DNA of 64,000 nt from Pyrinomonadaceae bacterium (GTDB lineage: Bacteria > Acidobacteriota > Blastocatellia > Pyrinomonadales > Pyrinomonadaceae): contig JACMJZ010000012.1 of NCBI GenBank assembly GCA_014380365.1, positions 186,001-250,000 on the forward strand, read 5' to 3'. Under the pieces are notes generated by a model. The model was not told the DNA's origin. It was given only the letters and a program-made list of their open reading frames with translations, and searched no databases. The position numbers were made by a program, and so were the translations under genes. This document shows, piece by piece, positions 1 through 64,000 of the stretch; the stretch's first letter is position 1, and each line of letters starts with the position of its first letter.

Positions 1-2
1 CT

Positions 3-1340
3 TTCAACGGCATGATCGTACTCGACGGCCTGCGTCTGGGTTTCACCTTCGTATTCCTGATCGTGTCTGCCCTGACGCTTTTGATTTCGATGGTTTGGGT
101 CGAAAGCGAAAAGTTACCGGCCGGCGAGTTTCATTCACTTCTCATGTTTGCCACCGCCGGCATGATGTTCATGGCCTCGGCGGGCGACCTGGTAATTGTA
201 TTCCTCGGCCTGGAAATCCTGTCTATCGCCACTTACGTAATGTGTGGCTTTCGCCGGACTGACGTTCGCGCGAACGAGTCGTCAATGAAGTATTTCATTC
301 TCGGATCGTTTTCTTCAGCGTTCCTGCTTTACGGCATTGCGCTTACCTACGGCGCCACATCCACCGCCGCTGGGCTGCCGGGCACTACGAACATCGCCGA
401 GATAGCCAGGCGAATTCCCGAGGCGCAGTTCCCACTGTTGCTGTTTGCGGGCGCCGCGATGATGCTTGTGGGTTTCGGATTCAAGATTGCTACCGCGCCA
501 TTTCATGTTTGGACTCCGGACGTTTATGAGGGCGCACCCACGCCTGTTACAGCATTCATGGCGGCAGGGCCCAAGGCGGCGGGCTTCGCATCCTTTCTGC
601 GCGTGTTTGTCTTCGCGTTCCCTTTTGTAGTTGCCGGCCCGGCGACGATTGGAAGCCAAATTCATCAAGCCTGGTTGTGGGCTCTAGTCGCCCTGGCAGT
701 TGCTACCATGACAGTCGGCAACGTGGTGGCGATCACGCAGAACAACGTGAAGCGGATGCTTGCTTATTCTTCAATCGCGCACGCCGGGTACGCGGTGGTG
801 GGATTTATTGCGGCCGGAGCTGCACCGGACTTTGAACATCGTGATGCGGCCATTAGCGCGGTCATCTTTTATCTGCTGACTTACGCGGTGATGAACCTCG
901 GCGCTTTCGCCGTGGTGCAAATGATCGCGCGCGCCGGCGATCGCCGCACCGAGGTCGAAGACTATAGCGGCATCGGCTTTCAATCGCCCTGGCTGGCATT
1001 TGCGTTGTCGTTGTTTCTATTGAGCCTGCTCGGCATGCCGCTCACCGCTGGCTTCATCGGGAAGGTAATGGTATTTCGGGCCGCACTCGACCAGGGCTAT
1101 TTCGTGCTCGTCGTTGTTGGAGTCCTAAACACCGCAGTCTCCGCTTATTACTACCTACGCTTGATCATCGTTATGTTCTTCCGCGAACGCACCACAGCCT
1201 GGGACGCGCCGCGCATTCCTGCGAGCATCGGCATCGTGTTAGTACTAACTATCCTCGGTGTGTTCTACCTTGGTTTGTTCCCTGGCCGCGTGATCAATGC
1301 GATCCAAACCAAACCGGCGATGTCGGTTTCGATGAAATAG
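3..1340 (+). CDS. nuoN: NADH-quinone oxidoreductase subunit N (5' partial)
   Basis: This is a proton-pumping membrane subunit of respiratory complex I. The reading frame is open to the left edge, so the N-terminus (roughly the first 40-60 residues, by comparison with the usual 480-500) lies outside the window. The visible 446 residues are almost entirely hydrophobic helices. They carry the antiporter-type signature with a lysine before the APFHVWTPDVYEGAP block (about bases 485-540) and a second conserved lysine in NNVKRMLAYSSIAHAGY (about 745-790), the residues used in the proton channel of NuoL/M/N proteins. The short APFHxWxPDVYxGAP form is typical of NuoN rather than NuoL or NuoM. Upstream nuo genes are expected just outside the window. 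Identification is firm; only the start is missing. Confidence 0.96.
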   Translation, partial: FNGMIVLDGLRLGFTFVFLIVSALTLLISMVWVESEKLPAGEFHSLLMFATAGMMFMASAGDLVIVFLGLEILSIATYVMCGFRRTDVRANESSMKYFILGSFSSAFLLYGIALTYGATSTAAGLPGTTNIAEIARRIPEAQFPLLLFAGAAMMLVGFGFKIATAPFHVWTPDVYEGAPTPVTAFMAAGPKAAGFASFLRVFVFAFPFVVAGPATIGSQIHQAWLWALVALAVATMTVGNVVAITQNNVKRMLAYSSIAHAGYAVVGFIAAGAAPDFEHRDAAISAVIFYLLTYAVMNLGAFAVVQMIARAGDRRTEVEDYSGIGFQSPWLAFALSLFLLSLLGMPLTAGFIGKVMVFRAALDQGYFVLVVVGVLNTAVSAYYYLRLIIVMFFRERTTAWDAPRIPASIGIVLVLTILGVFYLGLFPGRVINAIQTKPAMSVSMK

Positions 1341-1430
1341 TGCCGTGAATCCTGTCAGCAACGCTGCGGTAGTAAAGGTAAGTACCGTCTGCGGTTGCGG
1401 GCGGGTGCGTAGCTTCGGCCAGAAACACCT

Positions 1431-1958
1431 ATGACCCACCCGCTGCCGCAGGTGGCACTGACAACACTCCAGACCATGAATGCTGAAGAATACGCTGCGC
1501 AAGTGAAAGGCGAACTCGCCGACGCCTGGCTGCCTCATATCTATCGCGAGCGCATCCGCACTCTCCGTACGCGCTCCTACAACTTCGCCGGCCTGACCAG
1601 TAAAGCCCGCCTGGAGATACAGCACACGCTGCTGGGTGTGGAACTGAAGATCGGCAGGAAACGCCTGCTCTGTCCTGATCTGGCGACCGCGCGTTATCTT
1701 GCGGTCTTCGCGCGTGCCGGGTGCGCAGAAGTGGCAGTCCCCTACGACATCACAAGGATTTCGCAGCTTGCCGATGAGCTTGAGTCTTCATGGCATCGGA
1801 TGTTTCTAATCGCCGAGCACAACGCGAAGGATCAATCAGAAACGCTCAAAGCGCGGATCCGAAGGGTGCTGATCGGAACAGTAAGAGCAGAGATTCTGGC
1901 AGCCGGCGCGGGAACTTCAGTCCCTGAGTTTAGACAGAGTACGAAACAACGAACCTAA
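1431..1958 (+). CDS. Hypothetical protein, 175 aa
   Basis: This is a soluble protein without signal peptide or membrane segment that I do not recognise. The first 15 residues look less protein-like than the rest. An internal ATG at 1476 (protein beginning MNAEEYAAQVKGEL) may be the true start; neither start has a clear Shine-Dalgarno sequence. The central part (LEIQHTLLGVELKIGRKRLLC and the following alternating hydrophobic segment) looks like an alpha/beta core, and the tail is basic. It lies 90 bp downstream of nuoN in the same direction and could be co-transcribed, but nothing in it suggests a role in complex I. Base composition resembles its neighbours, so it is probably a real lineage-specific gene. 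Confidence 0.6.
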   Translation: MTHPLPQVALTTLQTMNAEEYAAQVKGELADAWLPHIYRERIRTLRTRSYNFAGLTSKARLEIQHTLLGVELKIGRKRLLCPDLATARYLAVFARAGCAEVAVPYDITRISQLADELESSWHRMFLIAEHNAKDQSETLKARIRRVLIGTVRAEILAAGAGTSVPEFRQSTKQRT

Positions 1959-2000
1959 AGGGCCGCGAGAGACTGAATTTTGGCTCAGCAATTAGATCAA

Positions 2001-2065
2001 AACCGGGACGGTGGCGACTGGGTACTTCGTCCCCAGTGCAGCCACCCGGTCGCTACCGCTCCCGC
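2001..2065. repeat. Palindromic intergenic repeat, family P
   Basis: The left arm at 2001-2025 and right arm at 2041-2065 are imperfect inverted copies (ACCGGGACGGTGGCGACTGG against the complement of CCCGGTCGCTACCGCTCCCG). The centre contains a smaller hairpin with a TTCG loop. It begins 42 bp after the stop of the upstream gene. The remainder of 1959-2140 shows no other feature I can support. Confidence 0.7.
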
Positions 2066-2140
2066 ACTTAGTAAATATGTGCCCGCGCTGAAACTTGCCA
2101 CTTGCGTTAAAACAGAGTTCGAAGTTTAATAGTCCGCAAC

Positions 2141-3082
2141 ATGATTGAAGAGCTCAGGGAAGTCTTAGTCGCCGAACCGCCGCCAGCCGATCCAGTCGCT
2201 ACGTTGCCGTTTCCTTTCAACCAACACACCTTCTGCCGTTACGAACCAATCGAGAAGCGCGTCGAACAGGCGCGTGTGCTGGTGGTTGACAGTTTGTTGC
2301 GCGATGAAGACGACCTCTCAGAGGTGGCGCGCGCTGACTGGGGCACCGCTACGCCAATCGAGATCAAGCGCGAGCGGAAAATTGCCGGGATGGCGATGGC
2401 GAATATCCTGAGCAATGTAGAACGGCTGGTAAAGAACCCTGTCACTGAGGTCACCCACCTGGCGTCGATCGCGGCGGCTGCCGAACAGTTTAAGCCAGAC
2501 GCGATCGTGATCAGCGGCACGCTCCGCGATTTCGATTATTACAAACTGGAAGTTATTGAAGCCTTTGGCGAGTTTATCCGCGCGACGAAGATTCCGGTGC
2601 TGGCAATTTGTGGCGGCCATCAACTGGTGGGGCTGAGTTTTGGTGCGCGCGTGATTACGCTTGACCGCCTCGAGCAGCATGAGCAGCGCCTGAATCGTCC
2701 CTTGGAATACCAGTACCGGTTCATTCGGATAACTGATTCCAAGGATGCCATCTTCCGCGGGATGGCTAATCCCAGTTCAGGCGTTTGGCAGGATTACACC
2801 ACGGAAGCGCGGGTACTGAGAGTTTGGCAAAACCACGGGCTGCAGCTCGATCGAGTGCCGGAAGGTTTTAGTCTCCTCGCTACTTCATATCTCTGCCGTA
2901 ATCAGATGATGGTCAAACGAACCGAAGGCCAGCTCATTTACGCGGTGCAGTTTCACCTGGAAAAGTCTTTTGAAGACTGGAACAAGTCGCGCACCCGCTG
3001 GGAACATCAAAACGAATCCCGCGACGGCCGTATACTATTCGAAAACTTCCTCATGCTGGCTTTAGCGCATCACTCCAGCTAG
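2141..3082 (+). CDS. Class I glutamine amidotransferase-like (peptidase C26/GuaA-type) protein
   Basis: The C-terminal two thirds (about residues 105-300) is a class I glutamine amidotransferase fold. The nucleophile elbow reads VLAICGGHQL with Cys157, and the His/Glu pair is in VQFHLEKSF (His272, Glu274), so the Cys-His-Glu triad is complete. Such domains hydrolyse glutamine or gamma-glutamyl amides. No synthetase or ammonia-accepting domain is attached, so it could be a free-standing gamma-glutamyl hydrolase (C26-like) or a subunit working with a partner. The first ~100 residues are an extra N-terminal region of unknown role. The YbdK-like ligase and ATP-grasp genes that converge on it at 3784-7320 make a gamma-glutamyl substrate attractive, but that link is inference. 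Confidence 0.8.
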   Translation: MIEELREVLVAEPPPADPVATLPFPFNQHTFCRYEPIEKRVEQARVLVVDSLLRDEDDLSEVARADWGTATPIEIKRERKIAGMAMANILSNVERLVKNPVTEVTHLASIAAAAEQFKPDAIVISGTLRDFDYYKLEVIEAFGEFIRATKIPVLAICGGHQLVGLSFGARVITLDRLEQHEQRLNRPLEYQYRFIRITDSKDAIFRGMANPSSGVWQDYTTEARVLRVWQNHGLQLDRVPEGFSLLATSYLCRNQMMVKRTEGQLIYAVQFHLEKSFEDWNKSRTRWEHQNESRDGRILFENFLMLALAHHSS

Positions 3083-3118
3083 CTTCATCAGCAGCCACAA
3101 ACATCTGAATACGGCACG

Positions 3119-3778
3119 ATGACAAGAAGTGCATTGACAGAGGTGGCCCTCTCGACAGCGGCCAGAGAGCTCGCCGGGCGTGATAAAGATCTGGCCGCGA
3201 TTCTTGAAAGGTACGGACCGCCGCCGCTGTGGGCCCGCAAGCCCGGCTTTGCCACTCTCGTACACATCATCCTCGAACAACAAGTTTCGCTGGCCTCAGC
3301 AGCTTCCATCTTTGCCCGCGTCAAGAAGAACACGGTTCCTTTCAATCCGACGCGCGTGATTGAGCTGGGTGAAGATCACCTGAAATCGCTTGGATTGACG
3401 CGGCAGAAAACGGCCTATTGCCTGCACCTATCCCAGTCCCTGGCTGAGAAGCGTTTGAAGTTGGCGCAGCTCCGGCAGCTCAACGATGAAGAGGCGAGGG
3501 CGGCATTGATGAGTGTGAAAGGGATTGGGTCGTGGAGTGCGGACATCTACTTGTTGATGGCTTTGCTGCGCCCGGACGTGTGGCCCGCAAACGACCTCGC
3601 GCTGGCCATCGCCGTTCAGCAACTCAAGCAACACCCGCATAGGCCAAACCAGGAACATCTATTCACCATGGCTGAGACCTGGCGACCGTATCGCTCAGTA
3701 GCAGCAAGAATGTTGTGGCAATTTTACCTTGCCCGGCGCGAAGAGAGCCGGGCTAAACGCGGGGCAACTAGGGTCTGA
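3119..3778 (+). CDS. DNA-3-methyladenine glycosylase II, HhH-GPD family
   Basis: This base-excision repair glycosylase is 219 aa, shorter than E. coli AlkA (282 aa) because it lacks the N-terminal TBP-like domain, as in many minimal AlkA/MAG-type enzymes. The helix-hairpin-helix is at residues 132-142 (SVKGIGSWSADIY), followed by the loop with the catalytic aspartate in WPANDLALAI (Asp159). There is no Fe-S cysteine cluster, which argues against EndoIII or MutY. It follows the amidotransferase gene by 36 bp, so the two may share a message, and it converges with the ligase gene, leaving only 5 bp between the stops. A second alkylation-repair protein (AlkD-like) lies at 45217-45903. Confidence 0.88.
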   Translation: MTRSALTEVALSTAARELAGRDKDLAAILERYGPPPLWARKPGFATLVHIILEQQVSLASAASIFARVKKNTVPFNPTRVIELGEDHLKSLGLTRQKTAYCLHLSQSLAEKRLKLAQLRQLNDEEARAALMSVKGIGSWSADIYLLMALLRPDVWPANDLALAIAVQQLKQHPHRPNQEHLFTMAETWRPYRSVAARMLWQFYLARREESRAKRGATRV

Positions 3779-3783
3779 CTGCG

Positions 3784-4947
3784 CTACTTGGATATCGTCG
3801 ACGCCGCGGTGATTGGGCGTGACGCCATGGTGAAGTCCGACGCGACCGGCACATTCTCCATCGTCAACTCAATCAAACGATCGACGACGCTGTTTAGATC
3901 CTTGGTCTCGGCAAACACGCGGAGTTGTTCTTCGGCAGAGGTGCGCCGCTCCAGGATCGTATGAATGTGTTCAATCTCCTTGCGCGACCCAAGTTCATCC
4001 ACCACGTCGTCAACAAAATCCAACAACTCCAGAATCAGATCGCGCGTCGGCACTTCCTTCTGCTTGCCGAAGTCGATCATTTTGCCGTCGATGCCCCAAC
4101 GTACCGCCCGCCACTTGTTCTCCTGGATCAACATCCGGCGATATAAACGAAAACCAAGATTCTTCTCGATCAGTTTGGTGAGCTTGGCAACGATCGCCTG
4201 GAATAGCGCGGCAATGGCAATCGTATCGTCGACGCGGGTTGGAATATCGCAGATGCGAAACTCGAGCGTAGGAAAGATCGGATGCGGCCGCAGGTCCCAC
4301 CAAATCTTCCGGCCGTCGTTGATGCATTTGGTCTTTACCAGGAGGTCAACGTAGCGTTGGAAATTACTATATGAGTCGAAGTGGTCGGGAATGTCGGTGC
4401 GGGGAAACTGTTTGAAAACTTCGGTGCGGTAGGACTTTAGCCCGGTATTGTGCCCCATCCAGAACGGCGACGAAGTAGTCAGCGCCAGCACATGCGGCAG
4501 GAAGTAGCGGGCGGCATTCATAATGTGAATCCGGCGCTCGGGATCCGCGACGCCAACGTGGACATGCAAACCAAAAATCAAAAGCGAGCGGGCGACGTTC
4601 TGCAGTTCCTGCACCAAAAGTTCATATCTTTCGTCGTCATAAATCTTCTGGTCTTCCCAACGCGAGAACGGGTGTGTGGAAGCGGCGACGATTACGAGTC
4701 CGGTCTTCGCCGCCAGGGCGGAGATGATGCTGCGCAAGCGGGTGATGTCCGCACGCGCCTCCTGAATGTTTTTGCAGATCCCGGTGCCCACCTCGATCAT
4801 TGACTGGATCATCTCGGGTTTGATCTGCTCGCCAAGAATCATCTTCCCTTCCTCGAGAAACTCGGAGACGTGGCTACGCAGTTCCCGGGTGTGTGGGTCG
4901 ACAATCTGAAACTCTTCTTCAATTCCCAGAGTGAATTGGTCAAACAT
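3784..4947 (-). CDS. YbdK-type carboxylate-amine ligase (GCS2 family)
   Basis: This is a member of the glutamate-cysteine ligase 2 superfamily (COG2170). The N-terminus FTLGIEEEFQIVDP holds the acidic metal/ATP-binding glutamates of the family. Other family blocks are HVHVGVADPERR, a stretch ending in YSNFQRYVDLL, and PHPIFPTLEFRICD. At 387 aa it matches the usual YbdK length (about 370-380). Family members join a carboxylate, usually glutamate, to an amine with ATP; E. coli YbdK has weak glutamate-cysteine ligase activity and its natural substrate is not settled. The start ATG has GGGAG nine bases upstream. It is the last gene of a minus-strand run starting with a circularly permuted ATP-grasp enzyme, which suggests a joint role in making a small peptide or amide. 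Confidence 0.88.
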   Translation of the reverse strand: MFDQFTLGIEEEFQIVDPHTRELRSHVSEFLEEGKMILGEQIKPEMIQSMIEVGTGICKNIQEARADITRLRSIISALAAKTGLVIVAASTHPFSRWEDQKIYDDERYELLVQELQNVARSLLIFGLHVHVGVADPERRIHIMNAARYFLPHVLALTTSSPFWMGHNTGLKSYRTEVFKQFPRTDIPDHFDSYSNFQRYVDLLVKTKCINDGRKIWWDLRPHPIFPTLEFRICDIPTRVDDTIAIAALFQAIVAKLTKLIEKNLGFRLYRRMLIQENKWRAVRWGIDGKMIDFGKQKEVPTRDLILELLDFVDDVVDELGSRKEIEHIHTILERRTSAEEQLRVFAETKDLNSVVDRLIELTMENVPVASDFTMASRPITAASTISK

Positions 4948-4980
4948 AAGAGTTGCTCCCTTTTGCGCGAGTGTGACCGC

Positions 4981-5529
4981 TCAAGCCTTTAAGCCTTGCT
5001 GAATCATGCGCCAATCAGGCTTCACTTTGCTGAACACTTCGTGTCGCAAGTGCAGCCAGGCACCGACAGGCGAATGAATTGGGTTGTAAAGATCGAAGTG
5101 CAGCGACCACTTGCGTGGCGTTCCGTCTACGTAGAGGAAATGCAGCACAGACCTGGCCCGCCCTTTTTCGTAAAATCCACCGTCCGTGTTTCGGTGGTTG
5201 GCGAATAGCGTCGTGAAATCCTTTCGCCGCGGTAGAGTGGACTCAAGCATGGGCGAGGCCGTAAATTCAAGGCCCACACCGCCCTCGCCCCAGACGTTAC
5301 TTATTCCGATAACCAGCGGCCACAAATCCTTTGCTCGCAGCCGCGACAGAATCAGGAACAACGATTGTTGGGCGGCGACTGAAAGCACCTCGAAGGCCTC
5401 TTCATCGCTGGGCTTCTCCCACATTCCGACCAGTTTACCGCTCAAAGCTTCACGGTCTTCGCTGGAGATGTCATTCCATCGCAGATGTTCAACTGGCGAT
5501 GTCTTCAATTCCACTTCTGCCAAGTCCAT
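4981..5529 (-). CDS. Hypothetical protein, 182 aa
   Basis: I do not recognise this soluble protein. It has no signal peptide and is rich in Trp, Arg and His, with a C-terminal half of alternating beta-like segments (VLHFLYVDGTPRKWSLHFDL). The ATG at 5529 is preferred over a TTG two codons upstream. It starts inside the 3' end of the PilZ gene (41 bp overlap), pointing to translational coupling. It ends 33 bp before the YbdK-type ligase. The layout makes it part of the ATP-grasp/PilZ/ligase operon, so a substrate-handling or regulatory role there is possible, but the sequence itself gives no function. Confidence 0.7.
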   Translation of the reverse strand: MDLAEVELKTSPVEHLRWNDISSEDREALSGKLVGMWEKPSDEEAFEVLSVAAQQSLFLILSRLRAKDLWPLVIGISNVWGEGGVGLEFTASPMLESTLPRRKDFTTLFANHRNTDGGFYEKGRARSVLHFLYVDGTPRKWSLHFDLYNPIHSPVGAWLHLRHEVFSKVKPDWRMIQQGLKA

Positions 5530-5845
5530 TTTCAATCAAAGCGCGGTTCTCGTCGGAGAGGCTTTGAAACCTCAGACCCACGCCGCGTCCCGGGTTATTG
5601 TAAACAACTTCGGCGTTGGCCACGATTTGCTTTCCATCGCCGAAAGGAATGCGGACGAGAAGTACGGAACCTTCAGGCAGGACTGCCTGAGTGTTCATGT
5701 AAAAGCCGCCCGCGCTGATGTCTTTCGTGCTGGCGACGCCGGTCGCGTCTTTGCCATCAAAAAACACGTCCACGATTAATCTGGAACGATCATACCGTCG
5801 CCTATCGTCTGGCGCCGGACCACCCTCTCCAAGCTCATCAAGCAC
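5489..5845 (-). CDS. PilZ domain protein
   Basis: This is a single-domain protein with the PilZ c-di-GMP-binding signatures: the RRRYDRSR block (RxxxR motif) near the N-terminus and TKDISAGGFYM ((D/N)xSxxG motif) about 30 residues later, followed by the beta-barrel strands ending VGLRFQSLS. A TTG at 5911 would give 22 extra residues, but a GTG at 5845 has GAGGAGG eight bases upstream and is the better start, giving 118 aa. The bound nucleotide would be expected to change how it interacts with a partner. It sits between an ATP-grasp enzyme and a carboxylate-amine ligase, so c-di-GMP control of that pathway is a reasonable but untested idea. Confidence 0.85.
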   Translation of the reverse strand: MLDELGEGGPAPDDRRRYDRSRLIVDVFFDGKDATGVASTKDISAGGFYMNTQAVLPEGSVLLVRIPFGDGKQIVANAEVVYNNPGRGVGLRFQSLSDENRALIENGLGRSGIEDIAS

Positions 5846-5967
5846 TGCTGGGGCCTCCTCAAGTAACCTGAAGTTTGATCGGTTTATTGTACACGCTTTG
5901 CAGCGATCCAAGTCCAGACTCGAACTCTCTGCAGTCGTCCCAACTCTATAGCGGCGTCCCTCCCCTA

Positions 5968-7320
5968 CTATCGCTCGCTGATGATAAACGTGGGAACCAT
6001 CCCGCCGCCCGAGCTTACATTCGCGAGCTCCGAAAACGAGAGCCTGGTAAAGGCCGATCGAACCTTACCGTTGAAGAGCAGTGGATCCAAATCGACAAGC
6101 TGCTCCGCAAAATCAATCGAGCCGTCGTCTTGAAGCGCGGGAAATGTTTCGCGCGCGGTTGGCACCCGTTCCTGTACCAGATAATCGCCGTCGGCGACGG
6201 CCGCCTGCAAGGCCTCATTCCAGACGCTTTGATCCGCGTTCCAGCCGATTGTAATTCCATGGCCGCCGTAGTCGTCATTTGGCTTTAGAACCAGCTTCTC
6301 CTTGTTTGCCGCAACATATTCGAGCAGGTCCACTTCTTTACCGGCGTAGTCGCTCTTTTCCGCCCGCACCAGGCGGGTCCATGGCACATGTGCGCGTATC
6401 GCCTCTTGCTCGGCGGCAGTGAACAGATGTGCCCGGCGATGGTCGGTCAAAACCGCAAACAGCGCTTTCTTATGGATCAGCTTCGAGCGGAAACTGTTCA
6501 CCATACAGATGGCGCCGGCGCGATAGGCGTCAAGGAGCGCCGGGGCCTCATTGATGATGGGCAGATACTCGTTGACCAGCAAGCGCTTGTAAACGATATC
6601 GATCTGACGGTCACCCACGCTTAGCCGGTTGTTCTCAAACACTAATTCCTGCGGCGTGCAAATTGTTGTTGGATAACCCTGCTGTTCAAAGAATTCTTTG
6701 AAGAGTTCAAACTCGCTCTGGGTTGGCCTGTCCGGCAAGTCGACGATGGCAATCTGCGGCACGCCGTCCGGCTTGCGTCCCAGAAACTCTTCATAGGAAT
6801 CAAGCAGCACATCCAGCATGAAACGGCTTCCGTAAAGCGGGCGGACGTTATACGACTCTCCAAACTTCTGCATTACCGGCAGCTTCGAGAAGATATCGTA
6901 TGCGGCGTCTACGTACGCGATGCCTGCCGGGCTCTCGCCGTTGAGTTCAACAAAACTGTAGGCGGTGTCGGTAAGAAACGAGTCGAGCCTGGCGGTAGGC
7001 GAAACGGCACGGTAACCCGGATCGATGCTGATGAGGTCACGCTCAATCTCCGTCAAGCCCAGGTCGACAATTAGCGAATCGTCGGTGATCGCTGCGTCCT
7101 TAACCTTTTCGATCGCGGCCCAGACCGTCTCACAGGATCGGCAGATGCGGGCGAAGTCTTCTTCAGTGACAAAATGGGGGCGCAGGTAAGGTGAAAGCCG
7201 GCGTCCGCCGAAGATCAACTTCGCCTGCTCCAACCCCTCATCCAACATTTTGCGAGACGACTCCGCGAGATCATCGTCGCGGAGCAAGTCGTGATAGCGG
7301 GAAACGGCCTCGTGCACCAT
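5968..7320 (-). CDS. Circularly permuted ATP-grasp protein
   Basis: This is a 450-aa enzyme resembling the circularly permuted ATP-grasp group (COG2308/DUF407-like), which activates a carboxylate as acyl phosphate and joins it to an amine. Visible ATP-grasp elements are KLVLKPNDDYGGHGITIGW (lysine and glycine-rich lid) and DYLVQERV (adenine-contacting strand) in the C-terminal third, with an acidic/Asn metal site in SFVELNGESPAGI near residue 140 in the permuted position. The open frame begins at 7422, but the ATG at 7320 fits better because the upstream 34 residues are basic and unlike the family, and an AGAAG lies before it. It is the first gene of the four-gene minus-strand unit ending with the YbdK-type ligase. 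The substrate is unknown. Confidence 0.82.
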   Translation of the reverse strand: MVHEAVSRYHDLLRDDDLAESSRKMLDEGLEQAKLIFGGRRLSPYLRPHFVTEEDFARICRSCETVWAAIEKVKDAAITDDSLIVDLGLTEIERDLISIDPGYRAVSPTARLDSFLTDTAYSFVELNGESPAGIAYVDAAYDIFSKLPVMQKFGESYNVRPLYGSRFMLDVLLDSYEEFLGRKPDGVPQIAIVDLPDRPTQSEFELFKEFFEQQGYPTTICTPQELVFENNRLSVGDRQIDIVYKRLLVNEYLPIINEAPALLDAYRAGAICMVNSFRSKLIHKKALFAVLTDHRRAHLFTAAEQEAIRAHVPWTRLVRAEKSDYAGKEVDLLEYVAANKEKLVLKPNDDYGGHGITIGWNADQSVWNEALQAAVADGDYLVQERVPTARETFPALQDDGSIDFAEQLVDLDPLLFNGKVRSAFTRLSFSELANVSSGGGMVPTFIISER

Positions 7321-7456
7321 AGAAGCAACAATTCTTCTGAGTCGAGATTTGCCAGCTTGCCGGCTCGATTTCGCCGGAACAGCGATAATTCTGGAGGGGT
7401 TTAGAGTATCACAGCCGGTCAAAAGGCGGCCACGATCAAGTTTGGAGTTGATTCAT

Positions 7457-7532
7457 CGGGGCAGTAGCCCAAGCGTAAGCACGGGCGTTCTCACAACTTA
7501 ACGCCCTCCCTCACGGTCGGGCTACTGCCCCG
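7457..7532. repeat. Palindromic intergenic repeat, family A (copy 1)
   Basis: Perfect 14-bp inverted arms (CGGGGCAGTAGCCC at 7457-7470 and its complement at 7519-7532) enclose an inner stem GGGCGTT/AACGCCC and the family word CCCTCCCTCACGGTCGGGC. Other copies of the family are at 9346, 44059 and 55995. It lies between two minus-strand genes, 50 bp past the end of the PDZ gene. Confidence 0.8.
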
Positions 7533-7581
7533 TTAGTCGGGCGAGTCAAACGCACAGATAGGACAGAACAGAATGTCGGTT

Positions 7582-9291
7582 CTACTCTGTCTGGATGGTG
7601 ATTGCTATTTTCTGTTTATTGCGCACGATTTGAAAAGTGGAGGTTGGGCCGGCGTTGTTTAGCAGGCTCATCGGAACCGGGCGCGAGGTTACATGGTGAC
7701 CATTGATCGCCTCGATGACGTCTCCGGGTCGCAGTCCGGCTTCAAAGGCAGCCGTAGATGGTTCCACATCAACCACCAATAGTCCGCCGCTCGCTCCAAA
7801 GTGGACAGCTGCCTGCGGCTTAAGCGCAATGGTTTCGATCCCGCGAGAAATCAGAGTGCCTTGCCCAGGCCCTTTCGGTTTCTTTGGGCCAAACATCCTG
7901 AAACCAAAGTGAGGATCAGGGGACTCGCTCAGCTTGATCTCTAACGCTTCCGACAACAGCTTCTCTGGACGCGCCACCGTAAACTTAAATGAACTCCCCG
8001 GACCGGCGCCATCGAATGACCAGGTGAAGTCTTCGACATTTCTAACTTCGTCGTCGTTAACCCGAAGGATCACGTCACCGGGGCGCAGGTGCGCGAGAGC
8101 GGCCGGACTTCCGGGACTAACAGAGGTGAGCAGTATTCCCTCGCGCTTGCCGGCGAGGGCTCGGGCGCGATCAGCCTGCCAGCCTCCGCGCAGAATTCGT
8201 TCAAAGGACAGGGCTCCGATCGGCTCTCCCTGAATACCAAGCCACGGGCGCGGCACGCTGGCCTGTCGCTCAATCACTCGCTTGACCGCATTCCGCACCA
8301 GAGCAAGCGGCACAATGGTCGCCTCAGTGCCTTTGACGCCGTCAACGATCCCAAGAGTTTCACCTGCATCGTTGATCGCAATCCCACCCATGTTCGCCGG
8401 AGTCAACTTTGCCGACCTAATATGCACTCGGCGAACTGTTCCGGCCTGGGTGAGACTGACCTTGACCACCGTCGCTTCCGTTTCGCCGATGCGAACGTAC
8501 ATCCCTCCGTTAGCCTGTGGAGACGACTGGGAAGCAGGCTCCGGCCCAATTAAACGAAGGCGCTGGCCCACAGTGATCATTTCTTCTTTCTTCTCGACAG
8601 TCTCGGGAAGGCTGCTATTGGCTAAGGTGATCACCGAGAGCCCTGTCAGTCCGTCGAGTCCAACATAGCGAGCCACCAGCCGCTTCCCATCGCGCGTAAC
8701 AACTTTCAGATCCGCCGGCTGGAACATGCCGGCAAGTGCAGCAGAAGGTAGGCCGGAGATCGCCATCGGCGCCCTGGCTGTCGGCACGCCCTTCGGAACG
8801 GGCATGGTATTCACAGGCGGCGCGGGGGTCTTCCAGGTTTTGGGAGCCGCAGGCGCCTCAGGAAAATAAGGCAGCTGCATGCGCGGCAACTCCGCCTCGG
8901 CCTCCGGCAACCAGACAGCAATCGTGCGGCCGTCGTCCAGAGCGAGTCCGGCAATCACATTCGTGTGGATTTCATTCTCGATCTGAAAAGCCTTATCAAG
9001 CTTAGCAATAGCCGCGAGTTCGTCTGAACGGAGCAGCATTCGAAAGAGCTTCAGTCCGTTGAGCCCGTGCAAAATGGTAACAACCTGCGGAGCCGACGTT
9101 CCGTTCTGGATTACCAGCGGCCGGCGTACCGGGTTGACGCGAGTGAATTTCTTTTCCACCACTACCTTGGCAGGTTTCGGGGGCGCCGCAGCGGCAGGCG
9201 GCTGCCCTACTGTTTGCGCATTCACCTGAGCACAAAACACGCTGGACAGCATTAGCAGAACAAATAGACGAATTGTGATTTCTGTTCTCAT
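7582..9291 (-). CDS. Exported two-PDZ, HtrA-like protein lacking the catalytic serine
   Basis: ATG 9291 starts a typical Sec signal peptide (MRTEITIRLFVLLMLSSVFC, cleavage after AQVNAQ); the in-frame TTG at 9315 is less convincing. A Pro/Ala-rich linker around residues 135-160 leads to a region laid out like an S1C (HtrA/DegP) protease followed by two PDZ domains (about 355-460 and 510-569; AALAHLRPGDVILRVNDDEV and AGLRPGDVIEAINGHHV). Where HtrA proteins have GNSGGP, this one has PANMGGIAIND (Met301 at the serine position). I also see no TAAHV-type histidine motif. It is therefore probably a non-catalytic chaperone, sensor or scaffold in the periplasm. It lies 66 bp upstream of a sigma/anti-sigma pair in coordinate terms (downstream in transcription), which might link it to envelope stress control. 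Confidence 0.8.
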   Translation of the reverse strand: MRTEITIRLFVLLMLSSVFCAQVNAQTVGQPPAAAAPPKPAKVVVEKKFTRVNPVRRPLVIQNGTSAPQVVTILHGLNGLKLFRMLLRSDELAAIAKLDKAFQIENEIHTNVIAGLALDDGRTIAVWLPEAEAELPRMQLPYFPEAPAAPKTWKTPAPPVNTMPVPKGVPTARAPMAISGLPSAALAGMFQPADLKVVTRDGKRLVARYVGLDGLTGLSVITLANSSLPETVEKKEEMITVGQRLRLIGPEPASQSSPQANGGMYVRIGETEATVVKVSLTQAGTVRRVHIRSAKLTPANMGGIAINDAGETLGIVDGVKGTEATIVPLALVRNAVKRVIERQASVPRPWLGIQGEPIGALSFERILRGGWQADRARALAGKREGILLTSVSPGSPAALAHLRPGDVILRVNDDEVRNVEDFTWSFDGAGPGSSFKFTVARPEKLLSEALEIKLSESPDPHFGFRMFGPKKPKGPGQGTLISRGIETIALKPQAAVHFGASGGLLVVDVEPSTAAFEAGLRPGDVIEAINGHHVTSRPVPMSLLNNAGPTSTFQIVRNKQKIAITIQTE

Positions 9292-9345
9292 TTCTCGATC
9301 AATCTTCCTAATCAATACCTTGTTGTACCCAGCGACCCTGCTAAC

Positions 9346-9374
9346 GAGCCCTCCCTAACGGTCAGGCTACTGCC
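9346..9374. repeat. Family A repeat, single arm (copy 2)
   Basis: GAGCCCTCCCTAACGGTCAG followed by GCTACTGCC matches the right arm of the family A elements at 7457 and 55995. No left arm is recognisable upstream. It ends 6 bp from the stop codon of the anti-sigma gene. Confidence 0.6.
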
Positions 9375-9380
9375 ATTCTG

Positions 9381-10208
9381 TTACCAGGCTCCTCTGCTCG
9401 AGGCTAACAAAGGCGAAGGGTTTTGGGTCGCAACTCGCTGTGACCCAAAACTCACGCCCGGGACGGAAATCGTTTTCGAACTTCCTCGACCGTTGTCGAG
9501 CGAGACTTTCAATGCTTGAGTCGACGCGTCAATCGGAAACACTGAATGGTCCGCAGCAACCAGATCGTTGGGTTTCAAAACCTTTGCTGCGGTGCTGCTC
9601 ATGTCCCTGGTGCTTACACGGTTACCAACCGACGCTATCTGGTTTGACCTCAGGCCCGACCGGTTCGCACGCCTGTTGCTGCCACTTGTTCTCGAAGCCA
9701 GTGCATCATCCCTGTGTGCAGCTGCCGCAAGCGGCGGAGGGGGTCGATTCTCGTTGTCGGTAGCAGTCGCGGACGGCGGCATTGGACTCAGCGGCTGAGT
9801 TGAATCAACGTTCGCTCCGCTGCCAGAGGTGTTAGCTACGAACGAGTCGTTCGTTGCCGGACGCAAACTCAAAACTACAAGTGCTGAACCAATCAAAAAC
9901 AAAACCGTCGCGAAGGCTGTTGCGCGCAACCCGAACCGCAGGTTAGCGACTGTGAATCGCGATCCTGCGTTTCGCTTTTCGCTGGCGAGCCTTGCCCGCA
10001 GGCGAAACTCGAAGTCGTTAGGCGCGGCGACGGTACTGAGACTCGAGACTATCTGTCGCAGTTTTAACTGTTCGTCGTAAAACGTTTCACACTGACCGCA
10101 AGCTCTCAGGTGACCGCTTACAGTCGAACTCAGCGGTTCGGCCTGGTCTGCTTCTTCGATCTCGCGGCGTATGTCCCGACAACCAATGCTACTCACGTTC
10201 GTTTTCAT
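9381..10208 (-). CDS. Anti-sigma factor, zf-HC2 type (pair 1)
   Basis: The N-terminus has the zinc-binding anti-sigma pattern: Cys10 (IGCRDIRREI) and then HLRACGQCETF (HxxxCxxC). One hydrophobic segment follows at about residues 92-113 (ATAFATVLFLIGSALVVLSL), then a long Ser/Thr/Asn-rich extracytoplasmic region with no known domain. This is the layout of a membrane-bound anti-sigma factor that sequesters its ECF sigma until a signal arrives. GAGGA lies just upstream of the ATG, and the gene starts 19 bp after the stop of the sigma gene at 10228-10869, so the two are almost certainly co-expressed. The sensed signal cannot be read from the sequence. Confidence 0.85.
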   Translation of the reverse strand: MKTNVSSIGCRDIRREIEEADQAEPLSSTVSGHLRACGQCETFYDEQLKLRQIVSSLSTVAAPNDFEFRLRARLASEKRNAGSRFTVANLRFGLRATAFATVLFLIGSALVVLSLRPATNDSFVANTSGSGANVDSTQPLSPMPPSATATDNENRPPPPLAAAAHRDDALASRTSGSNRRANRSGLRSNQIASVGNRVSTRDMSSTAAKVLKPNDLVAADHSVFPIDASTQALKVSLDNGRGSSKTISVPGVSFGSQRVATQNPSPLLASSRGAW

Positions 10209-10227
10209 ATATTCCTCAATAACTCTT

Positions 10228-10869
10228 CTAAAGATACGCGGTCATCTTCTCGCGCAAAAAACCTCGCGCACGGCTGATCCTCGATTTCACTGTTCCTTCG
10301 CTCGTTTGCAGGATGCGCGAAATGTCGTCATAACTTCTGCCTTCAACGTCCCGCAGGATCAGAGGCGCTCGGTACTTTTCGGGCAGCGTGGCGATAGCTC
10401 GTTGCACAGCGTTGCGCCGCTCTGCGTCAACCAGTTCCGTATCTACCAGCGGCCGACTGTCAGCGGGGTTGAACTCCTGCGCTTCGCCCCCATCCTTGGA
10501 CTGAAAGAATCCGGTCAGGGATACCAGCCGGCGCCGCTTCCGCTTTCGCAGTTCACTAATCGCCAGGTTGGTGGCGATCCGGTAAATGTACGTTGAAAAA
10601 GCGTACGTGGTCTGATACCGGTCCGCTGCCCGGTAAACTCTCACGAAAGTCTCCTGTGCCAGGTCTACAGCGCCGTCGTAATCGTTAGTCATACGATAGA
10701 TGTAATTCGTGATCGGATTACGATAGCGGCTCACCAATTCCGCAAACGCATCCTCGTCACCAATCCGCGTTGCCTCGATCAGTGCATGATCTGAGGCGGA
10801 ATCCGCAACCAGTTCGCGCCGCACCGCTGCGGCGAAAGTGAAATCACTAATCGTGGTAATAGTATCCAT
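10228..10869 (-). CDS. ECF RNA polymerase sigma factor (pair 1)
   Basis: This is a 213-aa sigma-70 family protein of group IV. Region 2 covers about residues 27-110, with the core-binding/-10 melting block DLAQETFVRVYRAADRYQ and then YIYRIATNLAISELRKRKRRR. Region 4 covers about 145-205, with the helix-turn-helix LRDVEGRSYDDISRILQTSE and GTVKSRISRARGFLREKM. There is no region 1.1 or 3. The immediately downstream anti-sigma gene indicates the usual sequestration control. Upstream on the minus strand a TATAAT-like hexamer (plus-strand bases 10953-10958) is present, but no convincing -35 partner is visible, so the promoter is not annotated. The regulon is unknown. Confidence 0.94.
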   Translation of the reverse strand: MDTITTISDFTFAAAVRRELVADSASDHALIEATRIGDEDAFAELVSRYRNPITNYIYRMTNDYDGAVDLAQETFVRVYRAADRYQTTYAFSTYIYRIATNLAISELRKRKRRRLVSLTGFFQSKDGGEAQEFNPADSRPLVDTELVDAERRNAVQRAIATLPEKYRAPLILRDVEGRSYDDISRILQTSEGTVKSRISRARGFLREKMTAYL

Positions 10870-11030
10870 CAGGGCAGGTAGGCTCTCACGCGCTGACGTT
10901 TCCTTCGGTTTTGAGACTGCTCTTCGCGACTCTCGGATCCGGTCGTTCGCCCATTATAACCCCGACAGATTGACCGCCCGCTGCTTATACACGCCCGACC
11001 GGGCTGTAGGTTCCGAAAACGACGATCTGA

Positions 11031-11099
11031 GGTTTGGAGTACCGCCTTTAGGCGGGCTTTACCGCGTCTAAGCCTAACTCCCGCCTGAGGTGGTACCCC
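11031..11099. repeat. Palindromic intergenic repeat, family B (copy 1)
   Basis: The left arm GGTTTGGAGTACCGCCTTTA followed by GGCGGG (11031-11056) is mirrored by CCCGCCTGAGGTGGTACCCC (11080-11099). The same arm sequence occurs in inverted orientation at 42708-42734. It is the main content of the 311-bp gap 10870-11180, together with the terminator hairpin just after it. Confidence 0.7.
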
Positions 11100-11109
11100 T
11101 AACTAAAGC

Positions 11110-11135
11110 AAATGGCGGCACAGATGCCGCCATTT
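11110..11135 (-). terminator. Hairpin terminator for the 11181-12101 gene
   Basis: A perfect 11-bp stem (AAATGGCGGCA and its complement) with a 4-base loop lies 45 bp past the stop of the minus-strand gene. T-rich sequence follows the stem on the minus strand, though the run is short and interrupted. The stem is symmetric and could act on both strands. Confidence 0.55.
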
Positions 11136-11180
11136 TCAGTTCGAGTCTCTCGTGTAATTCGAGGGCTAGTCGCCGTCGGC

Positions 11181-12101
11181 TTATGCCTCAGGGCTGGGAC
11201 TCTTGAAAATACCGTCATCGATCTTGACGCCGTAAGTGATGGTAAGAATCCGCATTTCCTGCGTCTGCCTTCCTTCTTCCAGGAGTACGGTTCTGTACGG
11301 GACGCGCGTGCTCTGCACAAATCGATAGTCCAAAAACTTCCGGGTGTACTTCACAGGTGGCGCTCCACTGCCGGGAGACTCCTCATACTCCAGCCAAAGG
11401 ACTTGAAATGATCTCGCGCTTACGTAGTAGCGGGTCGATTGCTTGTCTTTGTCCACCAGGTCGAGAACGAAAAGGTCAAGCCCTTTCTGTTTTTCGCGCC
11501 CGACGAGATTTAGCTTTGAGCCGTTCTCCTGGTATCGCAAGAGCGAATCAATACTGTGCCGGTGCTGAGAACGAAAGGTGCTCGCGGCATCCTCTCTGGG
11601 CACAAAAGACGAGCCATTAATTAATCCCCATAACCGGCCCTCACCGTAGATTAACGAATACTCCAGCGAAGGTGTCTTCTGATCCAGCCGCACCTTGTCT
11701 TTCTCTGCGTTTTCGCCACGCACAAACCGGCGTTCATACGACGACTCCTCACTCTTGCCGTCAGCCGTAAACCGGGTAAGCCGTCCGCGCTCAATCCCGT
11801 TCCGGCGGATCTGTGCCAGCACCGGACGCGAACCGTAGGCAATGATGGTTACTTCAGCGACCTGTTCCGCCGTGAAACTGTTCTTATCAACCTTGACTGG
11901 CTTCTGACTCGTCGGAGTTGGCGTGCTCTGAGGAGTTGCCGCCGGCTGTGCCTGCTGAGCAGATGCGGGATCGAGACCAACAAAGTTTGAGCCGGACAAG
12001 AGCGCCAGGAAGAAAGCGAGGGCTATAAATAAACGAAGCAAGAAATTAGTTCTCCTCGGGAGCGTTCTGACATTTTGAGATGAAAAGCGGTTACCCACCA
12101 T
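11181..12101 (-). CDS. Exported protein, possibly LolA/LolB-like fold
   Basis: ATG 12101 is preferred; a longer open frame reaches 12248, but its extra 49 residues are unlike a protein N-terminus. The chosen start gives a basic n-region, a hydrophobic stretch (FLLRLFIALAFFLALLSG) and an Ala-rich cleavage region (ASAQQ), then a Pro/Thr-rich linker. The mature part has a run of beta strands (YERRFVRGENAEKDKVRL, KLNLVGREKQKGLDLFVLDL, STRYYVSARSFQVLWLEY), each about as long as those in outer-membrane lipoprotein-sorting (LolA/LolB-like) domains. It ends with LTITYGVKIDDGIFKSP, also common in that group. No lipobox is seen. The function is unknown and the fold assignment is a guess from strand pattern. 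Confidence 0.65.
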   Translation of the reverse strand: MVGNRFSSQNVRTLPRRTNFLLRLFIALAFFLALLSGSNFVGLDPASAQQAQPAATPQSTPTPTSQKPVKVDKNSFTAEQVAEVTIIAYGSRPVLAQIRRNGIERGRLTRFTADGKSEESSYERRFVRGENAEKDKVRLDQKTPSLEYSLIYGEGRLWGLINGSSFVPREDAASTFRSQHRHSIDSLLRYQENGSKLNLVGREKQKGLDLFVLDLVDKDKQSTRYYVSARSFQVLWLEYEESPGSGAPPVKYTRKFLDYRFVQSTRVPYRTVLLEEGRQTQEMRILTITYGVKIDDGIFKSPSPEA

Positions 12102-12350
12102 CGAGCGCGCGAATTGTAACATACGGGCGACTAAACACGCGTTTTGGGAAAGTGCTTGAATTGATGCGATCCATCCAGTAGCAGATGCCCGCGATGCGGT
12201 TGAATCGCAAGCTCCAGCGTGTACTCCGAACCTTTTAAGCGTGCTCAAATGCGGTTACAAGCCCCCTGTGACTAATCCAAACTCACGTGATATTCTTTGT
12301 CTACGCATTCATCTCAATAGGTATTTTTCCGAAAGAAGGATAGGTGGACT

Positions 12351-13544
<1,194 letters not shown>

Positions 13545-13565
13545 GCCTTCGGCATTGCTAATAAG

Positions 13566-13598
13566 AAAAGGTAGGGGAGTTCGCTCCTCTACCTTTTT
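13566..13598. terminator. Bidirectional rho-independent terminator
   Basis: A 10-bp stem (GGTAGGGGAG/CTCCTCTACC, one G-T pair) with a TTCG loop is followed by TTTTT on the plus strand and preceded by GAAAA, so it has a T-run in both directions. It lies between the convergent genes ending at 13544 and 13621. Confidence 0.92.
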
Positions 13599-13620
13599 CA
13601 TTTCCTGGTTGATTAGATTA

Positions 13621-15138
13621 CTAAGCTGAACCTTCCAATCGCGGTCTGCGTCTCGTGGCCAGAAGCTTCATGGCGAACAGGCTGGAAATCCAGGCTACCA
13701 ATGATGAGGAAGCCAGTGACCAGCAAATCCCGGCGATTGACGACTCCACGTAAGGAGCAAGAAGAGCGACCAGAATACTCGCGTTGGTGACTCGCGCCGC
13801 CAGCCGCCGCACGCGCAGGGCATGCTGCAACCAGTTTATCCGGCGAAGCTCGATAGAGAGGAAATCATCATCGTCGTTGAGCGAAGCATAATAGTCCGCT
13901 TCCCGCCGGGCATACGCAGCCAGCGCTTTCTCCGACGAGGCGCGCGCAGCCTCTCGATACTGATGAATCACATGAGCGAGTTTTCCATCGCGCAAGGCCA
14001 GGTTTGCCAGACCCATCCGCGATCGGAAATTTCCCGACTCCAAATCTATTGCTTTCTGAAAACTACGCTGGGCCCTGGTGGTTTCGCCCCACTCGAGAAA
14101 ACTCTCACCGATCAAAGCGAGCAGGCCGGATTCATTTCCCGCGCGCATTTCCGAAAGACGCAACGCGGCGCGCGCTCTCGACAAGAGTTTGGCGTCGCTC
14201 AAACTACTTGCCTGCGAACGAAGTAAACGAGCGAAGTCGAAAATCATTCGCCCATCGCCCGGACTGATGACCAAAGCGCGCCGAAAAGCTTCCCGCGCTT
14301 GATTCAATCGTCCGGCAACTCTCAGTTTGTTGCCCAGCGCACCCAGCAATACCGCTCGCTCGCTGTCCAGCGTGGAGGTTGCTTCTGGCACGCCGTCAGC
14401 CACTTTGCCTTCACTTCCCTTGCCAGGCTTTTGCTTGTTTCTGCCAAGCTTGAAGTTCAGCGTGGCTTCGTCAAGCACATCCACGGAGGCCAGGTGTAAG
14501 CCTGCGACTTCCCGGTTCAGTACTTTTGGATCGCGAAGGTAGTCGCGCAGTTCCAACGTCCGAAGATCGAGCTTGTCCTGGTGGAGTCGCGGCAACAACT
14601 GGCTGATCATCTCGCGGTAGCTCCGGCCGCCCGAGGCAAAAGTAAACTCGGTATTCCTGCCGGTCACTTGAGTTCGATAGCGGTAACGCACCCGGCCACG
14701 GCGTCTGAGAGTGCGCAGCGCCTGGGTGTCTACCCTTTCGAAGTCTTCGATGCGGAGTTGTTTTTGCCGCCCGGCGATCAGTCGCTGGATGAAGGGCGCG
14801 GGACCACGTCGACTTATAGTTCGTCCATCGAATTCAATTCGATCTGTGAACGCCAGCACGGGAATTACGAGCCACGCCAGACCCAGCGCAGCGAGGGCCA
14901 TTATGTCCTGCTCCGATCTCAGCAGCAGTGCAGAGCTAAAGGTGAGTACGCTGGCGGCAGCCAAATAGGAACCGGGCGACACTCGTACGCTGGCCAGGCG
15001 CCGGCCTTCGCGTGGTTGTTCCCTTTCTCTCGCCACCTCAGTGAGCGCTCTCAGGGTTTGGTCCGTATCGTTCATGAATGTGAATCGCGCGCCGTGCAGT
15101 CTCCCTGGATATTTAGATTCATTGGACCGGACACTCAA
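13621..15138 (-). CDS. Membrane protein with TPR repeats
   Basis: Two hydrophobic helices lie near the N-terminus (about residues 57-98, SYLAAASVLTFSSALLL and ALAALGLAWLVIPVLAF). A basic region follows (TLRRRGRVRYRYRTQ) and resembles a PH-like or YdbT-like beta barrel. TPR-like repeats then occupy about residues 270-430 (NQAREAFRRALVISPGDGRM, TRAQRSFQKAIDLESGNFRS), with further hydrophobic segments near 450-490. The TTG at 15138 overlaps the preceding stop by 20 bp; the ATG at 15075 is an alternative 21 codons in. It is the third gene of the minus-strand unit 17082-13621. Function unknown; TPRs suggest protein-protein contact at the inner membrane. Confidence 0.72.
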   Translation of the reverse strand: MSVRSNESKYPGRLHGARFTFMNDTDQTLRALTEVAREREQPREGRRLASVRVSPGSYLAAASVLTFSSALLLRSEQDIMALAALGLAWLVIPVLAFTDRIEFDGRTISRRGPAPFIQRLIAGRQKQLRIEDFERVDTQALRTLRRRGRVRYRYRTQVTGRNTEFTFASGGRSYREMISQLLPRLHQDKLDLRTLELRDYLRDPKVLNREVAGLHLASVDVLDEATLNFKLGRNKQKPGKGSEGKVADGVPEATSTLDSERAVLLGALGNKLRVAGRLNQAREAFRRALVISPGDGRMIFDFARLLRSQASSLSDAKLLSRARAALRLSEMRAGNESGLLALIGESFLEWGETTRAQRSFQKAIDLESGNFRSRMGLANLALRDGKLAHVIHQYREAARASSEKALAAYARREADYYASLNDDDDFLSIELRRINWLQHALRVRRLAARVTNASILVALLAPYVESSIAGICWSLASSSLVAWISSLFAMKLLATRRRPRLEGSA

Positions 15139-16252
15139 CGGGCACTTCCAGGGAGAATGTACCTCTGCCGCGTCCAGGTTCAGTGTAACGTAAGTCGGCC
15201 AACTGTACGAGACTCTGCGTTATGCAATCGGCGCCGACAACGTTGACCACTGGGAATCTTGCAAACTCAAGGAAAACCTGTGACCGCGGGTCGCGTGTTG
15301 CGTTTGCCAACGCCGCAGCGTCGCGGCCCATTGGTTTTTCAAAGCGTACCAGATTTGCGCGGTCTCGGTCTCCGCCTGAGAGTTTCAAATTGAATCGATA
15401 CGTTGCTCGATCAGTCTCCACCACAGACAGCCACTGGAGAGGATTGGCAAGTGTCGGCATGGCTGCGACCTTGATAGCTTGCTCGGAGTTTTCTTTCGCG
15501 ATGCTTGCAGCCTCAAGTTCCGTTTGGCGGAGAGCGATGGCATGAATGCCAAACAGAGCACCGATATAGATAACTATTGCGCATAGGGCGGCCAGGGGTA
15601 TCTTCGGTCCCCAACGCTTTCCCACATCCAGTTTGAAAAGGACAACTAACAGGATCACAGCGGCTGTCCAAAAAATGCGAAGCGGCGTGGGATTCCCGAG
15701 ACCTCCCGGAACAGCGGGACCAAATAAGACAAGGAAGCTGGTGGCGGCGGCAATCACAAGCCAGACGGCGCCCTGCAGCCGGGTCCTGGCTGTCAGAAGA
15801 AACGCCGAGCCGCCCAGCGCCAGCCACAAGAACGGATCGATAATGAAAACCATATCGCCATAGGACCAACCGGAATCCCACGGCAGCAGAAAGCGCACTC
15901 CGTAGTTGTTAGTCCAATCCATCAAGGGATGTGTGGCGCTGACTAGAACAGATGCGATGAGCAGGCCGCGCAGTTTTATCCTTCGCGGTCGGTTGCGAAA
16001 GCGCGCGAGCAGCCAATCGACCAGGTAGAAAACCAGTGGCAACGCGAGTGCAAGAACTAGTGTGCCGGCAATTGAATGCGTAATCCCACGGTGTTGGTGA
16101 AGATAGGTCCAGCGGCCACCAAGCAGCGAGACGATGTCGGCGTCAGGCGCGTTGGCCGCGAGAAGGCAAAGAGTCGTAGTTCCCGGCGAAAGTTTCTCCA
16201 GACCGGCTTTCGAGGCAGCCAGACCGATGAGCGAATGGGTGAGATTGTCCAA
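15119..16252 (-). CDS. YdjM/DUF457-type membrane-bound metal-dependent hydrolase
   Basis: The N-terminus MDNLTHSLIGLAASKAGLEK is the signature opening of the inner-membrane YdjM/YbcI (DUF457) family, so the TTG at 16252 is accepted as start although it has no ribosome site. Family metal-site residues are visible in LAANAPDADIV and HQHRGITHSIAGT. Several membrane helices follow, including FLLTARTRLQGAVWLVIAAA and the stretch through AAVILLVVLFKL. The last ~100 residues after ALRQTELEAASIAKEN form an extramembrane domain. Members are annotated as putative hydrolases; no substrate is established that I know of. The next gene starts 14 bp upstream of it in the same direction. Confidence 0.82.
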   Translation of the reverse strand: MDNLTHSLIGLAASKAGLEKLSPGTTTLCLLAANAPDADIVSLLGGRWTYLHQHRGITHSIAGTLVLALALPLVFYLVDWLLARFRNRPRRIKLRGLLIASVLVSATHPLMDWTNNYGVRFLLPWDSGWSYGDMVFIIDPFLWLALGGSAFLLTARTRLQGAVWLVIAAATSFLVLFGPAVPGGLGNPTPLRIFWTAAVILLVVLFKLDVGKRWGPKIPLAALCAIVIYIGALFGIHAIALRQTELEAASIAKENSEQAIKVAAMPTLANPLQWLSVVETDRATYRFNLKLSGGDRDRANLVRFEKPMGRDAAALANATRDPRSQVFLEFARFPVVNVVGADCITQSLVQLADLRYTEPGRGRGTFSLEVPVECPVQ

Positions 16253-16266
16253 TGTCTAAATCTGGA

Positions 16267-17082
16267 TCAGAAGGGAAGATTTCCGCCGGGCGCCTCAGGA
16301 GTTAGTTTAGCGTAGCGATCAGGATCCACCTTTTGCAGTTTCTCGGTCGCGTCGCGTGCAGCCGCCGACAGCGGTAATGGAGTTCCATCAGTATCCTTCG
16401 CCTTGCGCGCGCCGTCGACAATATTGAATAAGAGGTCCGCAGCTTCTTGCTTCTTGCCTTGCTTCTCATAAACTCCGGCAAGCCGCAGGTTGGCCGTATC
16501 GACGGTCACAACAGTCGCGTTTTGTGCCGCGAGTTCAGAATAGAGTTTAACCGCCTCATCAAACTTTCCATCTGCTTCCATTGCCTGCGCGAGAGCAAAC
16601 TTCGCCAGCGTTGCGGCCTCGACTATGCTGCTCTTGCTCACTTCAGCGAGCTCAGCCATGGCCTTGGTGCGATCAATAGCAAGCCGGTTTGTGCCGATGA
16701 AGTAGCGAGCTTCGGTCCGGTAAGGATCGCCATATTTCGCGGCGACTTTTTCAAACTCCTCAATCGACTTTTGGGCTCTTTCCTGCTCGCTTGAAAACTT
16801 CGGGGCGCTTGGATCGGCCGCGCCAGGGTCACCGGCCAACGGCGTGGACGCAATGGCGATCGCTCGTCCCATCGCACGTTGGGCCTCGTCGGCCTTGCGG
16901 TTACTCCACCTCACCCAAAGTGCGACAAGCAGTGCCAACACAACCAGGCCAACGAGTCCGTAAAGTATCGTCCTGCCCTTGCCTTCAAGCTTATTGCCTA
17001 AACGGTCAAAGAGTACTCCTGCGGTATCACGGAATTTGTCGTGCTGAAGTTCGCGCGCGCGCTTCTTGTTGTATTTCGCCAC
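16267..17082 (-). CDS. YfgM-like membrane-anchored TPR protein
   Basis: A short basic N-terminus (KYNKKRARELQHDKFRD) precedes a single membrane helix at about residues 40-61 (ILYGLVGLVVLALLVALWVR). A periplasmic helical domain follows with TPR-like units (IEEFEKVAAKYGDPYRTEAR, KFDEAVKLYSELAAQN). This is the layout of YfgM/TPR_21 proteins, which in E. coli associate with the Sec translocon and periplasmic chaperones. The start is GTG at 17082 with GAGAAAG upstream. It is first in the minus-strand unit with the DUF457 and TPR membrane proteins. Assignment to YfgM itself is by architecture only. Confidence 0.75.
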   Translation of the reverse strand: MAKYNKKRARELQHDKFRDTAGVLFDRLGNKLEGKGRTILYGLVGLVVLALLVALWVRWSNRKADEAQRAMGRAIAIASTPLAGDPGAADPSAPKFSSEQERAQKSIEEFEKVAAKYGDPYRTEARYFIGTNRLAIDRTKAMAELAEVSKSSIVEAATLAKFALAQAMEADGKFDEAVKLYSELAAQNATVVTVDTANLRLAGVYEKQGKKQEAADLLFNIVDGARKAKDTDGTPLPLSAAARDATEKLQKVDPDRYAKLTPEAPGGNLPF

Positions 17083-17275
17083 GTTGTGCTTTCTCGCAAG
17101 TTCAGATGGTGAACTGCGTTCATCGAAGGTGTATGATTCGCAAAAGAGTAACTCTAGTGGGTGGTCGGAAAACTTGTCAAGCAGGGTCTTTGTCTCATTT
17201 TATATCGTAATCGACGTGTAGGAAGCCGATTGGTCGCCCAGCGACATCTAATTCACGGACATGAGAATTGAAGCG

Positions 17276-17304
17276 GGAACAAATCATCAGCGGCCGGAGT
17301 CTAA
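17276..17304 (+). promoter_or_regulatory. Candidate ECF-type promoter for sigma gene 2
   Basis: GGAAC at 17276-17280 and GTCTAA at 17299-17304, separated by 18 bp, resemble the GGAAC/GTC pattern of autoregulated ECF promoters. The sigma gene starts 67 bp downstream. The rest of 17083-17370 shows no feature I can support. Confidence 0.4.
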
Positions 17305-17370
17305 GACCGCGATTGTCCGGAAAGGGCATGAGGCCTTAGTCAATCCAGTTCCTACCCCAGGGGGTAACGC

Positions 17371-18027
17371 GTGAGCTACGGGGAGCCAATCGCCCTCCAT
17401 GGGCAAATGGAATTGGACCGGGTTGCGCCCGCAGCCGCCGTGGAATCGCGCTCTTCGGCTGAGGCCGAGTTCATTGAAAGACTCAAGCAAGGTGAGGCCG
17501 CGGCGTTTGAGGAATTGGTGGCCGCGCGTTCCGGGGAAATCTTTGGACTGCTTTTCCGTCTGACTGAGAACAGCGAAGAAGCTCGCGACCTGACCCAGGA
17601 GACGTTTTTGCGGGCCTTCCAGAATATCGGACGCTTTCGCGGTGAAGCAGACATACGAACCTGGATTTACCGAATCGCGATTAACCAGGCGCGCAACCGC
17701 TGGCGCTGGTGGCGCAGACGCAGCCGAGATTCGACCGTATCGCTGGACGCGCCACTAGGCAGCTCCGATCAGCCGCTGATGGCAACGCTCGCCGCGCCTT
17801 CAGCAAACCCGGAGCAGAGGACGCTCGCTCACGAACGCGAGTTAGCTCTGAGAGCGGCCTTAGGAAAGTTGAGTCTGGCTTATAGGGAAACGGTAATCCT
17901 GCGAGACATCGAAGGGTTCACTTATGAAGAGATAGCCATGACACTGGGAATTAACGTGGGGACTGTGAAGTCGAGACTGGCGCGTGGCCGCCAGGAATTA
18001 CGTCTAAAGTTGGAAGGATCTTTGTAA
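17371..18027 (+). CDS. ECF RNA polymerase sigma factor (pair 2)
   Basis: This is a sigma-70 region 2 plus region 4 protein of 218 aa. The region 2 core is DLTQETFLRAFQNIGRFRGE with TWIYRIAINQARNRWRWWRR, and the region 4 helix-turn-helix is LRDIEGFTYEEIAMTLGINV with GTVKSRLARGRQELRLKL. The linker between them holds SSDQPLMATLAAPSANPEQR. GTG 17371 is preceded by a G-rich stretch, and a later ATG at 17407 would trim 12 residues. The partner anti-sigma gene begins 408 bp downstream, an unusually long gap filled by repeats C and D and a possible structured leader. The stop codon TAA lies at the edge of repeat C. A candidate autoregulatory promoter is upstream. Confidence 0.94.
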   Translation: MSYGEPIALHGQMELDRVAPAAAVESRSSAEAEFIERLKQGEAAAFEELVAARSGEIFGLLFRLTENSEEARDLTQETFLRAFQNIGRFRGEADIRTWIYRIAINQARNRWRWWRRRSRDSTVSLDAPLGSSDQPLMATLAAPSANPEQRTLAHERELALRAALGKLSLAYRETVILRDIEGFTYEEIAMTLGINVGTVKSRLARGRQELRLKLEGSL

Positions 18028-18118
18028 ATTTCGGATTTCGAATTGCAGATTTCGGATTGAGGTGTAAACAGGTTTGAGTTTTGCAAATCGCATTCCGAAA
18101 TCCGAATTTCGAAATTCC
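18026..18118. repeat. Word-tandem inverted repeat, family C
   Basis: The left arm at 18026-18058 is built from repeats of the word ATTTCGGATTTCG. The right arm at 18083-18118 carries the complement (ATTCCGAAATCCGAATTTCG). The left arm includes the last two bases of the sigma gene stop codon. Confidence 0.75.
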
Positions 18119-18215
18119 AGTTCGGATGGCCGACCCGCCCCGGCTCACAAACAACTCGGTGCCAAATGGGTCGAAAGTGAGAAACCGGCGGGCCTCCGAC
18201 GGAGAGTAATCAGGG

Positions 18216-18305
18216 ATGAAAGCGAATTTGAAAACGTGGCCAGCAACACCCGTTGAAGCCTCGCTTGAATCAATGACCACTCTGTGTTCGAGACTTAAGC
18301 CTTAA
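18216..18305 (+). other. Possible 29-codon leader ORF in a structured region
   Basis: ATG 18216 opens a 29-codon frame (MKANLKTWPATPVEASLE at its start) ending TAA at 18305, with GGAGAG about 10 bases upstream. The bases before it (about 18128-18210) contain several short G/C stems, including CTCC/GGAG around 18193-18204. A further hairpin (GCTCCTTT/AAAGAGGGAGC) follows at 18309-18331. It lies between the sigma gene and its anti-sigma gene. It could be a leader peptide, a remnant, or chance; no known riboswitch fits. Confidence 0.2.
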
Positions 18306-18359
18306 GTTGCTCCTTTAGCAAAAGAGGGAGCAGCCGGGGTCGGGCCGGCCATCCAGCCA

Positions 18360-18430
18360 GAAGTCAGAGATCAGATGTCAGAAAGTGACATCCGGCCTGA
18401 CCTCTGATCGCTGACCTCTGATCGCTGATT
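18360..18430. repeat. Word-tandem inverted repeat, family D
   Basis: The left arm at 18360-18381 (GAAGTCAGAGATCAGATGTC) is mirrored by the right arm at 18397-18430, made of two copies of CTGACCTCTGATCG plus a partial third. The ATG of the anti-sigma gene is 5 bp beyond the right arm and has no Shine-Dalgarno sequence. Confidence 0.78.
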
Positions 18431-18435
18431 TATTT

Positions 18436-19227
18436 ATGGGCTGCGAAGAAACAACAAGGCTGCTCTCACAGTACATCGACGATGTGCTGTCGCTCCCCGT
18501 GCGCGCCACAGTGGACGCGCACCTCGATCGCTGTCCTGTGTGCCGGGCAGACGTTGCTGAGTTACGCTCGTTGAGTCGCAGCCTCGGAAACATGGCTCGT
18601 CAATCGCCTCCTCCCGACCTTGCATCAGCAATTAACGACGCCTTGCTTATTGAATCTGCCGCGCAGCGCCAGTCGCCTAAACCGACGTTTCGCCAACTGG
18701 TAACGCTCTGGCTTGAGCCTCGCTTAATGCCATACGGTGTTGGATCGCTTGCTTCCGTCATCCTCTTTGTTTCGATGTTTGCCGGATTTCGCCCGCACTT
18801 TATCGCCATACATGAAGCTGCCAGACAAAACAATGCGGCATTCGTGCAGGCAAGTCGCGGCTATGACCTGAATCAGCCAGTAACGCCTGAGGATTTTTCT
18901 GCAACCCGCGCGCCTTTCGCCGAGCAGTCGCCCAGTCTCAATCCGGACGGCGCGCTGGCGGTGCTAACCAGCTCCTACATTCAGCCACGCGCGGATGTTT
19001 ATCAGGATGCTGACGACATGATTGTAGTCGCTGACGTTTTTAGTAACGGAACGGCGGCGCTGGCCGATGTGGTCCAAGCGCCGCGCAATCGGCGAATGCT
19101 GGCCGAATTTGAACTTGCCCTCCGCGAAAGCACTGCGTTCGTTCCAGCGTCACTTGATCGTCGACCGGACACAATGCGCGTGGTTTTCACAATGCAGAAG
19201 GTAGACGTGCGCGGCACAGATTTCTAA
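18436..19227 (+). CDS. Anti-sigma factor, zf-HC2 type (pair 2)
   Basis: The zinc-binding anti-sigma domain is at the N-terminus: Cys3 (MGCEETTRLL) and then HLDRCPVCRADV (HxxxCxxC). A single membrane helix lies at about residues 98-115 (GVGSLASVILFVSMFAGF), followed by an extracytoplasmic domain without recognised motifs. It should hold the pair 2 sigma factor at the membrane. The start codon sits 5 bp after repeat D, with only TTATTT between them and no ribosome site, so its translation may depend on the repeat hairpin or on leaderless-like initiation. Separation from its sigma gene by 408 bp is unusual for such pairs. Confidence 0.85.
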   Translation: MGCEETTRLLSQYIDDVLSLPVRATVDAHLDRCPVCRADVAELRSLSRSLGNMARQSPPPDLASAINDALLIESAAQRQSPKPTFRQLVTLWLEPRLMPYGVGSLASVILFVSMFAGFRPHFIAIHEAARQNNAAFVQASRGYDLNQPVTPEDFSATRAPFAEQSPSLNPDGALAVLTSSYIQPRADVYQDADDMIVVADVFSNGTAALADVVQAPRNRRMLAEFELALRESTAFVPASLDRRPDTMRVVFTMQKVDVRGTDF

Positions 19228-19304
19228 CCCCTTCGCAATCTCACTCCCTTCACGCCTGTCTGAACTTTCAAGAAGCCACCTGAGGCTGGGTAATGCTGTA
19301 GTTT

Positions 19305-19401
19305 CCTTTGCGGCCCTTTGCGAGTTTCTTTGCGATCTTTGCGGTAAAAAATGCCAGAAGGACCGCAAAGGACGCGAAGGAAGACGCAAAGTCACGCAAA
19401 G
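19305..19401. repeat. Word-tandem inverted repeat, family E
   Basis: The left arm at 19305-19345 repeats the word TTTGCGnnC (CTTTGCGGCCCTTTGCGAG and so on). The right arm at 19362-19401 holds the complementary words CGCAAAGGACGCGAAGG and GACGCAAAGTCACGCAAAG. It occupies most of the 315-bp gap before gcvT. Confidence 0.8.
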
Positions 19402-19542
19402 AGAATTGCAATTCCCCAAACTTCATCTGCTTCGGTTTGACTCGCTTGACGCACCGCACGCCGCATGTTAGTTTGCGGATTCACCCTTTCTATTAAGTTA
19501 CTTTGATGAAATCGGGCTAGGAAATAGCTTGAGAAGACGCGC

Positions 19543-20664
19543 ATGACTGCTGTCGCATCAGAACTCAAACAAACCCCACTCAACGACGCTCATCGCAAAA
19601 TGGGCGGGCGCATGGTTGACTTTGGCGGTTGGGACATGCCGGTGCAGTATCCCGCGGGCACAATCGCGGAGCACCTGCGCACGCGCACGCACGCGGGACT
19701 CTTCGATGTGTCCCACATGGGGGAGATTGACGTCACCGGTCCTGAATCCATCCAGTTCATTAATCGCCTGACATCCAACGACGCGTCTAAGCTCATCGAC
19801 GGCCAGGCACAATACTCGGCGTTGACCACGCCCCAGGGAACAGTCATCGACGATCTGTTGGTTTATCGTTTTGCGTCTGATCGATTCATGCTCGTGGTCA
19901 ATGCTGGCACGACTGAAAAGGACTGGGACTGGATACTCGCCCATCGGGGAGACGAAAGCGTCGAGCTGAAGAATGTAAGCGCAGACTATTGCCAGCTTGC
20001 CCTTCAAGGTCCTGACGCGCTGAATATCCTGCAGGGACTTACCAGCACCGCGCTTGCGGAAATCAAGTACTATCATTTCACCGAAGGCCAGGTCGATGGG
20101 ACTGACGCCATCATTTCGCGCACGGGGTACACGGGCGAGGATGGCTTCGAAGTCTACGCCACAGCCGGCAAAGCTGAACAGATCTGGAACAGAATGCTCG
20201 AGGAAGGCGCTTACGGTTCTCCGGAAGGTGTGCTTCCCTGCGGCTTGGCTGCACGAAACACTCTGCGACTCGAAGCCGGAATGGCGCTTTACGGCCATGA
20301 GATTGACGAAACGACCACTCTCCTGGAAGCGAATCTCGGCTGGATTTGTAAACTAAACAAAGGCGACTTTATCGGTCGCGACGTGCTGGCAAAGCAGAAG
20401 GAAGAGGGCGTGACCCGGCGCCTCGTGGGATTTGAAGTGACGGAACGTGGCATCGCTCGCGACGGACAGGACGTGTTGATTGACGGGGCGCGCGCGGGAA
20501 CTGTCACATCGGGAAGTCCTGCGCCTTACTTGAAAAAGAACATTGGCATGGCGTATGTGCCGACAGAGTTTGCAAAAGAAGGCCAAGAGATTCAAATTAA
20601 TGTGCGCGGAAAACTCACCGGCGCTGAGATAGTGAAGGTGCCCTTTTACAAGCGCGAGAAATAG
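19543..20664 (+). CDS. gcvT: Glycine cleavage system T protein (aminomethyltransferase)
   Basis: GcvT releases ammonia from the aminomethyl-lipoyl arm of H protein and passes the methylene group to tetrahydrofolate. Family landmarks are visible throughout: MGGRMVDFGGWDMPVQY near residue 25, LFDVSHMGEIDVTGP, ISRTGYTGEDGFEVY with the acidic folate/arginine-binding region, and LGWICKLNKGDFIGRDVL. The length of 373 aa is normal. GAGAAG lies ahead of the ATG. It is the first gene of gcvT-gcvH-gcvPA-gcvPB, 48 bp before gcvH. I found no glycine-riboswitch-like sequence in its leader; the leader is dominated by repeat E. Confidence 0.97.
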   Translation: MTAVASELKQTPLNDAHRKMGGRMVDFGGWDMPVQYPAGTIAEHLRTRTHAGLFDVSHMGEIDVTGPESIQFINRLTSNDASKLIDGQAQYSALTTPQGTVIDDLLVYRFASDRFMLVVNAGTTEKDWDWILAHRGDESVELKNVSADYCQLALQGPDALNILQGLTSTALAEIKYYHFTEGQVDGTDAIISRTGYTGEDGFEVYATAGKAEQIWNRMLEEGAYGSPEGVLPCGLAARNTLRLEAGMALYGHEIDETTTLLEANLGWICKLNKGDFIGRDVLAKQKEEGVTRRLVGFEVTERGIARDGQDVLIDGARAGTVTSGSPAPYLKKNIGMAYVPTEFAKEGQEIQINVRGKLTGAEIVKVPFYKREK

Positions 20665-20712
20665 CAATCGGTTTGTTTTCAGTGAGCGAAATCCAGGACA
20701 GACGGAGGCAAC

Positions 20713-21105
20713 ATGGCTAACGTTCCCGAAGATCTACATTACAGCAAAGACCATGAGTGGGTACGAGTCGATGGCGATGTCGCCACTGTTGGGATTACGG
20801 ATTACGCGCAGAATTCGCTCGGCGACGTGGTCTATGTCGAGCTGCCTAAAGCTGACGAACAGTTTAATGCCAATGAATCGTTTGGCTCGGTAGAGTCAGT
20901 AAAGGCTGTGTCCGAAGTGTTCTCGCCGGTTTCTGGAGCAGTCGTCGAAGCTCATGAATCTCTGGGCGATGATCCAGAGAAGGTGAACACCGATCCCTAC
21001 GGCGAAGGTTGGATGATTCGGATCAAGATGTCGAATCCAGGTGAAGTGGACAGTCTCCTCACTGCGGCGGAATACGAAGATTTCACGAAAGCGGAGACGG
21101 AGTAA
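20713..21105 (+). CDS. gcvH: Glycine cleavage system H protein
   Basis: This is the lipoyl carrier of the glycine cleavage complex, 130 aa. The lipoylation lysine is Lys64 in GSVESVKAVSEVFSPVSG, the standard H-protein context. It begins with the usual YSKDHEWVRV strand and ends with the helical VDSLLTAAEYEDF tail. A strong ribosome site GGAGG precedes the ATG by five bases. It lies between gcvT (48 bp) and gcvPA (3 bp), consistent with one transcript and coupled translation of gcvPA. Confidence 0.98.
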   Translation: MANVPEDLHYSKDHEWVRVDGDVATVGITDYAQNSLGDVVYVELPKADEQFNANESFGSVESVKAVSEVFSPVSGAVVEAHESLGDDPEKVNTDPYGEGWMIRIKMSNPGEVDSLLTAAEYEDFTKAETE

Positions 21106-21108
21106 CGC

Positions 21109-22482
21109 GTGCGCTACATCCCCAACTCGCCCGAGGAGCGGGCGGAGATGCTTCGCCAGATCGGGCTAAACTCCGCAGAGGAATTATTCGAATCGATCCC
21201 CAAGGAATTACGTTTAGCCAGGAATCTGAATACACCCGCGGCTCTTTCTGAGATAGAGTTGTTGGCCGGCTTCGAACGACTCGCTGCGCGCAACCCCGGA
21301 GCGGGTCGATCAAGCTTCCTGGGCGCCGGCGCTTACCAGCACTACATCCCTACCGTAGTTGACCATATTGTTTCCCGTTCTGAATTTTTCACTGCCTACA
21401 CGCCTTATCAACCGGAGATTTCGCAAGGCACGCTCCAGGTGATTTTTGAATTTCAAACACTGGTGTGTCAGTTAACGGGAATGGAAGTGGCGAATGCTTC
21501 GATGTACGACGGTTCAACCGCCCTGGCCGAGGCGGTCTTGATGGCGGAGCGGGTCACCCGGAAATCGAAAGTTATCGCTTGCGGCGCCATCCACCCTGAG
21601 TATCTTGAAGTTGTAAACACCTATGTTCAGCATGCCGGCATTGAGCTGATCCATGCCGATTTCGATCGTGGCACCGGACAAATCTCAGGCGCGTTAGCTG
21701 AATTGCTTGACGATAAGACTGCCGCGATTGTGGTGCAATCGCCTAATTTCTTCGGCTGCATTGAAGATTTGACCTCACTCGCGGAGCAAGCGCACGCGGT
21801 TGGCGCGCTCTTGATCGTCGCTGTCACCGAAGCGATCTCGCTTGGGCTTTTGAAGTCGCCGGGAGCCTGTGGGGCCGACATCGTTGTCGCCGAGGGTCAG
21901 TCGTTCGGCGTCCCACTCTCGTTTGGCGGGCCATATGTCGGTCTCTTCGCCACTCGCGAGAAGCATGCGCGACAAATACCCGGACGCCTGGTTGGCGAGG
22001 CGTATGACAAGCAGGGACGGCGAGGTTTCGTTCTGACTCTCGCCACGCGCGAGCAACACATACGCCGCGAAAAGGCTACGTCGAACATCTGCACCAATGA
22101 AGGGTTGATTGCGCTCGCGGCCACCGTCTACCTGGAGACGATGGGCCGGCGCGGGTTGCAGGAGGTGGCGCGCCAATGTGCACTGAAGACTGCCTACGCG
22201 GCAAAGCGGATCTCTGAGATTAATGGTTTTTCAATTCCCTTTTCCGGCCCTCGCTTCAATGAGTTCGTGGTGCGCGCGCCGGTCAAGGCTGCCGAGTTGC
22301 TGGGGCGACTGGCCTCGGAGAAAAATATTACGGGTGGGTTGGCTTTGTCGCGCTACTTCGCCGACCGTCCGAATGACTTCCTGGTTTGCGTAACCGAAAT
22401 CAACTCGCGCGCCGAGATAGACGTGCTCGTTGACGGCCTGTCTGGCATTTCTAAACACAAAGACACGAAGACACCAAGCTGA
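21109..22482 (+). CDS. gcvPA: Glycine dehydrogenase (decarboxylating) subunit 1
   Basis: This is the N-terminal half of the P protein in organisms with a split, heterotetrameric glycine decarboxylase. It has the fold type I aminotransferase layout without the PLP lysine, which is in subunit 2. Recognisable blocks are SFLGAGAYQHYIPTVVDHIV, FFTAYTPYQPEISQGTLQ, MEVANASMYDGSTALAEA and the late REQHIRREKATSNICTNE. GTG 21109 follows the gcvH stop by 3 bp. The final residues (roughly SKHKDTKTPS) are encoded by the left arm of repeat F, so the protein carries a short foreign tail added by the element. Function is unlikely to be affected, since the family normally ends about there. Confidence 0.97.
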   Translation: MRYIPNSPEERAEMLRQIGLNSAEELFESIPKELRLARNLNTPAALSEIELLAGFERLAARNPGAGRSSFLGAGAYQHYIPTVVDHIVSRSEFFTAYTPYQPEISQGTLQVIFEFQTLVCQLTGMEVANASMYDGSTALAEAVLMAERVTRKSKVIACGAIHPEYLEVVNTYVQHAGIELIHADFDRGTGQISGALAELLDDKTAAIVVQSPNFFGCIEDLTSLAEQAHAVGALLIVAVTEAISLGLLKSPGACGADIVVAEGQSFGVPLSFGGPYVGLFATREKHARQIPGRLVGEAYDKQGRRGFVLTLATREQHIRREKATSNICTNEGLIALAATVYLETMGRRGLQEVARQCALKTAYAAKRISEINGFSIPFSGPRFNEFVVRAPVKAAELLGRLASEKNITGGLALSRYFADRPNDFLVCVTEINSRAEIDVLVDGLSGISKHKDTKTPS

Positions 22483-22521
22483 AAGCAGCTCCGACCTTTG
22501 TGCCTTCGTGTCCTAGTGGTT
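22451..22521. repeat. Word-tandem inverted repeat, family F, overlapping gcvPA
   Basis: The left arm at 22451-22478 (AAACACAAAGACACGAAGAC and so on) and right arm at 22496-22521 (CTTTGTGCCTTCGTGTCC) pair as an imperfect hairpin of the word ACACAAAGACACGAAG. The gcvPA stop codon lies at the base of the loop. The gcvPB start is 12 bp after the right arm, without a ribosome site. Confidence 0.82.
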
Positions 22522-22532
22522 AATCGTCGCTT

Positions 22533-24107
22533 ATGAAATCCAACATCACCAAAGTTACTTCGCACATCAGCCACAACGAGGCGTTGATTTTTGAACGCTC
22601 GCAGACGGGCCGGATTGGATATCGTTTGCCTCCGCTCGATGTCGATGAGTTTCCAATCGACGACCTCATACCAAAAGAGTTTCAATGCGACAACGATTTG
22701 GAAGGACTACCGGAAGTTAGCGAGGTTGACGTGATTCGTCACTTCACGCGCATGTCCACCTGGAACTATTCCATCGATCTCGGGATGTATCCGCTCGGCT
22801 CATGCACGATGAAGTACAACTCCCGCTTGAACGAAAAGGTGGCGCGCATTCCCGGCTTTGCGAACCTGCACCCGCTCGCCAGCGAGAACGACGCGCAGGG
22901 AGCCTTGCAGGTAATTTATGAGCTCCAGGAGCACCTCGCGGAAATTACCGGCTTGCCTGGCATTTCATTGCAGCCCGCAGCCGGCGCCCACGGGGAAATG
23001 ACCGGCGTAATGATCATTCGCGCCTTCATTGACGCGCGCGACGGCCAGGCTGCCTCCGCCCAACGCCGCACGATGTTGATCCCAGACAGTGCGCATGGCA
23101 CCAACCCAGCTTCCGCGCATCTTTCTGGTTTTTCAGTGAAGACGATTCGATCCACACCCGAGGGTTTGACCGATCTTGCACACTTGCGTGAGCTTTGCGT
23201 CGGTGGACATGTAGCCGGGCTCATGCTTACGAATCCCAACACCCTCGGACTCTTTGAGAAGAACATTCAGGAGATTTGCCGGATTGTGCACGACGCCGGC
23301 GGGCTCGTCTACATGGACGGGGCCAACATGAATGCGCTCGTAGGAGTTGCGCGGCCAGGCGACATGGGAGTCGATGTCATCCACCTCAACCTGCATAAGA
23401 CATTTTCAACGCCCCATGGCGGCGGCGGCCCCGGCTGTGGTCCCTGTTGTTGTACGAAAGAGCTTGAGCCGTTTCTGCCCGTCCCTCGAATTGTCAGAAG
23501 CCGGAGCGTTAGCGAAGGGGCCCCAAGTGAAGCCGCTGCCAAATCCGATACTTACAAACTCGATTTCAACTACCCTCAGTCGATCGGCCGAGTAAAAGCC
23601 TTCTTCGGCAACTACGGGATGATGCTGCGGGCCCTGGCCTATATTCAAACTCACGGTAACGACGGCTTGCGCGAAGCGACCGAAGCTGCCGTCCTCAATG
23701 CGCGCTATATTGCACAAGGCTTAGCCGGCGATTACGAAAAACCCTTCGACGCCGATCCCATGCACGAAGTGGTCTTCACGGACAAACGACAGACGCGCAA
23801 AGGCGTCCACACCCTCGACATCGCCAAACGGCTGATCGATTACGGCTTCCATCCGATGACAATCTATTTTCCCCTCATCGTTTCCGGCGCGATGCTGATC
23901 GAGCCCACCGAGTCAGTTGGGCATCAGGAGTTGGATCAGTTCATCGAAGCCATGAGTTCGATAGCTCGCGAAGCTATTGAAGACCCGGAATTGGTTCTGA
24001 ACGCACCCCACTCGACACGCATCGGCCGCCTCGACGAAGCCGCCGCCGCCCGCAAGCCGGTGCTACGCTGGAAACCGAAGCAGGCAGCGACCACAGCACA
24101 AACGTAA
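22533..24107 (+). CDS. gcvPB: Glycine dehydrogenase (decarboxylating) subunit 2
   Basis: This is the PLP-bearing half of the split P protein. The Schiff-base lysine is Lys289 in HLNLHKTFSTPHGGGGPG. Other family blocks are YPLGSCTMKYNSRLNEK, GISLQPAAGAHGEMTGVM and PDSAHGTNPASAHLSGF. The length of 524 aa is slightly above the usual 480-510, with a short loop around VSEGAPSEAAAKSDTYKLDF. No Shine-Dalgarno sequence precedes the ATG; repeat F occupies that space, which raises the question of how initiation is achieved. It is the last gene of the gcv operon. Confidence 0.97.
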   Translation: MKSNITKVTSHISHNEALIFERSQTGRIGYRLPPLDVDEFPIDDLIPKEFQCDNDLEGLPEVSEVDVIRHFTRMSTWNYSIDLGMYPLGSCTMKYNSRLNEKVARIPGFANLHPLASENDAQGALQVIYELQEHLAEITGLPGISLQPAAGAHGEMTGVMIIRAFIDARDGQAASAQRRTMLIPDSAHGTNPASAHLSGFSVKTIRSTPEGLTDLAHLRELCVGGHVAGLMLTNPNTLGLFEKNIQEICRIVHDAGGLVYMDGANMNALVGVARPGDMGVDVIHLNLHKTFSTPHGGGGPGCGPCCCTKELEPFLPVPRIVRSRSVSEGAPSEAAAKSDTYKLDFNYPQSIGRVKAFFGNYGMMLRALAYIQTHGNDGLREATEAAVLNARYIAQGLAGDYEKPFDADPMHEVVFTDKRQTRKGVHTLDIAKRLIDYGFHPMTIYFPLIVSGAMLIEPTESVGHQELDQFIEAMSSIAREAIEDPELVLNAPHSTRIGRLDEAAAARKPVLRWKPKQAATTAQT

Positions 24108-24143
24108 AATTCCTCCAGCTGAAGTGCTATACTTAGTCTCGCC

Positions 24144-24368
24144 ATGCGTAAAGTAGACGAAGACTATTTCCTCAATCCTCCGCCAGGTTCAGCTGCCGAG
24201 CGGGCGGTGGAATTTGGCGTCGATCTGACCCTCACTCTCGAAAATCTCCGCCTCACGCCCGAAGAACGAATTCGCAAGCTCGACTCCTTCATAACAGGAG
24301 TAGCGAGGCTGAAAGCCTCTGCGCGCAGGTTGGGGCCAAGAGATGCCGCCGATAATGAGCATTATTGA
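24144..24368 (+). CDS. Small protein preceding a nucleotidyltransferase
   Basis: This is a 74-aa soluble, charged and mostly helical protein (VDLTLTLENLRLTPEERIRK then LDSFITGVARLKASAR). I do not recognise a family, but size, helical character and the 26-bp overlap with a nucleotidyltransferase gene are what is seen for the first gene of a toxin-antitoxin or regulator/NTase pair. A TATACT sequence lies about 15 bp upstream of its ATG and may be a -10 element, suggesting the pair is transcribed separately from the gcv operon 37 bp away. Function is inferred from context only. Confidence 0.6.
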   Translation: MRKVDEDYFLNPPPGSAAERAVEFGVDLTLTLENLRLTPEERIRKLDSFITGVARLKASARRLGPRDAADNEHY

Positions 24369-24861
24369 AGCGCCGCTCAAGCTGCTTGGCGAACATGCAG
24401 TTGAGTGCGTGATCATCGGTGGAGTGGCAGCAACACTTCACGGTTCGACAATCCTAACCAACGACCTCGATGTTTGTTACGGGCGGGATCCGGCAAATCT
24501 TGAAAGACTTGCCAACGCGCTTCGGTCAGTTCACGCACGCCTACGAAATGCTCCGGAGAACCTATCATTCATCCTGGACGCCGAAACCTTGCTGAGAGGT
24601 TTGAACTTCACTTTCGCGACGGACGTCGGAAGCTTGGATCTACTCGGAGAAGTGCGAGGATTAGGTTACTTCGCGGACGTGGTTGAGGGCTCGGCTCTCT
24701 TCGAGTTATTTGGTTATAGGTTTCCAGTTCTGGACATAGCAAAGCTGATCATCGCAAAACGCACGGCAGGTCGCCCCAAGGACCTCATCGCAATACCTGA
24801 GCTTGAGGCAATACTGCAGCGTCAGATCACCAACAAAGTTGAAGGGTATGGAACTGAGTAA
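24343..24861 (+). CDS. Minimal nucleotidyltransferase-fold protein
   Basis: The N-terminal half has the nucleotidyltransferase signature: IIGGVAATLHGS followed by TNDLDVCYG, giving the GG helix turn and the paired acids Asp41 and Asp43. A third strand with acid (GSLDLLGEVRG) follows about 60 residues later. Such stand-alone domains of 150-200 aa occur as AbiEii-like or MNT-type partners in toxin-antitoxin modules, where they nucleotidylate tRNA or a partner protein. It overlaps the small gene before it by 26 bp; an ATG at 24355 is an alternative start. The substrate cannot be deduced. Confidence 0.75.
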   Translation: MPPIMSIIEAPLKLLGEHAVECVIIGGVAATLHGSTILTNDLDVCYGRDPANLERLANALRSVHARLRNAPENLSFILDAETLLRGLNFTFATDVGSLDLLGEVRGLGYFADVVEGSALFELFGYRFPVLDIAKLIIAKRTAGRPKDLIAIPELEAILQRQITNKVEGYGTE

Positions 24862-24882
24862 CGATTGCTCGGAACTACAAAC

Positions 24883-25863
24883 TTAGCCGCGCCTTCTCGA
24901 CTTTCCCAACGTCCCGGAAGGACCGGGGCACCTGATGCCCTTCGATGTCTCTCCCGTTAAGCTATTGAAAGTGTCAACGGCAAACTTCACGCGGGTGCAG
25001 GCATCCTTGATCGCCAGAAACTCCTTGATGAAGTTCGGTGGATTTGATCCGTCCGCCCCCTTGAACTGGCGCAGCGCTCGCCAAACTTCATTAGCCGCCG
25101 CCTTCGTAAAAGCAATTCCGACAGTGAACTCCCCCCGCACCGGGTCGGTATGCCACTGCGTGTTGCAGGAAAACGGGATCGGCTTATGGAACCGGAACGC
25201 CGCGTCAATCATGCACTTCTCATGCGAGTAGCTGTCCCCGATTGAGTGTACGTAGATCCCGATGGCGACGGGTGTTTTGGGTTGGATAGGCTTGCCTGAC
25301 GCATCGCGCGGCAGTTCATTCGCAGTCGGCTTCGGGCCGGGAAGATCAAATGCCCAGTTTTTGATTTGATCAAGTTCGGGACCTTTGACTGTACAGGGTG
25401 CGGTGTTGGGGCTGGTGCGGTCGCCGCCTTTGAAATACTCGCAGGTGTTGCTCCGCGCGCCGTCCGCGTCCACCTTCTCATACTGCGATGAGCGCCGGCC
25501 AAAATGGTAGAGCCGTCCGTTTGGACCAAATCGGTTCGTGTTTCTGATTGTGACGGTTTTTGCCTTGCTACCTAAAAACTTGTAACCGGTAAACTGTCCC
25601 AGGTCCACAGCCTCACCGGCCACCCCGATTTCCTCCGCCTCATTTTTGTCGAACCCGGCCAGAAGGGCGAGCACGCGGACCATCTCGTAATGGAAAGAGC
25701 TATGCTGAGTCAGGCCGGTTATGGCAGTTGTCGCATCGGCATTGTAGCCCTGAGCCACTGGCACGCGGCCCGGCCCAAGCAGCACTCCGATCAACAAGAG
25801 CGCCACCCCGGCGGTAAAAGCGGACCGTATTCTTCTGTCAGTTTGAATTTGTTTGTGAGTCAC
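24883..25863 (-). CDS. Secreted protein, possible zinc phospholipase C-like fold
   Basis: GTG 25863 has AGGAG upstream and begins a signal peptide (AFTAGVALLLIGVLLGPG, with VAQGY near the cleavage point). The mature protein has well-spaced histidines and acids: HSSFHYEMVRVLALLAGF (His54, His58), His120, then HSIGDSYSHEKC (His206, Asp210, His214, Glu215), and His238 in QWHTDP. The helix-borne H...D..SH.E pattern recalls the metal sites of zinc-dependent phospholipase C / S1-P1 nuclease-like proteins. I cannot place it in a named family. Four cysteines in the mature part may form disulfides. It ends in a basic tail and appears to be a single gene. Confidence 0.65.
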   Translation of the reverse strand: MTHKQIQTDRRIRSAFTAGVALLLIGVLLGPGRVPVAQGYNADATTAITGLTQHSSFHYEMVRVLALLAGFDKNEAEEIGVAGEAVDLGQFTGYKFLGSKAKTVTIRNTNRFGPNGRLYHFGRRSSQYEKVDADGARSNTCEYFKGGDRTSPNTAPCTVKGPELDQIKNWAFDLPGPKPTANELPRDASGKPIQPKTPVAIGIYVHSIGDSYSHEKCMIDAAFRFHKPIPFSCNTQWHTDPVRGEFTVGIAFTKAAANEVWRALRQFKGADGSNPPNFIKEFLAIKDACTRVKFAVDTFNSLTGETSKGIRCPGPSGTLGKSRRRG

Positions 25864-25916
25864 AGTCGTTTCTCCTTGTGAAGTAGAATTGACCCCTTGA
25901 ACTAACGTAAAGGCGA

Positions 25917-26363
25917 TTAAGCTTCCCAGCTATCCGGTTCATTGATTGATGGCTGCGGTGCCTCCCTGCCCGTTGAAGGAACCTTCAACAACGCCAATCG
26001 TTCCACCACGCGTCCATTGACCAGATGTTCTTCCACGATCTCCGCTACGTCACCGGCCCGAACCTGGGCATACCAAATTCCATCGGGATAGACCATCACC
26101 GCCGCGCCGATTGCACAGAAGCCCACTGAACTGCATTCCGTTAACACGACACTTCCGCGTGGATTCTTACCCTTCTTCTCTTTGCCAAACATGATCTCGC
26201 GGGACAACAACTCACGCTCGAAGGCTGCAAATACATCCGCGCTGCCCACAGCCGAGCACGAAGTACCACGGCATACGAAGATGTGGTGCCGGATAGGCGC
26301 AGTTATTATCGGCGCGAGCGTCTCAAGCGCTTGCTGATTACAGATGAAAGGAGTTTCTGCCAT
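25917..26363 (-). CDS. Thioredoxin-like [2Fe-2S] ferredoxin with odd cysteine spacing
   Basis: This is a 148-aa protein resembling Shethna/thioredoxin-fold ferredoxins and the NuoE C-terminal domain: HIFVCRGTSCSAVGS supplies the first Cys-x4-Cys pair, and VMVYPDGIWYAQV is the usual strand following the second pair. In the family the second pair is normally Cys-x3-Cys. Here the sequence is TECSSVGFCAIG, which is Cys-x5-Cys with serine at the expected third-ligand position; reading the bases confirms it. The cluster may be coordinated differently or be absent. It could donate or accept electrons in the cytoplasm; no redox partner is adjacent. It is divergent from the FHA-protease gene. Confidence 0.78.
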   Translation of the reverse strand: MAETPFICNQQALETLAPIITAPIRHHIFVCRGTSCSAVGSADVFAAFERELLSREIMFGKEKKGKNPRGSVVLTECSSVGFCAIGAAVMVYPDGIWYAQVRAGDVAEIVEEHLVNGRVVERLALLKVPSTGREAPQPSINEPDSWEA

Positions 26364-26451
26364 CTCAAGTACAACGGAAAAGTGGAATCTGCTCGATTAT
26401 GTTAACACAGTAGACAGTCTCCTAAAGCCGAGTACGTTGGTTCTCAAACTT

Positions 26452-26480
26452 TTGCTAGGCTTGGAAATACATTGTAGAAT
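26452..26480 (+). promoter_or_regulatory. Candidate sigma-70-type promoter
   Basis: TTGCTA at 26452-26457 and TAGAAT at 26475-26480 are separated by exactly 17 bp, in the divergent region upstream of the FHA-protease gene. The match is moderate and based on sequence alone. Confidence 0.45.
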
Positions 26481-26491
26481 ACGGCTTCGAA

Positions 26492-26547
26492 GGGCGACCG
26501 CTCTGGCAGACCGCGAACAAGTTTGAGCGGACTGTGAGAGGTCGCCC
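26492..26547 (+). promoter_or_regulatory. Structured leader of the FHA-protease gene
   Basis: A perfect GGGCGACC/GGTCGCCC stem (26492-26499 and 26540-26547) with an inner CGCTC/GAGCG stem lies in the predicted leader, about 50 bp before the start codon and just after the candidate promoter. No T-run follows, so it is not a simple terminator. It may be an operator or an RNA hairpin. Confidence 0.4.
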
Positions 26548-26597
26548 AAATTAGTCTAACTTTGAAATCCAAAGAGCGGGTTTGAAGAGTCTCACTT

Positions 26598-28193
26598 ATG
26601 GCAACCGGCCTTGTCATCCACATCGCTTCGGGTCAGGACAAACACACCGAGGTATTAACCGGCGAACACCTTCGTATCGGTACTTGCGACGATTGTGATC
26701 TGCGGTTGCGGCTGTCGTCCCTACCGAAAGACGCCGGAAACGACGGGGTCATTCTCGAGCTAACGCGCACAAATGGATCTTACCGGGTCATTGCCTTTGA
26801 CCATTCACTTGATCTGAAGCACAACGGCGAGTCTCTTCGCGACGGCAGCGAGATAGAAGATGGAGACGAGGTTCGCATTGCCAGGTCGAATCTGCTGTTA
26901 ACCTTTTATCCCATTCGCTCGCTCCCGGCCGTCGTCAGTCCCGCAACTCACGAAGCGCATATTGCACCGTTCATAGAACAGGCCGCGATCGAATCTGCCG
27001 CAACTGCTCGGCGCGACGACGCCAAGGTCTTTCTGCGGGAGTTTACGCGCGAACTGGTGCGGGAGATAAACCCCAGCACTAAGTTGATAGCATTTGCCAT
27101 TGCGTTGGCGCTCGTCGGCGGCGTTCTTTACATCGGCTTTTCGATGTACAAGGAGATGCAGCGAAGTCGCAAAATAATTGACGATCAGCGGGCCCAGCTC
27201 ACCTCCATGAGAACCGAGGTCTCGAAGACCAACGAGACAATTAACGATCTCGGGCGCTCGAACAAAGAAATTCGCGACAGTCTGTCCCTTGCGGTGAAAC
27301 TGCGCAGCGATTACGGCAACGGTGTCTGCTTGATCGCTGGGTCGTTCTACTATGTCGAAGCTGGGACAGGGCGACCGCTGCGGTCCGCGGAGACCCAGGT
27401 AAATGAAAGCGGCGAGGTAGTGCAAACCAGTGACGAATCCACGGCCCTCACGCCGGAGGGTAAGGCGGCGGTCGCTGAGTTTCCGTTCGTCGGGACAGGA
27501 TTCTATGTGGGAGACGGCTTTGTCATAACTAACCGGCATATAGCGCAGCCCTGGCTTGCCGATGAGCGGGCGCAAAGTCTGGTGAGTGGTGTGCGAGGAC
27601 AACCGCGCTTGAAGAAGTTGCATGCATACTTTCCGGATCACTCGAAGCCAATTCCCTTGAAGTTCAAAATGTCAGGTGGGCGCAACGACGTTGCGGTTCT
27701 TACGTTAGACCTGAAGGATTTGCCATCGGCTGTCCCCGTGCTTCCCCTCGAGACCGAGGAAGATGTTGTCGCCGTTGGCACCCCAGTGGTGATGATGGGA
27801 TATCCGCTCGGACCAGATCGCTTACTGGCGCTAATGGATGATGCGGAATCGCGAAGCATTCAGCAGCGCTACGGAACCCTCGACGCGCTGCTGGCCTATT
27901 TCGCCGAGTCACGTAGGATTCAGCCGCAAACGACGCAGGGCAACATCACGGACGTTAACAAAGGCCGCATAGCCTACGATGCGCGCACGGCGGAAGGCGG
28001 CTCCGGCGCCCCGGTCTTTGGGCAACTAGGCCACGTCATCGGCGTAAATTTTGCAATCTCTACCGAAAGCCAGGCTTCGAATTTTGCCGTGCCCATTCAA
28101 TATGGCATTGAGCTACTCCAGCGTGCAGGCTGGAAATATACTCCGCCGACGGAAAGCAAGGAACCTGAAAACGCGCCGCCCCCGCCCAAGTAA
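26598..28193 (+). CDS. FHA domain - membrane helix - trypsin-like serine protease
   Basis: The domain order is an FHA-like domain at residues 5-110 (LRIGTCDDCDLRLRL, NGESLRDGSEIEDGDEVRIA), a membrane helix at about 164-183 (IAFAIALALVGGVLYIGFSM), a coiled coil at about 185-235, and a trypsin/S1C-like protease domain. The protease triad looks complete: His314 in VITNRHIAQPW, Asp364 in NDVAVLTLDL and Ser469 in GGSGAPVFGQ. A Pro-rich tail ends the protein. The FHA part faces the cytoplasm and would bind a phosphothreonine target, while the protease is outside, so the protein could carry a kinase-derived signal across the membrane. A Ser/Thr kinase is encoded at 51095-52720, but linkage is speculation. 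Confidence 0.88.
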   Translation: MATGLVIHIASGQDKHTEVLTGEHLRIGTCDDCDLRLRLSSLPKDAGNDGVILELTRTNGSYRVIAFDHSLDLKHNGESLRDGSEIEDGDEVRIARSNLLLTFYPIRSLPAVVSPATHEAHIAPFIEQAAIESAATARRDDAKVFLREFTRELVREINPSTKLIAFAIALALVGGVLYIGFSMYKEMQRSRKIIDDQRAQLTSMRTEVSKTNETINDLGRSNKEIRDSLSLAVKLRSDYGNGVCLIAGSFYYVEAGTGRPLRSAETQVNESGEVVQTSDESTALTPEGKAAVAEFPFVGTGFYVGDGFVITNRHIAQPWLADERAQSLVSGVRGQPRLKKLHAYFPDHSKPIPLKFKMSGGRNDVAVLTLDLKDLPSAVPVLPLETEEDVVAVGTPVVMMGYPLGPDRLLALMDDAESRSIQQRYGTLDALLAYFAESRRIQPQTTQGNITDVNKGRIAYDARTAEGGSGAPVFGQLGHVIGVNFAISTESQASNFAVPIQYGIELLQRAGWKYTPPTESKEPENAPPPPK

Positions 28194-28200
28194 GCGGTTG

Positions 28201-28449
28201 ATGGTCGAAGCTGAACTCTCGATTAGACACGGTTGGGACATTCCCCTCAGCTACTCATTCCCCCGGTTTCGGCAACTACCAGATGGAGGCGAGCATCGAA
28301 CGCGCAACTTTGTTTTGCGCGAGGGATGGCCCATTGGGTTCATCCCGAATTGGATTAAGGTGATGGTATATTGTAACCACTTAGGTTTGGGCATGGCGTT
28401 TGCCGGACGTTTCGGAGATTGGTCGGAGATTAGAAGGAAAGTCCTATAG
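28201..28449 (+). CDS. Doubtful 82-aa ORF
   Basis: ATG 28201 opens an 82-codon frame just after the protease gene. It has no ribosome site, and its composition (many Arg, Trp and Phe without clear pattern) is not convincing. It fills most of the 318-bp gap 28194-28511, where I see no other feature. It is listed because nothing else explains the stretch; it may be noncoding. Confidence 0.2.
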   Translation: MVEAELSIRHGWDIPLSYSFPRFRQLPDGGEHRTRNFVLREGWPIGFIPNWIKVMVYCNHLGLGMAFAGRFGDWSEIRRKVL

Positions 28450-28511
28450 TTCAACGCCACAGAAATAGTCTTGGGTAATCCGGTGCAGTGAGAGTATGAC
28501 AATCGAACGAA

Positions 28512-30605
28512 TTGTGGGGGTTTGAAATCATTAGCGAGCATCGAAAATGCAATCGTCGCTTTAGTGGAATCCTTTCTCGAACTGGGACGAGTGTCCTGGT
28601 TAGTCTGCTATTCGCCGCGCTGCTGTCACCCACTTTCGTCGCCCGCTTTGTCCATGCGCAAACTCAACCGGCGGAGGTTGTCGCTCCCGTTAGCGATATA
28701 TTCCGCTTGGAACGCATTGCTGTTGTCGGTGGCGCTGAGTTAGTCACCATCCATGCCCGATTGTCCGGCTTGGATGTTAACCAATCTTCCGGCGACGACC
28801 GTTGGGTGCCTCTCGTGACGGTTCTCCGGGATACGCTCGGCGACCTCAGCCCTGAAAACGATCGGCTTCGTTACGTTTGGCCGCTAACCTATACCCATCC
28901 CACGTTAAAACAGCGCCTGTCCGGAGCGGTACCTTTCTTCTACGCACGCGTCGGGAATAAGAAGGGGTATTCAGGTAAAACGCCGCCCGCAGTTCTTGAC
29001 CTCGCCTCTCCCGATCGCGATGTTTGGAACAGAATCTTTGTGGCTGCGCTGCAAAGCATGCTGCTGGATACGTACGGCCTCCCCGTCAAGGCATCGAGCC
29101 GCTCTTACCAGCAAAACATCAGCGACTACCGGAAGTCGCATATCATTCGTGCACTCTCCGTATTGGCTCTTTATCAGGCAGTTGAAGGGCCACCGGCGTT
29201 TTCAGAATCGGAGCTCTCAGAGATTCAGGCGCGACTGCGGCTTACTGACAAAACTTTCGGCGGCCTGCTCGGAGATTTGAACCTTCAACGTTTCAACGAA
29301 AAGCAGATGACGCAGGCTCTCGATGAACGGGGACACAACTGGGAGTTGTTGCGCCAGCGGGCGGAAGCCGAATCACTCTATTTCGAGCCACTGCAAATGC
29401 CGGATGGAAGCACCACTCATGCACTCCTGTGGATTGCAAAGCCCGACCTGGAAACGAAGCGTGACCAGCCTTACAACCAGAGATTCCTTAACATAGCCGA
29501 TCCATGGTCGGACAAGCGCCTCGCCAATTGGCGTGGCCATGTCGAGTTGCGCCACTTCGATTCTGAGAGCCGTGCCGTCTCCGCAGATACACCCGGCGCT
29601 CGTTCGGTTGAGATGATTCCGCTCGCTCTCTACGGATTGGACAACCCGAAAATACCGATGGTGCTGGTGGACTTCAGGGACACGCTGAACCCAAAAAAGC
29701 GTGAAATGTCGCGGCGCGTTTTGCAGGATGTGACGAGCAACGTGCTTTCACTCTCGAGCTTTGGCCAACCAGCCTATTTCCTGGGTCGATCGGTTTTCGA
29801 TTTTGTTACCGGCCGGCGCGGAATTGATATTAATCAACCCTCACGTCTCCGCACATACTCACAACTGAAACTCCTGCTTTCCTTAAACGCATCTCTTGAA
29901 CCCGAGCTTAGAAAACAGATTGACGCGCGGCTGGAGAAGGTTTCCTTGAATCCCCTGGAAAATGATCTTGTCGCGGAATCCAGGTTAGCGAGCGAGCAGT
30001 ATGACGCTCTGCTGGCTTACGCGAAGCGTGCTGATGGACTACCGGCCAAGCTTGACCGCGACCGCCGCGCTGAGCTGGTGCCACTCGAACATGGCAAAGC
30101 CGAACGCGTGATCTTTCGGTTGGGTAACATTCTTTCGTTTGGTAAATACACGCATCGGGAGAAGTCAGGACCGGAGACGGCGTCGGTAAATGAACGGCTC
30201 GACGTTGCACGGCGGCTCAGTTACCACACGCGCTTCCTTCTTCAGGTGGCGAAGTCAACTCCGCAGATTGAGGTACTCTGGAGTCTCGACGAGGTAAAAC
30301 GCTCGCTCCAGTTCATCGTCGAACACGGCGCGCAGGCAAACTCATCGGCGATTGCTGCGGCGAGTTCGATTTTTCGGCGAACCGCAGACGAGGAAACGCG
30401 CCGGCTATGTCTCGACAGTCTCTCGCGAATCGATAATCGCAAAGCCAAAGATGAACTGTTACGCCTTTCCCAGGACAAGCAGCTCGATGTTGCCGGCAAA
30501 GACTTGATCGACGCTTATCTGACAGCGAACCCAACGCGGCGCAAACCTGACGCTCCCTTATCGGTGGCGCGCGAGAAAGCGGGAGATCAGACGGGACAGC
30601 AATAG
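28512..30605 (+). CDS. Exported protein of unknown function, 697 aa
   Basis: A TTG start gives a basic N-terminus and a hydrophobic stretch (TSVLVSLLFAALLSPTFVA) ending with a VHAQ cleavage site. No other start keeps the signal peptide intact. The mature protein is about 650 residues without recognised catalytic motifs. The last 150 residues are helical and repeat-like (SLQFIVEHGAQANSSAIAAA, EETRRLCLDSLSRIDNRKAK), similar in feel to HEAT/armadillo repeats. It is followed 51 bp later by a phosphodiesterase and then a lipid/ABC permease fusion, so a shared envelope process seems likely. Function is unknown. Confidence 0.75.
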   Translation: MWGFEIISEHRKCNRRFSGILSRTGTSVLVSLLFAALLSPTFVARFVHAQTQPAEVVAPVSDIFRLERIAVVGGAELVTIHARLSGLDVNQSSGDDRWVPLVTVLRDTLGDLSPENDRLRYVWPLTYTHPTLKQRLSGAVPFFYARVGNKKGYSGKTPPAVLDLASPDRDVWNRIFVAALQSMLLDTYGLPVKASSRSYQQNISDYRKSHIIRALSVLALYQAVEGPPAFSESELSEIQARLRLTDKTFGGLLGDLNLQRFNEKQMTQALDERGHNWELLRQRAEAESLYFEPLQMPDGSTTHALLWIAKPDLETKRDQPYNQRFLNIADPWSDKRLANWRGHVELRHFDSESRAVSADTPGARSVEMIPLALYGLDNPKIPMVLVDFRDTLNPKKREMSRRVLQDVTSNVLSLSSFGQPAYFLGRSVFDFVTGRRGIDINQPSRLRTYSQLKLLLSLNASLEPELRKQIDARLEKVSLNPLENDLVAESRLASEQYDALLAYAKRADGLPAKLDRDRRAELVPLEHGKAERVIFRLGNILSFGKYTHREKSGPETASVNERLDVARRLSYHTRFLLQVAKSTPQIEVLWSLDEVKRSLQFIVEHGAQANSSAIAAASSIFRRTADEETRRLCLDSLSRIDNRKAKDELLRLSQDKQLDVAGKDLIDAYLTANPTRRKPDAPLSVAREKAGDQTGQQ

Positions 30606-30656
30606 GCTGATTGAGCTGATGTCGGCGGCGAGCCCTTCCGAGTCTAACGAACGCCA

Positions 30657-33245
30657 GTGAATATTGAACGCCCTTCTCAACCACGACAATCAACACGCTT
30701 ACGCAGCTGTTTTCCCGCAGAATTGTTTTTCTGGTTGGTCAAGCCCCTGGCGCCGCTCGCAATCGCTCTCGTTTTGTTTACTCCTGGGACGAGCCTCGCT
30801 GCGACCAAACGGCTCGTAATCATCAAAGTCGACGGTTTGCCTTACAACCTTCTGGACACGTTTGTGCGTGAACGCGATCCACGGTCCGGCAAAAGCAAGT
30901 TGCCATGGATAGACCACATCTTCTACCAGCGAGGAACTCGCCTGGCTAATTTCTACGTGCGCGGCACAAGTCTCTCCGCGCCTTCGTGGTCGTTGCTGGA
31001 GACGGGCCAGCACCTTCAGGTCAAAGGCAATGTGGAATTTGATCGCTATACGCTTCACGCCTACGACTACCTCAATTTCATGCCGTTCTACTTTAAGAGC
31101 GCTGCGGGCGCCCGCATCGACATGCCGGGCGTGGAGGTGCTTGATTCGCTCGGTCTGCCGCTGCTTGCCGACGCCTTTCCCCATGAACAGCGTTACATAG
31201 GTTTCCAGCTTTACCAGCGAGGCATGCGTTTCAATACGCTTAAGGAAGCCTTGCAGAAACGGTTTTTGAAAGATCCGCGAGAACTGATGGACGAATGGAC
31301 AATGGGTTTTGAAACGCGCAGTACGTTCTTCGATCAGATGGAACGCGAGCTAATCCAAAAACTGGTCGACCGGAACGTTCGTTATCTCGATCTTTATGTC
31401 ACGGGCTTCGATCATGTCGCTCACCACAATCGGGATCGGCGATCGCATCTCTTTGAACTGGCAGAGATTGATAGCCTGATCGGACGTATCTATACCGCGA
31501 TTGAAAAGAGCGAAATCGCCGACGAGACCGCCCTGGTCCTCGTTTCAGATCATGGCTTCAACACGAATGAGCAGATTTACAGCCAGGGTTACAACCTGGT
31601 GAAGTTGCTTGGCAGCGCCGTCGGCGGTGGTCATCACGTCATCACTAAGCGCCGGCTGATGATGAAATACTCAATCAAGGGCATGAATTTCATGGTTCCC
31701 CTGATAACGACGACCACGAACGAGTCGTTCTATCTGAAAGGCGAAAGCTCCGCTTATCCGACTGCTCTCCTGGACTTCGATGGCAACGAGCGCGCATCCA
31801 TACACCTGCGCAACAGCGACTTGAATCTACTTCATATTCTTTTGCGTGAGCTCCAGCGAAACAATCTGTCTCCAGCCCTTCGGAGCGCAATAACCGCTTC
31901 TTTTTTCGATGCGGTCGATTCGCGGCGCGTCGACTGGCAGAACAATCTGCATGAACTAAACGAAGAACTCGTTGTTTTGCGCAGTCGCATTGAGCGCCAG
32001 CGCAAGTTATGGGAAGCAGAACCGAAGAAGTTTACTCCTGAAGAAATCGGACTAGGCAGGGACGATCAGAAGAAGCGTGTCTTCACACAACTGGAAAAAT
32101 GGGTGAGCCAGGAGAAAGAATACACCGAGTACGCGCGAACTCTCGCCAACCTCCTGGCGCTGCGCAGGGAAAGTTTCAATCCTTCAAAGCTAAAGGTTGA
32201 GGACATAATCGCCAGGAATGCGATGGGCGAGCGCAATAGCATTTTCCAGTTGCAAAACTATATTGTCGGCGTGGCCCCTGGAGGGTTGCTTTTGAACTCC
32301 GACAACTCCCTGGATCTCAACAAGAGCTTTACGCGAGTAGACTATTTCTCTCTATTGCAAGGCATCAGCGTCCGAAACAATGTGCAGCGCAAAGTAGCAA
32401 ATCGGCCGATTGATATTATCGCTACCCGCATTGCGTCGGATCTGGTTCTGTCAAAGTTGAAAGAGCAAGCGATCCATCCTGATGTGATTTGGCTGAACGG
32501 CGGTCCCGAAAAGCAGGCGTTGATTCTTGGACGCACTGACGCCCAGGGACATTTGAGCTTCCGATACCTGCCAATAAGAAACCTTTTGCAGGATGCGTCA
32601 GGACAGGTGCGATTCGAGCACACGCCCTGGCAGCCGGGCCTGCCGCTGCGCATCTTCGAGGACAGCCAACTTGAAGTTGCAGCTAAGGACCGGGCGACAT
32701 GGCTCAGCGAATGGCACACGGATGTTGAGTGGCTCCGCGCACTGCACCGCACGGAATACTCCAACGGACTGATAGGACTCTTTGAAGAAGTCGCACATCA
32801 TGGCTTGCCCTCTTTGTCACCGGAAGAACCCGGTATTTCTGCCGACGAGCGGCTGGCGCGGCGGTACCTCAAGCGTCAGCGCGAACTCATCGAAACAGAT
32901 CTGCTCTTGGTGGCCAACAACCATTGGAACTTCGATGTGCGTGGTTTCAATCCCGGTGGTAACCACGGTTCCTTCTTTCGTATTTCAACCCACTCGGTAT
33001 TAATGCTGGCGGGAGGCAACAAGACCGGTATCCCTCAAGCCGCTGTGGTTGACGAACCATACGACAGTCTAAGCTTTCTTCCCACCTTACTAGCGTTAAC
33101 CGGAAATTTACGCGATGATAACAACCCCATTTCCACTCTGTGGGATAAAGGCTTTCGGCGTTTCCCCGGACGTCCAGTCAGAGAGATTTTGACTAACCGG
33201 GGGAACCGGCAATTCGCGGCAACGGGAGCAAATGTATCTCCTTGA
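30657..33245 (+). CDS. Type I phosphodiesterase / alkaline-phosphatase-superfamily protein
   Basis: GTG 30657 opens a signal peptide or anchor (PLAPLAIALVLFTPGTSLAA). The catalytic layout of the alkaline phosphatase superfamily is complete: IIKVDGLPYN (first Asp), RGTSLSAPSWSL (nucleophile Ser/Thr), LYVTGFDHVAHH (Asp and His), LVSDHGFN (Asp-His), and a distant GGNHGSFF near residue 770 (last His). A large helical insertion (about residues 400-560, EELVVLRSRIERQRKLWEAE) splits the core and makes it much longer (862 aa) than usual members. It probably cleaves a phosphodiester or phosphomonoester of a lipid or polymer in the periplasm. It overlaps the next start by 4 bp (TTGA), indicating coupled translation. 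Confidence 0.85.
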   Translation: MNIERPSQPRQSTRLRSCFPAELFFWLVKPLAPLAIALVLFTPGTSLAATKRLVIIKVDGLPYNLLDTFVRERDPRSGKSKLPWIDHIFYQRGTRLANFYVRGTSLSAPSWSLLETGQHLQVKGNVEFDRYTLHAYDYLNFMPFYFKSAAGARIDMPGVEVLDSLGLPLLADAFPHEQRYIGFQLYQRGMRFNTLKEALQKRFLKDPRELMDEWTMGFETRSTFFDQMERELIQKLVDRNVRYLDLYVTGFDHVAHHNRDRRSHLFELAEIDSLIGRIYTAIEKSEIADETALVLVSDHGFNTNEQIYSQGYNLVKLLGSAVGGGHHVITKRRLMMKYSIKGMNFMVPLITTTTNESFYLKGESSAYPTALLDFDGNERASIHLRNSDLNLLHILLRELQRNNLSPALRSAITASFFDAVDSRRVDWQNNLHELNEELVVLRSRIERQRKLWEAEPKKFTPEEIGLGRDDQKKRVFTQLEKWVSQEKEYTEYARTLANLLALRRESFNPSKLKVEDIIARNAMGERNSIFQLQNYIVGVAPGGLLLNSDNSLDLNKSFTRVDYFSLLQGISVRNNVQRKVANRPIDIIATRIASDLVLSKLKEQAIHPDVIWLNGGPEKQALILGRTDAQGHLSFRYLPIRNLLQDASGQVRFEHTPWQPGLPLRIFEDSQLEVAAKDRATWLSEWHTDVEWLRALHRTEYSNGLIGLFEEVAHHGLPSLSPEEPGISADERLARRYLKRQRELIETDLLLVANNHWNFDVRGFNPGGNHGSFFRISTHSVLMLAGGNKTGIPQAAVVDEPYDSLSFLPTLLALTGNLRDDNNPISTLWDKGFRRFPGRPVREILTNRGNRQFAATGANVSP

Positions 33246-35479
33246 ATACTTCACTGGCTACGCCTTCTGCCGAAGATGATCTGGCCCAGTGGCCTGAAGA
33301 TATTAGCGAGACCGAAATCCCCTCCGATGACGCGGAATCCGGGGGCCCCGACGGATCGCGTCGCTCCTTTATCTGGCTACAGGCCATCGCCTTTCTCCTG
33401 GGCCTTGGTCTTCTCATTTACGTCATTAACCGCGTCGGGCTCCAGCCCCTCTTCGACGCACTCCTGCGCATCGGATTTGGGTTCTTTATCCTCCTCGGGA
33501 TCAGCGGGCTGCGGCATGTGTTCCGCACAATTGCGATGGCTGCGGCCGTTCCGAAGGAACACCGTCGTTTCAATTTCTTCCTGGCATTTGCGGCTCGGCT
33601 GGGCGGCGAGGCAATTAGTTTTCTCACTTTTACCGGCCCACTCCTCGGTGAGGCAACCAAGGTGGCCCTACTGCGCAAGCGTGTGCCGCTAACTTACGGA
33701 GTGCCCGCGCTCGTCGTCGATAATCTTCTCTACAATCTCTCGGTGGTGTTTTTCATCCTCAGCGGCGCTACCGTAATGTTGTTCACCTACAACCTTCCGT
33801 CGCTCGTCTACTACTCCTTAATTTTTATTGCCATTATCGCCGCGCTCGGAATTGGCGCCGCCGGTCTCGCGGCGAAGCGCCGCATAATGCTACTGACCTG
33901 GATAATCGATCGCATGGCTCAATTGCGGCTGAGTCCAAAAGTAATCCTCAAACGGCGACAGCACATTTACCATCTTGAGTCGAAGGTTTACGATTTCTAC
34001 AAACACCATCCAGGCGTCTTTTTTGGCATGATTGCCTGTAACCTGCTCGCGCATGCCGCCAGCGTAGTGGAAGTCTTTGTCACCTTGCGTATGCTGGGTT
34101 ATGCGCCCCGGGTGGCGCAGGCCTATATCATTGAGTCGCTGACGAAGGTTATCAATTTCATCTTTGCGTTTGTCCCGGGTACGATCGGCGTCTATGAAGG
34201 CAGCACGGAGGTCGTACTGCAAACGTTGGGCTTCGCTGCGGCCACCGGCCTCGCTCTCGCCCTGGTGCGAAAAGCCGGTACTATATTTTGGACTTCGATT
34301 GGTTTATTGATCCTGACCTGGAGGACTGCGCCAAACGCGTGGCGTCGTCTTCTGGATCGCAGCCCACACTTGCAAAAGCTTATGGACAGTCTCGTACTTT
34401 CAAATATCGCACATAGACCAGCCCGCACGGCAGTCAGCATTCTGGGGACGGCAGTCGGAGTCCTGCTCATCATATTTACAGTCGGCCTGGCCCACGGCGT
34501 GCTGCACGAGCGTGGGAAACGCGAAGCAAACATCGGCGCTGAGATCATGATCCGCTCAGCCGGCACGCTCGGTTTCGGTGGCGCATCGCCATTCCTGTTA
34601 CCGGTTTCTCGCGCTGCGGAGATCGAAACCATCCAGGGTGTGCGCGCGGCCACGTCAATCGGCCAAACCCTTGACCGCAGCGACTCCGGATTTGGCACAC
34701 GCCTTCTCGACGGCATTGAGTTTCAGGACTACTCCCAACTGACCGGACTCAAGATTCGTGAAGGCGGGCCGCTCACTGGGGGCGATCAGGCGATCATGGA
34801 TCCGGAATGGCAACGGAACAGGAACGCGCGGGTTGGCGACACAGTTCAACTATTCGAGCGGCCGTTCAAGCTCGTCGGTGTTTATGAACCTCCCGGCGGT
34901 GGGCGACTTAAAATACCACTGGCCACGATGCAGGAGCAGATGGGTGGCGAAGGAAACTGTTCCGCGGTGCTGATTGCCTGCGCCGACCCCGGCCAGCAGG
35001 AGGAGGTCGCGGCCCGCATACGAGAACGTTATCCCGACGATCAGATAATTTTTACCCGCGACTTGCCGGAACTCTACGCGCAGGGCGTGCCTGCGCTTAA
35101 TGTTTTTATCCGCGTGGTCGTCGGCGTGGCTGCCTCGATCAGCATGCTGGTAATTTTGCTGGCGATGTACACCACCGTTACCGAACGCACTCGGCAGATC
35201 GGGATTCTTAAGGCGCTGGGGATGTCCAAGAGCGGGATCGCCTGGGTGATCGAACAGGAAGCGATTCTGGTCAGCGTGTTGGGAGTCGCGGTCGGCGTGG
35301 GCCTGACGTTCGTCGCGCGGTTCGTCATCATGCGCATGACGTCGCTGACCATTGAAATCGAACCGCAATGGATCGGGATTTCGTTTTTGGTGGGAATCGT
35401 TGGGGGGAGCATCGGCGCGCTCTACCCTGCCCTGCGCGCCGCCCGCCAGGACGCCGTCGACGCGCTTAGTTATGAGTAG
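33242..35479 (+). CDS. Fusion: flippase-like LPG_synthase_TM domain with MacB/FtsX-type permease
   Basis: After a short acidic cytoplasmic start (TTG 33242), residues 38-360 are a polytopic domain of the lysylphosphatidylglycerol synthetase TM/UPF0104 type (AARLGGEAISFLTFTGPLLG, FIFAFVPGTIGVYEGSTEVV), a group that includes lipid flippases. Residues 385-745 are a complete MacB_PCD plus FtsX module: SNIAHRPARTAVSILGTAVG entering the first helix, a ~220-residue periplasmic domain, then three helices with TERTRQIGILKALGMSKSGI. The two parts are joined without a stop or frameshift. No ABC ATPase is adjacent. The coupled phosphodiesterase upstream suggests a lipid- or lipoprotein-related envelope job. 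I know of no characterised protein with this architecture. Confidence 0.87.
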   Translation: MNTSLATPSAEDDLAQWPEDISETEIPSDDAESGGPDGSRRSFIWLQAIAFLLGLGLLIYVINRVGLQPLFDALLRIGFGFFILLGISGLRHVFRTIAMAAAVPKEHRRFNFFLAFAARLGGEAISFLTFTGPLLGEATKVALLRKRVPLTYGVPALVVDNLLYNLSVVFFILSGATVMLFTYNLPSLVYYSLIFIAIIAALGIGAAGLAAKRRIMLLTWIIDRMAQLRLSPKVILKRRQHIYHLESKVYDFYKHHPGVFFGMIACNLLAHAASVVEVFVTLRMLGYAPRVAQAYIIESLTKVINFIFAFVPGTIGVYEGSTEVVLQTLGFAAATGLALALVRKAGTIFWTSIGLLILTWRTAPNAWRRLLDRSPHLQKLMDSLVLSNIAHRPARTAVSILGTAVGVLLIIFTVGLAHGVLHERGKREANIGAEIMIRSAGTLGFGGASPFLLPVSRAAEIETIQGVRAATSIGQTLDRSDSGFGTRLLDGIEFQDYSQLTGLKIREGGPLTGGDQAIMDPEWQRNRNARVGDTVQLFERPFKLVGVYEPPGGGRLKIPLATMQEQMGGEGNCSAVLIACADPGQQEEVAARIRERYPDDQIIFTRDLPELYAQGVPALNVFIRVVVGVAASISMLVILLAMYTTVTERTRQIGILKALGMSKSGIAWVIEQEAILVSVLGVAVGVGLTFVARFVIMRMTSLTIEIEPQWIGISFLVGIVGGSIGALYPALRAARQDAVDALSYE

Positions 35480-35518
35480 TGATAACTAGAAGACTTTTTC
35501 TCTTGGCCGAATCAGGGC

Positions 35519-38500
35519 TCACCGAGGAGGTGTGACCACCGGCTTGGCCAGCCTTTTAGCCATCTCATCCGCCAGCTTTCTTAACTCTTCTGCCTTCCGC
35601 TTGTCACCCAGAGCCGAATAGACGTAGCTCATCGTTGCGATTACGGATGATTCAGCACTCTCCAGGCCGGCGCCGCGATATGCCACGCGCGCCCCTTCGT
35701 ACAAATCGAGCGCCTTTGCCTTGTCACTGAATGAATAGGAACTGCCCGCAACTTCAAGGTAAGCGCCATGGAGAACCATGTTTCGCGCCTGGCCAGCGGC
35801 TTCGGCTTCACGAAGAAAATAATCCACCTGAGAAGTTCCTGGGTTTTGTTCCACATCCAGGGCCCCAAGCTTCCTGAGTAGTTCGAGCAACGGCGAGAGG
35901 TGCTTGTTGTTAGCATAGAGAGACCTCGCCTGAGCGTATTGACGGCGCGCCTCAGGCTTATCACCATGATTCTTATAGAGGTCACCCATAACAACTATCA
36001 CCGAAGCCTCGGCCTCGGTATTCTTCTCACGTCGATAGACGTCGAGCACCTTTTGGAATAACTGCCGAAGCCTGGTCGTTGCCTCCTCCGTCTTCATGTT
36101 GAGAAGCAGCGCACCCTCCAGCCTAAGTATGTTCTCGATGTTATAGACACTCTTAGCCAGCACTTCCCTCTGAAGCTGCTCTTCATAGATCTCAAAGGCT
36201 TTTTCCTTATCGTACTCCGCGTAGAGCCCGGCGATGATCAGCAGATTCGATGCCTTGTTATACTTTTCGCCGGGGCCCTCTTTATCCGGATCAATCTGAC
36301 GGTATGTCCTCCGCGCAGCTTCGAAGGAACTCGTAGCTGCCACAAAATCCTTCGCTTCGTTTTGTATCTTGCCGATCTCCAGGAGCGCGTTGCCCTCCTC
36401 CACGAACTTACCGGCCTGGCGCCAGATTTCGCGCTTCCGGGACAAATAATCAATCGCCGCGTCAGTCTCCCCTTTGCCTTTATAAAATTCTCCGATCAGC
36501 GTAAAGGTTCGTGCCTTAAGAACAGGGTCGTTACCAACGCTAGCGATGGCTTCCTCAAAGAACTGATTCGCCCTTTCTTTCCCGCCCGATGCATACAACA
36601 GATCCGTGACCTTCTTCCCCATTTCTTCCGCAATGAACACACTATCGCCTTTTCGTTTCGGTTCCAGAACAGCCTTGATGAAAGCTAAAACTGCTTCCTT
36701 GGAGTAAGCGAGTTCTTTGTCTTTGTCTGCTAATGCTCCGTGGAGTTCAGCCAGCTTGCGGGCAATGAGCCCCTGCTTCCGAAAACTTTTCGTCTGTTGA
36801 AAAAGACCCCGGGCGCGTTCGAAATAACGAATCGACTCTTGCATCCGTTCCGGGTGGTCTTTGGAGGCTTCTTCATAAACGTCGCCAATGCGTGCCAGGA
36901 CCGTCGCTTCCTGCAAAGTATTGTTGGCTTGTCGAAAAGCGGCGCTTGACTGATCGTAAAAGTCGACCACCCTCTTCAATTCGCTGTCAATGTCCGGTTC
37001 CGTTTGTTGGGCTACTTCTGGCGTCCCGTCGTCGGTTTTAGCAGTCGACTTCCGGGACAGGTTCTTCGACAGATGATCGGCAATTTTTTTGAGCACCTCT
37101 GCCTCATCTGTATGGAGTTTCGCCGACTTGTAGGCCGTACGGGCGTCAGTGTAATACTTGATGCCACCCATCATCTCGGCAGCAATTTTCTCTTCGTCTG
37201 GTGCCGCTTCATCTTTGGCTGCTGGCCCGCTGCGTTTCATTTCAGCTAGACCAATCTGTAGGTCACCCAGATTTTCAAGTAGGTTTGCATCCTTCGCGGC
37301 ACGGTCCTTGCCGCGATTACCTTCGTTGACCTTTAGGGCCCGACTGTATAAACCTGCCGCTGTCGTTGCCTCGTTCACAATTCCCTCCATGGCAACATTG
37401 TTGTCCTGAGACTCCATGGTTTGTAGCACTTGAAAATACTGCTTCATCATCTGGGCTTCTACATCGTCGTCTCCCAAAGATCCTGGTCCTCGAGATCCTG
37501 GTCGGTTAATCTCTGATAACAACAACAAAGGCGCACGGTCCCGGTGAATGTCGGCTATATCTGCCAGGGCGGAAGACTCACCAGAAGGATTATTCATCGT
37601 ACGGTGAATCTGGCTTAGACCGCTGAAGATAGTAATCGCTGTATCAGCATCCCCTTCTTTTAATGAGCGTAGAGCCTCTCCTTCCTTGAGGGCGTTGCCC
37701 GCCAGAATAAATTGTGCCTCGGCCTTCTTCTTCTGATCGAGCGCCTCATTCTTAGCTGATTCAGCCAGCTTCGTCTGGGCGAGCGCGTCGTCCTTCGCCT
37801 CGTCCGCCGCCTTCTTATCACGGAGCGCGCCGGCGAGCGCTGCCTCTCTCGCAACGTCAGCCAGCTCTTTCTGTGCGCGGGCTTCAGCTTCCCGCTCGTC
37901 AGCTATCTTCGCTTGAGCAAGCGCCCGATCCTTTGCAGCGTTTTGAGCGAGCGCCTCATCCTTTGCCAAGTCTGCTTTCACCCGTTCAGCGTCAGCTTTT
38001 CCCTTAGCGCCATAAGCGTAGACGCCCATCCCGAGCGAAAAGAGGAAGGCCACGCCGAAAACCAGCGCGGTGAGGCGGCTGCGTTTGATCTCTCTTCTGC
38101 TCCGGGCTTCTTCAGCAGCCTTGGCCGCATCGCGTGCGGTTACGCTTTGGTCCAGGAAGGCTTGAGCCAGGGCAAACTCCGGATGGTAACGCCGCGCCCA
38201 CACCTCGTTTGGTTTCCCCTGGTCACGCCACGTCAATGCTATTTGCAGATCGGGGTCGCCCCACAGGCCCGCGTCACCTTGCTTGTGCAAGACCGCGGTT
38301 TCGGCCACCCGACGATAGATGCGGGAGGAGCGCGCTTCCTCATCGACCCAGTCTTTCAAGCGCACCCAACCGCGTATCAAGCTTTCATGAGAGATATCGA
38401 CGAGTGATTCCGAATTCAACACCACGGGCACCGGGGGCATCAGAAAGGAGCGACCCGGTCGACGGAAGGTTTCTATGACAGTGATGACTTCGACTTTGCC

Positions 38501-39640
38501 GGCATCGGTTAGATCGCAGATCTCACCTAGCGTGATCGGACGCCGAATCTCACGATTGTCGGGACCTTTTTCGGTCAGGGCCTTGAAGAGTTTCTCCGCA
38601 ACTTCGCGATGGTGATCATCCGGCAACTCGCTGTAAGCCTCGTCGGCGTGGCGGGAAAGCGCATTGACCATTCCGCCCACAGCTTCGGCACAACACAGAT
38701 CAATTTCCTCACCGCGGTGAACCTCTCTGTGCGGGCTTTTGATTACCTGTTCACCCTCCTGAATTTCAACTTCCAGCCGCTGTTCCGTTCTTTCGTTCCA
38801 GGAGCGCATTAGCAAGTGCTGCAACACGGGCAGCTGATCCTGGTTGTCGCCCACGTCGTTCAGGAGCCGATTAACCAAACGCGGCGAGATCTTCCCACCG
38901 CCCACTGCCACTGGCCCGGTAATCGCCTCGCGGAGTTGGTCGCGCGTCAGGCGTGGAATCAGGTATTGGCTTTCGTTGATTGCTTCAGGCAAACCCCAGA
39001 ACTGCGAGCAATCGCCGAGGTAGTCGGAACGCATAGTCAACACCACATAAATCGGAACCTCGCGCTGGGCGGAGGCTTCGAGCAGCAACTTGATAAACGC
39101 TGCGGCCTCGTTGCCATACTCTTCGCCTTCAGTGACCCTGGCAAAACGAAATATCTCCTCAAACTGGTCTACGACCACGAGCAGGTTCTCATCCTCAACC
39201 ATTACTGACTGGCGAGCGGTATCCACCAACCCCAGGCTGCCGCGCCTCAGAGTGGATTCAGCGATGGCAGTTTGAATAGCCGCGTTTTCTTCAAGCTCGG
39301 ATCCGAAAACGTCAGGACCATTCAGAGCGCGCGCCAGGTTGCCGATCGGATCATTGCCCGGACGCAGAATTGCCACGCGCCATGCGGAGCCGGCGCTGGT
39401 CATGAACCCACCCTGAAGCGCCGGCAAGAACCCCGCGCGCACCAGCGATGATTTGCCGCTGCCGGATGTGCCAACCACGGCCAGGAAATGAGTGCGGCTG
39501 AGTTTGCCAATCAACTGTTCGCTTTGGCCGTCGCGCCCGAAGAAGAGATGGCTCTCATCAAAGTCGAATGGACGCAAGCCGGGAAACGGGTTCGTTGAAA
39601 CCTGAATTTCGGCTGGGCTCTCAGGCGTTTGGGTGCTCAT
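35519..39640 (-). CDS. STAND-class NTPase with membrane helix, coiled coil and TPR array
   Basis: The N-terminus NPFPGLRPFDFDESHLFFGR is the signature opening of the nSTAND1 group. The Walker A GTSGSGKSS is at residues 57-65 and a Walker B-like NLLVVVDQFEEIF near 153. The STAND winged-helix part reaches about residue 500. A membrane helix follows at about 518-540, then an Ala/Lys/Glu-rich coiled coil (DEALAQNAAKDRALAQAKIA and repeats of that word) to about 660, and TPR-like repeats to the end. STAND proteins act as signal-gated NTPase switches, often in immunity or programmed death, with the TPRs sensing. It starts 4 bp inside the upstream TIR gene with a strong AGGAGG site, so the two are translated together. 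Confidence 0.9.
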   Translation of the reverse strand: MSTQTPESPAEIQVSTNPFPGLRPFDFDESHLFFGRDGQSEQLIGKLSRTHFLAVVGTSGSGKSSLVRAGFLPALQGGFMTSAGSAWRVAILRPGNDPIGNLARALNGPDVFGSELEENAAIQTAIAESTLRRGSLGLVDTARQSVMVEDENLLVVVDQFEEIFRFARVTEGEEYGNEAAAFIKLLLEASAQREVPIYVVLTMRSDYLGDCSQFWGLPEAINESQYLIPRLTRDQLREAITGPVAVGGGKISPRLVNRLLNDVGDNQDQLPVLQHLLMRSWNERTEQRLEVEIQEGEQVIKSPHREVHRGEEIDLCCAEAVGGMVNALSRHADEAYSELPDDHHREVAEKLFKALTEKGPDNREIRRPITLGEICDLTDAGKVEVITVIETFRRPGRSFLMPPVPVVLNSESLVDISHESLIRGWVRLKDWVDEEARSSRIYRRVAETAVLHKQGDAGLWGDPDLQIALTWRDQGKPNEVWARRYHPEFALAQAFLDQSVTARDAAKAAEEARSRREIKRSRLTALVFGVAFLFSLGMGVYAYGAKGKADAERVKADLAKDEALAQNAAKDRALAQAKIADEREAEARAQKELADVAREAALAGALRDKKAADEAKDDALAQTKLAESAKNEALDQKKKAEAQFILAGNALKEGEALRSLKEGDADTAITIFSGLSQIHRTMNNPSGESSALADIADIHRDRAPLLLLSEINRPGSRGPGSLGDDDVEAQMMKQYFQVLQTMESQDNNVAMEGIVNEATTAAGLYSRALKVNEGNRGKDRAAKDANLLENLGDLQIGLAEMKRSGPAAKDEAAPDEEKIAAEMMGGIKYYTDARTAYKSAKLHTDEAEVLKKIADHLSKNLSRKSTAKTDDGTPEVAQQTEPDIDSELKRVVDFYDQSSAAFRQANNTLQEATVLARIGDVYEEASKDHPERMQESIRYFERARGLFQQTKSFRKQGLIARKLAELHGALADKDKELAYSKEAVLAFIKAVLEPKRKGDSVFIAEEMGKKVTDLLYASGGKERANQFFEEAIASVGNDPVLKARTFTLIGEFYKGKGETDAAIDYLSRKREIWRQAGKFVEEGNALLEIGKIQNEAKDFVAATSSFEAARRTYRQIDPDKEGPGEKYNKASNLLIIAGLYAEYDKEKAFEIYEEQLQREVLAKSVYNIENILRLEGALLLNMKTEEATTRLRQLFQKVLDVYRREKNTEAEASVIVVMGDLYKNHGDKPEARRQYAQARSLYANNKHLSPLLELLRKLGALDVEQNPGTSQVDYFLREAEAAGQARNMVLHGAYLEVAGSSYSFSDKAKALDLYEGARVAYRGAGLESAESSVIATMSYVYSALGDKRKAEELRKLADEMAKRLAKPVVTPPR

Positions 39641-41136
39641 AGCGTCCCTCCTTTTGCTTTCCAGATGCGCTCGGTGAATTGTTCAAAAGGCAGAGGATCG
39701 AATTCCCCGTAGTTCTTGATAACCAGGGCTTCCCGCGTTTTGAAACGCTCTTTGGGCGGTGACTCCGGCGCGGCCACGTAAATCGCCTTCTCTAGCAGCG
39801 GAGTTGTCCGTCCATAACCCGGCAGCTTGAGCAATTCGCGCAGCTTCATGCGCAGCCAGCCCTCACTGGCACGGCCCTGGAAAATCAGCACAGCGTCGCA
39901 TATCAACAGGTTGTCCTTGTGGTCCTGGAAAACTTCCGCTTCGCTTCCCTCCCCCAGCGGCAGAGTCACTTCGCAACCCCGATCGAAGAGATAATCTTGC
40001 AGTGGAGTTACAGCCTCAACGTCAGACTGATCGCAAATCAAATAAATTCGACTCGCTTCGCTCACTACTGGGGGCAGTTTAGGTTTTTGCGTAAGTTTCG
40101 TCTGAATAATGGTTTTCAGGTCTTCCAGTTTGACCTGGAGCAGTTCGGAGCCATTGTGAGAAGTGAAGCTATTCTGCAAGTCAATGACGAACTTCTGCTG
40201 CCGGGGATCTGTCGGCTGTAAACCCGGAGGCATCCAAATCAACCTGGAAAACTGCGCGTCGTCTCCCCGCTCCATAGCCAGTTCCTCTTGCATGCGAACG
40301 ATGGAGCGTTCAGTCTCCTGTTCAGGAATGGATCCGTAATTCTCTCCAATCAAGTGAACCGAGAGCCGGCTGCGCTTCAGATAGTCGCGCACCACTTCCT
40401 GCAACGGAGGCGCTTCCTGAGGCAGGGCTTTGTCAGGCAGCACTTCATGACCATGCTGCAACAACTCGCGCTTGACCTTGTCGCGTTCTTCGCGGAGGTC
40501 GGAAGTGGTTTCAGCCAGGTAGATGGTAGCGCCGGCACTGGCTGGTTCAGGCGGCTGGGGGCCCTGGTCCTCAACCATTCGTTTCAGGAGATAGGCGATA
40601 TCCTGCGCCAGGTCCTCAAACTTCTCCCAGTATCTCTTGTCCTTTTCACCCTTCGGGCCGATCTCATTGTCGTACTCGCGGAAACGGCCGGACGCCTTAT
40701 CGAGAGCATAGAATTCATAGCCAAGCATGTCCCGCAGTTCGGACGGGTGCTCTTCGAGAGGCACAAAAGTCTTCACAACTTTGAAGACCCGGTGTTTGTC
40801 GTTGACTCGAAGTCCGCCGGTCTTATCCGCCGCAGTGTAGAAAATTTTAAGCTCCTCCTGGCAGGATGATGAAAGGTAATAGCGCGGTGATACTACGGCG
40901 ATCAAGATGGCGGCGTTGGAAAGTTCAATAACAATGGTGTCATTAAAAACGTCGTTGCCGCCCAACTTACGGTCACGCCAGATTTTCACAGGCTCGCCCA
41001 TTAGTTGGGGCAGGCGCCAGTCCAACGCTTCATGCAACAGGTCTATCCAGCCCTTTTCGACTTCGCTGAAACCGGCGTTGTCGATGTGGGCGTAGCTGAT
41101 AAACAGATCGTTTTCGTAGCTGAACTTAGCGCTCAT
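39637..41136 (-). CDS. TIR - DUF4062-like - TIR-like protein
   Basis: Residues 7-165 are a TIR domain: DLFISYAHIDN is the first strand, and SPRYYLSSSCQEELKIFY contains the glutamate in the position used by NAD-cleaving TIRs (SSCQEE). Residues about 200-300 resemble DUF4062 (IYLAETTSDLREERDKVKRE), which often accompanies STAND proteins. Residues about 365-495 form a third, TIR/flavodoxin-like alpha-beta unit (RIYLICDQSDVEAVTPLQDY) without an obvious catalytic Glu. The ATG has GGGAGG upstream. The gene overlaps the STAND NTPase gene by 4 bp. The likely model is that the STAND protein senses and oligomerises, and the TIR either consumes NAD or makes a nucleotide signal. Confidence 0.87.
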   Translation of the reverse strand: MSAKFSYENDLFISYAHIDNAGFSEVEKGWIDLLHEALDWRLPQLMGEPVKIWRDRKLGGNDVFNDTIVIELSNAAILIAVVSPRYYLSSSCQEELKIFYTAADKTGGLRVNDKHRVFKVVKTFVPLEEHPSELRDMLGYEFYALDKASGRFREYDNEIGPKGEKDKRYWEKFEDLAQDIAYLLKRMVEDQGPQPPEPASAGATIYLAETTSDLREERDKVKRELLQHGHEVLPDKALPQEAPPLQEVVRDYLKRSRLSVHLIGENYGSIPEQETERSIVRMQEELAMERGDDAQFSRLIWMPPGLQPTDPRQQKFVIDLQNSFTSHNGSELLQVKLEDLKTIIQTKLTQKPKLPPVVSEASRIYLICDQSDVEAVTPLQDYLFDRGCEVTLPLGEGSEAEVFQDHKDNLLICDAVLIFQGRASEGWLRMKLRELLKLPGYGRTTPLLEKAIYVAAPESPPKERFKTREALVIKNYGEFDPLPFEQFTERIWKAKGGTL

Positions 41137-41383
41137 GTTGTGCCTCCCGCGAGAAAAAGGCGCCTACTCTGGGCGAGATCTAATTTAGAAATGGCAACGT
41201 TGAGGTGCTTTGCAATCCGAATCTTCGCCGCCTCGAGACCTCCAAAGACAGCCCGGCAGCGCCTGGTTGCAGTCCCCCTCGAGCTTTGATGGTTATTTCC
41301 TGTAGCGAAGTCCACATTGCGAACTCTTGTGAGACTTGTGACTCGAACAGCCCAGCAGTCAACGAAACCGAGGTGTGCGCACA

Positions 41384-41410
41384 GTATTACAATTGCTTTA
41401 GTTCAGTCAA
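41384..41410 (-). promoter_or_regulatory. Candidate promoter for the TIR/STAND operon
   Basis: On the minus strand TTGACT (complement at 41405-41410) and TAATAC (complement at 41384-41389) are 15 bp apart, about 250 bp upstream of the TIR start. The -35 box is near consensus and the spacing is short. The rest of 41137-41383 contains nothing I can support. Confidence 0.4.
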
Positions 41411-41463
41411 TACTTTCGCAAGGTTTGAGACTCATGCATTCCCCTGGGCACAAAGGTTGTTGA

Positions 41464-41565
41464 CCTCTCTGCGTTACTCGGCGAGTCTCTGCGTCTCTGC
41501 GGGTAAGTGTGTTCGCAGCCATATTAACCACCGAGTCGCAGAGAACGCGGAGATTACCCAGAGAA
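41464..41565. repeat. Word-tandem inverted repeat, family G
   Basis: The left arm at 41464-41505 (CTCTCTGCGTTACTCGGCGA and so on, word TCTCTGCG) pairs with the right arm at 41525-41565 (ACCGAGTCGCAGAGAACGCG and so on). It occupies the plus-strand side of the 556-bp divergent gap 41137-41692, 128 bp before the zinc-ribbon gene. Confidence 0.8.
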
Positions 41566-41692
41566 GAATTTCAAATTAGGGCACTACAGGGCAAAGCCCG
41601 GACTGACCGCCGTTCATTATTTCATTTATACTGAATTGACGTGTCAGCAAGAATCAGCCGGTGAAACCCGCCGTGGCCAATGAGGAATCAGA

Positions 41693-42244
41693 ATGAATTG
41701 TCCGATTTGCATAGTAGCTCCACTCAGCTTGGGAAGCCTGGAATCCAGTTTATCCTCGCAGAACTGTGCGCGTTGTGGGGGAAACTGGATACCTGGCGCG
41801 CAGTATTGGAAATGGCTGGAGAACCAGGGCGAGAACCTCCCTGAGGTTGATGCGCAAACTAGTGACTTGCCCATTTCTGAACCGACGGCGCATCTTGACT
41901 GTCCGGAATGCAAGTGGAGGATGGTGAAATACATGGTCGGACGAGGTACGGGCTTCTCCCTCGACCACTGTCATAGTTGCAAAGGGATCTGGTTGGACAA
42001 AAACGAATGGGAGGTACTGAGAAAGCGCAACCTCCATGATGATCTGAACTCAATGCTTACCGAGTTCTGGCAGTCGGAAGCGCTGAAGGAAGAGCGACGG
42101 AAGCGCTTTGAGCGAATCAATCAAACTAAGTTTGGCGCGGAAGACTACGCGGAAATTAAAAGGATTCGCGACTGGCTCGAGGGCCACGACAAGAAACATG
42201 AGTTGTTGGCGTATTTAACTGATGACGACCCGCTCAACGTTTGA
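41693..42244 (+). CDS. Double zinc-ribbon (zf-TFIIB type) protein
   Basis: Two zinc ribbons are visible: CPIC near the start with CARCGGNWIPG at about residues 25-35, and CPECKWRMV with CHSCKGIWLDKNEWEVL at about 70-115. CxxCxGxWLD is the hallmark of the zf-TFIIB family of small bacterial proteins of unknown function. The C-terminal third is helical and charged. The first ribbon lacks the Leu-Asp ending and may be degenerate. It overlaps the following DUF983 gene by 23 bp. Zinc or nucleic-acid binding is likely; nothing more specific can be said. Confidence 0.82.
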   Translation: MNCPICIVAPLSLGSLESSLSSQNCARCGGNWIPGAQYWKWLENQGENLPEVDAQTSDLPISEPTAHLDCPECKWRMVKYMVGRGTGFSLDHCHSCKGIWLDKNEWEVLRKRNLHDDLNSMLTEFWQSEALKEERRKRFERINQTKFGAEDYAEIKRIRDWLEGHDKKHELLAYLTDDDPLNV

Positions 42245-42659
42245 TTGGAACTCAGGCTCTGTCAGTATGCCTCGCTTGCAAGATAAACGATCCATCGCAA
42301 CTGTTCTCTCCCGAGCACTGCGTCTGAAGTGTCCAGCGTGCGGGCAGTCTTCAATTTTCAAGGGGCCTTTCCGATTTTTCCATCATTGCCCGGTTTGTCG
42401 TTCACTCTTTAAACGTGAAGAAGGATTTTTCGTCGGCGCGATCCTGGGAAACGTTATGGCCACCGAATTTGTGATCCTGGTGGTCTGCATGGTTTGGTTA
42501 GTAGTGTTTAAGGCGAGTTATGAGACAGTACTCGTAGGTCTGTTCATCCTGGCCCTGCTCTTCCCGCCGGCTTTTTATCACCACAGTTGGAGTCTCTGGC
42601 TCGGCTTTGACTATTTAGTGGAGTCGCTGCCGAAGTACGAAGGCAAAAGGTCCAACTGA
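42222..42659 (+). CDS. DUF983 family membrane protein
   Basis: The protein has a zinc-ribbon-like N-terminus (LKCPACGQSSIFKGPFRF with HHCPVCRSLF), then FKREEGFFVGAILGNVMATE leading into two hydrophobic helices (VILVVCMVWLVVF and TVLVGLFILALLFPPAFY). This is the standard DUF983 pattern, a family of small two-helix membrane proteins. ATG 42222 overlaps the upstream gene; ATG 42267 gives a start closer to typical family length and may be the real one. Function is unknown in the family. Its stop lies 7 bp before repeat B2. Confidence 0.85.
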   Translation: MTTRSTFDWNSGSVSMPRLQDKRSIATVLSRALRLKCPACGQSSIFKGPFRFFHHCPVCRSLFKREEGFFVGAILGNVMATEFVILVVCMVWLVVFKASYETVLVGLFILALLFPPAFYHHSWSLWLGFDYLVESLPKYEGKRSN

Positions 42660-42666
42660 CTCGCTT

Positions 42667-42734
42667 GGAGTAACCGCCGTCGGGGCGGGTTCTTCGCTAT
42701 CCCAACTACCCGCCTTAAAGTCGGTACTCAAACC
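42667..42734. repeat. Palindromic intergenic repeat, family B (copy 2)
   Basis: The left arm at 42667-42691 and right arm at 42708-42734 (CCCGCCTTAAAGTCGGTACT followed by CAAACC) fold back on each other. The right arm is the complement of the left arm of the element at 11031. It fills the gap between two convergent genes, 7 bp from one stop and 1 bp from the other. Confidence 0.75.
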
Positions 42735-42735
42735 T

Positions 42736-43482
42736 TCAGCCAAAGTCGAGATGAGCAAGCAGGGGAAAATGATCCGAAGCTTTAGCCGCCGCGTCGGGTT
42801 GGATGACTTCGCAGTGAACGAGTCGGTCAGTGAAACTTCCGGGCACGAAAACGTAGTCCAGCCTTAGGTGCGGATCCCAGACCGGAAACGTGTAGCCCTT
42901 GTCTGAGGGGTGGAGGTGGCGATAGCCGTCGACGTATCCGGAATCGCGCATGAGTTGAATAGTTTCGCGCTGAATGTCGCGCCCGCTGATCCACACCAGC
43001 CCGCGTATCCACGCCGGCATCCGCCTTACATCGAGGACCTCCCCGACCGCAAGCGTATTAAAATCTCCAACCAGCACGTGAAACCCTGACTGATATCTCT
43101 CGATGCTCTTGAGCAAGCTGCGAATCTCTCGAACTCTGCGTCGTTCGCCCCACTTGGAGAACATCGAGCTTAAGTGAAGTCCAAAAATGCGCGTCTCGCC
43201 GCCTGCCACAACAATCTCGAGAAACGAATGTTTAGCCCCGGCCGGGTAGTGCCATTCGTGGTGCGCGATCTCCACACGGCTGATGTAACCGATGGAGTGC
43301 CGGCCTCTGGCCGCCCAGAATGGTAAACCAGTGTCGACTGCGAGCCGGCTGATCAGTTCGGCGTCGATGGCTTCCTGGAACACGACAAGGTCGGGCGACA
43401 CACCGCGAATTACCTCGGCCAGTTCTCTTTCGCGTTTGAGTCCTCCGAATCGGATGTTGTAGCTCAGCAGCTTGAGAATCAC
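42736..43482 (-). CDS. Endonuclease/exonuclease/phosphatase (EEP) family protein
   Basis: All EEP active-site blocks are present: LLSYNIRFG (Asn9), VVFQEAID (Glu37), IFGLHLSSM (His), HVLVGDFNTL (Asp, Asn), LRLDYVFVPG (Asp), and KASDHFPLLAHL (final Asp-His). The length of 248 aa is that of a minimal EEP domain. No signal peptide or lipid-binding part is present, so it acts in the cytoplasm on a nucleic acid or small phosphodiester. GTG 43482 overlaps the stop of the nucleotidyltransferase gene by 4 bp (GTGA), so the two proteins are made together. Confidence 0.9.
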   Translation of the reverse strand: MILKLLSYNIRFGGLKRERELAEVIRGVSPDLVVFQEAIDAELISRLAVDTGLPFWAARGRHSIGYISRVEIAHHEWHYPAGAKHSFLEIVVAGGETRIFGLHLSSMFSKWGERRRVREIRSLLKSIERYQSGFHVLVGDFNTLAVGEVLDVRRMPAWIRGLVWISGRDIQRETIQLMRDSGYVDGYRHLHPSDKGYTFPVWDPHLRLDYVFVPGSFTDRLVHCEVIQPDAAAKASDHFPLLAHLDFG

Positions 43483-43964
43483 GAAGCTTCTTCCGCCTCT
43501 ACCACGGTGAAGTAAGGCTCATTAAACAGCACGTCGCGCGCATAGAGTATGAGGTTGGACGTGGCTTGGAAAGCTACGGGTCTTCCGGCTAGTTTCTGCA
43601 GCTCTTCGCGCAGCGGATTCAGCGCCGGCGCGATGCCTGGATCTTCGTCGCATAGCGGCTTGGTATGCAGCGCCGGAATGTAGAAGGCGTCTTCGTTCCA
43701 GAATTGCATCACTTTGTCGCCCACCAAAGTCACGTCAAGGTCACTGGTGCCGCGGCCGCCAGCGTCGAATGGTTCGCCGTCTTCAAAACGCTTGTTGGTC
43801 ACGACGCTGCCCCGCAGCGCAATCCCGGTGCCTTCCGGCAACCCAGACTCCAGGGTTGCACAAAACTCCCGAAACCGGAGCGCGTCGCCGTCGAACGCGA
43901 GCCTCACAACGCGCTCTTGCATCTGCTCCGGAGTCATGTCTTTTGGATTGGTAGTCTTTGTCAT
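43479..43964 (-). CDS. Nucleotidyltransferase-fold protein paired with an EEP enzyme
   Basis: The sequence LRGSVVTNKRF followed by GRGTSDLDVTLVG gives the nucleotidyltransferase GS...DxD signature (Gly52-Ser53, Asp75, Asp77). The spacing between GS and DxD is about 20 residues, longer than the usual ~10. The C-terminal half is alpha/beta without further known motif. It is 161 aa, so only the catalytic core is present. The 4-bp overlap with the EEP gene suggests opposing activities, one adding and one removing a nucleotide or phosphate. The substrate is not known. Confidence 0.75.
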   Translation of the reverse strand: MTKTTNPKDMTPEQMQERVVRLAFDGDALRFREFCATLESGLPEGTGIALRGSVVTNKRFEDGEPFDAGGRGTSDLDVTLVGDKVMQFWNEDAFYIPALHTKPLCDEDPGIAPALNPLREELQKLAGRPVAFQATSNLILYARDVLFNEPYFTVVEAEEAS

Positions 43965-44058
43965 ATTTCTAACCCACGCTGATGGGTCCTCAGGTCTTTG
44001 CTTCGGTTTTGTTTGCGGTTCGCGTTATTATCTCCACGTCAGCAGCATTTCTCAAACT

Positions 44059-44139
44059 CCAAGCAGAAGCCCACGCGTCAGCAAGGGCTTTCTTGGTATA
44101 ACCGGAAGAGCCCTCCCTAACGGTCGGGCGTCTGCTTGG
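44059..44139. repeat. Palindromic intergenic repeat, family A (copy 3)
   Basis: The left arm at 44059-44089 (CCAAGCAGAAGCCCACGCGT and so on) and right arm at 44107-44139 (GAGCCCTCCCTAACGGTCGG and so on) are inverted copies with several mismatches. The right arm is nearly identical to the core of the elements at 7457, 9346 and 55995. It lies between divergent genes, 25 bp before the DinB start. Confidence 0.75.
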
Positions 44140-44163
44140 TAAACTGCGGAAGGAACGATATCG

Positions 44164-44682
44164 ATGCAGGAATTTCTTGACGACTTTCGCGCAACGATTT
44201 CCCTCGCTGCTGAGCGCTTCGAATTAATTTCGGAGGTGCAGAGTCAGTTCCCCAGGGCGGAAGGAAAATGGTCGCCGAGGGAGATTCTGGGCCACCTGAT
44301 AGATTCAGCGGCGAACAATCACCAGCGTTTCGTGCGGGCCCAGTTTACCGACGAATTGGTTTTCGCCGGCTACGAGCAAGCCGAATGGGTCGACGTTCAG
44401 CGCTACCAGGATGAACCGTGGAGCGACCTCGTTCAACTTTGGCGACTCTACAATGGCCACATACTTCACCTCATCGAAGTCACACCCGCGGAACAACGAA
44501 CGAAGCAGCGGGCGAAGCACAATCTGCACCAAATCGCTTCAGACTTGCTCAGCGAAGATGAGCCTGTGACTCTGGAGTGGTTTATGCGCGACTACCTTGA
44601 CCACATGAAAAAACACCTCGGACAAATATATGAGAGCTTGCCTGCCAGTCAATCAGTTTCACCCGCGGCAGCGGTTGGTTAA
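44164..44682 (+). CDS. DinB-like four-helix protein
   Basis: The protein has the DinB/YfiT-like layout: an amphipathic first helix, then WSPREILGHLIDSAANNHQRF with the first metal-type His (GHLIDS), and the last helix WFMRDYLDHMKKHLGQIY with the paired histidines (DHMKKH). The length of 172 aa fits. Members are metal-binding helical bundles, several acting as thiol transferases for bacillithiol or mycothiol; the thiol used here is unknown. A GGAAGGA sequence precedes the ATG. It is followed 44 bp later by a small Rho-N-like gene. Confidence 0.85.
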   Translation: MQEFLDDFRATISLAAERFELISEVQSQFPRAEGKWSPREILGHLIDSAANNHQRFVRAQFTDELVFAGYEQAEWVDVQRYQDEPWSDLVQLWRLYNGHILHLIEVTPAEQRTKQRAKHNLHQIASDLLSEDEPVTLEWFMRDYLDHMKKHLGQIYESLPASQSVSPAAAVG

Positions 44683-44726
44683 CCTGAAGGGTGCTACAAA
44701 TTCAATCGGAACGGGAGAAGATTCAA

Positions 44727-45047
44727 ATGGAATACACATACGAGCAGTTAAAACATAAGACCGTTGCTGAACTTCGGGAGATTGCCAAAGGGGATGACAA
44801 GGAAGTGGTGCAGGGCTACACCCAGATGAACAAAGAGCATCTCATTGCTGCCCTGGCAAAAGCCCTGGGCATCAAGCACGAACACCATGAGGTGGTCGGC
44901 GTTGATAAGGCGTCGATCAAAGCGCGAATTCGCGAGATGAAAAAGAAGCGAGACGAAGCATTGTCCGCGCATGACTCTGCTCAACTCAAGGTGGCGCGTC
45001 GCACCATTCACCGCTTGAAGAGACAAATCCACAAAGCCACGGTGTAA
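44727..45047 (+). CDS. Small Rho-N/SAP-like helical protein, 106 aa
   Basis: ATG 44727 has GGGAGAAG upstream and is preferred over the GTG at 44691. The N-terminal part (LKHKTVAELREIAKGDDKE and NKEHLIAALAKALGI) has the helix-extended-helix pattern of Rho N-terminal or SAP domains, which bind nucleic acid. The C-terminal part (KARIREMKKKRDEALSAHDS and QLKVARRTIHRLKRQIHK) is a basic coiled coil. A DNA- or RNA-binding accessory role is plausible. The gene is probably co-transcribed with the DinB gene. Repeat I begins 11 bp after its stop. Confidence 0.75.
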   Translation: MEYTYEQLKHKTVAELREIAKGDDKEVVQGYTQMNKEHLIAALAKALGIKHEHHEVVGVDKASIKARIREMKKKRDEALSAHDSAQLKVARRTIHRLKRQIHKATV

Positions 45048-45058
45048 ATCCTAAAGGA

Positions 45059-45122
45059 AGACGATTCACGAATTAACACGAAACGGTTTTAGTGTTATTT
45101 CGCGTCGTTTAGTGAATCGTCT
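45059..45122. repeat. Word-tandem inverted repeat, family I
   Basis: The outer arms are perfectly complementary over 11 bp (AGACGATTCAC at 45059-45069 and its complement at 45112-45122). The inner words CGAATTAACACGAAAC and GTGTTATTTCGCGTCG pair imperfectly. It lies 11 bp past a stop codon. Confidence 0.8.
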
Positions 45123-45216
45123 CCGTTAGTCTCGGCAAAGGCCGCGATGCGCCTCGAGGTCTCCATGGCAGAGACTCTTCGCTTGTCTCTAACTAAGATT
45201 GCAGAATGGATCATGT

Positions 45217-45903
45217 ATGAACGAACGCGACGTCCTCAAGGAACTTGAAAGCCTCGGCAGCGAGCGGATTCGCGAGACTTACAAGCGCCACGGCGTGGGC
45301 AACAAACAATTTGGCGTGAGCTATGCCCATCTCAGCAAACTGCAGACGAAACTAAAGACCAACCACGACCTCGCCCGGAAGCTTTGGTCCTCCGGCATTC
45401 ACGACGCGCAAATACTCGCCACCATGATCGCCGACCCCTCGCAGATGACGACCAGGGAAATCGATACCTGGGCCAGAAGTCTCTCGAATTATGTGCTTAC
45501 CGATGCGCTGGCGGGTCTCGTGAGCAAGACTCGCTTTGCCCGTGATAAGGCCGAGAGCTGGACTAAGTCGAAGAACGAATGGACTGGCAGCGCGGGTTGG
45601 CGAATTCTCAGCGAACTGGCCCAGCGCCATCCCTCGTTGCCCGACAGTTTTTTCCTGCCTCACCTCGAGGCCATCCAATCCGATATTCACAACGCGCGGA
45701 ATCGCGTTCGCTACGCCATGAACGGCGCCCTGATCGGCATTGGATGTCGGAACAGCAAACTGGAAAAGAAAGCCGTGGCCGTGGCCGCGAAGATCGGGAA
45801 GGTGGAAGTCGATCACGGCGACACAGGGTGCAAAACCCCTGATGCAACCTCATATATTCGCAAGACGCTGGCGCACAAGCTGGCAAAAGCTGCAAAGGCT
45901 TAG
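45217..45903 (+). CDS. DNA alkylation repair protein, AlkD-like
   Basis: This is a 228-aa all-helical protein of the AlkC/AlkD HEAT-like type: repeats such as ELESLGSERIRETYKRHGVG, HDLARKLWSSGIHDAQILAT and LAQRHPSLPDSFFLPHLEAI. The Trp and Asp that contact the lesion in AlkD fall within WTKSKNEWTGSAGW and nearby, though I cannot align them exactly. The C-terminus carries VDHGDTGCKTPDATSYI, frequent in this subgroup. ATG 45217 is used; a TTG six codons earlier is possible. It may excise alkylated bases or act as a regulator; the family is diverse. Confidence 0.8.
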   Translation: MNERDVLKELESLGSERIRETYKRHGVGNKQFGVSYAHLSKLQTKLKTNHDLARKLWSSGIHDAQILATMIADPSQMTTREIDTWARSLSNYVLTDALAGLVSKTRFARDKAESWTKSKNEWTGSAGWRILSELAQRHPSLPDSFFLPHLEAIQSDIHNARNRVRYAMNGALIGIGCRNSKLEKKAVAVAAKIGKVEVDHGDTGCKTPDATSYIRKTLAHKLAKAAKA

Positions 45904-45970
45904 TTCAGAGTACAAGCTTGCCTACTCGCCAAAGAACAGCGTAATCGCTACTCTAGACTGCCGTCTTGTT

Positions 45971-47539
45971 TCACGTCGCGGTGAATCCAATGACCTCGTT
46001 CAAGTAAAGTCTTACTCTGCTCACCGTCATTTCCTGCGAAATAAATCCAATGTAATTATCCGGTCTCAGCAGCACGTTAAATGGCTTGCTCGTCCCGAAG
46101 ATATCAGCCACGTGCGGGTAAAGTGGGATGACGTGATAATCAAGGAGCTCCGCGTATTCCTTTTCAACTTCCTCGCGAGACGTGCGGTAGTCGCTCTCGC
46201 CATCAGAGAAAGTCAGGAGATGAAACCTGGCCTCGCGCAACCGGTCGTAGATACTTTTGCCGTCAATCAGAAGGTAAGGCAGCCGGTCGCCGGCTTTGAC
46301 TTCGAAATCACTGTCGCGGCTGTGATCGCTTAACGAGCCATCGCGGTAGTTGATCCCGATCTGCGAAATTAAAGGAAAGAACCTGGTCTTCACGGCGTCA
46401 AGGCTGAGAATGAACTTCGCCATCGGCGGGAATATGGTGGTGCGGATTAGGTTCACTAACCAGTTCGTACCCGCAGCAAGATTGAACATTCGATCCGTAG
46501 TCTGCAACAGCCTCTCAGCGTTTGGCAGGCGTTCTTCATTGTAGGTTTCCAGCATACTTTCGCCGGCGACGCCCTTGAGCACGCAAGCCAATTTCCACGC
46601 CAGGTTGTACGCGTCCTGAATTCCCGTGTTCATCCCCTGGCCACCAGCCGGCGTGTGAATGTGCGCAGCGTCTCCAGCAAGAAAACATCTGCCCTCAGAA
46701 AACCTATTTACGTGGCGGGTGTGAACGTTGTAAGTGGAAAACCAATCGACGCGAGTGATATCCAACTCAATCTCAGCTTCCTCTTTGATGCGGCGCTCGA
46801 TCTCTTCGTACAGCACCTCGCCTTCCTCTTTGTCGAACCCTTCTGGAAACGCGCCGACGATGCGATAACGATCCTTTCCCTTCATCGGGAAAAAGGCGAC
46901 CACCGCATTTCGCGCCAGGCAAACGTGTAGCGCGTCGTGGCTGAACTTCCAATCGATCTGTACATCCGCGACGTAGAACAGGCGCTCGAAAGTGCTGCCT
47001 TCGAACGTGAGTCCAAGTGAGTGTCGGATCTTGCTCTTAGGACCGTCGCAGCCTACCAGGTACTTCGCTTCGATAACTTGGGTCTTGCCTGTGGACGTCT
47101 TGACCTGCGCGGTTACGCCCGCTTCCGTTTGCCCGAACCCTTCGAGCTCAGTCTGCCAGAGCACTTCCTTGTCATGACTTTGCAGGTAGTCGTAGAGCAG
47201 GCCTTCGTTCTTGCTTTGTTCCAGCAAGAGCATGTACGGATAGGCGCTCAAACCCTCGCCGATGTTCGAGAGGTCTACTTCACCCAGCACCTCGCCGCTT
47301 TCAAGCATCCGGACTTTGCCGGCAATGGTGCCCTCGGTTGTCGCTCTTTCTGCGAGACCAAGCTGTTCGTAAATTTCGAGCGTGCGGGCGTGCACACCGA
47401 TGGCTTTCGAGTAAGGAGTGACTCCCTGATTCCTCTCCACGATAACAAAATCAACGCCATGCCTGATGAACTGGCACGCCAGCGAGAGTCCCGTGGGTCC
47501 CGCTCCGACGATGAGAACGTCAGTATTGATTGTGTCCAT
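45971..47539 (-). CDS. FAD-dependent aromatic-type monooxygenase
   Basis: This is a group A flavoprotein hydroxylase (PheA/TfdB/MhpA type). The dinucleotide-binding VLIVGAGPTGLSLACQF is at residues 9-25, a DG motif in YLVGCDGPKSKIRHSLG near 165, and the second FAD motif FLAGDAAHIHTPAGGQGMN near 285. The C-terminal ~110 residues are the thioredoxin-like extension of this subfamily. ATG 47539 has an excellent GGGAGGG site, so the earlier ATG at 47560 is not used. It would hydroxylate a phenolic or polyketide-like substrate with NAD(P)H and O2; none of the neighbours indicates which. The 251-bp upstream gap is filled by repeat M. Confidence 0.9.
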   Translation of the reverse strand: MDTINTDVLIVGAGPTGLSLACQFIRHGVDFVIVERNQGVTPYSKAIGVHARTLEIYEQLGLAERATTEGTIAGKVRMLESGEVLGEVDLSNIGEGLSAYPYMLLLEQSKNEGLLYDYLQSHDKEVLWQTELEGFGQTEAGVTAQVKTSTGKTQVIEAKYLVGCDGPKSKIRHSLGLTFEGSTFERLFYVADVQIDWKFSHDALHVCLARNAVVAFFPMKGKDRYRIVGAFPEGFDKEEGEVLYEEIERRIKEEAEIELDITRVDWFSTYNVHTRHVNRFSEGRCFLAGDAAHIHTPAGGQGMNTGIQDAYNLAWKLACVLKGVAGESMLETYNEERLPNAERLLQTTDRMFNLAAGTNWLVNLIRTTIFPPMAKFILSLDAVKTRFFPLISQIGINYRDGSLSDHSRDSDFEVKAGDRLPYLLIDGKSIYDRLREARFHLLTFSDGESDYRTSREEVEKEYAELLDYHVIPLYPHVADIFGTSKPFNVLLRPDNYIGFISQEMTVSRVRLYLNEVIGFTAT

Positions 47540-47607
47540 GCGTTCCCTCCCTGGATGCAAGAGCGCGTCGGCGCCTAGGCACTACGACTTATGCGCGGGT
47601 AAGCCCG

Positions 47608-47793
47608 GAACCGCATAGCGGTTCAATAAAGGTAGCCAGGGGTAAGCGCGTTTCGCGCGCCACGCCTGGATTACGCTCCCAGGAAAACCTTTCGCGCGCC
47701 CGTCGAGGGCGCGCGAAGGTATTTGATCTGCAGGTTTCCAGGGGTAGCGCTTCGCTTACCCCTGGCTTCTATCTGCCACCGCTCCGCGGTTCA
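47608..47793. repeat. Large nested palindromic repeat, family M
   Basis: The outer arms (GAACCGCATAGCGGTTC ... GCCAGGGGTAAGCGC from 47608, and CGCTTACCCCTGGC ... CCGCTCCGCGGTTC up to 47793) are inverted homologues. Inside is a strong hairpin with stem ACCTTTCGCGCGCCC/GGGCGCGCGAAGGT around 47687-47720. The stop codon of the ACT gene (47791-47793) is the last part of the element. Confidence 0.82.
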
Positions 47794-48180
47794 AGCGGCG
47801 TTACTCCAGCTTTCAGAAACCGCACGACCCTTTTCGAAATCATCAACCACGAGGACGAGTTGGTTTTGATGATCGCTGTAGATGACTTCAATGTTCACAC
47901 CGGCGTCAGCCATTAGTCGGCAAATCTTTCCCAACTGTCCGGGCTGGTCCTGGTTGAGCTTCTGGACTAGAACCTCATTCTCAGCCAGTACTTCGATTCC
48001 TTTCTCTTCCAGTGCCTTGCGCGCAGCAGCTCCGTCTGCGAACAAAAAATGGGCGATGCCGTCACTGTCGACGACAAATGCCCCACCACCTTCGACGCTC
48101 ACGCCCGCACTCCCCAGAGTCTCCCCCATTTCTGCTAGAGCGCCAGGCCGATTTGCCAAACGTATGGCTAGATCCTTCAC
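47791..48180 (-). CDS. Tandem ACT domain protein
   Basis: This is a 129-aa protein of two ACT domains: residues 1-65 (LAIRLANRPGALAEMGETLG) and 70-125 (KLNQDQPGQLGKICRLMADA). The NRPGALA and DQPGQLG loops are the usual ligand-binding turns. GTG 48180 has AGGAGG seven bases upstream. Stand-alone tandem-ACT proteins usually bind an amino acid and regulate a partner enzyme or transport. It has no attached catalytic domain and no clear partner next door; the FAD monooxygenase and the exported protein on either side give no hint. Its stop codon is inside repeat M. Confidence 0.88.
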   Translation of the reverse strand: MKDLAIRLANRPGALAEMGETLGSAGVSVEGGGAFVVDSDGIAHFLFADGAAARKALEEKGIEVLAENEVLVQKLNQDQPGQLGKICRLMADAGVNIEVIYSDHQNQLVLVVDDFEKGRAVSESWSNAA

Positions 48181-48254
48181 CAGGTGTCCTCCTTCGTTAT
48201 TGGCTCCGAGAGGGTGAATCGTTCTTACCTTTGGTGCGTGCTTCCCACTGATTG

Positions 48255-49238
48255 TTACCTCTTCCCCAGAAGCTTTAGGGAACTAAGAAACTTGTCGGCC
48301 ATCTTCTCGTACGTCTTGACCGTTTCCGTCGCCTTGCCTTCCTCAGGCGGCGTTGTTATTGCCACCTGATACAAACGTTGACCAACCAGGACCATGTTTA
48401 CTCGCATAATCGCTCCACTGGGCATTCGTTCCTTGAGGTAGCGGCCAGGATGCCCGTAAAGCGTAATCTCCTTGAGCTCGAGCAACTCAGCGTTTACTGC
48501 AGCCACTGCGCCTTTCGCGCCATTATCCAACACGCTCTTCGCTACTGCCGGGTCACTAACAGAGATAGGATAATCAGCGTACATGACTGAACATTCAGCC
48601 AGCGTGGTTAACTTATGAATATGCAGGGTAAATCGAACGCCAGGAGCTGCCTCGATCACTTGAGTCTCCTGGCTTGGTGTGCCAGGAAACAAAATCGAGA
48701 ATCCACCTTCAACCGATGAATACTCTTTCCAGGCTTGAGCGTTGCTTTCCGCCTGAGGAGCCTTGGGTCCCGGAAGGAGATCGGCGACATAGCGCCCAAA
48801 TCTTTTCGCGACGTCTTCAGACGGCGCGAATAGGAGCACATGAACCTTGTCTTGCCGAAACTGCATCGCGGTGGAACCATCATCGTTATGCCCAGTCCAT
48901 AACTGGTTCTCGGCTCCAAGATTCGGGACAGTGGACCTGGTTCCCTTGCTTCCCAGCTGGTCGTTCATTCTCGCAACCGAGTTGTGATAGATCTCCTTCG
49001 CTTTACCCGGCGAACCCGCGAGGGTAATAGACATGAACACCCTCTCTTCGCCAGATGACCAACGCAGGACGACCAAAGTATCAGTCGGCAGCTTGCGATC
49101 GAGTTTCCATTGCGGCTCCTTTTCGCTAGTCACTCGGTCGAGCTTCTCGATCAACGACGGGCCATCCTGCGCAATGAGCAATAGAGGGTAGCTGCCGAAT
49201 AAGAGTGCTGTGGCAAACAGAAGCGATATCTTCTTCAT
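48255..49238 (-). CDS. Exported protein of unknown function, 327 aa
   Basis: A classic signal peptide (KKISLLFATALLFGSYPLLL, cleavage near IAQD) is followed by two structural parts. Residues 30-150 form one alpha/beta-like region. Residues 165-327 begin EYSSVEGGFSILFPGTPSQE and end MADKFLSSLKLLGKR, a pattern common in exported Acidobacteriota proteins and in PsbP/DUF1795-like domains. No catalytic motif is visible. It starts 30 bp after the aminopeptidase gene in the same direction and may share its transcript. Confidence 0.72.
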   Translation of the reverse strand: MKKISLLFATALLFGSYPLLLIAQDGPSLIEKLDRVTSEKEPQWKLDRKLPTDTLVVLRWSSGEERVFMSITLAGSPGKAKEIYHNSVARMNDQLGSKGTRSTVPNLGAENQLWTGHNDDGSTAMQFRQDKVHVLLFAPSEDVAKRFGRYVADLLPGPKAPQAESNAQAWKEYSSVEGGFSILFPGTPSQETQVIEAAPGVRFTLHIHKLTTLAECSVMYADYPISVSDPAVAKSVLDNGAKGAVAAVNAELLELKEITLYGHPGRYLKERMPSGAIMRVNMVLVGQRLYQVAITTPPEEGKATETVKTYEKMADKFLSSLKLLGKR

Positions 49239-49268
49239 GGTCTGGTGATTCTCTTTCTCGTCTGCTAA

Positions 49269-51041
49269 TCAGCGCGCTTCGCGACGCGCACGAGCGATGA
49301 AGTCTTCAATATCCGCGATCTTTCGCGGCAGGGCCTTCGTCATCCACTCGACGCCCTCCGCTGTTACCAGCATGTCATCTTCGATGCGTACGCCCGTGTT
49401 CTTGTGACGCTCAAACGCTGGCCGAACCGCGGCCTTGAACTTTTCCCAGTCAGCAGCGACCCAACCAGGCGGCATGTACTCCAGGGCGTCAGGCCGGATG
49501 TAGATACCCGGCTCATTTGTGAAGACCATGCCCGGCTCCAACTTCGTGCCGTAGAACCCAACGTCGTGGACATTCATTCCCAGCCAGTGAGACGTGCCGT
49601 GCATGAACCAGATTCGATACTGACTTGAGTCGCGTTGGGTAATTAGGCCAAGTCTTAGTAAACCATCCTTGATGACTTCGGTGGCGGCGCGGTCAACGTC
49701 GGAAACGAACTTTCCCGGTCGCGCGGCCTTCGCGCCGGCTTCCTGCGCGTCGTAAACAATTTGGTAAATCTCTGCCTGGGCAGGCGTAAAGTTTCCGCTC
49801 ACAGGGAAAGTGCGAGTGACGTCGGCTGTGTAATGTTCATACTCAGCGCCCACGTCCATCAGGAACAGATCCCTGGGGTTGACCGGCCCTTGCGACTCTT
49901 CATAATGCAGCGTGGTTGCGTTTGGTCCACAACCAACAATAGGCGGATAACCCCAGTGGTCTGCGTTGCGAAGTTTGAAGGTATAGAGAACAACCGCGTC
50001 GATTTCATACTCCCACTTCGCTTCCGCCGCAGCTACCCAGGAGCGCTCGATCGCCTCGATGGTGATGTCGATCGCATGCTGCATGAGTGCGAGCTCCATT
50101 GGCGACTTTCTTAACCTTAGCTCAGCAAAGATGCGGGAGGCGTTCTCGACGGTATAGCCTGATGGAGTTGACGCAGGCTGTTCTGACGGTGACGGACGAG
50201 CGACTGAAGGCTGCGATGACGGCGAAGCCGATGGTGTCGATAATGTCCCCGGTGTCGCAGACGTTGCTGGCGTGGTCGCTGGAGGCGTTATGCTGGCCCA
50301 CTCTGCGGCGAAGCGTTGCTCTTGTTGCCCCCTCAACACATAGAGTTGAGCTTGACCGCTACTGGCGGCTGAAAACAATTTCTCAAAACTCGATGATTGG
50401 CTATCAGGAGTCCCAACAGCGCCTAAGGACATCAAAATATTTTCCGGTTTAGGAAAATAAGGCTGGCGGTTGCGGAGGGCGCGGGTGAAAGGTTCAAACT
50501 CACTCGCCTCCCAAATCTCCTTGATACCGGAAATCTGGCTGGCCTCCGCCACTCTATACATGTGGCCCGTCCACGTCTCGCGGAGCGGGATTCGCCGCGG
50601 CAGAAAAAGGATCTCAGGCATGGCGGCGTTGCCGGGTGTCAGCATCAGCGTCGCGCCCGACTGCTTCAGGTTTGTCAAATAGTAAAGGTTGTTCTCTTGC
50701 CGATAGTGATAGTTCACGTCGCCCGCATAAACCCGAGGCTCGCCGCTAAACAGAATCAGAATTCCTTTCGGGCCCACCGCTTGCGCCACTCGCGCTCGCC
50801 TTCCCGCCAACTCCCGGTGACGCGTCTCCGGATCAAACTTCGGCGCCGGTGGCGCAGCTTTGATTACTGAACTCCTACCTTGAAGACTACGCTCCGTCCC
50901 TTCGACGGGCTCAGCGAAATCGCCGACTACACCCGCCAACAAAGCGACGAGCAGAAGGATGACCGAAACGTGGACGAACGAACTCTGCCGCATGGAATTA
51001 GTTAAACTCATGCAGGTTGCTAACTGCTGTTTAGTTTTCAT
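49269..51041 (-). CDS. Exported aminopeptidase P (M24B) family protein
   Basis: This is a Xaa-Pro aminopeptidase-type dinuclear metalloenzyme. The metal ligands are visible in FLMDVGAEYEHYTADVTRTF (two Asp), WFMHGTSHWLGMNVHD (His), GMVFTNEPGIYI (Glu) and GVRIEDDMLVT (Glu). The N-terminal prolidase-like domain opens with RHRELAGRRARVAQAVGPKG. A hydrophobic segment (VHVSVILLLVALLAGVV) marks export or anchoring. Between the two domains is an unusual ~50-residue Pro/Ala/Ser/Thr-rich insert (about residues 250-300), absent from typical members. ATGs at 51041, 51011 and 50993 are all possible starts and none has a ribosome site. It likely trims peptides with proline in position 2 in the periplasm. 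Confidence 0.88.
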   Translation of the reverse strand: MKTKQQLATCMSLTNSMRQSSFVHVSVILLLVALLAGVVGDFAEPVEGTERSLQGRSSVIKAAPPAPKFDPETRHRELAGRRARVAQAVGPKGILILFSGEPRVYAGDVNYHYRQENNLYYLTNLKQSGATLMLTPGNAAMPEILFLPRRIPLRETWTGHMYRVAEASQISGIKEIWEASEFEPFTRALRNRQPYFPKPENILMSLGAVGTPDSQSSSFEKLFSAASSGQAQLYVLRGQQEQRFAAEWASITPPATTPATSATPGTLSTPSASPSSQPSVARPSPSEQPASTPSGYTVENASRIFAELRLRKSPMELALMQHAIDITIEAIERSWVAAAEAKWEYEIDAVVLYTFKLRNADHWGYPPIVGCGPNATTLHYEESQGPVNPRDLFLMDVGAEYEHYTADVTRTFPVSGNFTPAQAEIYQIVYDAQEAGAKAARPGKFVSDVDRAATEVIKDGLLRLGLITQRDSSQYRIWFMHGTSHWLGMNVHDVGFYGTKLEPGMVFTNEPGIYIRPDALEYMPPGWVAADWEKFKAAVRPAFERHKNTGVRIEDDMLVTAEGVEWMTKALPRKIADIEDFIARARREAR

Positions 51042-51094
51042 GAATAATTGTACTCGGAGGGGTTGGACGTTAATGATCGATTCCGAGGTATTAG

Positions 51095-52720
51095 TTAAGG
51101 CAAGCGCCTTCTACGCGGAAGTGCCTCGCCTCGCCGGAAGATACGCGTCGTTCCATTTGGAAGAATCACTACTCGAGTGCCGTCCGGCTGAGTCACCACT
51201 TGCGTGCCGTCGGGAAGACTTCGAGTGGAACCGCCCAGGGGCAAATTCCGGCGTCCGCCCATTTGGGGAACTTTCATACCCTCTGCCACCGGTGGAGTGG
51301 GCTGGTTAGGAACAGCGCCGCCTGTATTTGGTCGCGGCTCTACCCTGACTCCGCCGAAGATCAATGGGCTCTCGGTCTCCCTCTCTTGGACCTTCTCTGC
51401 CGCCTTCTCTTCAGCCTTCTCACTTGCAGACTTTTTCCGCGCGACTTCTTCCTGCACGCGTGGCTTCGAGTTCTCAGGCTTCTCTTCTTCCGTCACGCTG
51501 CCGGCAGCAGGCGCGGCTGCCGTAGCAGGAGTTGGAGTGTTTTCCGGCTCAGCAGAATTAACTGGAACTCCAGCGGAGTTGTTGCGATTCTGGTAAGCGT
51601 AGATACCGCCAAAGACAATTGCGATTAAACACAATGCGCCAACACCAATCGCCCAGTGAGCGGCGTTGCGTTTTCGTTCCGGCACCCGCGTTCGCTGTAC
51701 TGTCGTCTCACCAGTCTGAACGCTCCGAATCGCTGTCGCGCCCATACCAGCACGTGACACTTGCGCCGCGGCCTGGAGTGTTGCTGGGGCCGAGTCGAAA
51801 AGCACGGTAGCTGCTTCTTGTCTAACTGGCTGCACAGCGCTATTCATGATCGTGGTATCAGCTCCGGCGATAGTGGGGTCGCTGATTCCCGCTAATGCGT
51901 CCGTCAGACTCTTGCGCATTGCCGCGGCAGTCGGAAAACGCCGGTCGCGGTTTTGACTCATCGCGCGCGCAAGCACGCTCCCCACCGCCGGACTAACAGA
52001 ACTATTGATTTCATTTGCCGGCCGGAGAGGATCCGGCTCCCCATTTACTAACGCGGCGGCGCGGGTGAGGGCGCTGGGCGGTTTCACAAAGGTCATGAGG
52101 TGATAAAGAGTAGCGCTCAGCGCGTAGATATCGCTGCGAGCGTCTGTTCCGAGACCCTGGATCTGTTCCAGCGGAGCGTAGTTTGGCGTGTAGCCAAATA
52201 TGCTTGCTGACGTCACAGCAGCCGGAGACACTTCACTTGACTGCCCTTTCGCCAGACCAAAATCCAGCAGGATGATCTGGCCCCTGGCGGTTAGTTTTAG
52301 ATTCTGTGGTTTGATGTCTCGATGAATGATTTGTGGATCTTGCGTGTGCAGGTAATCAAGCGCATCCAAAAGTTGATCGCCCCAGGTCAGCACTTGCTCA
52401 GGCGGGAAAGGACCTCGTTTCAGGGTCATCATCTGGGCCAGGTCATCGCCGTCGATGTAGTGCATGACTAAAAACTGCCCGTCGCCCTCACCGAAATGAT
52501 CGCTCACGCGGGGCAACGCCGGATGGTGCATGCGCGCGAGCAGGCGGGCCTCTCGCTCAAACTGCTTCCGCAGTCGTTCGTCGGCAAATAACGTCTCCTT
52601 CAAAGCGACGACGGCGTCAAGTCGCTCGTCCATGGCTTCGTAAACTGCGCCCATCCCACCCTGGCCCAGTTGCCGGATGATGCGATAGCGTGCCTGCAAA
52701 ACTGTTTCTGGTGTTAGCAT
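51095..52720 (-). CDS. Transmembrane Ser/Thr protein kinase (PknB-like)
   Basis: This is a complete eukaryote-type kinase domain at residues 11-275: glycine loop LGQGGMGAVYEA (18-29), Lys41 in VALKE, catalytic HRDIKPQN (Asp135) and DFGLAKG (Asp153), then the activation segment with GYTPNYAPLEQ in place of the usual APE. A membrane helix is at about residues 352-373 (WAIGVGALCLIAIVFGGIYA). The outer part is a Pro/Glu/Lys-rich linker with a C-terminal short repeat (LPDGTQVV, QPDGTRVV, LPNGTTRI) ending in a basic tail. It is the first gene of a possible unit with aminopeptidase P 53 bp downstream. No PASTA domains are present. Confidence 0.95.
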   Translation of the reverse strand: MLTPETVLQARYRIIRQLGQGGMGAVYEAMDERLDAVVALKETLFADERLRKQFEREARLLARMHHPALPRVSDHFGEGDGQFLVMHYIDGDDLAQMMTLKRGPFPPEQVLTWGDQLLDALDYLHTQDPQIIHRDIKPQNLKLTARGQIILLDFGLAKGQSSEVSPAAVTSASIFGYTPNYAPLEQIQGLGTDARSDIYALSATLYHLMTFVKPPSALTRAAALVNGEPDPLRPANEINSSVSPAVGSVLARAMSQNRDRRFPTAAAMRKSLTDALAGISDPTIAGADTTIMNSAVQPVRQEAATVLFDSAPATLQAAAQVSRAGMGATAIRSVQTGETTVQRTRVPERKRNAAHWAIGVGALCLIAIVFGGIYAYQNRNNSAGVPVNSAEPENTPTPATAAAPAAGSVTEEEKPENSKPRVQEEVARKKSASEKAEEKAAEKVQERETESPLIFGGVRVEPRPNTGGAVPNQPTPPVAEGMKVPQMGGRRNLPLGGSTRSLPDGTQVVTQPDGTRVVILPNGTTRIFRRGEALPRRRRLP

Positions 52721-52843
52721 TACCTCTCTACCAGCGCTGATTTGCGTTTCGTTAGTGGGATCGAGCGACGCCGCTGATTATACACCGCGAGTCCGCTGCG
52801 AAGAACTGTTAGTACTCATGCGGTGGGGTCCAGGGTTGAAACT

Positions 52844-52945
52844 AATCTCTGTGCGTACTCTGTGTTCTCTGTGTCTCTGTGGTGAATCCTCATTACCGTT
52901 TGCTTACCACAGAGACACAGGGAACACGGAGGTTACACAGAGAAA
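52844..52945. repeat. Word-tandem inverted repeat, family H
   Basis: The left arm at 52844-52886 (TCTGTGTTCTCTGTGTCTCT and so on) and right arm at 52904-52945 (ACCACAGAGACACAGGGAAC and so on) form a long imperfect hairpin of the word CACAGAGA. Partial complementarity continues outward for another ~15 bp on each side. It is the main content of the 320-bp divergent gap 52721-53040. Confidence 0.85.
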
Positions 52946-53040
52946 ACTGAAACTAGGACACCACCCGCCAAGTACTTAAAGTCTCTCGCCCACCCCACGA
53001 TTGTTGGGTTGTTTACTGAATCGAGAGTATCCTAGCGGGC

Positions 53041-55911
53041 ATGAGCAACCCTTTCCCCATTTCGGATTCAGAAGTCATCGACGTACCACCACCAAAGCGC
53101 CGGCGCTGGCGACGCTATTTGCTTGCCGGAATACTTCTCCTCTTCCTGGCATTCTCGCGCATCCTGGCGATCTATGTTTCAGCTTTGTGGTTTGGCTCTA
53201 TCGGCTACTCTCCGGTCTATTGGTACATCTTCAAACTTAAGGCCGGGCTATTTGTTGTCTTCCTGGTGTTGACGGTGTTGATTCTACGCGGAGCTTTTTG
53301 GCTGCTCGAGCGGGCTTTCGCCGCTCATGCGTTGGAAAAGCGGACCATAATGGTCAACAACCAGCCGTTCGAGATTTCACCGGCTCGGTTCATTCGACCA
53401 CTCGCGTGGCTGTTGGCGATTGGGTTTGGAATTTTCACTGGCCTGGCTATGCGAGGAGCGTGGCAGGAATTTGCGAACTACTTCAACCAGGCGCCCACCA
53501 ACCTTTACGATCCTATTTTTCAGAAGTCGCTCGGCTTCTATTTATTTTCACTTCCTCTCCTCGAAGCGATGAGTTCATGGTTGATGACGCTGGCTTTCGT
53601 AGTCTTATGTGCCGCGCTGGCCTACTCACTGCTAACGATTCCCGGGCGGCTTTTGAAGCAGGCGAGCACCCATGCGTCGACGACAGCATTCAGCGCCGTG
53701 TCGTGTGCGTTAGCTGCGTTTCTGGTGATGCTTGCCGGGCGCACGTATCTCTCTCGCTTTCCGTATCTCTGGACGGACCATCAGACCTTTTCAGGAGTGA
53801 CCTATACCGAAGCTAACTACCTGCTCCCCGCCCTGCTCTTCGTCGCATTCGCGCTCCTCATTGCCGCTGCGATTTCTCTCTTGAACGCTTTCACTAAGCG
53901 AGGGTTCCGGCTCCTGATACTCGCTCTCGCGCTCCCCATTGCGGTTTACATCATCGGCGTGATCCTCGTACCCGCATATGTAAACGGCTTTATCGTGAAA
54001 CCGAATGAGCTGGCGCGGGAGACGCCTTACATCGAACACAACATCGCCTGGACGCGTCGCGGTTTTGGGCTCGAGCAGATTCAGTTACGCCAGTTTGACG
54101 CTGAAAATTCGGTCGAGGCCCTAAACCTCGGCGCCAACCGCGCCACACTGGACAACATAAGACTGTGGGATTGGCGCGCCTTGAAGGACACGCTCAAGCA
54201 GGTCCAGACAATTCGCACCTACTACGACTTTCCCGACGTTGACGTGGATCGCTACTCACTTGGCGGGCAAACGCGGCAGGTAATGCTGGCGGCGCGCGAG
54301 ATGGACGTAGAAAAACTGCCGGAGGCATCGCGAAACTGGATCAATGAAAAGCTGGTTTACACGCATGGTTACGGGTTGACGATGAATACGTCGAACGGCT
54401 TTACCCCGGAGGGAATGCCGCGCTTCATTCTGTCGGATATGCCAATCAAATCAGGTGCCCCGGAAGCTACGATCACCCGGCCCCAGATTTACTACGGTCA
54501 GAAGACTGACACTGACGTCTATGTGAAGACTGCGCAGAAAGAGTTTGATTTTCCCCAGGGTGAGACGAACACTTACACAACTTACGAAGGCACCGGTGGC
54601 ATACAAATCGGTAATCGGTTCCGGCGCTGGTTGCTCGCCTGGGCGCTCAACGATCTTTCGAAACTCCCTTTCTCCGATGATGTCACCCCAGAAAGCCGGG
54701 TGCTGATCCATCGAAACATCAAAGAGATAGTTAACGGCGTCGCCCCGTTTTTGATCTACGACAACGATCCCTACATCGTCGTCAGTAAAGAAGGACGGCT
54801 CTTCTGGATGCTCGACGCCTTCACGGAGTCGGCAACCTTCCCCTACTCGCGTCATCATCAGGTCGGCAACAACCGGATCAACTATATTCGGAACAGCGTC
54901 AAGGTGGTTATCGATGCCTACAACGGATCGGTAGACTTCTATGTCTTCGACCCGCAGGATCCCCTGATCGCCACTTATCGAGCTACGTTTCCCACGCTCT
55001 TCAAGGACGCCAGCGCGATGCCCGCCGATCTTCGCGCCCACGTGCGTTATCCCGAAACTCTGATCCGGGTGCAGGGCGAAGTCTATGGTCTCTATCATAC
55101 GCAGAGCCCCAAAGTATTCTTCCAGCGTGAGGATGTCTGGAGCGTCGCCAGTCAGTTAGGCATTGACGACCAAAACAAGAAACAGTCGCACCCCATCGAT
55201 CCTTACTTTGTTCTAATGCAGCTTCCGGGCGAGCAAACCTCAACTGAGTTTGCACTGATCCTGCCATTCACTCCGGCAAATCGCAATAACATGATTGGCT
55301 GGATGGCGGGCCGCAGCGACGGCGAGCACTATGGCAAGCTTTTGGTTTACAACTTTCCCGAGTCGCGCGTGATTGAGGGCCCGCTCCAAATCGAAGCGCG
55401 TATCGATCAGAACGCGCAACTCTCAGCCCAGTTTAGTCTCTGGAACCAGCAAGGCTCGCGAGTGCTGCGCGGCCACTTACTTGTAATTCCTATTGGCCGT
55501 TCCCTGCTCTACGTTGAGCCCGTGTACCTGCAGGCCGAGCGCAGCCCCATGCCCGAATTGCGTCTGGTTGTGTTGGCCATTCAGGAGCGTCTTGGTTACG
55601 GGCAGAGCTTCGACGAAGCAATGACCAACCTGTTCGGCGACGCGGGAAAAACTGTTGCGCAAGTTCCGACGGCTCAGTCCCCTTCGCCTGGTCAGGAAGT
55701 GGGAAAACCCGTGGATCTCGCGGGTAAGCCCACGCCTTCTCCCGCGCCGGTTGCCGTCGAAACCGTCCAGAGGTTAATCATCAAAGCCGTTCAGGAATTT
55801 GACGACTATCAGCGGCTGACGTCTCAGGGCAAGCACGGCGAAGCCGGCCAGAAGCTGGAGCAACACAAACGGACGCTCGAGGAACTGAAAAGACTCGGCA
55901 GCAAACAATAA
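53041..55911 (+). CDS. UPF0182 family membrane protein
   Basis: This is a 956-aa protein with about seven membrane helices in the first ~315 residues (including LLAGILLLFLAFSRILAIYV and PALLFVAFALLIAAAISLLN) and a very large extracytoplasmic domain after them. Family hallmarks are EIEHNI-like TPYIEHNIAWTRRGFGLEQI, WDWRALKDTLKQVQTIRTYY, DVDVDRYSLGGQTRQVMLA and HGYGLTMNTSNGF. The C-terminus is a Pro/Ala linker and a charged helix. UPF0182 is widespread in Actinobacteria, cyanobacteria and Acidobacteriota, but its function is not established to my knowledge. It is single and divergent from the kinase gene. Confidence 0.92.
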   Translation: MSNPFPISDSEVIDVPPPKRRRWRRYLLAGILLLFLAFSRILAIYVSALWFGSIGYSPVYWYIFKLKAGLFVVFLVLTVLILRGAFWLLERAFAAHALEKRTIMVNNQPFEISPARFIRPLAWLLAIGFGIFTGLAMRGAWQEFANYFNQAPTNLYDPIFQKSLGFYLFSLPLLEAMSSWLMTLAFVVLCAALAYSLLTIPGRLLKQASTHASTTAFSAVSCALAAFLVMLAGRTYLSRFPYLWTDHQTFSGVTYTEANYLLPALLFVAFALLIAAAISLLNAFTKRGFRLLILALALPIAVYIIGVILVPAYVNGFIVKPNELARETPYIEHNIAWTRRGFGLEQIQLRQFDAENSVEALNLGANRATLDNIRLWDWRALKDTLKQVQTIRTYYDFPDVDVDRYSLGGQTRQVMLAAREMDVEKLPEASRNWINEKLVYTHGYGLTMNTSNGFTPEGMPRFILSDMPIKSGAPEATITRPQIYYGQKTDTDVYVKTAQKEFDFPQGETNTYTTYEGTGGIQIGNRFRRWLLAWALNDLSKLPFSDDVTPESRVLIHRNIKEIVNGVAPFLIYDNDPYIVVSKEGRLFWMLDAFTESATFPYSRHHQVGNNRINYIRNSVKVVIDAYNGSVDFYVFDPQDPLIATYRATFPTLFKDASAMPADLRAHVRYPETLIRVQGEVYGLYHTQSPKVFFQREDVWSVASQLGIDDQNKKQSHPIDPYFVLMQLPGEQTSTEFALILPFTPANRNNMIGWMAGRSDGEHYGKLLVYNFPESRVIEGPLQIEARIDQNAQLSAQFSLWNQQGSRVLRGHLLVIPIGRSLLYVEPVYLQAERSPMPELRLVVLAIQERLGYGQSFDEAMTNLFGDAGKTVAQVPTAQSPSPGQEVGKPVDLAGKPTPSPAPVAVETVQRLIIKAVQEFDDYQRLTSQGKHGEAGQKLEQHKRTLEELKRLGSKQ

Positions 55912-55934
55912 CCTCTAGTCTGGTTTGGTTTGTA

Positions 55935-55956
55935 GGGCGGCCCTCCGTGGCCACCC
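55935..55956. repeat. Short GC hairpin
   Basis: GGGCGGCC and GGCCACCC pair around a short CTCCGT loop with one mismatch, 23 bp after the UPF0182 stop. It may be part of a wider repeat region with the family A element next to it, or a weak terminator; no T-run follows. Confidence 0.4.
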
Positions 55957-55994
55957 CTCGGTTTGAGTTCCGCTTGCTGAAGCTCTAAGTGTAT

Positions 55995-56081
55995 CGGGGC
56001 ACTAGCCCGACCGTCAGGGAGGGCTCAATCAATGCGCCAATGCGCCGCGGAGCCCTCCCTAGCGGTCGGGCTAGTGCCCCG
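55995..56081. repeat. Palindromic intergenic repeat, family A (copy 4)
   Basis: The 32-bp arms at 55995-56026 and 56050-56081 are complementary at 30 of 32 positions (CGGGGCACTAGCCCGACCGT and so on). This is the best-preserved copy of the family. The gap 55912-56316 otherwise contains the short hairpin above and an AT-richer stretch (56090-56240) where I see nothing certain. Confidence 0.9.
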
Positions 56082-56316
56082 GAGATTGGCAAACATACCT
56101 CTTACCCACTACCCAACCTTCCTCCCATGTCCATTTTGTTTAGCATTATCGAGAACTGCGCTTGGATTGTATAACTGTCGCAGACAATCTATTTCTTCAT
56201 TACCCGTAACCTTCACTTTTGGGTTATATTGTCGGCCACTTTTCATATTTATCGCTACGAGCGGCTGATTCGGACTGGCATCCATCCGAACGCGGACGAA
56301 TCTGGGAGGCAATTGT

Positions 56317-56979
56317 TTGGCGGCGGCGGCATTCTACGACCTCGAAGGTACCCTGGTCAGCACGAATCTGGTCCACACACTCGGCTTCTACGCCAGGAAT
56401 GAACCGGGGTTGTTTCGCAGCGTCAAGAAGAGTGCGGCGACGCTGCTGAGCCTGCCGATTTTCGCCATCACCGATCAGTACAGCCGGAAGGTTTTTAACG
56501 ATCTCTACTTCAAGCGCTACAAAGGCGTGTCCGAAGACCGGCTTCGCTATCTCGCGGACGATCTCTTCCTGTCCGTGCTGAAGCCGGCGATTTTTCCCGG
56601 TACCTACGAATTGCTTGAGAAGTCGCGCAGCCTGGGATTGCGCCAGGTGGTTGTTACCGGCGCTCTGGATGTCTCAGTCAAGCCTTTGATGGAACATCTG
56701 GAGATTAAGGACTACGTTGCGAACCGACTTGAGTTTGTTAATGGTGTAGCGACCGGCCGCCTCCTGCCGCCGGTGATGGCTGCGGCTACGAAAGCGTCCT
56801 GGATAAGGGTCTTCGCGGAACGCGAGGGCATCAGCTTGAGTGATTCCTATGCCTACACCGACAGCATGAGTGACTTGCCAATGCTTTCGATCGTGGGCCA
56901 CCCGGCAGCAATTTGCCCGGACATGCGTTTGCGCCAAACCGCGCTGCATCACGATTGGCCAATACTCAATTTGAAGTAG
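56317..56979 (+). CDS. HAD-IB phosphatase-like protein (SerB/PSP group)
   Basis: This is a HAD-superfamily subfamily IB protein of 220 aa. TTG 56317 is preceded by GGGAGG eight bases upstream. Motif I reads [10 protein letters not shown]: the nucleophile Asp is present, but the usual second aspartate of DxD is glutamate. Motif II is [10 protein letters not shown]. Motif IV is [11 protein letters not shown] with the metal acids. A helical cap lies between motifs I and II ([20 protein letters not shown]). The family hydrolyses phosphomonoesters. It leads a plus-strand unit with the LarA-like and ElbD-like genes, so the substrate may be a lipid precursor. The stop codon overlaps repeat J. Confidence 0.85.
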
Positions 56980-57051
56980 TTTCGAGTTTCAAGTTTCGGG
57001 TTCCAAGTTGGAAACCCCGAAACTTGAAACTCGAAACTTGGAACTCGAAAC
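56978..57051. repeat. Word-tandem inverted repeat, family J
   Basis: The left arm at 56978-57007 (GTTTCGAGTTTCAAGTTTCG and so on) is mirrored by the right arm at 57015-57051 (CCCGAAACTTGAAACTCGAA and so on). It begins inside the stop codon of the HAD gene and ends 2 bp before the ATG of the LarA-like gene. Confidence 0.85.
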
Positions 57052-57053
57052 AT

Positions 57054-58652
57054 ATGGCTTTGCAACTAAGACGGAAAACGCACGAATCGGTCACCTACAT
57101 TGATCGCGACAGCGCGCCGCGCATCGTTGCTTCGGGTATGGATTTCCTTCTCGAAGACTTGCCGGTGGGAACACGTGTCATCTATCCCAACCCGCCGATT
57201 AAAGGTTTACCCAATCGCGAGGCGGCGATTCGCTACGCGCTGAATCACCCGCACGATTGCGATCCCCTGTTTGCGCAACTGGAGCCGGGGATGAAGGTAA
57301 CCATCGCGGTCGACGACATCAGCATGCCGATTCCGCCTATGAAGACGCCCGACATCCGGCAGACCGCACTCGAGATTCTTCTCGAAATGCTCCACGGTCA
57401 CGGCGTTGACGACGTACACATCATTATTGCCATCTCCCTGCACCGCAAGATGACAGCCCCGGAGATGAAACGCATGGTCGGGCAGAAAATTTGGGACGAC
57501 TTTTACCCCGACCGTTACTACAACCATGATGCCGAAGACCCGAGTAATCTCGTACTCCTCGGAGAGAACGAGCACAAAGAACCGCTACGCATCAACCGTC
57601 GCGCCGCTGAGAGCGATCTGCTCATCTATCTGAACTTCAATTTCGTCCCGATGAACGGCGGCCATAAATCCGTCGGCGTCGGACTCTGCGATTACGAGTC
57701 GTTGCGCGCGCATCACAACCCAAACGTCATTCGGGCGTCGCACAGTTACATGGACCCGGCCGGTTCTGAGCTGGGAAGAGTAATCAGCCGCGTCGGCAAA
57801 ATCGCGGACGAGCATCTCAACGTCTTCCACATCGAAACCACCGTCAACAACTATATGTTTGGCGCCGACATGGGATTTTTGACGAAGAGCGAGGACGACT
57901 TCACCGCCTTCGATCGCATGAAGTATGAAGCCATGCGTTACACGATGAAGAAGATGCCGCTGCCGGCGAAGCGTGCGATGTACAACTCGCTCAAGGGCAA
58001 CTACGAGATGATTGCCTGTCATGCCGGACGCACGGAGCCGGTGCATGATCTGATTATCCAGAAGAGCATGGATCAGTATGTGGTGCCGATCCAGGGCCAG
58101 TGCGACATCCTCATCTGCCCGGTGCCGGACATGTCGCCCTACAGCATCAATTCCATCTTGAATCCTCTGCTGGTGCAGGTCATGGCGCTGGGGTATCACT
58201 TCAACATGTACCGGGGCAAACCGCTGCTCAAGAAGGGTGGCACATTAATTCTGCACCATCCGTGCAACGACGAATTTGATCACAACTTCCATCCGAGTTA
58301 CATCGAGTTTTTCAATCGGCTGCTGCCGGAAACGCGCGACGCGAATGTCTTGCGCGATAAGTATGAGCAGGAGTTTGCGAATAATCCGAGCTATGTCGAG
58401 ATGTACCGGCGCGGAAACGCATACCATGGCTCGCATCCGTTTTTCATGTGGTACTGGGGCGAGGGCGGGCGCCAGCATGCCGGACATGTGATCGCTGCCG
58501 GCGCGCAGAACGCTCACGTGCCCGCGATGATGGGTTGGGAACGCGCGGACAATCTAACTGAAGCGATAGCGATGGGGCGAAGCTACATGGGCAGCTCCGC
58601 CGAGATCACGATGCTGCATCAACCAATCATAGCGATCGCGGATATGGAATAG
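57054..58652 (+). CDS. LarA-like (DUF2088) nickel-pincer racemase family protein
   Basis: The N-terminal half matches the lactate racemase LarA/DUF2088 domain: [38 protein letters not shown] with the catalytic-type His, and [18 protein letters not shown] with the lysine that carries the nickel pincer cofactor in LarA. At 532 aa it is about 100 residues longer than LarA. The open frame extends upstream to 56913 but runs through repeat J, so ATG 57054 is the start. It has no ribosome site. LarA relatives racemise or epimerise 2-hydroxy acids and need LarB/C/E-made cofactor, not encoded here. Position between a HAD phosphatase and an ElbD-like enzyme suggests a hydroxylated lipid or sugar-acid substrate. 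Confidence 0.85.
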
Positions 58653-58654
58653 CG

Positions 58655-58721
58655 TCCGACAAACTTCAGTTTGTCGTTCCGTGCGGTTCACACAACGCGA
58701 CAAGCTGAAGCTTATCGGACA
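58655..58721. repeat. Palindromic intergenic repeat, family K
   Basis: The 23-bp arms at 58655-58677 (GTCCGACAAACTTCAGTTTG and so on) and 58699-58721 are complementary at 20 of 23 positions. It starts 2 bp after the stop of the LarA-like gene and ends 10 bp before the next start. It makes an upstream TTG-type extension of the next gene implausible. Confidence 0.88.
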
Positions 58722-58731
58722 TGCAAGAAGT

Positions 58732-61700
58732 ATGAAACTTTCGCCAACTGAAATCTACAATGGCCGAAAGATCTTTTTGATCGGCAGCACCGGCTTCATG
58801 GGCAAGGTTACGCTCAGCATGCTGTTACACCGTTTCCCAAACATCGGCCGGGTGTACGTGACAGTGCGCGCGCGTTCCCAGGAAGAATCTGAAATCCGCT
58901 TTTGGAACAGCGTGATCACCGCCCCGCCGTTCAATCCCCTGCGTGAGCGTTACGGTAGCGCATTGGAAGGATTCATTCGCGACAGAGTCGTAGTTCTGGG
59001 CGGCGACATCGGCGACACCAATCTCGGTTACACAGACGAGGAAGCACAGCGAGTCGCCGACGATATCGATATCGTAGTTAACAGCGCCGGCAACGTCACC
59101 TTCAACCCCACACTCGAGAGCGCCCTGCGCACCAATGTGGTCGGCACGCAAAACGTGATCGCGTTTGCGAAGCGCATGAAGCGGCCGGCGTTAGTTCATG
59201 TTTCCACCTGCTTTGTCGCCGGCAATCGATCCGGGCCGGTGTGGGAAAGCGATCCGGTGCTCGGCTACTTTCCGCGGAAGCATGAACTCGTCGGCGTCGA
59301 ATTCTCAGTCGAACAGGAAATCAAAGACTGCGCACGCCTCGCCGAACGCGTCCGCGAGGAAGCCCGCGACGCGATGATGACGGCGCAGTTTCGCGACCTC
59401 GCCCGCACGCGTCTGAATGAAGAAGGACGTGACACTGACGATCCCGACGCGCTCGGGCTGGCAGTCGCGCGCGAACGAAAAGTGTGGATCCGCACGCGAC
59501 TGACGGAACTCGGCATGGAGCGTTCTGCCTGGTGGGGCTGGCCGAATATTTACACGTACACGAAGGCCCTGGGTGAACAACTCGTCGCCGCGGAAACCGG
59601 AATCGTGCGGAGCATTGTTCGTCCTAGTATTGTCGAGTCTGCGCTTTCCTATCCGTTCCCCGGATGGAATGAGGGCTTCACTACTACCGCTCCGATTATT
59701 TTCCTCGTTCTCAAAGGCCAGACCCAGCTTCCGGGTAATGAAAAACTAATTCTCGACATCACACCAGTTGATCAAGTTGCTTCGGTAATGCTGGCGGTAA
59801 CGGCGCAGGCCTGCGTGGAAGAACCGCAACTGGTTCATCAGGCAGCCACCGGCGATTCCAATCCCGCCAACATGGATCGAATCATCGGTCTCGTCGGTCT
59901 CTATAAGCGAAAGCATTTTCAGGAGAAAACGACGGGCGTCAAACTGCTGAATGAACTTGCGGCGCGCATGGAGCCACGCCGCGTTGACGCAGAAACTTTC
60001 GAGAAGCTTTCCGTTCCGATGTTCAACCGGGCGGCGAAGCGAGCCTCATCCCTGCTCGATCGAGCAAAACCGCGCTGGGGTGGAGGCCGTGCAGTTGACG
60101 TGATCGAACGTCTGAAGTCTACGGTGGATCGTGTCGAGGAAATAACGCAGGAAACGGCCGAAGCGTTTGAACTGTTTCGACCGTTTACTATCGAGAACGC
60201 CTACATCTTTCGTTCTGACAATGTTCGTTCACTCTTCGCGCGCATCAGCGAGGACGAGCGTGGGCTGCTGGGGTGGTATCCGGAAAAGTTTGACTGGTAC
60301 GACTATTGGCTCAACATCCACCTGCCTGGCTTGAAGAAATGGGTGTTCCCCACGCTTGAAGAAGAAATGCGCGCCCAACCCAAGCGCATCTATACCTACC
60401 GCGACCTGCTCGAGCTTTTCGAGACTTCGACCAAACGCCATTCAACCCGCGTGGCGATGCGCATCGAGCGCGAGGGGCGCCATGAGCAATACACCTACGC
60501 AGACTTACGTGAGCTCGCGAACCGCGCCGCCGGGTTTCTCGCCAGCGAGGGCATTGCGCCCGGCCAACGCGTGATGCTGGTTAGCCAGAACACTCCCGAG
60601 TGGGGCATGACTTATTTTGGAGTGCTTAAGACAGGGGCCAGTTGCATTCCCGTCGATCCCGAAAGCTCGCTCGAGGAAATCATAAACTTCGCGCGGGCGG
60701 GTGAAGCTGCGGGCATCGTTCTCAGCGAGAAACTTAATAGCGATCTACCGGGGCTGCGCGAGAGACTTTCCCAGGAGGGACTACAGGCGCGCATCTGGAC
60801 GTTTGATCAACTGTTTGAGATTCCGGAAGAGCAGGTTGAAGACGCGCGGCTCGCCCTGTTGCCGGCACGGGTCACGGCACAGTCGCTGGCTTCTTTAATC
60901 TTTACCTCGGGCACCACGGGCCGGCCGAAGGGTGTGATGCTTTCCCATCGCAACCTCACCAGCATGGTTTCCATGCTCTCGTCCGTCTTCGACATGAGCA
61001 CCAAAGATGGCGTGCTCTCGGTCCTCCCGCTTCATCACACCTTCGAGTTTTCCACCGGTTTTCTAACGCCACTCAGCCGTGGCGCGCAGATCACATACTT
61101 GCCGGAGTTGACCGGAGAAGCGCTGGCGAGCGCGATCAAAAACGGTCACGTTACCGGCATGGTAGGCGTCCCGGCGTTGTGGGAACTCCTTCATCGCCGC
61201 ATCAAAAACAAACTCTACGAACGCAGCGACTGGATTGGCAAAACCGCCGACGTGATGATCCAAGCCAACGCCTGGCTGCGAGACAAAACGCCACTGAATC
61301 TTGGCCCGGTCGCCTTCTATCCCATACATGAAGGCCTGGGTGGCCGCATCCGCTACTTCATTAGCGGCGGCTCGGCGTTGAGTGAAAAGATCCAGAAGGA
61401 TTTTCAGGGCCTCGGCTTTACCATCCTCGAGGGCTATGGACTGACGGAGGCTTCACCCGTGCTGACGGTGACGCGTCCGGAGAATCGCATGTTGACGGGC
61501 AGCGTTGGCAGACCATTGCCGGGTGTTGAAGTTAAGATTTCTGAACCGGATGCGAGCGGTGTGGGGCAGGTTATCGCTCGCGGCCCCAACGTCATGCTCG
61601 GTTACTACTCCGACGAAACAGCGACGCGTAGCGCACTCGTCGAACGCTGGCTCTACACCGGCGACCTGGGAAGAATCGACGACGATGGAAATCTCTTTTT

Positions 61701-63093
61701 GGTAGGACGATCGAAGGAAATCATAGTCGACACCAACGGCAAGAACGTTTACCCCGATGAACTGGAGGAGATTTATCAGAACTCGCCGTACGTCAAAGAA
61801 TTGAGCATCGTCGGGCTGGCTGACGGTATCGGCGAAAAGGTCGCTTGTCTCGTCGTCGCTGATGACGAATACGACATCACGCTTTCGCGAGCAGACTTGC
61901 GTCGCCGGGTCGAAGAGCACTTTCGCAACGTCTCCGCTTCCCTCCCCTACTACAAGCGCATCAAGGTCTTGCATTTCACAGACGACGAGTTGCCGAGGAC
62001 TGCTACGCGCAAGGTCAAGCGTGGAGAAGTTGTGACGATTCTGCAAACGCTCGAAGCGAGTGGAAAGGCGGATAAAACCACCATCGCCGACCGTCCGGCG
62101 AATTCGGAAAGTAAATGGTTAATCACAATCGTGGCTAATGTCAGCAATCGGCGAGTTGATGAGATATCGCTTAGCTCGCGCCTGGCTGACCTTGGGTTCG
62201 ACAGTCTCATGTTCGTGGAGCTGGCAACCGCAATAGAAAATGCCGGCGGGTCCATTTCAGCGCCCGAGCGCTTGAATGAAGTCCAGGATTTGCGGGAACT
62301 GGCAGACGTGGTTAGCCACCGGCCGGGCGCTTCTGTCGGACGCGATGCATCTCGCGCCGCCTCCGCTCGCGGCGACGAGGCGGAGATCGAAGTGCCCTCA
62401 TTCGTCAGTGCTGCCGGAAACAAGGCGGGTGATGCTTTGCAATGGCTCTTCTACAACCGTTTTCTTGATACGCACTACGAAGGCCAGGGAAACATTCCGG
62501 TGCACACAAACTTTATTGTGGCCGCCAACCATTCGTCACACCTGGACATGGGATTGACGAAGATGGCGCTGGGCGACGCCGGTAAGGACATGGTCGTCCT
62601 GGCCGCCGCAGACTATTTCTTTGACACTAAGTACAAGCGCGCGGTCATGGAGAACTTCACAAACCTTGTGCCAATCGAGCGTACAGGATCGCTGCGCCAG
62701 TCTTTGCGCCACGCCCGGTCGTTTCTCGATCGCGGATACAACGCCCTGATCTTTCCCGAAGGCACTCGTTCGCTGACGGGCGAGATGACGGAGTTTAAGC
62801 CCGTAATCGGCTTTCTCGCGCTGCACGCACGCGTCGGCATACTTCCCGTCTACCTTCATGGCACGCACGAGGCGATGCCGAAGGGTTCGAGCATTCTCAA
62901 GAGTCGGAAGGTGGGCGCACGCATCGGTCGCTACCTGTCCGTTGAGGAGCTCGAGGAGATGACAAAAGGGATGGCACGCACGGATGCGTACCGGCTGATC
63001 GCGGCGCGGGTTCACCACGAAGTCGAAAACCTGCGCGACCAAACGAGGCGGCCGTTTGACGCGGAAGGGATTACGCAAGTTGTGGAAGGTTGA
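58732..63093 (+). CDS. elbD: ElbD-like multidomain enzyme: acyl reductase - acyl ligase - ACP - acyltransferase
   Basis: ATG 58732 is chosen because the longer frame from 58681 runs through repeat K. The 1453-aa protein has four parts. Residues 10-370 are a fatty acyl-CoA reductase (NAD_binding_4): IFLIGSTGFMGKVTLSMLL and a YTYTKALGEQL active site. Residues ~560-1110 are an AMP-forming acyl ligase: FTSGTTGRPKGVMLSH near 724, GYGLTEASPVLT near 888. Residues ~1120-1190 are a carrier domain with phosphopantetheine serine in LGFDSLMFVEL (~1154). Residues ~1230-1430 are a PlsC acyltransferase: NHSSHLD (~1266) and FPEGTRS (~1340). This is the architecture I recall for Myxococcus ElbD, required for alkyl-ether lipid synthesis; homologues have been linked to ether lipids of subdivision 4 Acidobacteria. 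Confidence 0.85.
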   Translation: MKLSPTEIYNGRKIFLIGSTGFMGKVTLSMLLHRFPNIGRVYVTVRARSQEESEIRFWNSVITAPPFNPLRERYGSALEGFIRDRVVVLGGDIGDTNLGYTDEEAQRVADDIDIVVNSAGNVTFNPTLESALRTNVVGTQNVIAFAKRMKRPALVHVSTCFVAGNRSGPVWESDPVLGYFPRKHELVGVEFSVEQEIKDCARLAERVREEARDAMMTAQFRDLARTRLNEEGRDTDDPDALGLAVARERKVWIRTRLTELGMERSAWWGWPNIYTYTKALGEQLVAAETGIVRSIVRPSIVESALSYPFPGWNEGFTTTAPIIFLVLKGQTQLPGNEKLILDITPVDQVASVMLAVTAQACVEEPQLVHQAATGDSNPANMDRIIGLVGLYKRKHFQEKTTGVKLLNELAARMEPRRVDAETFEKLSVPMFNRAAKRASSLLDRAKPRWGGGRAVDVIERLKSTVDRVEEITQETAEAFELFRPFTIENAYIFRSDNVRSLFARISEDERGLLGWYPEKFDWYDYWLNIHLPGLKKWVFPTLEEEMRAQPKRIYTYRDLLELFETSTKRHSTRVAMRIEREGRHEQYTYADLRELANRAAGFLASEGIAPGQRVMLVSQNTPEWGMTYFGVLKTGASCIPVDPESSLEEIINFARAGEAAGIVLSEKLNSDLPGLRERLSQEGLQARIWTFDQLFEIPEEQVEDARLALLPARVTAQSLASLIFTSGTTGRPKGVMLSHRNLTSMVSMLSSVFDMSTKDGVLSVLPLHHTFEFSTGFLTPLSRGAQITYLPELTGEALASAIKNGHVTGMVGVPALWELLHRRIKNKLYERSDWIGKTADVMIQANAWLRDKTPLNLGPVAFYPIHEGLGGRIRYFISGGSALSEKIQKDFQGLGFTILEGYGLTEASPVLTVTRPENRMLTGSVGRPLPGVEVKISEPDASGVGQVIARGPNVMLGYYSDETATRSALVERWLYTGDLGRIDDDGNLFLVGRSKEIIVDTNGKNVYPDELEEIYQNSPYVKELSIVGLADGIGEKVACLVVADDEYDITLSRADLRRRVEEHFRNVSASLPYYKRIKVLHFTDDELPRTATRKVKRGEVVTILQTLEASGKADKTTIADRPANSESKWLITIVANVSNRRVDEISLSSRLADLGFDSLMFVELATAIENAGGSISAPERLNEVQDLRELADVVSHRPGASVGRDASRAASARGDEAEIEVPSFVSAAGNKAGDALQWLFYNRFLDTHYEGQGNIPVHTNFIVAANHSSHLDMGLTKMALGDAGKDMVVLAAADYFFDTKYKRAVMENFTNLVPIERTGSLRQSLRHARSFLDRGYNALIFPEGTRSLTGEMTEFKPVIGFLALHARVGILPVYLHGTHEAMPKGSSILKSRKVGARIGRYLSVEELEEMTKGMARTDAYRLIAARVHHEVENLRDQTRRPFDAEGITQVVEG

Positions 63094-63125
63094 ACGCCGT
63101 GCGCAGGTAGCAGGAAGAACGAACA

Positions 63126-63193
63126 GTGATGAGTGATGAGTAATGAGTCATGAGCGACTAGCGAGGAACGCTCATCACTCATCACTCATAACT
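63126..63193. repeat. Word-tandem inverted repeat, family L
   Basis: The left arm at 63126-63154 is tandem GTGATGAGTGATGAGTAATG plus variants. The right arm at 63171-63193 is CTCATCACTCATCACTCATA. It lies 33 bp after the ElbD-like gene and 9 bp before the SDR start. Confidence 0.85.
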
Positions 63194-63202
63194 AAGTTTC
63201 TT

Positions 63203-64000
63203 ATGCCAACAAAGACGCCCGGAAAACGCACAGCGCGAATGACGCCGGTCCAGGCCGGCACCAAACGGCGCGCGACGATTGAGAAGCGACATCGCGCCTC
63301 AACCCTCGTCACCGGCGGGACTGGTTTTCTCGGCTCCCATCTCGTGCGTCAACTCGTTGCCGCAGGCGCGAAAGACATACGCGTGATGGCTACGACCATT
63401 CCCGACTGGCTGGTTGAGTTGGGAGTGGAAACCTTCGCCGGTTCCATCACTAATGAGAGTGATTGTAAGCGCGCCGTCGAGGGCATCAGCGAGGTCTATC
63501 ACCTGGCCGGTAAAGTCTCGCGCGAGAGCGAGAGCGCGCGGGAAATGTATGCTGTGCATGTCGAAGGCACACGTCTTTTGTGCGAAGCTGCTAAAGCTGC
63601 GGACGTGAAGACTATCGTGCTGGCTTCGTCGAGCGGGACCATTGCGGTGACGAAGGATGGTGATCTGGTTCCCGACGAATCGTATCCACCGCCTCTGGAA
63701 ATCATTTCGCGCTGGCCCTACTACGCCAGCAAGACCTACCAGGAGATCGCGGCGCTGGAGGTTTTTACCGGAAACGGTCGCCGTCTCGTGATCATGAATC
63801 CCAGCCTTTTGCTCGGCCCAGGTGATGACCGTTTGAGTTCAACCAAAGTAGTGTTGGATTTTATGGCGCGGAAGATCAGCGCGGTGCCCGGCGGTGGTTT
63901 GAGTTTTGTCGACGTTCGCGATGCGGCCCAGGCGTTTCGCGTGGCGATGAAGAAGGGACGCCACGGTGAGCGGTATTTGATGGGCGCGGCAAACTGGAAC
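63203..64000 (+). CDS. NAD-dependent epimerase/dehydratase family protein (3' partial)
   Basis: ATG 63203 opens a frame still open at the window edge (266 codons seen). A basic ~33-residue N-terminal extension precedes the Rossmann motif LVTGGTGFLGSHLVRQL. The extended-SDR active site is YYASKTYQEI, with the serine in VLASSSGTIAV upstream, followed by the family block IMNPSLLLGPGDDR. It resembles dihydroflavonol-4-reductase/3-beta-HSD-like reductases. It may belong to the lipid cluster, since it follows the ElbD-like gene by 110 bp with only repeat L between. No ribosome site is evident. The substrate is unknown. Confidence 0.9.
   Translation, partial: MPTKTPGKRTARMTPVQAGTKRRATIEKRHRASTLVTGGTGFLGSHLVRQLVAAGAKDIRVMATTIPDWLVELGVETFAGSITNESDCKRAVEGISEVYHLAGKVSRESESAREMYAVHVEGTRLLCEAAKAADVKTIVLASSSGTIAVTKDGDLVPDESYPPPLEIISRWPYYASKTYQEIAALEVFTGNGRRLVIMNPSLLLGPGDDRLSSTKVVLDFMARKISAVPGGGLSFVDVRDAAQAFRVAMKKGRHGERYLMGAANWN

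Follow-up and report, generated by a model that had tools for sequence, protein, structure and literature searches.

A conserved gene pair joins a three-domain TIR protein to an nSTAND1 protein predicted to cross the inner membrane

Two genes on the minus strand, here called A and B, lie end to end in the window (the whole 64,000-nt stretch of DNA that was analysed). Their features are as follows:

39637..41136, minus strand: gene A, 499 aa; a TIR domain, a DUF4062 domain that has lost its Glu and a third TIR-like domain
40570..41121, minus strand: A domain 1, TIR (about aa 6-189), which aligns with SPARTA TIR domains
40852..40854, minus strand: E95, the TIR catalytic-position Glu
40081..40539, minus strand: A domain 2, DUF4062 (about aa 200-352), of nucleoside-N-glycosidase/TIR-like fold
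40288..40290, minus strand: Q283, at the catalytic Glu column of DUF4062
39637..40071, minus strand: A domain 3 (aa 356-499), predicted TIR/glycosidase-like fold without the Glu
39844..39846, minus strand: K431, which replaces the Glu in W427-x3-K431
35519..39640, minus strand: gene B, 1373 aa; nSTAND1, a TM helix and a variable C-terminal sensor
38282..39589, minus strand: nSTAND1 NTPase domain (aa 18-453; Pfam PF20703, 1.3e-91)
39449..39472, minus strand: P-loop GTSGSGKS (aa 57-64)
38018..38074, minus strand: single predicted TM helix (about aa 523-541), N-side flank RSRREIKRSR
35519..38017, minus strand: C-terminal region of B with TPRs (Pfam TPR_12, 7e-11; PADLOC TPR, 2.7e-8)

An earlier note on this DNA had proposed a 4 bp gene overlap and strong ribosome sites. 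The overlap is the ATGA shared by A and B, with coordinates and reading frames right, and inspection by eye places GGGAGG 6 nt 5′ of the ATG of A and AAGGAGGG 5 nt 5′ of that of B. Among the best 80 of 228 relatives, B directly follows A in 78 loci; the distance from the A stop codon to the STAND domain has a median value of 21 nt (range -14 to 181), and such pairs occur in ten bacterial phyla. The distances among A proteins and among B proteins are correlated (r=0.85 over 73 loci, where the highest of 1000 permutations reached 0.12), and this correlation together with the 78/80 adjacency demonstrates that the arrangement is not due to chance. The tree of A largely tracks phyla, with 11 label changes against a minimum of 9 and an average of 39.6 in shuffles. 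Presence within the phylum is patchy: of 396 genomes, 15 gave a match (the source genome included), which in three was partial only.

The first domain of A matches TIR_2 (aa 37-107, 5.4e-11, Pfam), and in a structure comparison with a SPARTA TIR it reached a Z score of 15.8 (rmsd 3.0, 138 aligned residues). E95 is a Glu in all 55 proteins of our alignment (the window copy and 54 of the 80 loci), and to judge from its sequence the domain is a catalytically competent TIR. The second domain matches DUF4062 (aa 205-281, 3e-9, Pfam) and resembles DNPH1/MilB-type chains (Z 12.4-13.0). Its catalytic Glu column, fixed via the KpSwz chain and canonical DUF4062 domains, holds Glu in the latter and Ala in the KpSwz PDB chain, which is the E97A form according to the available part of PMC13174449; A proteins have Gln there in 53/55 cases and Glu in two. 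The DUF4062 domain as the active NADase of A was rejected on account of this Gln. The third domain, for which Pfam gave no match, was modelled by AlphaFold2 with a mean pLDDT of 93.3; it is predicted to be a TIR/nucleoside-glycosidase-like alpha/beta domain, with Z scores of 11-12 against DNPH1 and TIR chains, although other alpha/beta folds reach about 11 too. The residue at K431 is Lys in 51/55 proteins and never Glu. The claim that the TIR keeps its catalytic Glu thus holds for the first TIR and fails for the other two units, while the proposed DUF4062-like middle domain stands with the amendment that DUF4062 is now described as a TIR-like NADase domain (PMC13174449, same part) and that its catalytic Glu is lost here.

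B belongs to the nSTAND1 family, with 308.5 bits against a curated cut-off of 27.1 and the intact P-loop that had been claimed for it. In relatives, 77/78 B proteins carry the P-loop motif and 74/78 a Walker B of the DQ[FLY]E type; some of those that lack a motif are truncated sequences. The membrane helix was likewise recovered as a prediction, and each of the 56 complete B proteins having that TM has exactly one; the sole complete B without it, at locus L142, carries TIR-TM-CHASE2-hydrophobic segments, CHASE2 being an extracytoplasmic sensor domain. Some nSTAND1 proteins that have no A partner likewise carry a TM after this domain, which makes the helix partly a family trait. Of 69 such helices in relatives, 59 have more K/R in the N-side flank (opposite in 3, tied in 7), and because of this positive-inside bias an extracytoplasmic location, beyond the inner membrane, is predicted for the tail of B. 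Against this, TPR and WD40 domains usually occur in the cytoplasm. Tails are interchangeable and TPR is one type among several, with WD40, lectin-like and TIR-CHASE2 tails found among the relatives and no Pfam match in those of L105, L117, L134 and L145. The membrane-tethered TPR sensor of the earlier note is retained as to the TM and the TPR_12 match and altered in that an extracytoplasmic tail is more probable than a cytosolic one. The tail of the window's B scored in neither of our two home-made sensor profiles (WD40, TPR), and PADLOC (library of 2023), consulted for a match to Avs models, gave only TPR, mad3 and mad8 on B.

In many relatives the pair is accompanied by further genes, of which two types encode outer-membrane-type proteins: Y, a TonB-plug protein, and W, another barrel-like protein. 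When tails were classed by the two home-made profiles (HMMs; n=55), WD40 tails were found with Y in 20 loci and with W in none, and TPR tails with W in 7 loci and with Y in none, without crossovers; nine WD40 tails and one TPR tail had neither, and 17 were unclassifiable. Locus L094 was left out of the WD40-with-Y count because its Y-like match is weak (100 bits) and upstream. Where an outer-membrane-type neighbour is present it matches the tail type of B, a pairing that is confounded by descent. A third type, X, consisting of TrkA-N and an RyR-like end, lies directly upstream in 24/80 loci; its RyR matches are at best 6.4e-5, under the Pfam cut-off, and absent in 3/8 copies scanned. A SLATT gene was found in four loci and weakly in one more, and about one third of the relatives have an upstream RyR-like/TrkA-N or SLATT membrane gene. 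Such a gene is what one would expect if an ADP-ribose signal has a reader; in phages, proteins with a RyR domain bind cADPR signals or cleave them (PMC13232231, available part). Transporter-like genes also occur beside the pairs of relatives. The window copy consists of A and B alone, with neighbour types X, Y, Z and W all absent around it, and so falls outside the class of A-B operons, defined here, in which Y or W adjoins B. Searches of its genome gave, for Y, only weak matches to the plug region and, for W, no match, an empty result that carries little weight. The outer-membrane link may thus not hold for the window copy.

The survey of neighbours for defence genes that the earlier note had suggested returned scattered known ones, in a scan that had no control set, besides the SLATT, RyR-like/TrkA-N and outer-membrane-type genes. 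From 208 eligible neighbours 128 were selected and 121 scanned with PADLOC; these matched 37 families, with, among the matches listed, IetA (4 members), HEAT-ARM_XIII (3), TRIP13 (3), phospholipase effector, RTasPolA, BrxHI and mad2 (2 each) and single matches to Csx1, PtuB and others. Two of the neighbours, plain DNA polymerases of family A, may account for the two RTasPolA matches. No relatives of A were found in viral contigs and no match in phage records, and plasmid records gave two weak matches covering 55% of A; on these grounds a commonly mobile or phage-borne A was rejected. For the putative antiphage role suggested in the earlier note the evidence is mixed.

On balance we lean towards A-B being one switch, in which a membrane-crossing receptor B turns on the cytoplasmic TIR protein A. 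From the computed features (operon conservation, domains, two Glu losses, a single TM, charge bias and the pairing of sensor and outer-membrane-type protein) we infer topology, oligomerisation, A-B contact, NADase activity, trigger and outcome as follows. B would be a receptor in the inner membrane, with its nSTAND1 NTPase on the cytoplasmic side and, after a single TM helix, its sensor on the other side; in many relatives this sensor would be matched to the linked outer-membrane-type protein. The trigger could be a ligand, damage to the envelope or the adsorption of a phage. Once the sensor is engaged, the STAND domain would bind ATP and oligomerise, and the oligomers would cluster A, whose first TIR (E95) could then cleave NAD+, resulting in depletion or in an ADP-ribose-type signal, with DUF4062 and the third domain acting as non-catalytic docking or assembly pieces. 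An upstream RyR-like/TrkA-N or SLATT protein, where present, would serve as the reader of this signal, with the membrane as its target; the two-gene version in the window probably acts by NAD+ loss. More tentatively, the full arrangement may be a trans-envelope immune or stress receptor of Toll-like logic, in which an outer-membrane protein and an exported, exchangeable STAND sensor signal to a cytoplasmic TIR, the ADP-ribose being read by RyR-like/TrkA-N or SLATT effectors.

TIR, STAND, TPR, SLATT and RyR are all parts of conflict systems (PMC7159879 and PMC8195603, available parts), and together with the patchy presence this would suit an intracellular antiphage STAND protein of Avs logic, in which a cytoplasmic tail binds a phage protein, B oligomers activate A and the cell dies by NAD+ loss, the TM merely tethering B or making no true span. 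We consider this version as a whole unlikely, as the single TM and its positive-inside bias, the match of outer-membrane-type neighbours to tail type, the scattered defence genes (from a scan with no control set), the absence of phage matches with only two weak plasmid ones and the phylum-like tree of A all argue against it. Equally doubtful is a non-immune envelope-signalling or stress pathway, in which an outer-membrane receptor and B would report nutrients or the envelope state and A would mainly be an adaptor or make a regulatory nucleotide: TonB-plug and transporter-like neighbours, inheritance largely along phyla and hardly any association with mobile elements speak for it, but the invariant TIR Glu, the SLATT and RyR-like partners and the patchy presence do not. 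That A is of the Swarozyc kind, with DUF4062 as the executioner NADase, is highly improbable, since the significant DUF4062 match, the NADase nature of this family (PMC13174449, available part) and the Glu in two A proteins are outweighed by the Gln in nearly all others and in the window copy, by the lack of an auxiliary-type domain by Pfam and by a conserved partner that is a STAND protein.

If the switch reading is true, the envelope would be coupled to NAD+ signalling in a distinct way, through an outer-membrane protein, a STAND sensor beyond the inner membrane and a TIR in the cytoplasm, and A would be a natural TIR protein of one active and two inactivated TIR-like units. To our knowledge, those bacterial immune proteins of the STAND/NLR type that have been studied by experiment detect phage proteins within the cell. 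The switch reading would also mean that a bacterial RyR-like protein is encoded beside a TIR, so that the long-standing question of RyR and ADP-ribose signals could be put to the test in bacteria.

Among known systems, FecA-FecR has a TonB-type outer-membrane receptor adjoining an inner-membrane protein with a periplasmic part and resembles the predicted Y-B arrangement, but the output of A-B is a STAND/TIR module and not a sigma factor. Thoeris uses a NAD-derived TIR signal and a separate responder, as relatives with X or SLATT may do; A matches the ThsB profile weakly (5e-4, PADLOC), no ThsA lies by A, and the constant partner in A-B, the only gene joined to A, is the STAND protein, without a SIR2/Macro match. 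Against the FxsC TIR-like model (NCBIfam NF040588) A scored 39.7 bits, under the cut-off of 130. In Avs the effectors are N-terminally fused and the sensors cytoplasmic, whereas in A-B the effector has a gene of its own and B is predicted to be membrane-spanning. Avs, of which PMC10907252 (available part) gives a description, shares with B a STAND switch whose C-terminal sensor varies and is often a TPR. The DGR-diversified sensors of multicellular bacteria described in the same part of that paper also combine nSTAND1/NACHT with C-terminal sensors, and one NACHT and lectin target was predicted by its authors to be periplasmic, so that an extracytoplasmic STAND-linked sensor had already been proposed; these sensors are lectin-type and retroelement-changed, and the available text mentions neither an A-type partner nor an outer-membrane protein matched to them. 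The beta-propeller-containing MoxR-vWA systems (PMC7159879, available part) differ in having MoxR as the NTPase and no TIR-DUF4062-TIR partner. Swarozyc shares with A a DUF4062 of TIR-like fold; according to the part of PMC13174449 at hand it needs the DUF4062 Glu (KpSwz E97), where A has Q283 and a separate TIR carries the Glu, as well as an auxiliary domain binding the phage portal, and Pfam gave no match to such a winged domain in A or B. The nSTAND1 systems of Kaur, Burroughs, Iyer and Aravind 2021 (PMC8195603) share the NTPase clade with B, and effector domains, TIR among them, and C-terminal sensors are named for them; in the available part the effectors are either fused to STAND or reached via adaptor domains, whereas A is a separate gene, and no separate TIR-DUF4062-TIR or outer-membrane partner is named there, unlike the A-B loci. 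As had been suggested, A and B are a multi-domain TIR/STAND pair such as conflict systems have, and B includes a membrane segment and a TPR tail; no description of a TIR-DUF4062-TIR/STAND pair was found in the literature searched, in agreement with the suggestion that this order may be undescribed. We rate A-B as a new variant of the STAND/TIR conflict or stress systems.

The pair of genes under study, here A and B, lies on the minus strand, and the coordinates bear out the 4-bp overlap claimed in the earlier note, with both genes intact:

39637-41136, minus strand: gene A, intact; TIR_2 and DUF4062 (Pfam)
35519-39640, minus strand: gene B, intact; nSTAND1 and TPR_12 (Pfam)

Each gene occurs once in its own genome (4.98 Mb, 34 contigs searched), where the sole other match of B was weak and fell on its tail. 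That genome (G000; C1, C7, C8, C20 and C30) holds seven DUF4062 matches including A, five of them in open frames of 964-1081 aa. Near the pair, a single ORF at 33242-35479 on the plus strand combines a lysylphosphatidylglycerol-synthase-like TM region with a MacB/FtsX permease, and the intergenic stretch upstream of A (~41430-41580) contains words of the CGCAGAGA/TCTCTGCG type, some repeated and some inverted, that by eye look like a dispersed repeat.

A profile built from seven A proteins yielded 228 relatives, and among the best 80 of these an nSTAND1 gene lies directly downstream of A in 78 loci, at a median of 21 nt (range -14 to 181) from the A stop to the STAND domain. The exceptions are loci L112 and L113, which have no nSTAND1 gene behind A; there, a TrkA-N protein (gene X) and the TIR-DUF4062-TIR protein form a pair without a STAND gene (L112:8031-11500, L113:8025-11497). 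Of the 14 regions in a first set, which shares four with the 80, 12 contain both genes; in L026 a contig edge follows just after A, and the A-like proteins of L037 are all partial. The distances among A and B proteins correlated at r=0.85 (73 loci; maximum of 1000 permutations 0.12), and the 73 loci in the tree span ten phyla. In the reverse direction, the B profile matched 22 nSTAND1 proteins of the class sample, window included. Because the eight scoring at least 644 bits comprise seven with A adjoining and one beginning at a contig start, and the next-best reaches 192 bits, B belongs to an nSTAND1 clade of its own that goes with A. As a separate observation, L164, from another genome of the genus (G197), encodes an nSTAND1 protein with a TM helix and no adjoining A.

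The AlphaFold2 model of A has three alpha/beta domains (mean pLDDT 89.1), whose packing is unsure because the pTM is 0.49. Residues 9-189 resemble the SPARTA TIR (Z 15.8, rmsd 3.0, 138 aligned), residues ~200-352 nucleoside N-glycosidases (DNPH1 and MilB among them; Z up to 13.0), and the third domain, modelled alone (pLDDT 93.3), DNPH1 and TIR chains (Z 11-12); since a receiver domain and other alpha/beta folds also score ~11, this last assignment leans on the fold and a W-x3-K motif. In 55 aligned A proteins (the window copy plus those from 54 among the 80 loci), the TIR catalytic column is Glu in every one (E95), so the catalytic Glu described earlier holds; the DUF4062 column is Gln (Q283) in 53 and Glu in 2, and that of the third domain is Lys (K431) in 51 and Glu in none. 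Two comparisons fix the position of the DUF4062 column. In one, it reads Gln in the 14 first-set A proteins and in four more A-like proteins, L060-L063, and by eye Glu in 24 canonical DUF4062 domains taken from the family's genomes; the L064 row fails to align there. In the other, the solved chain of KpSwz, the Swarozyc DUF4062 NADase, has Ala at this position and is the E97A form according to its report (PMC13174449). Judged by these residues, A is a predicted combination of one live TIR and two dead ones.

Of 78 B sequences, 69 have a TM helix behind the STAND domain, as called with a plain hydropathy window; of the nine that lack it, eight are cut short by a contig edge, and the remaining one, L142, carries a tail of another kind. 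Each of the 56 complete B proteins in which this helix is present has exactly one TM, and K+R counts around it average 6.0 on the N side vs 3.1 on the C side (the N side is richer in 59 of the 69 and poorer in 3, with 7 ties). This single helix and the K/R excess predict that the STAND domain is cytoplasmic and the tail extracytoplasmic, a placement with which the L142 tail (TIR, TM, CHASE2 and further hydrophobic segments) agrees. The helix is no unique mark of the system, since some nSTAND1 proteins without A have one, others none. At L142:11548-15120 one protein unites nSTAND1, TIR, TM and CHASE2, which gives a STAND protein a sensor domain of the classical signalling type.

The tail is exchangeable and often comes with outer-membrane-type partners. 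WD40/beta-propeller models match 33-35 of the 55 complete tails, TPR and other domains account for further ones, and L090 carries a lectin-like Laminin_G_3 domain. Gene Y, with an N-terminal signal-like stretch, a TonB plug in 5/5 tested copies and a TonB barrel match in 3/5, starts -31 to +11 nt from the B stop in 21 loci; it is also close behind B in L076, and upstream on the opposite strand in L080. Gene Z, a large membrane-type protein, occurs in 17/80 loci, in 16 of them downstream of Y, with a TLC ATP/ADP transporter match in 1/4 tested copies (1.1e-6). Of two Z copies after Y, that at L028:1238-4390 (minus strand) matched this transporter and HEAT repeats, and that at L091:17215-19734 matched no Pfam family. 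Gene W, also with a signal-like stretch, adjoins B in loci other than those of Y (on the opposite strand in L097 and L123) and ends in Phe in 5/6 copies listed; of three copies tested by Pfam, L101 gave outer-membrane barrel matches and the other two had no Pfam hit. Two home-made profiles, for which some of these very tails served as seeds, were used to class the 55 tails: WD40 tails occurred with Y in 20 loci (L094 left out) and with W in 0, and TPR tails with W in 7 and with Y in 0 (Fisher p 1e-6, relatedness ignored); among Acidobacteriota only, the counts are 5 and 6, again free of crossovers. Nine WD40 tails and one TPR tail have neither partner, and the 17 unclassed tails have Y in 4, W in 1 and neither in 12; some of the contigs stop shortly behind B. 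The window has no X, Y, Z or W beside A-B, its B tail scored in neither home-made profile, and searches of its genome gave no match for W and, for Y, only weak ones to its plug region.

On the other side of A, an upstream gene was called in 78 loci, on the same strand and within 400 nt in 50, of which 24 have gene X. X lies directly upstream of A in these 24 loci out of 80, each of them assigned to Bacteroidota by its title or the tree, and has hydrophobic N-terminal segments (by eye) and TrkA-N in 8/8 copies scanned. Its C-terminal stretch matched RyR below the Pfam cut-off in five of the eight (best 6.4e-5), with no match in L122 and L112 and none in L091 at a stricter threshold. The X profile matches TrkA-domain channel proteins (4gx5, which we take to be GsuK; 1.4e-10) and, weakly, the ryanodine receptor (0.0056). 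A SLATT/DUF4231 gene precedes A in L075, L084, L114 and L146, and weakly in L087; the other upstream genes examined are mixed, metabolic ones among them. At the Verrucomicrobiales locus L144, a potassium-channel-type gene (8133-9887; Ion_trans_2, TrkA-N, TrkA-C) lies 111 nt upstream of A. SLATT has been proposed to be a nucleotide-signal-responsive pore (PMC7159879), and 2'/3'cADPR is bound or degraded by RyR-domain proteins of phages (PMC13232231); these ties suggest that in relatives with X or SLATT, A makes an ADP-ribose signal.

A role in defence is favoured by the parts list and by patchy presence, with a match in 15/396 genomes and 14/210 genera sampled (own genome counted, three matches partial). 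The survey of homologue neighbours proposed in the earlier note did find known defence genes, but scattered ones, which count against such a role, as do the near-absence of A relatives from the phages, viral contigs and plasmids searched and a tree of A that largely follows phyla (11 changes needed vs a minimum of 9). Because this evidence is mixed, we do not claim an antiphage function for A-B.

The suggestion that the system may be undescribed stands for the pair as far as the titles and abstract openings listed on DUF4062, nSTAND1, STAND/TIR, RyR and TonB go, although subscription literature and supplementary tables may list the architecture. It does not extend to a periplasmic STAND-linked sensor alone, since one such sensor protein is already predicted to be periplasmic in PMC10907252.
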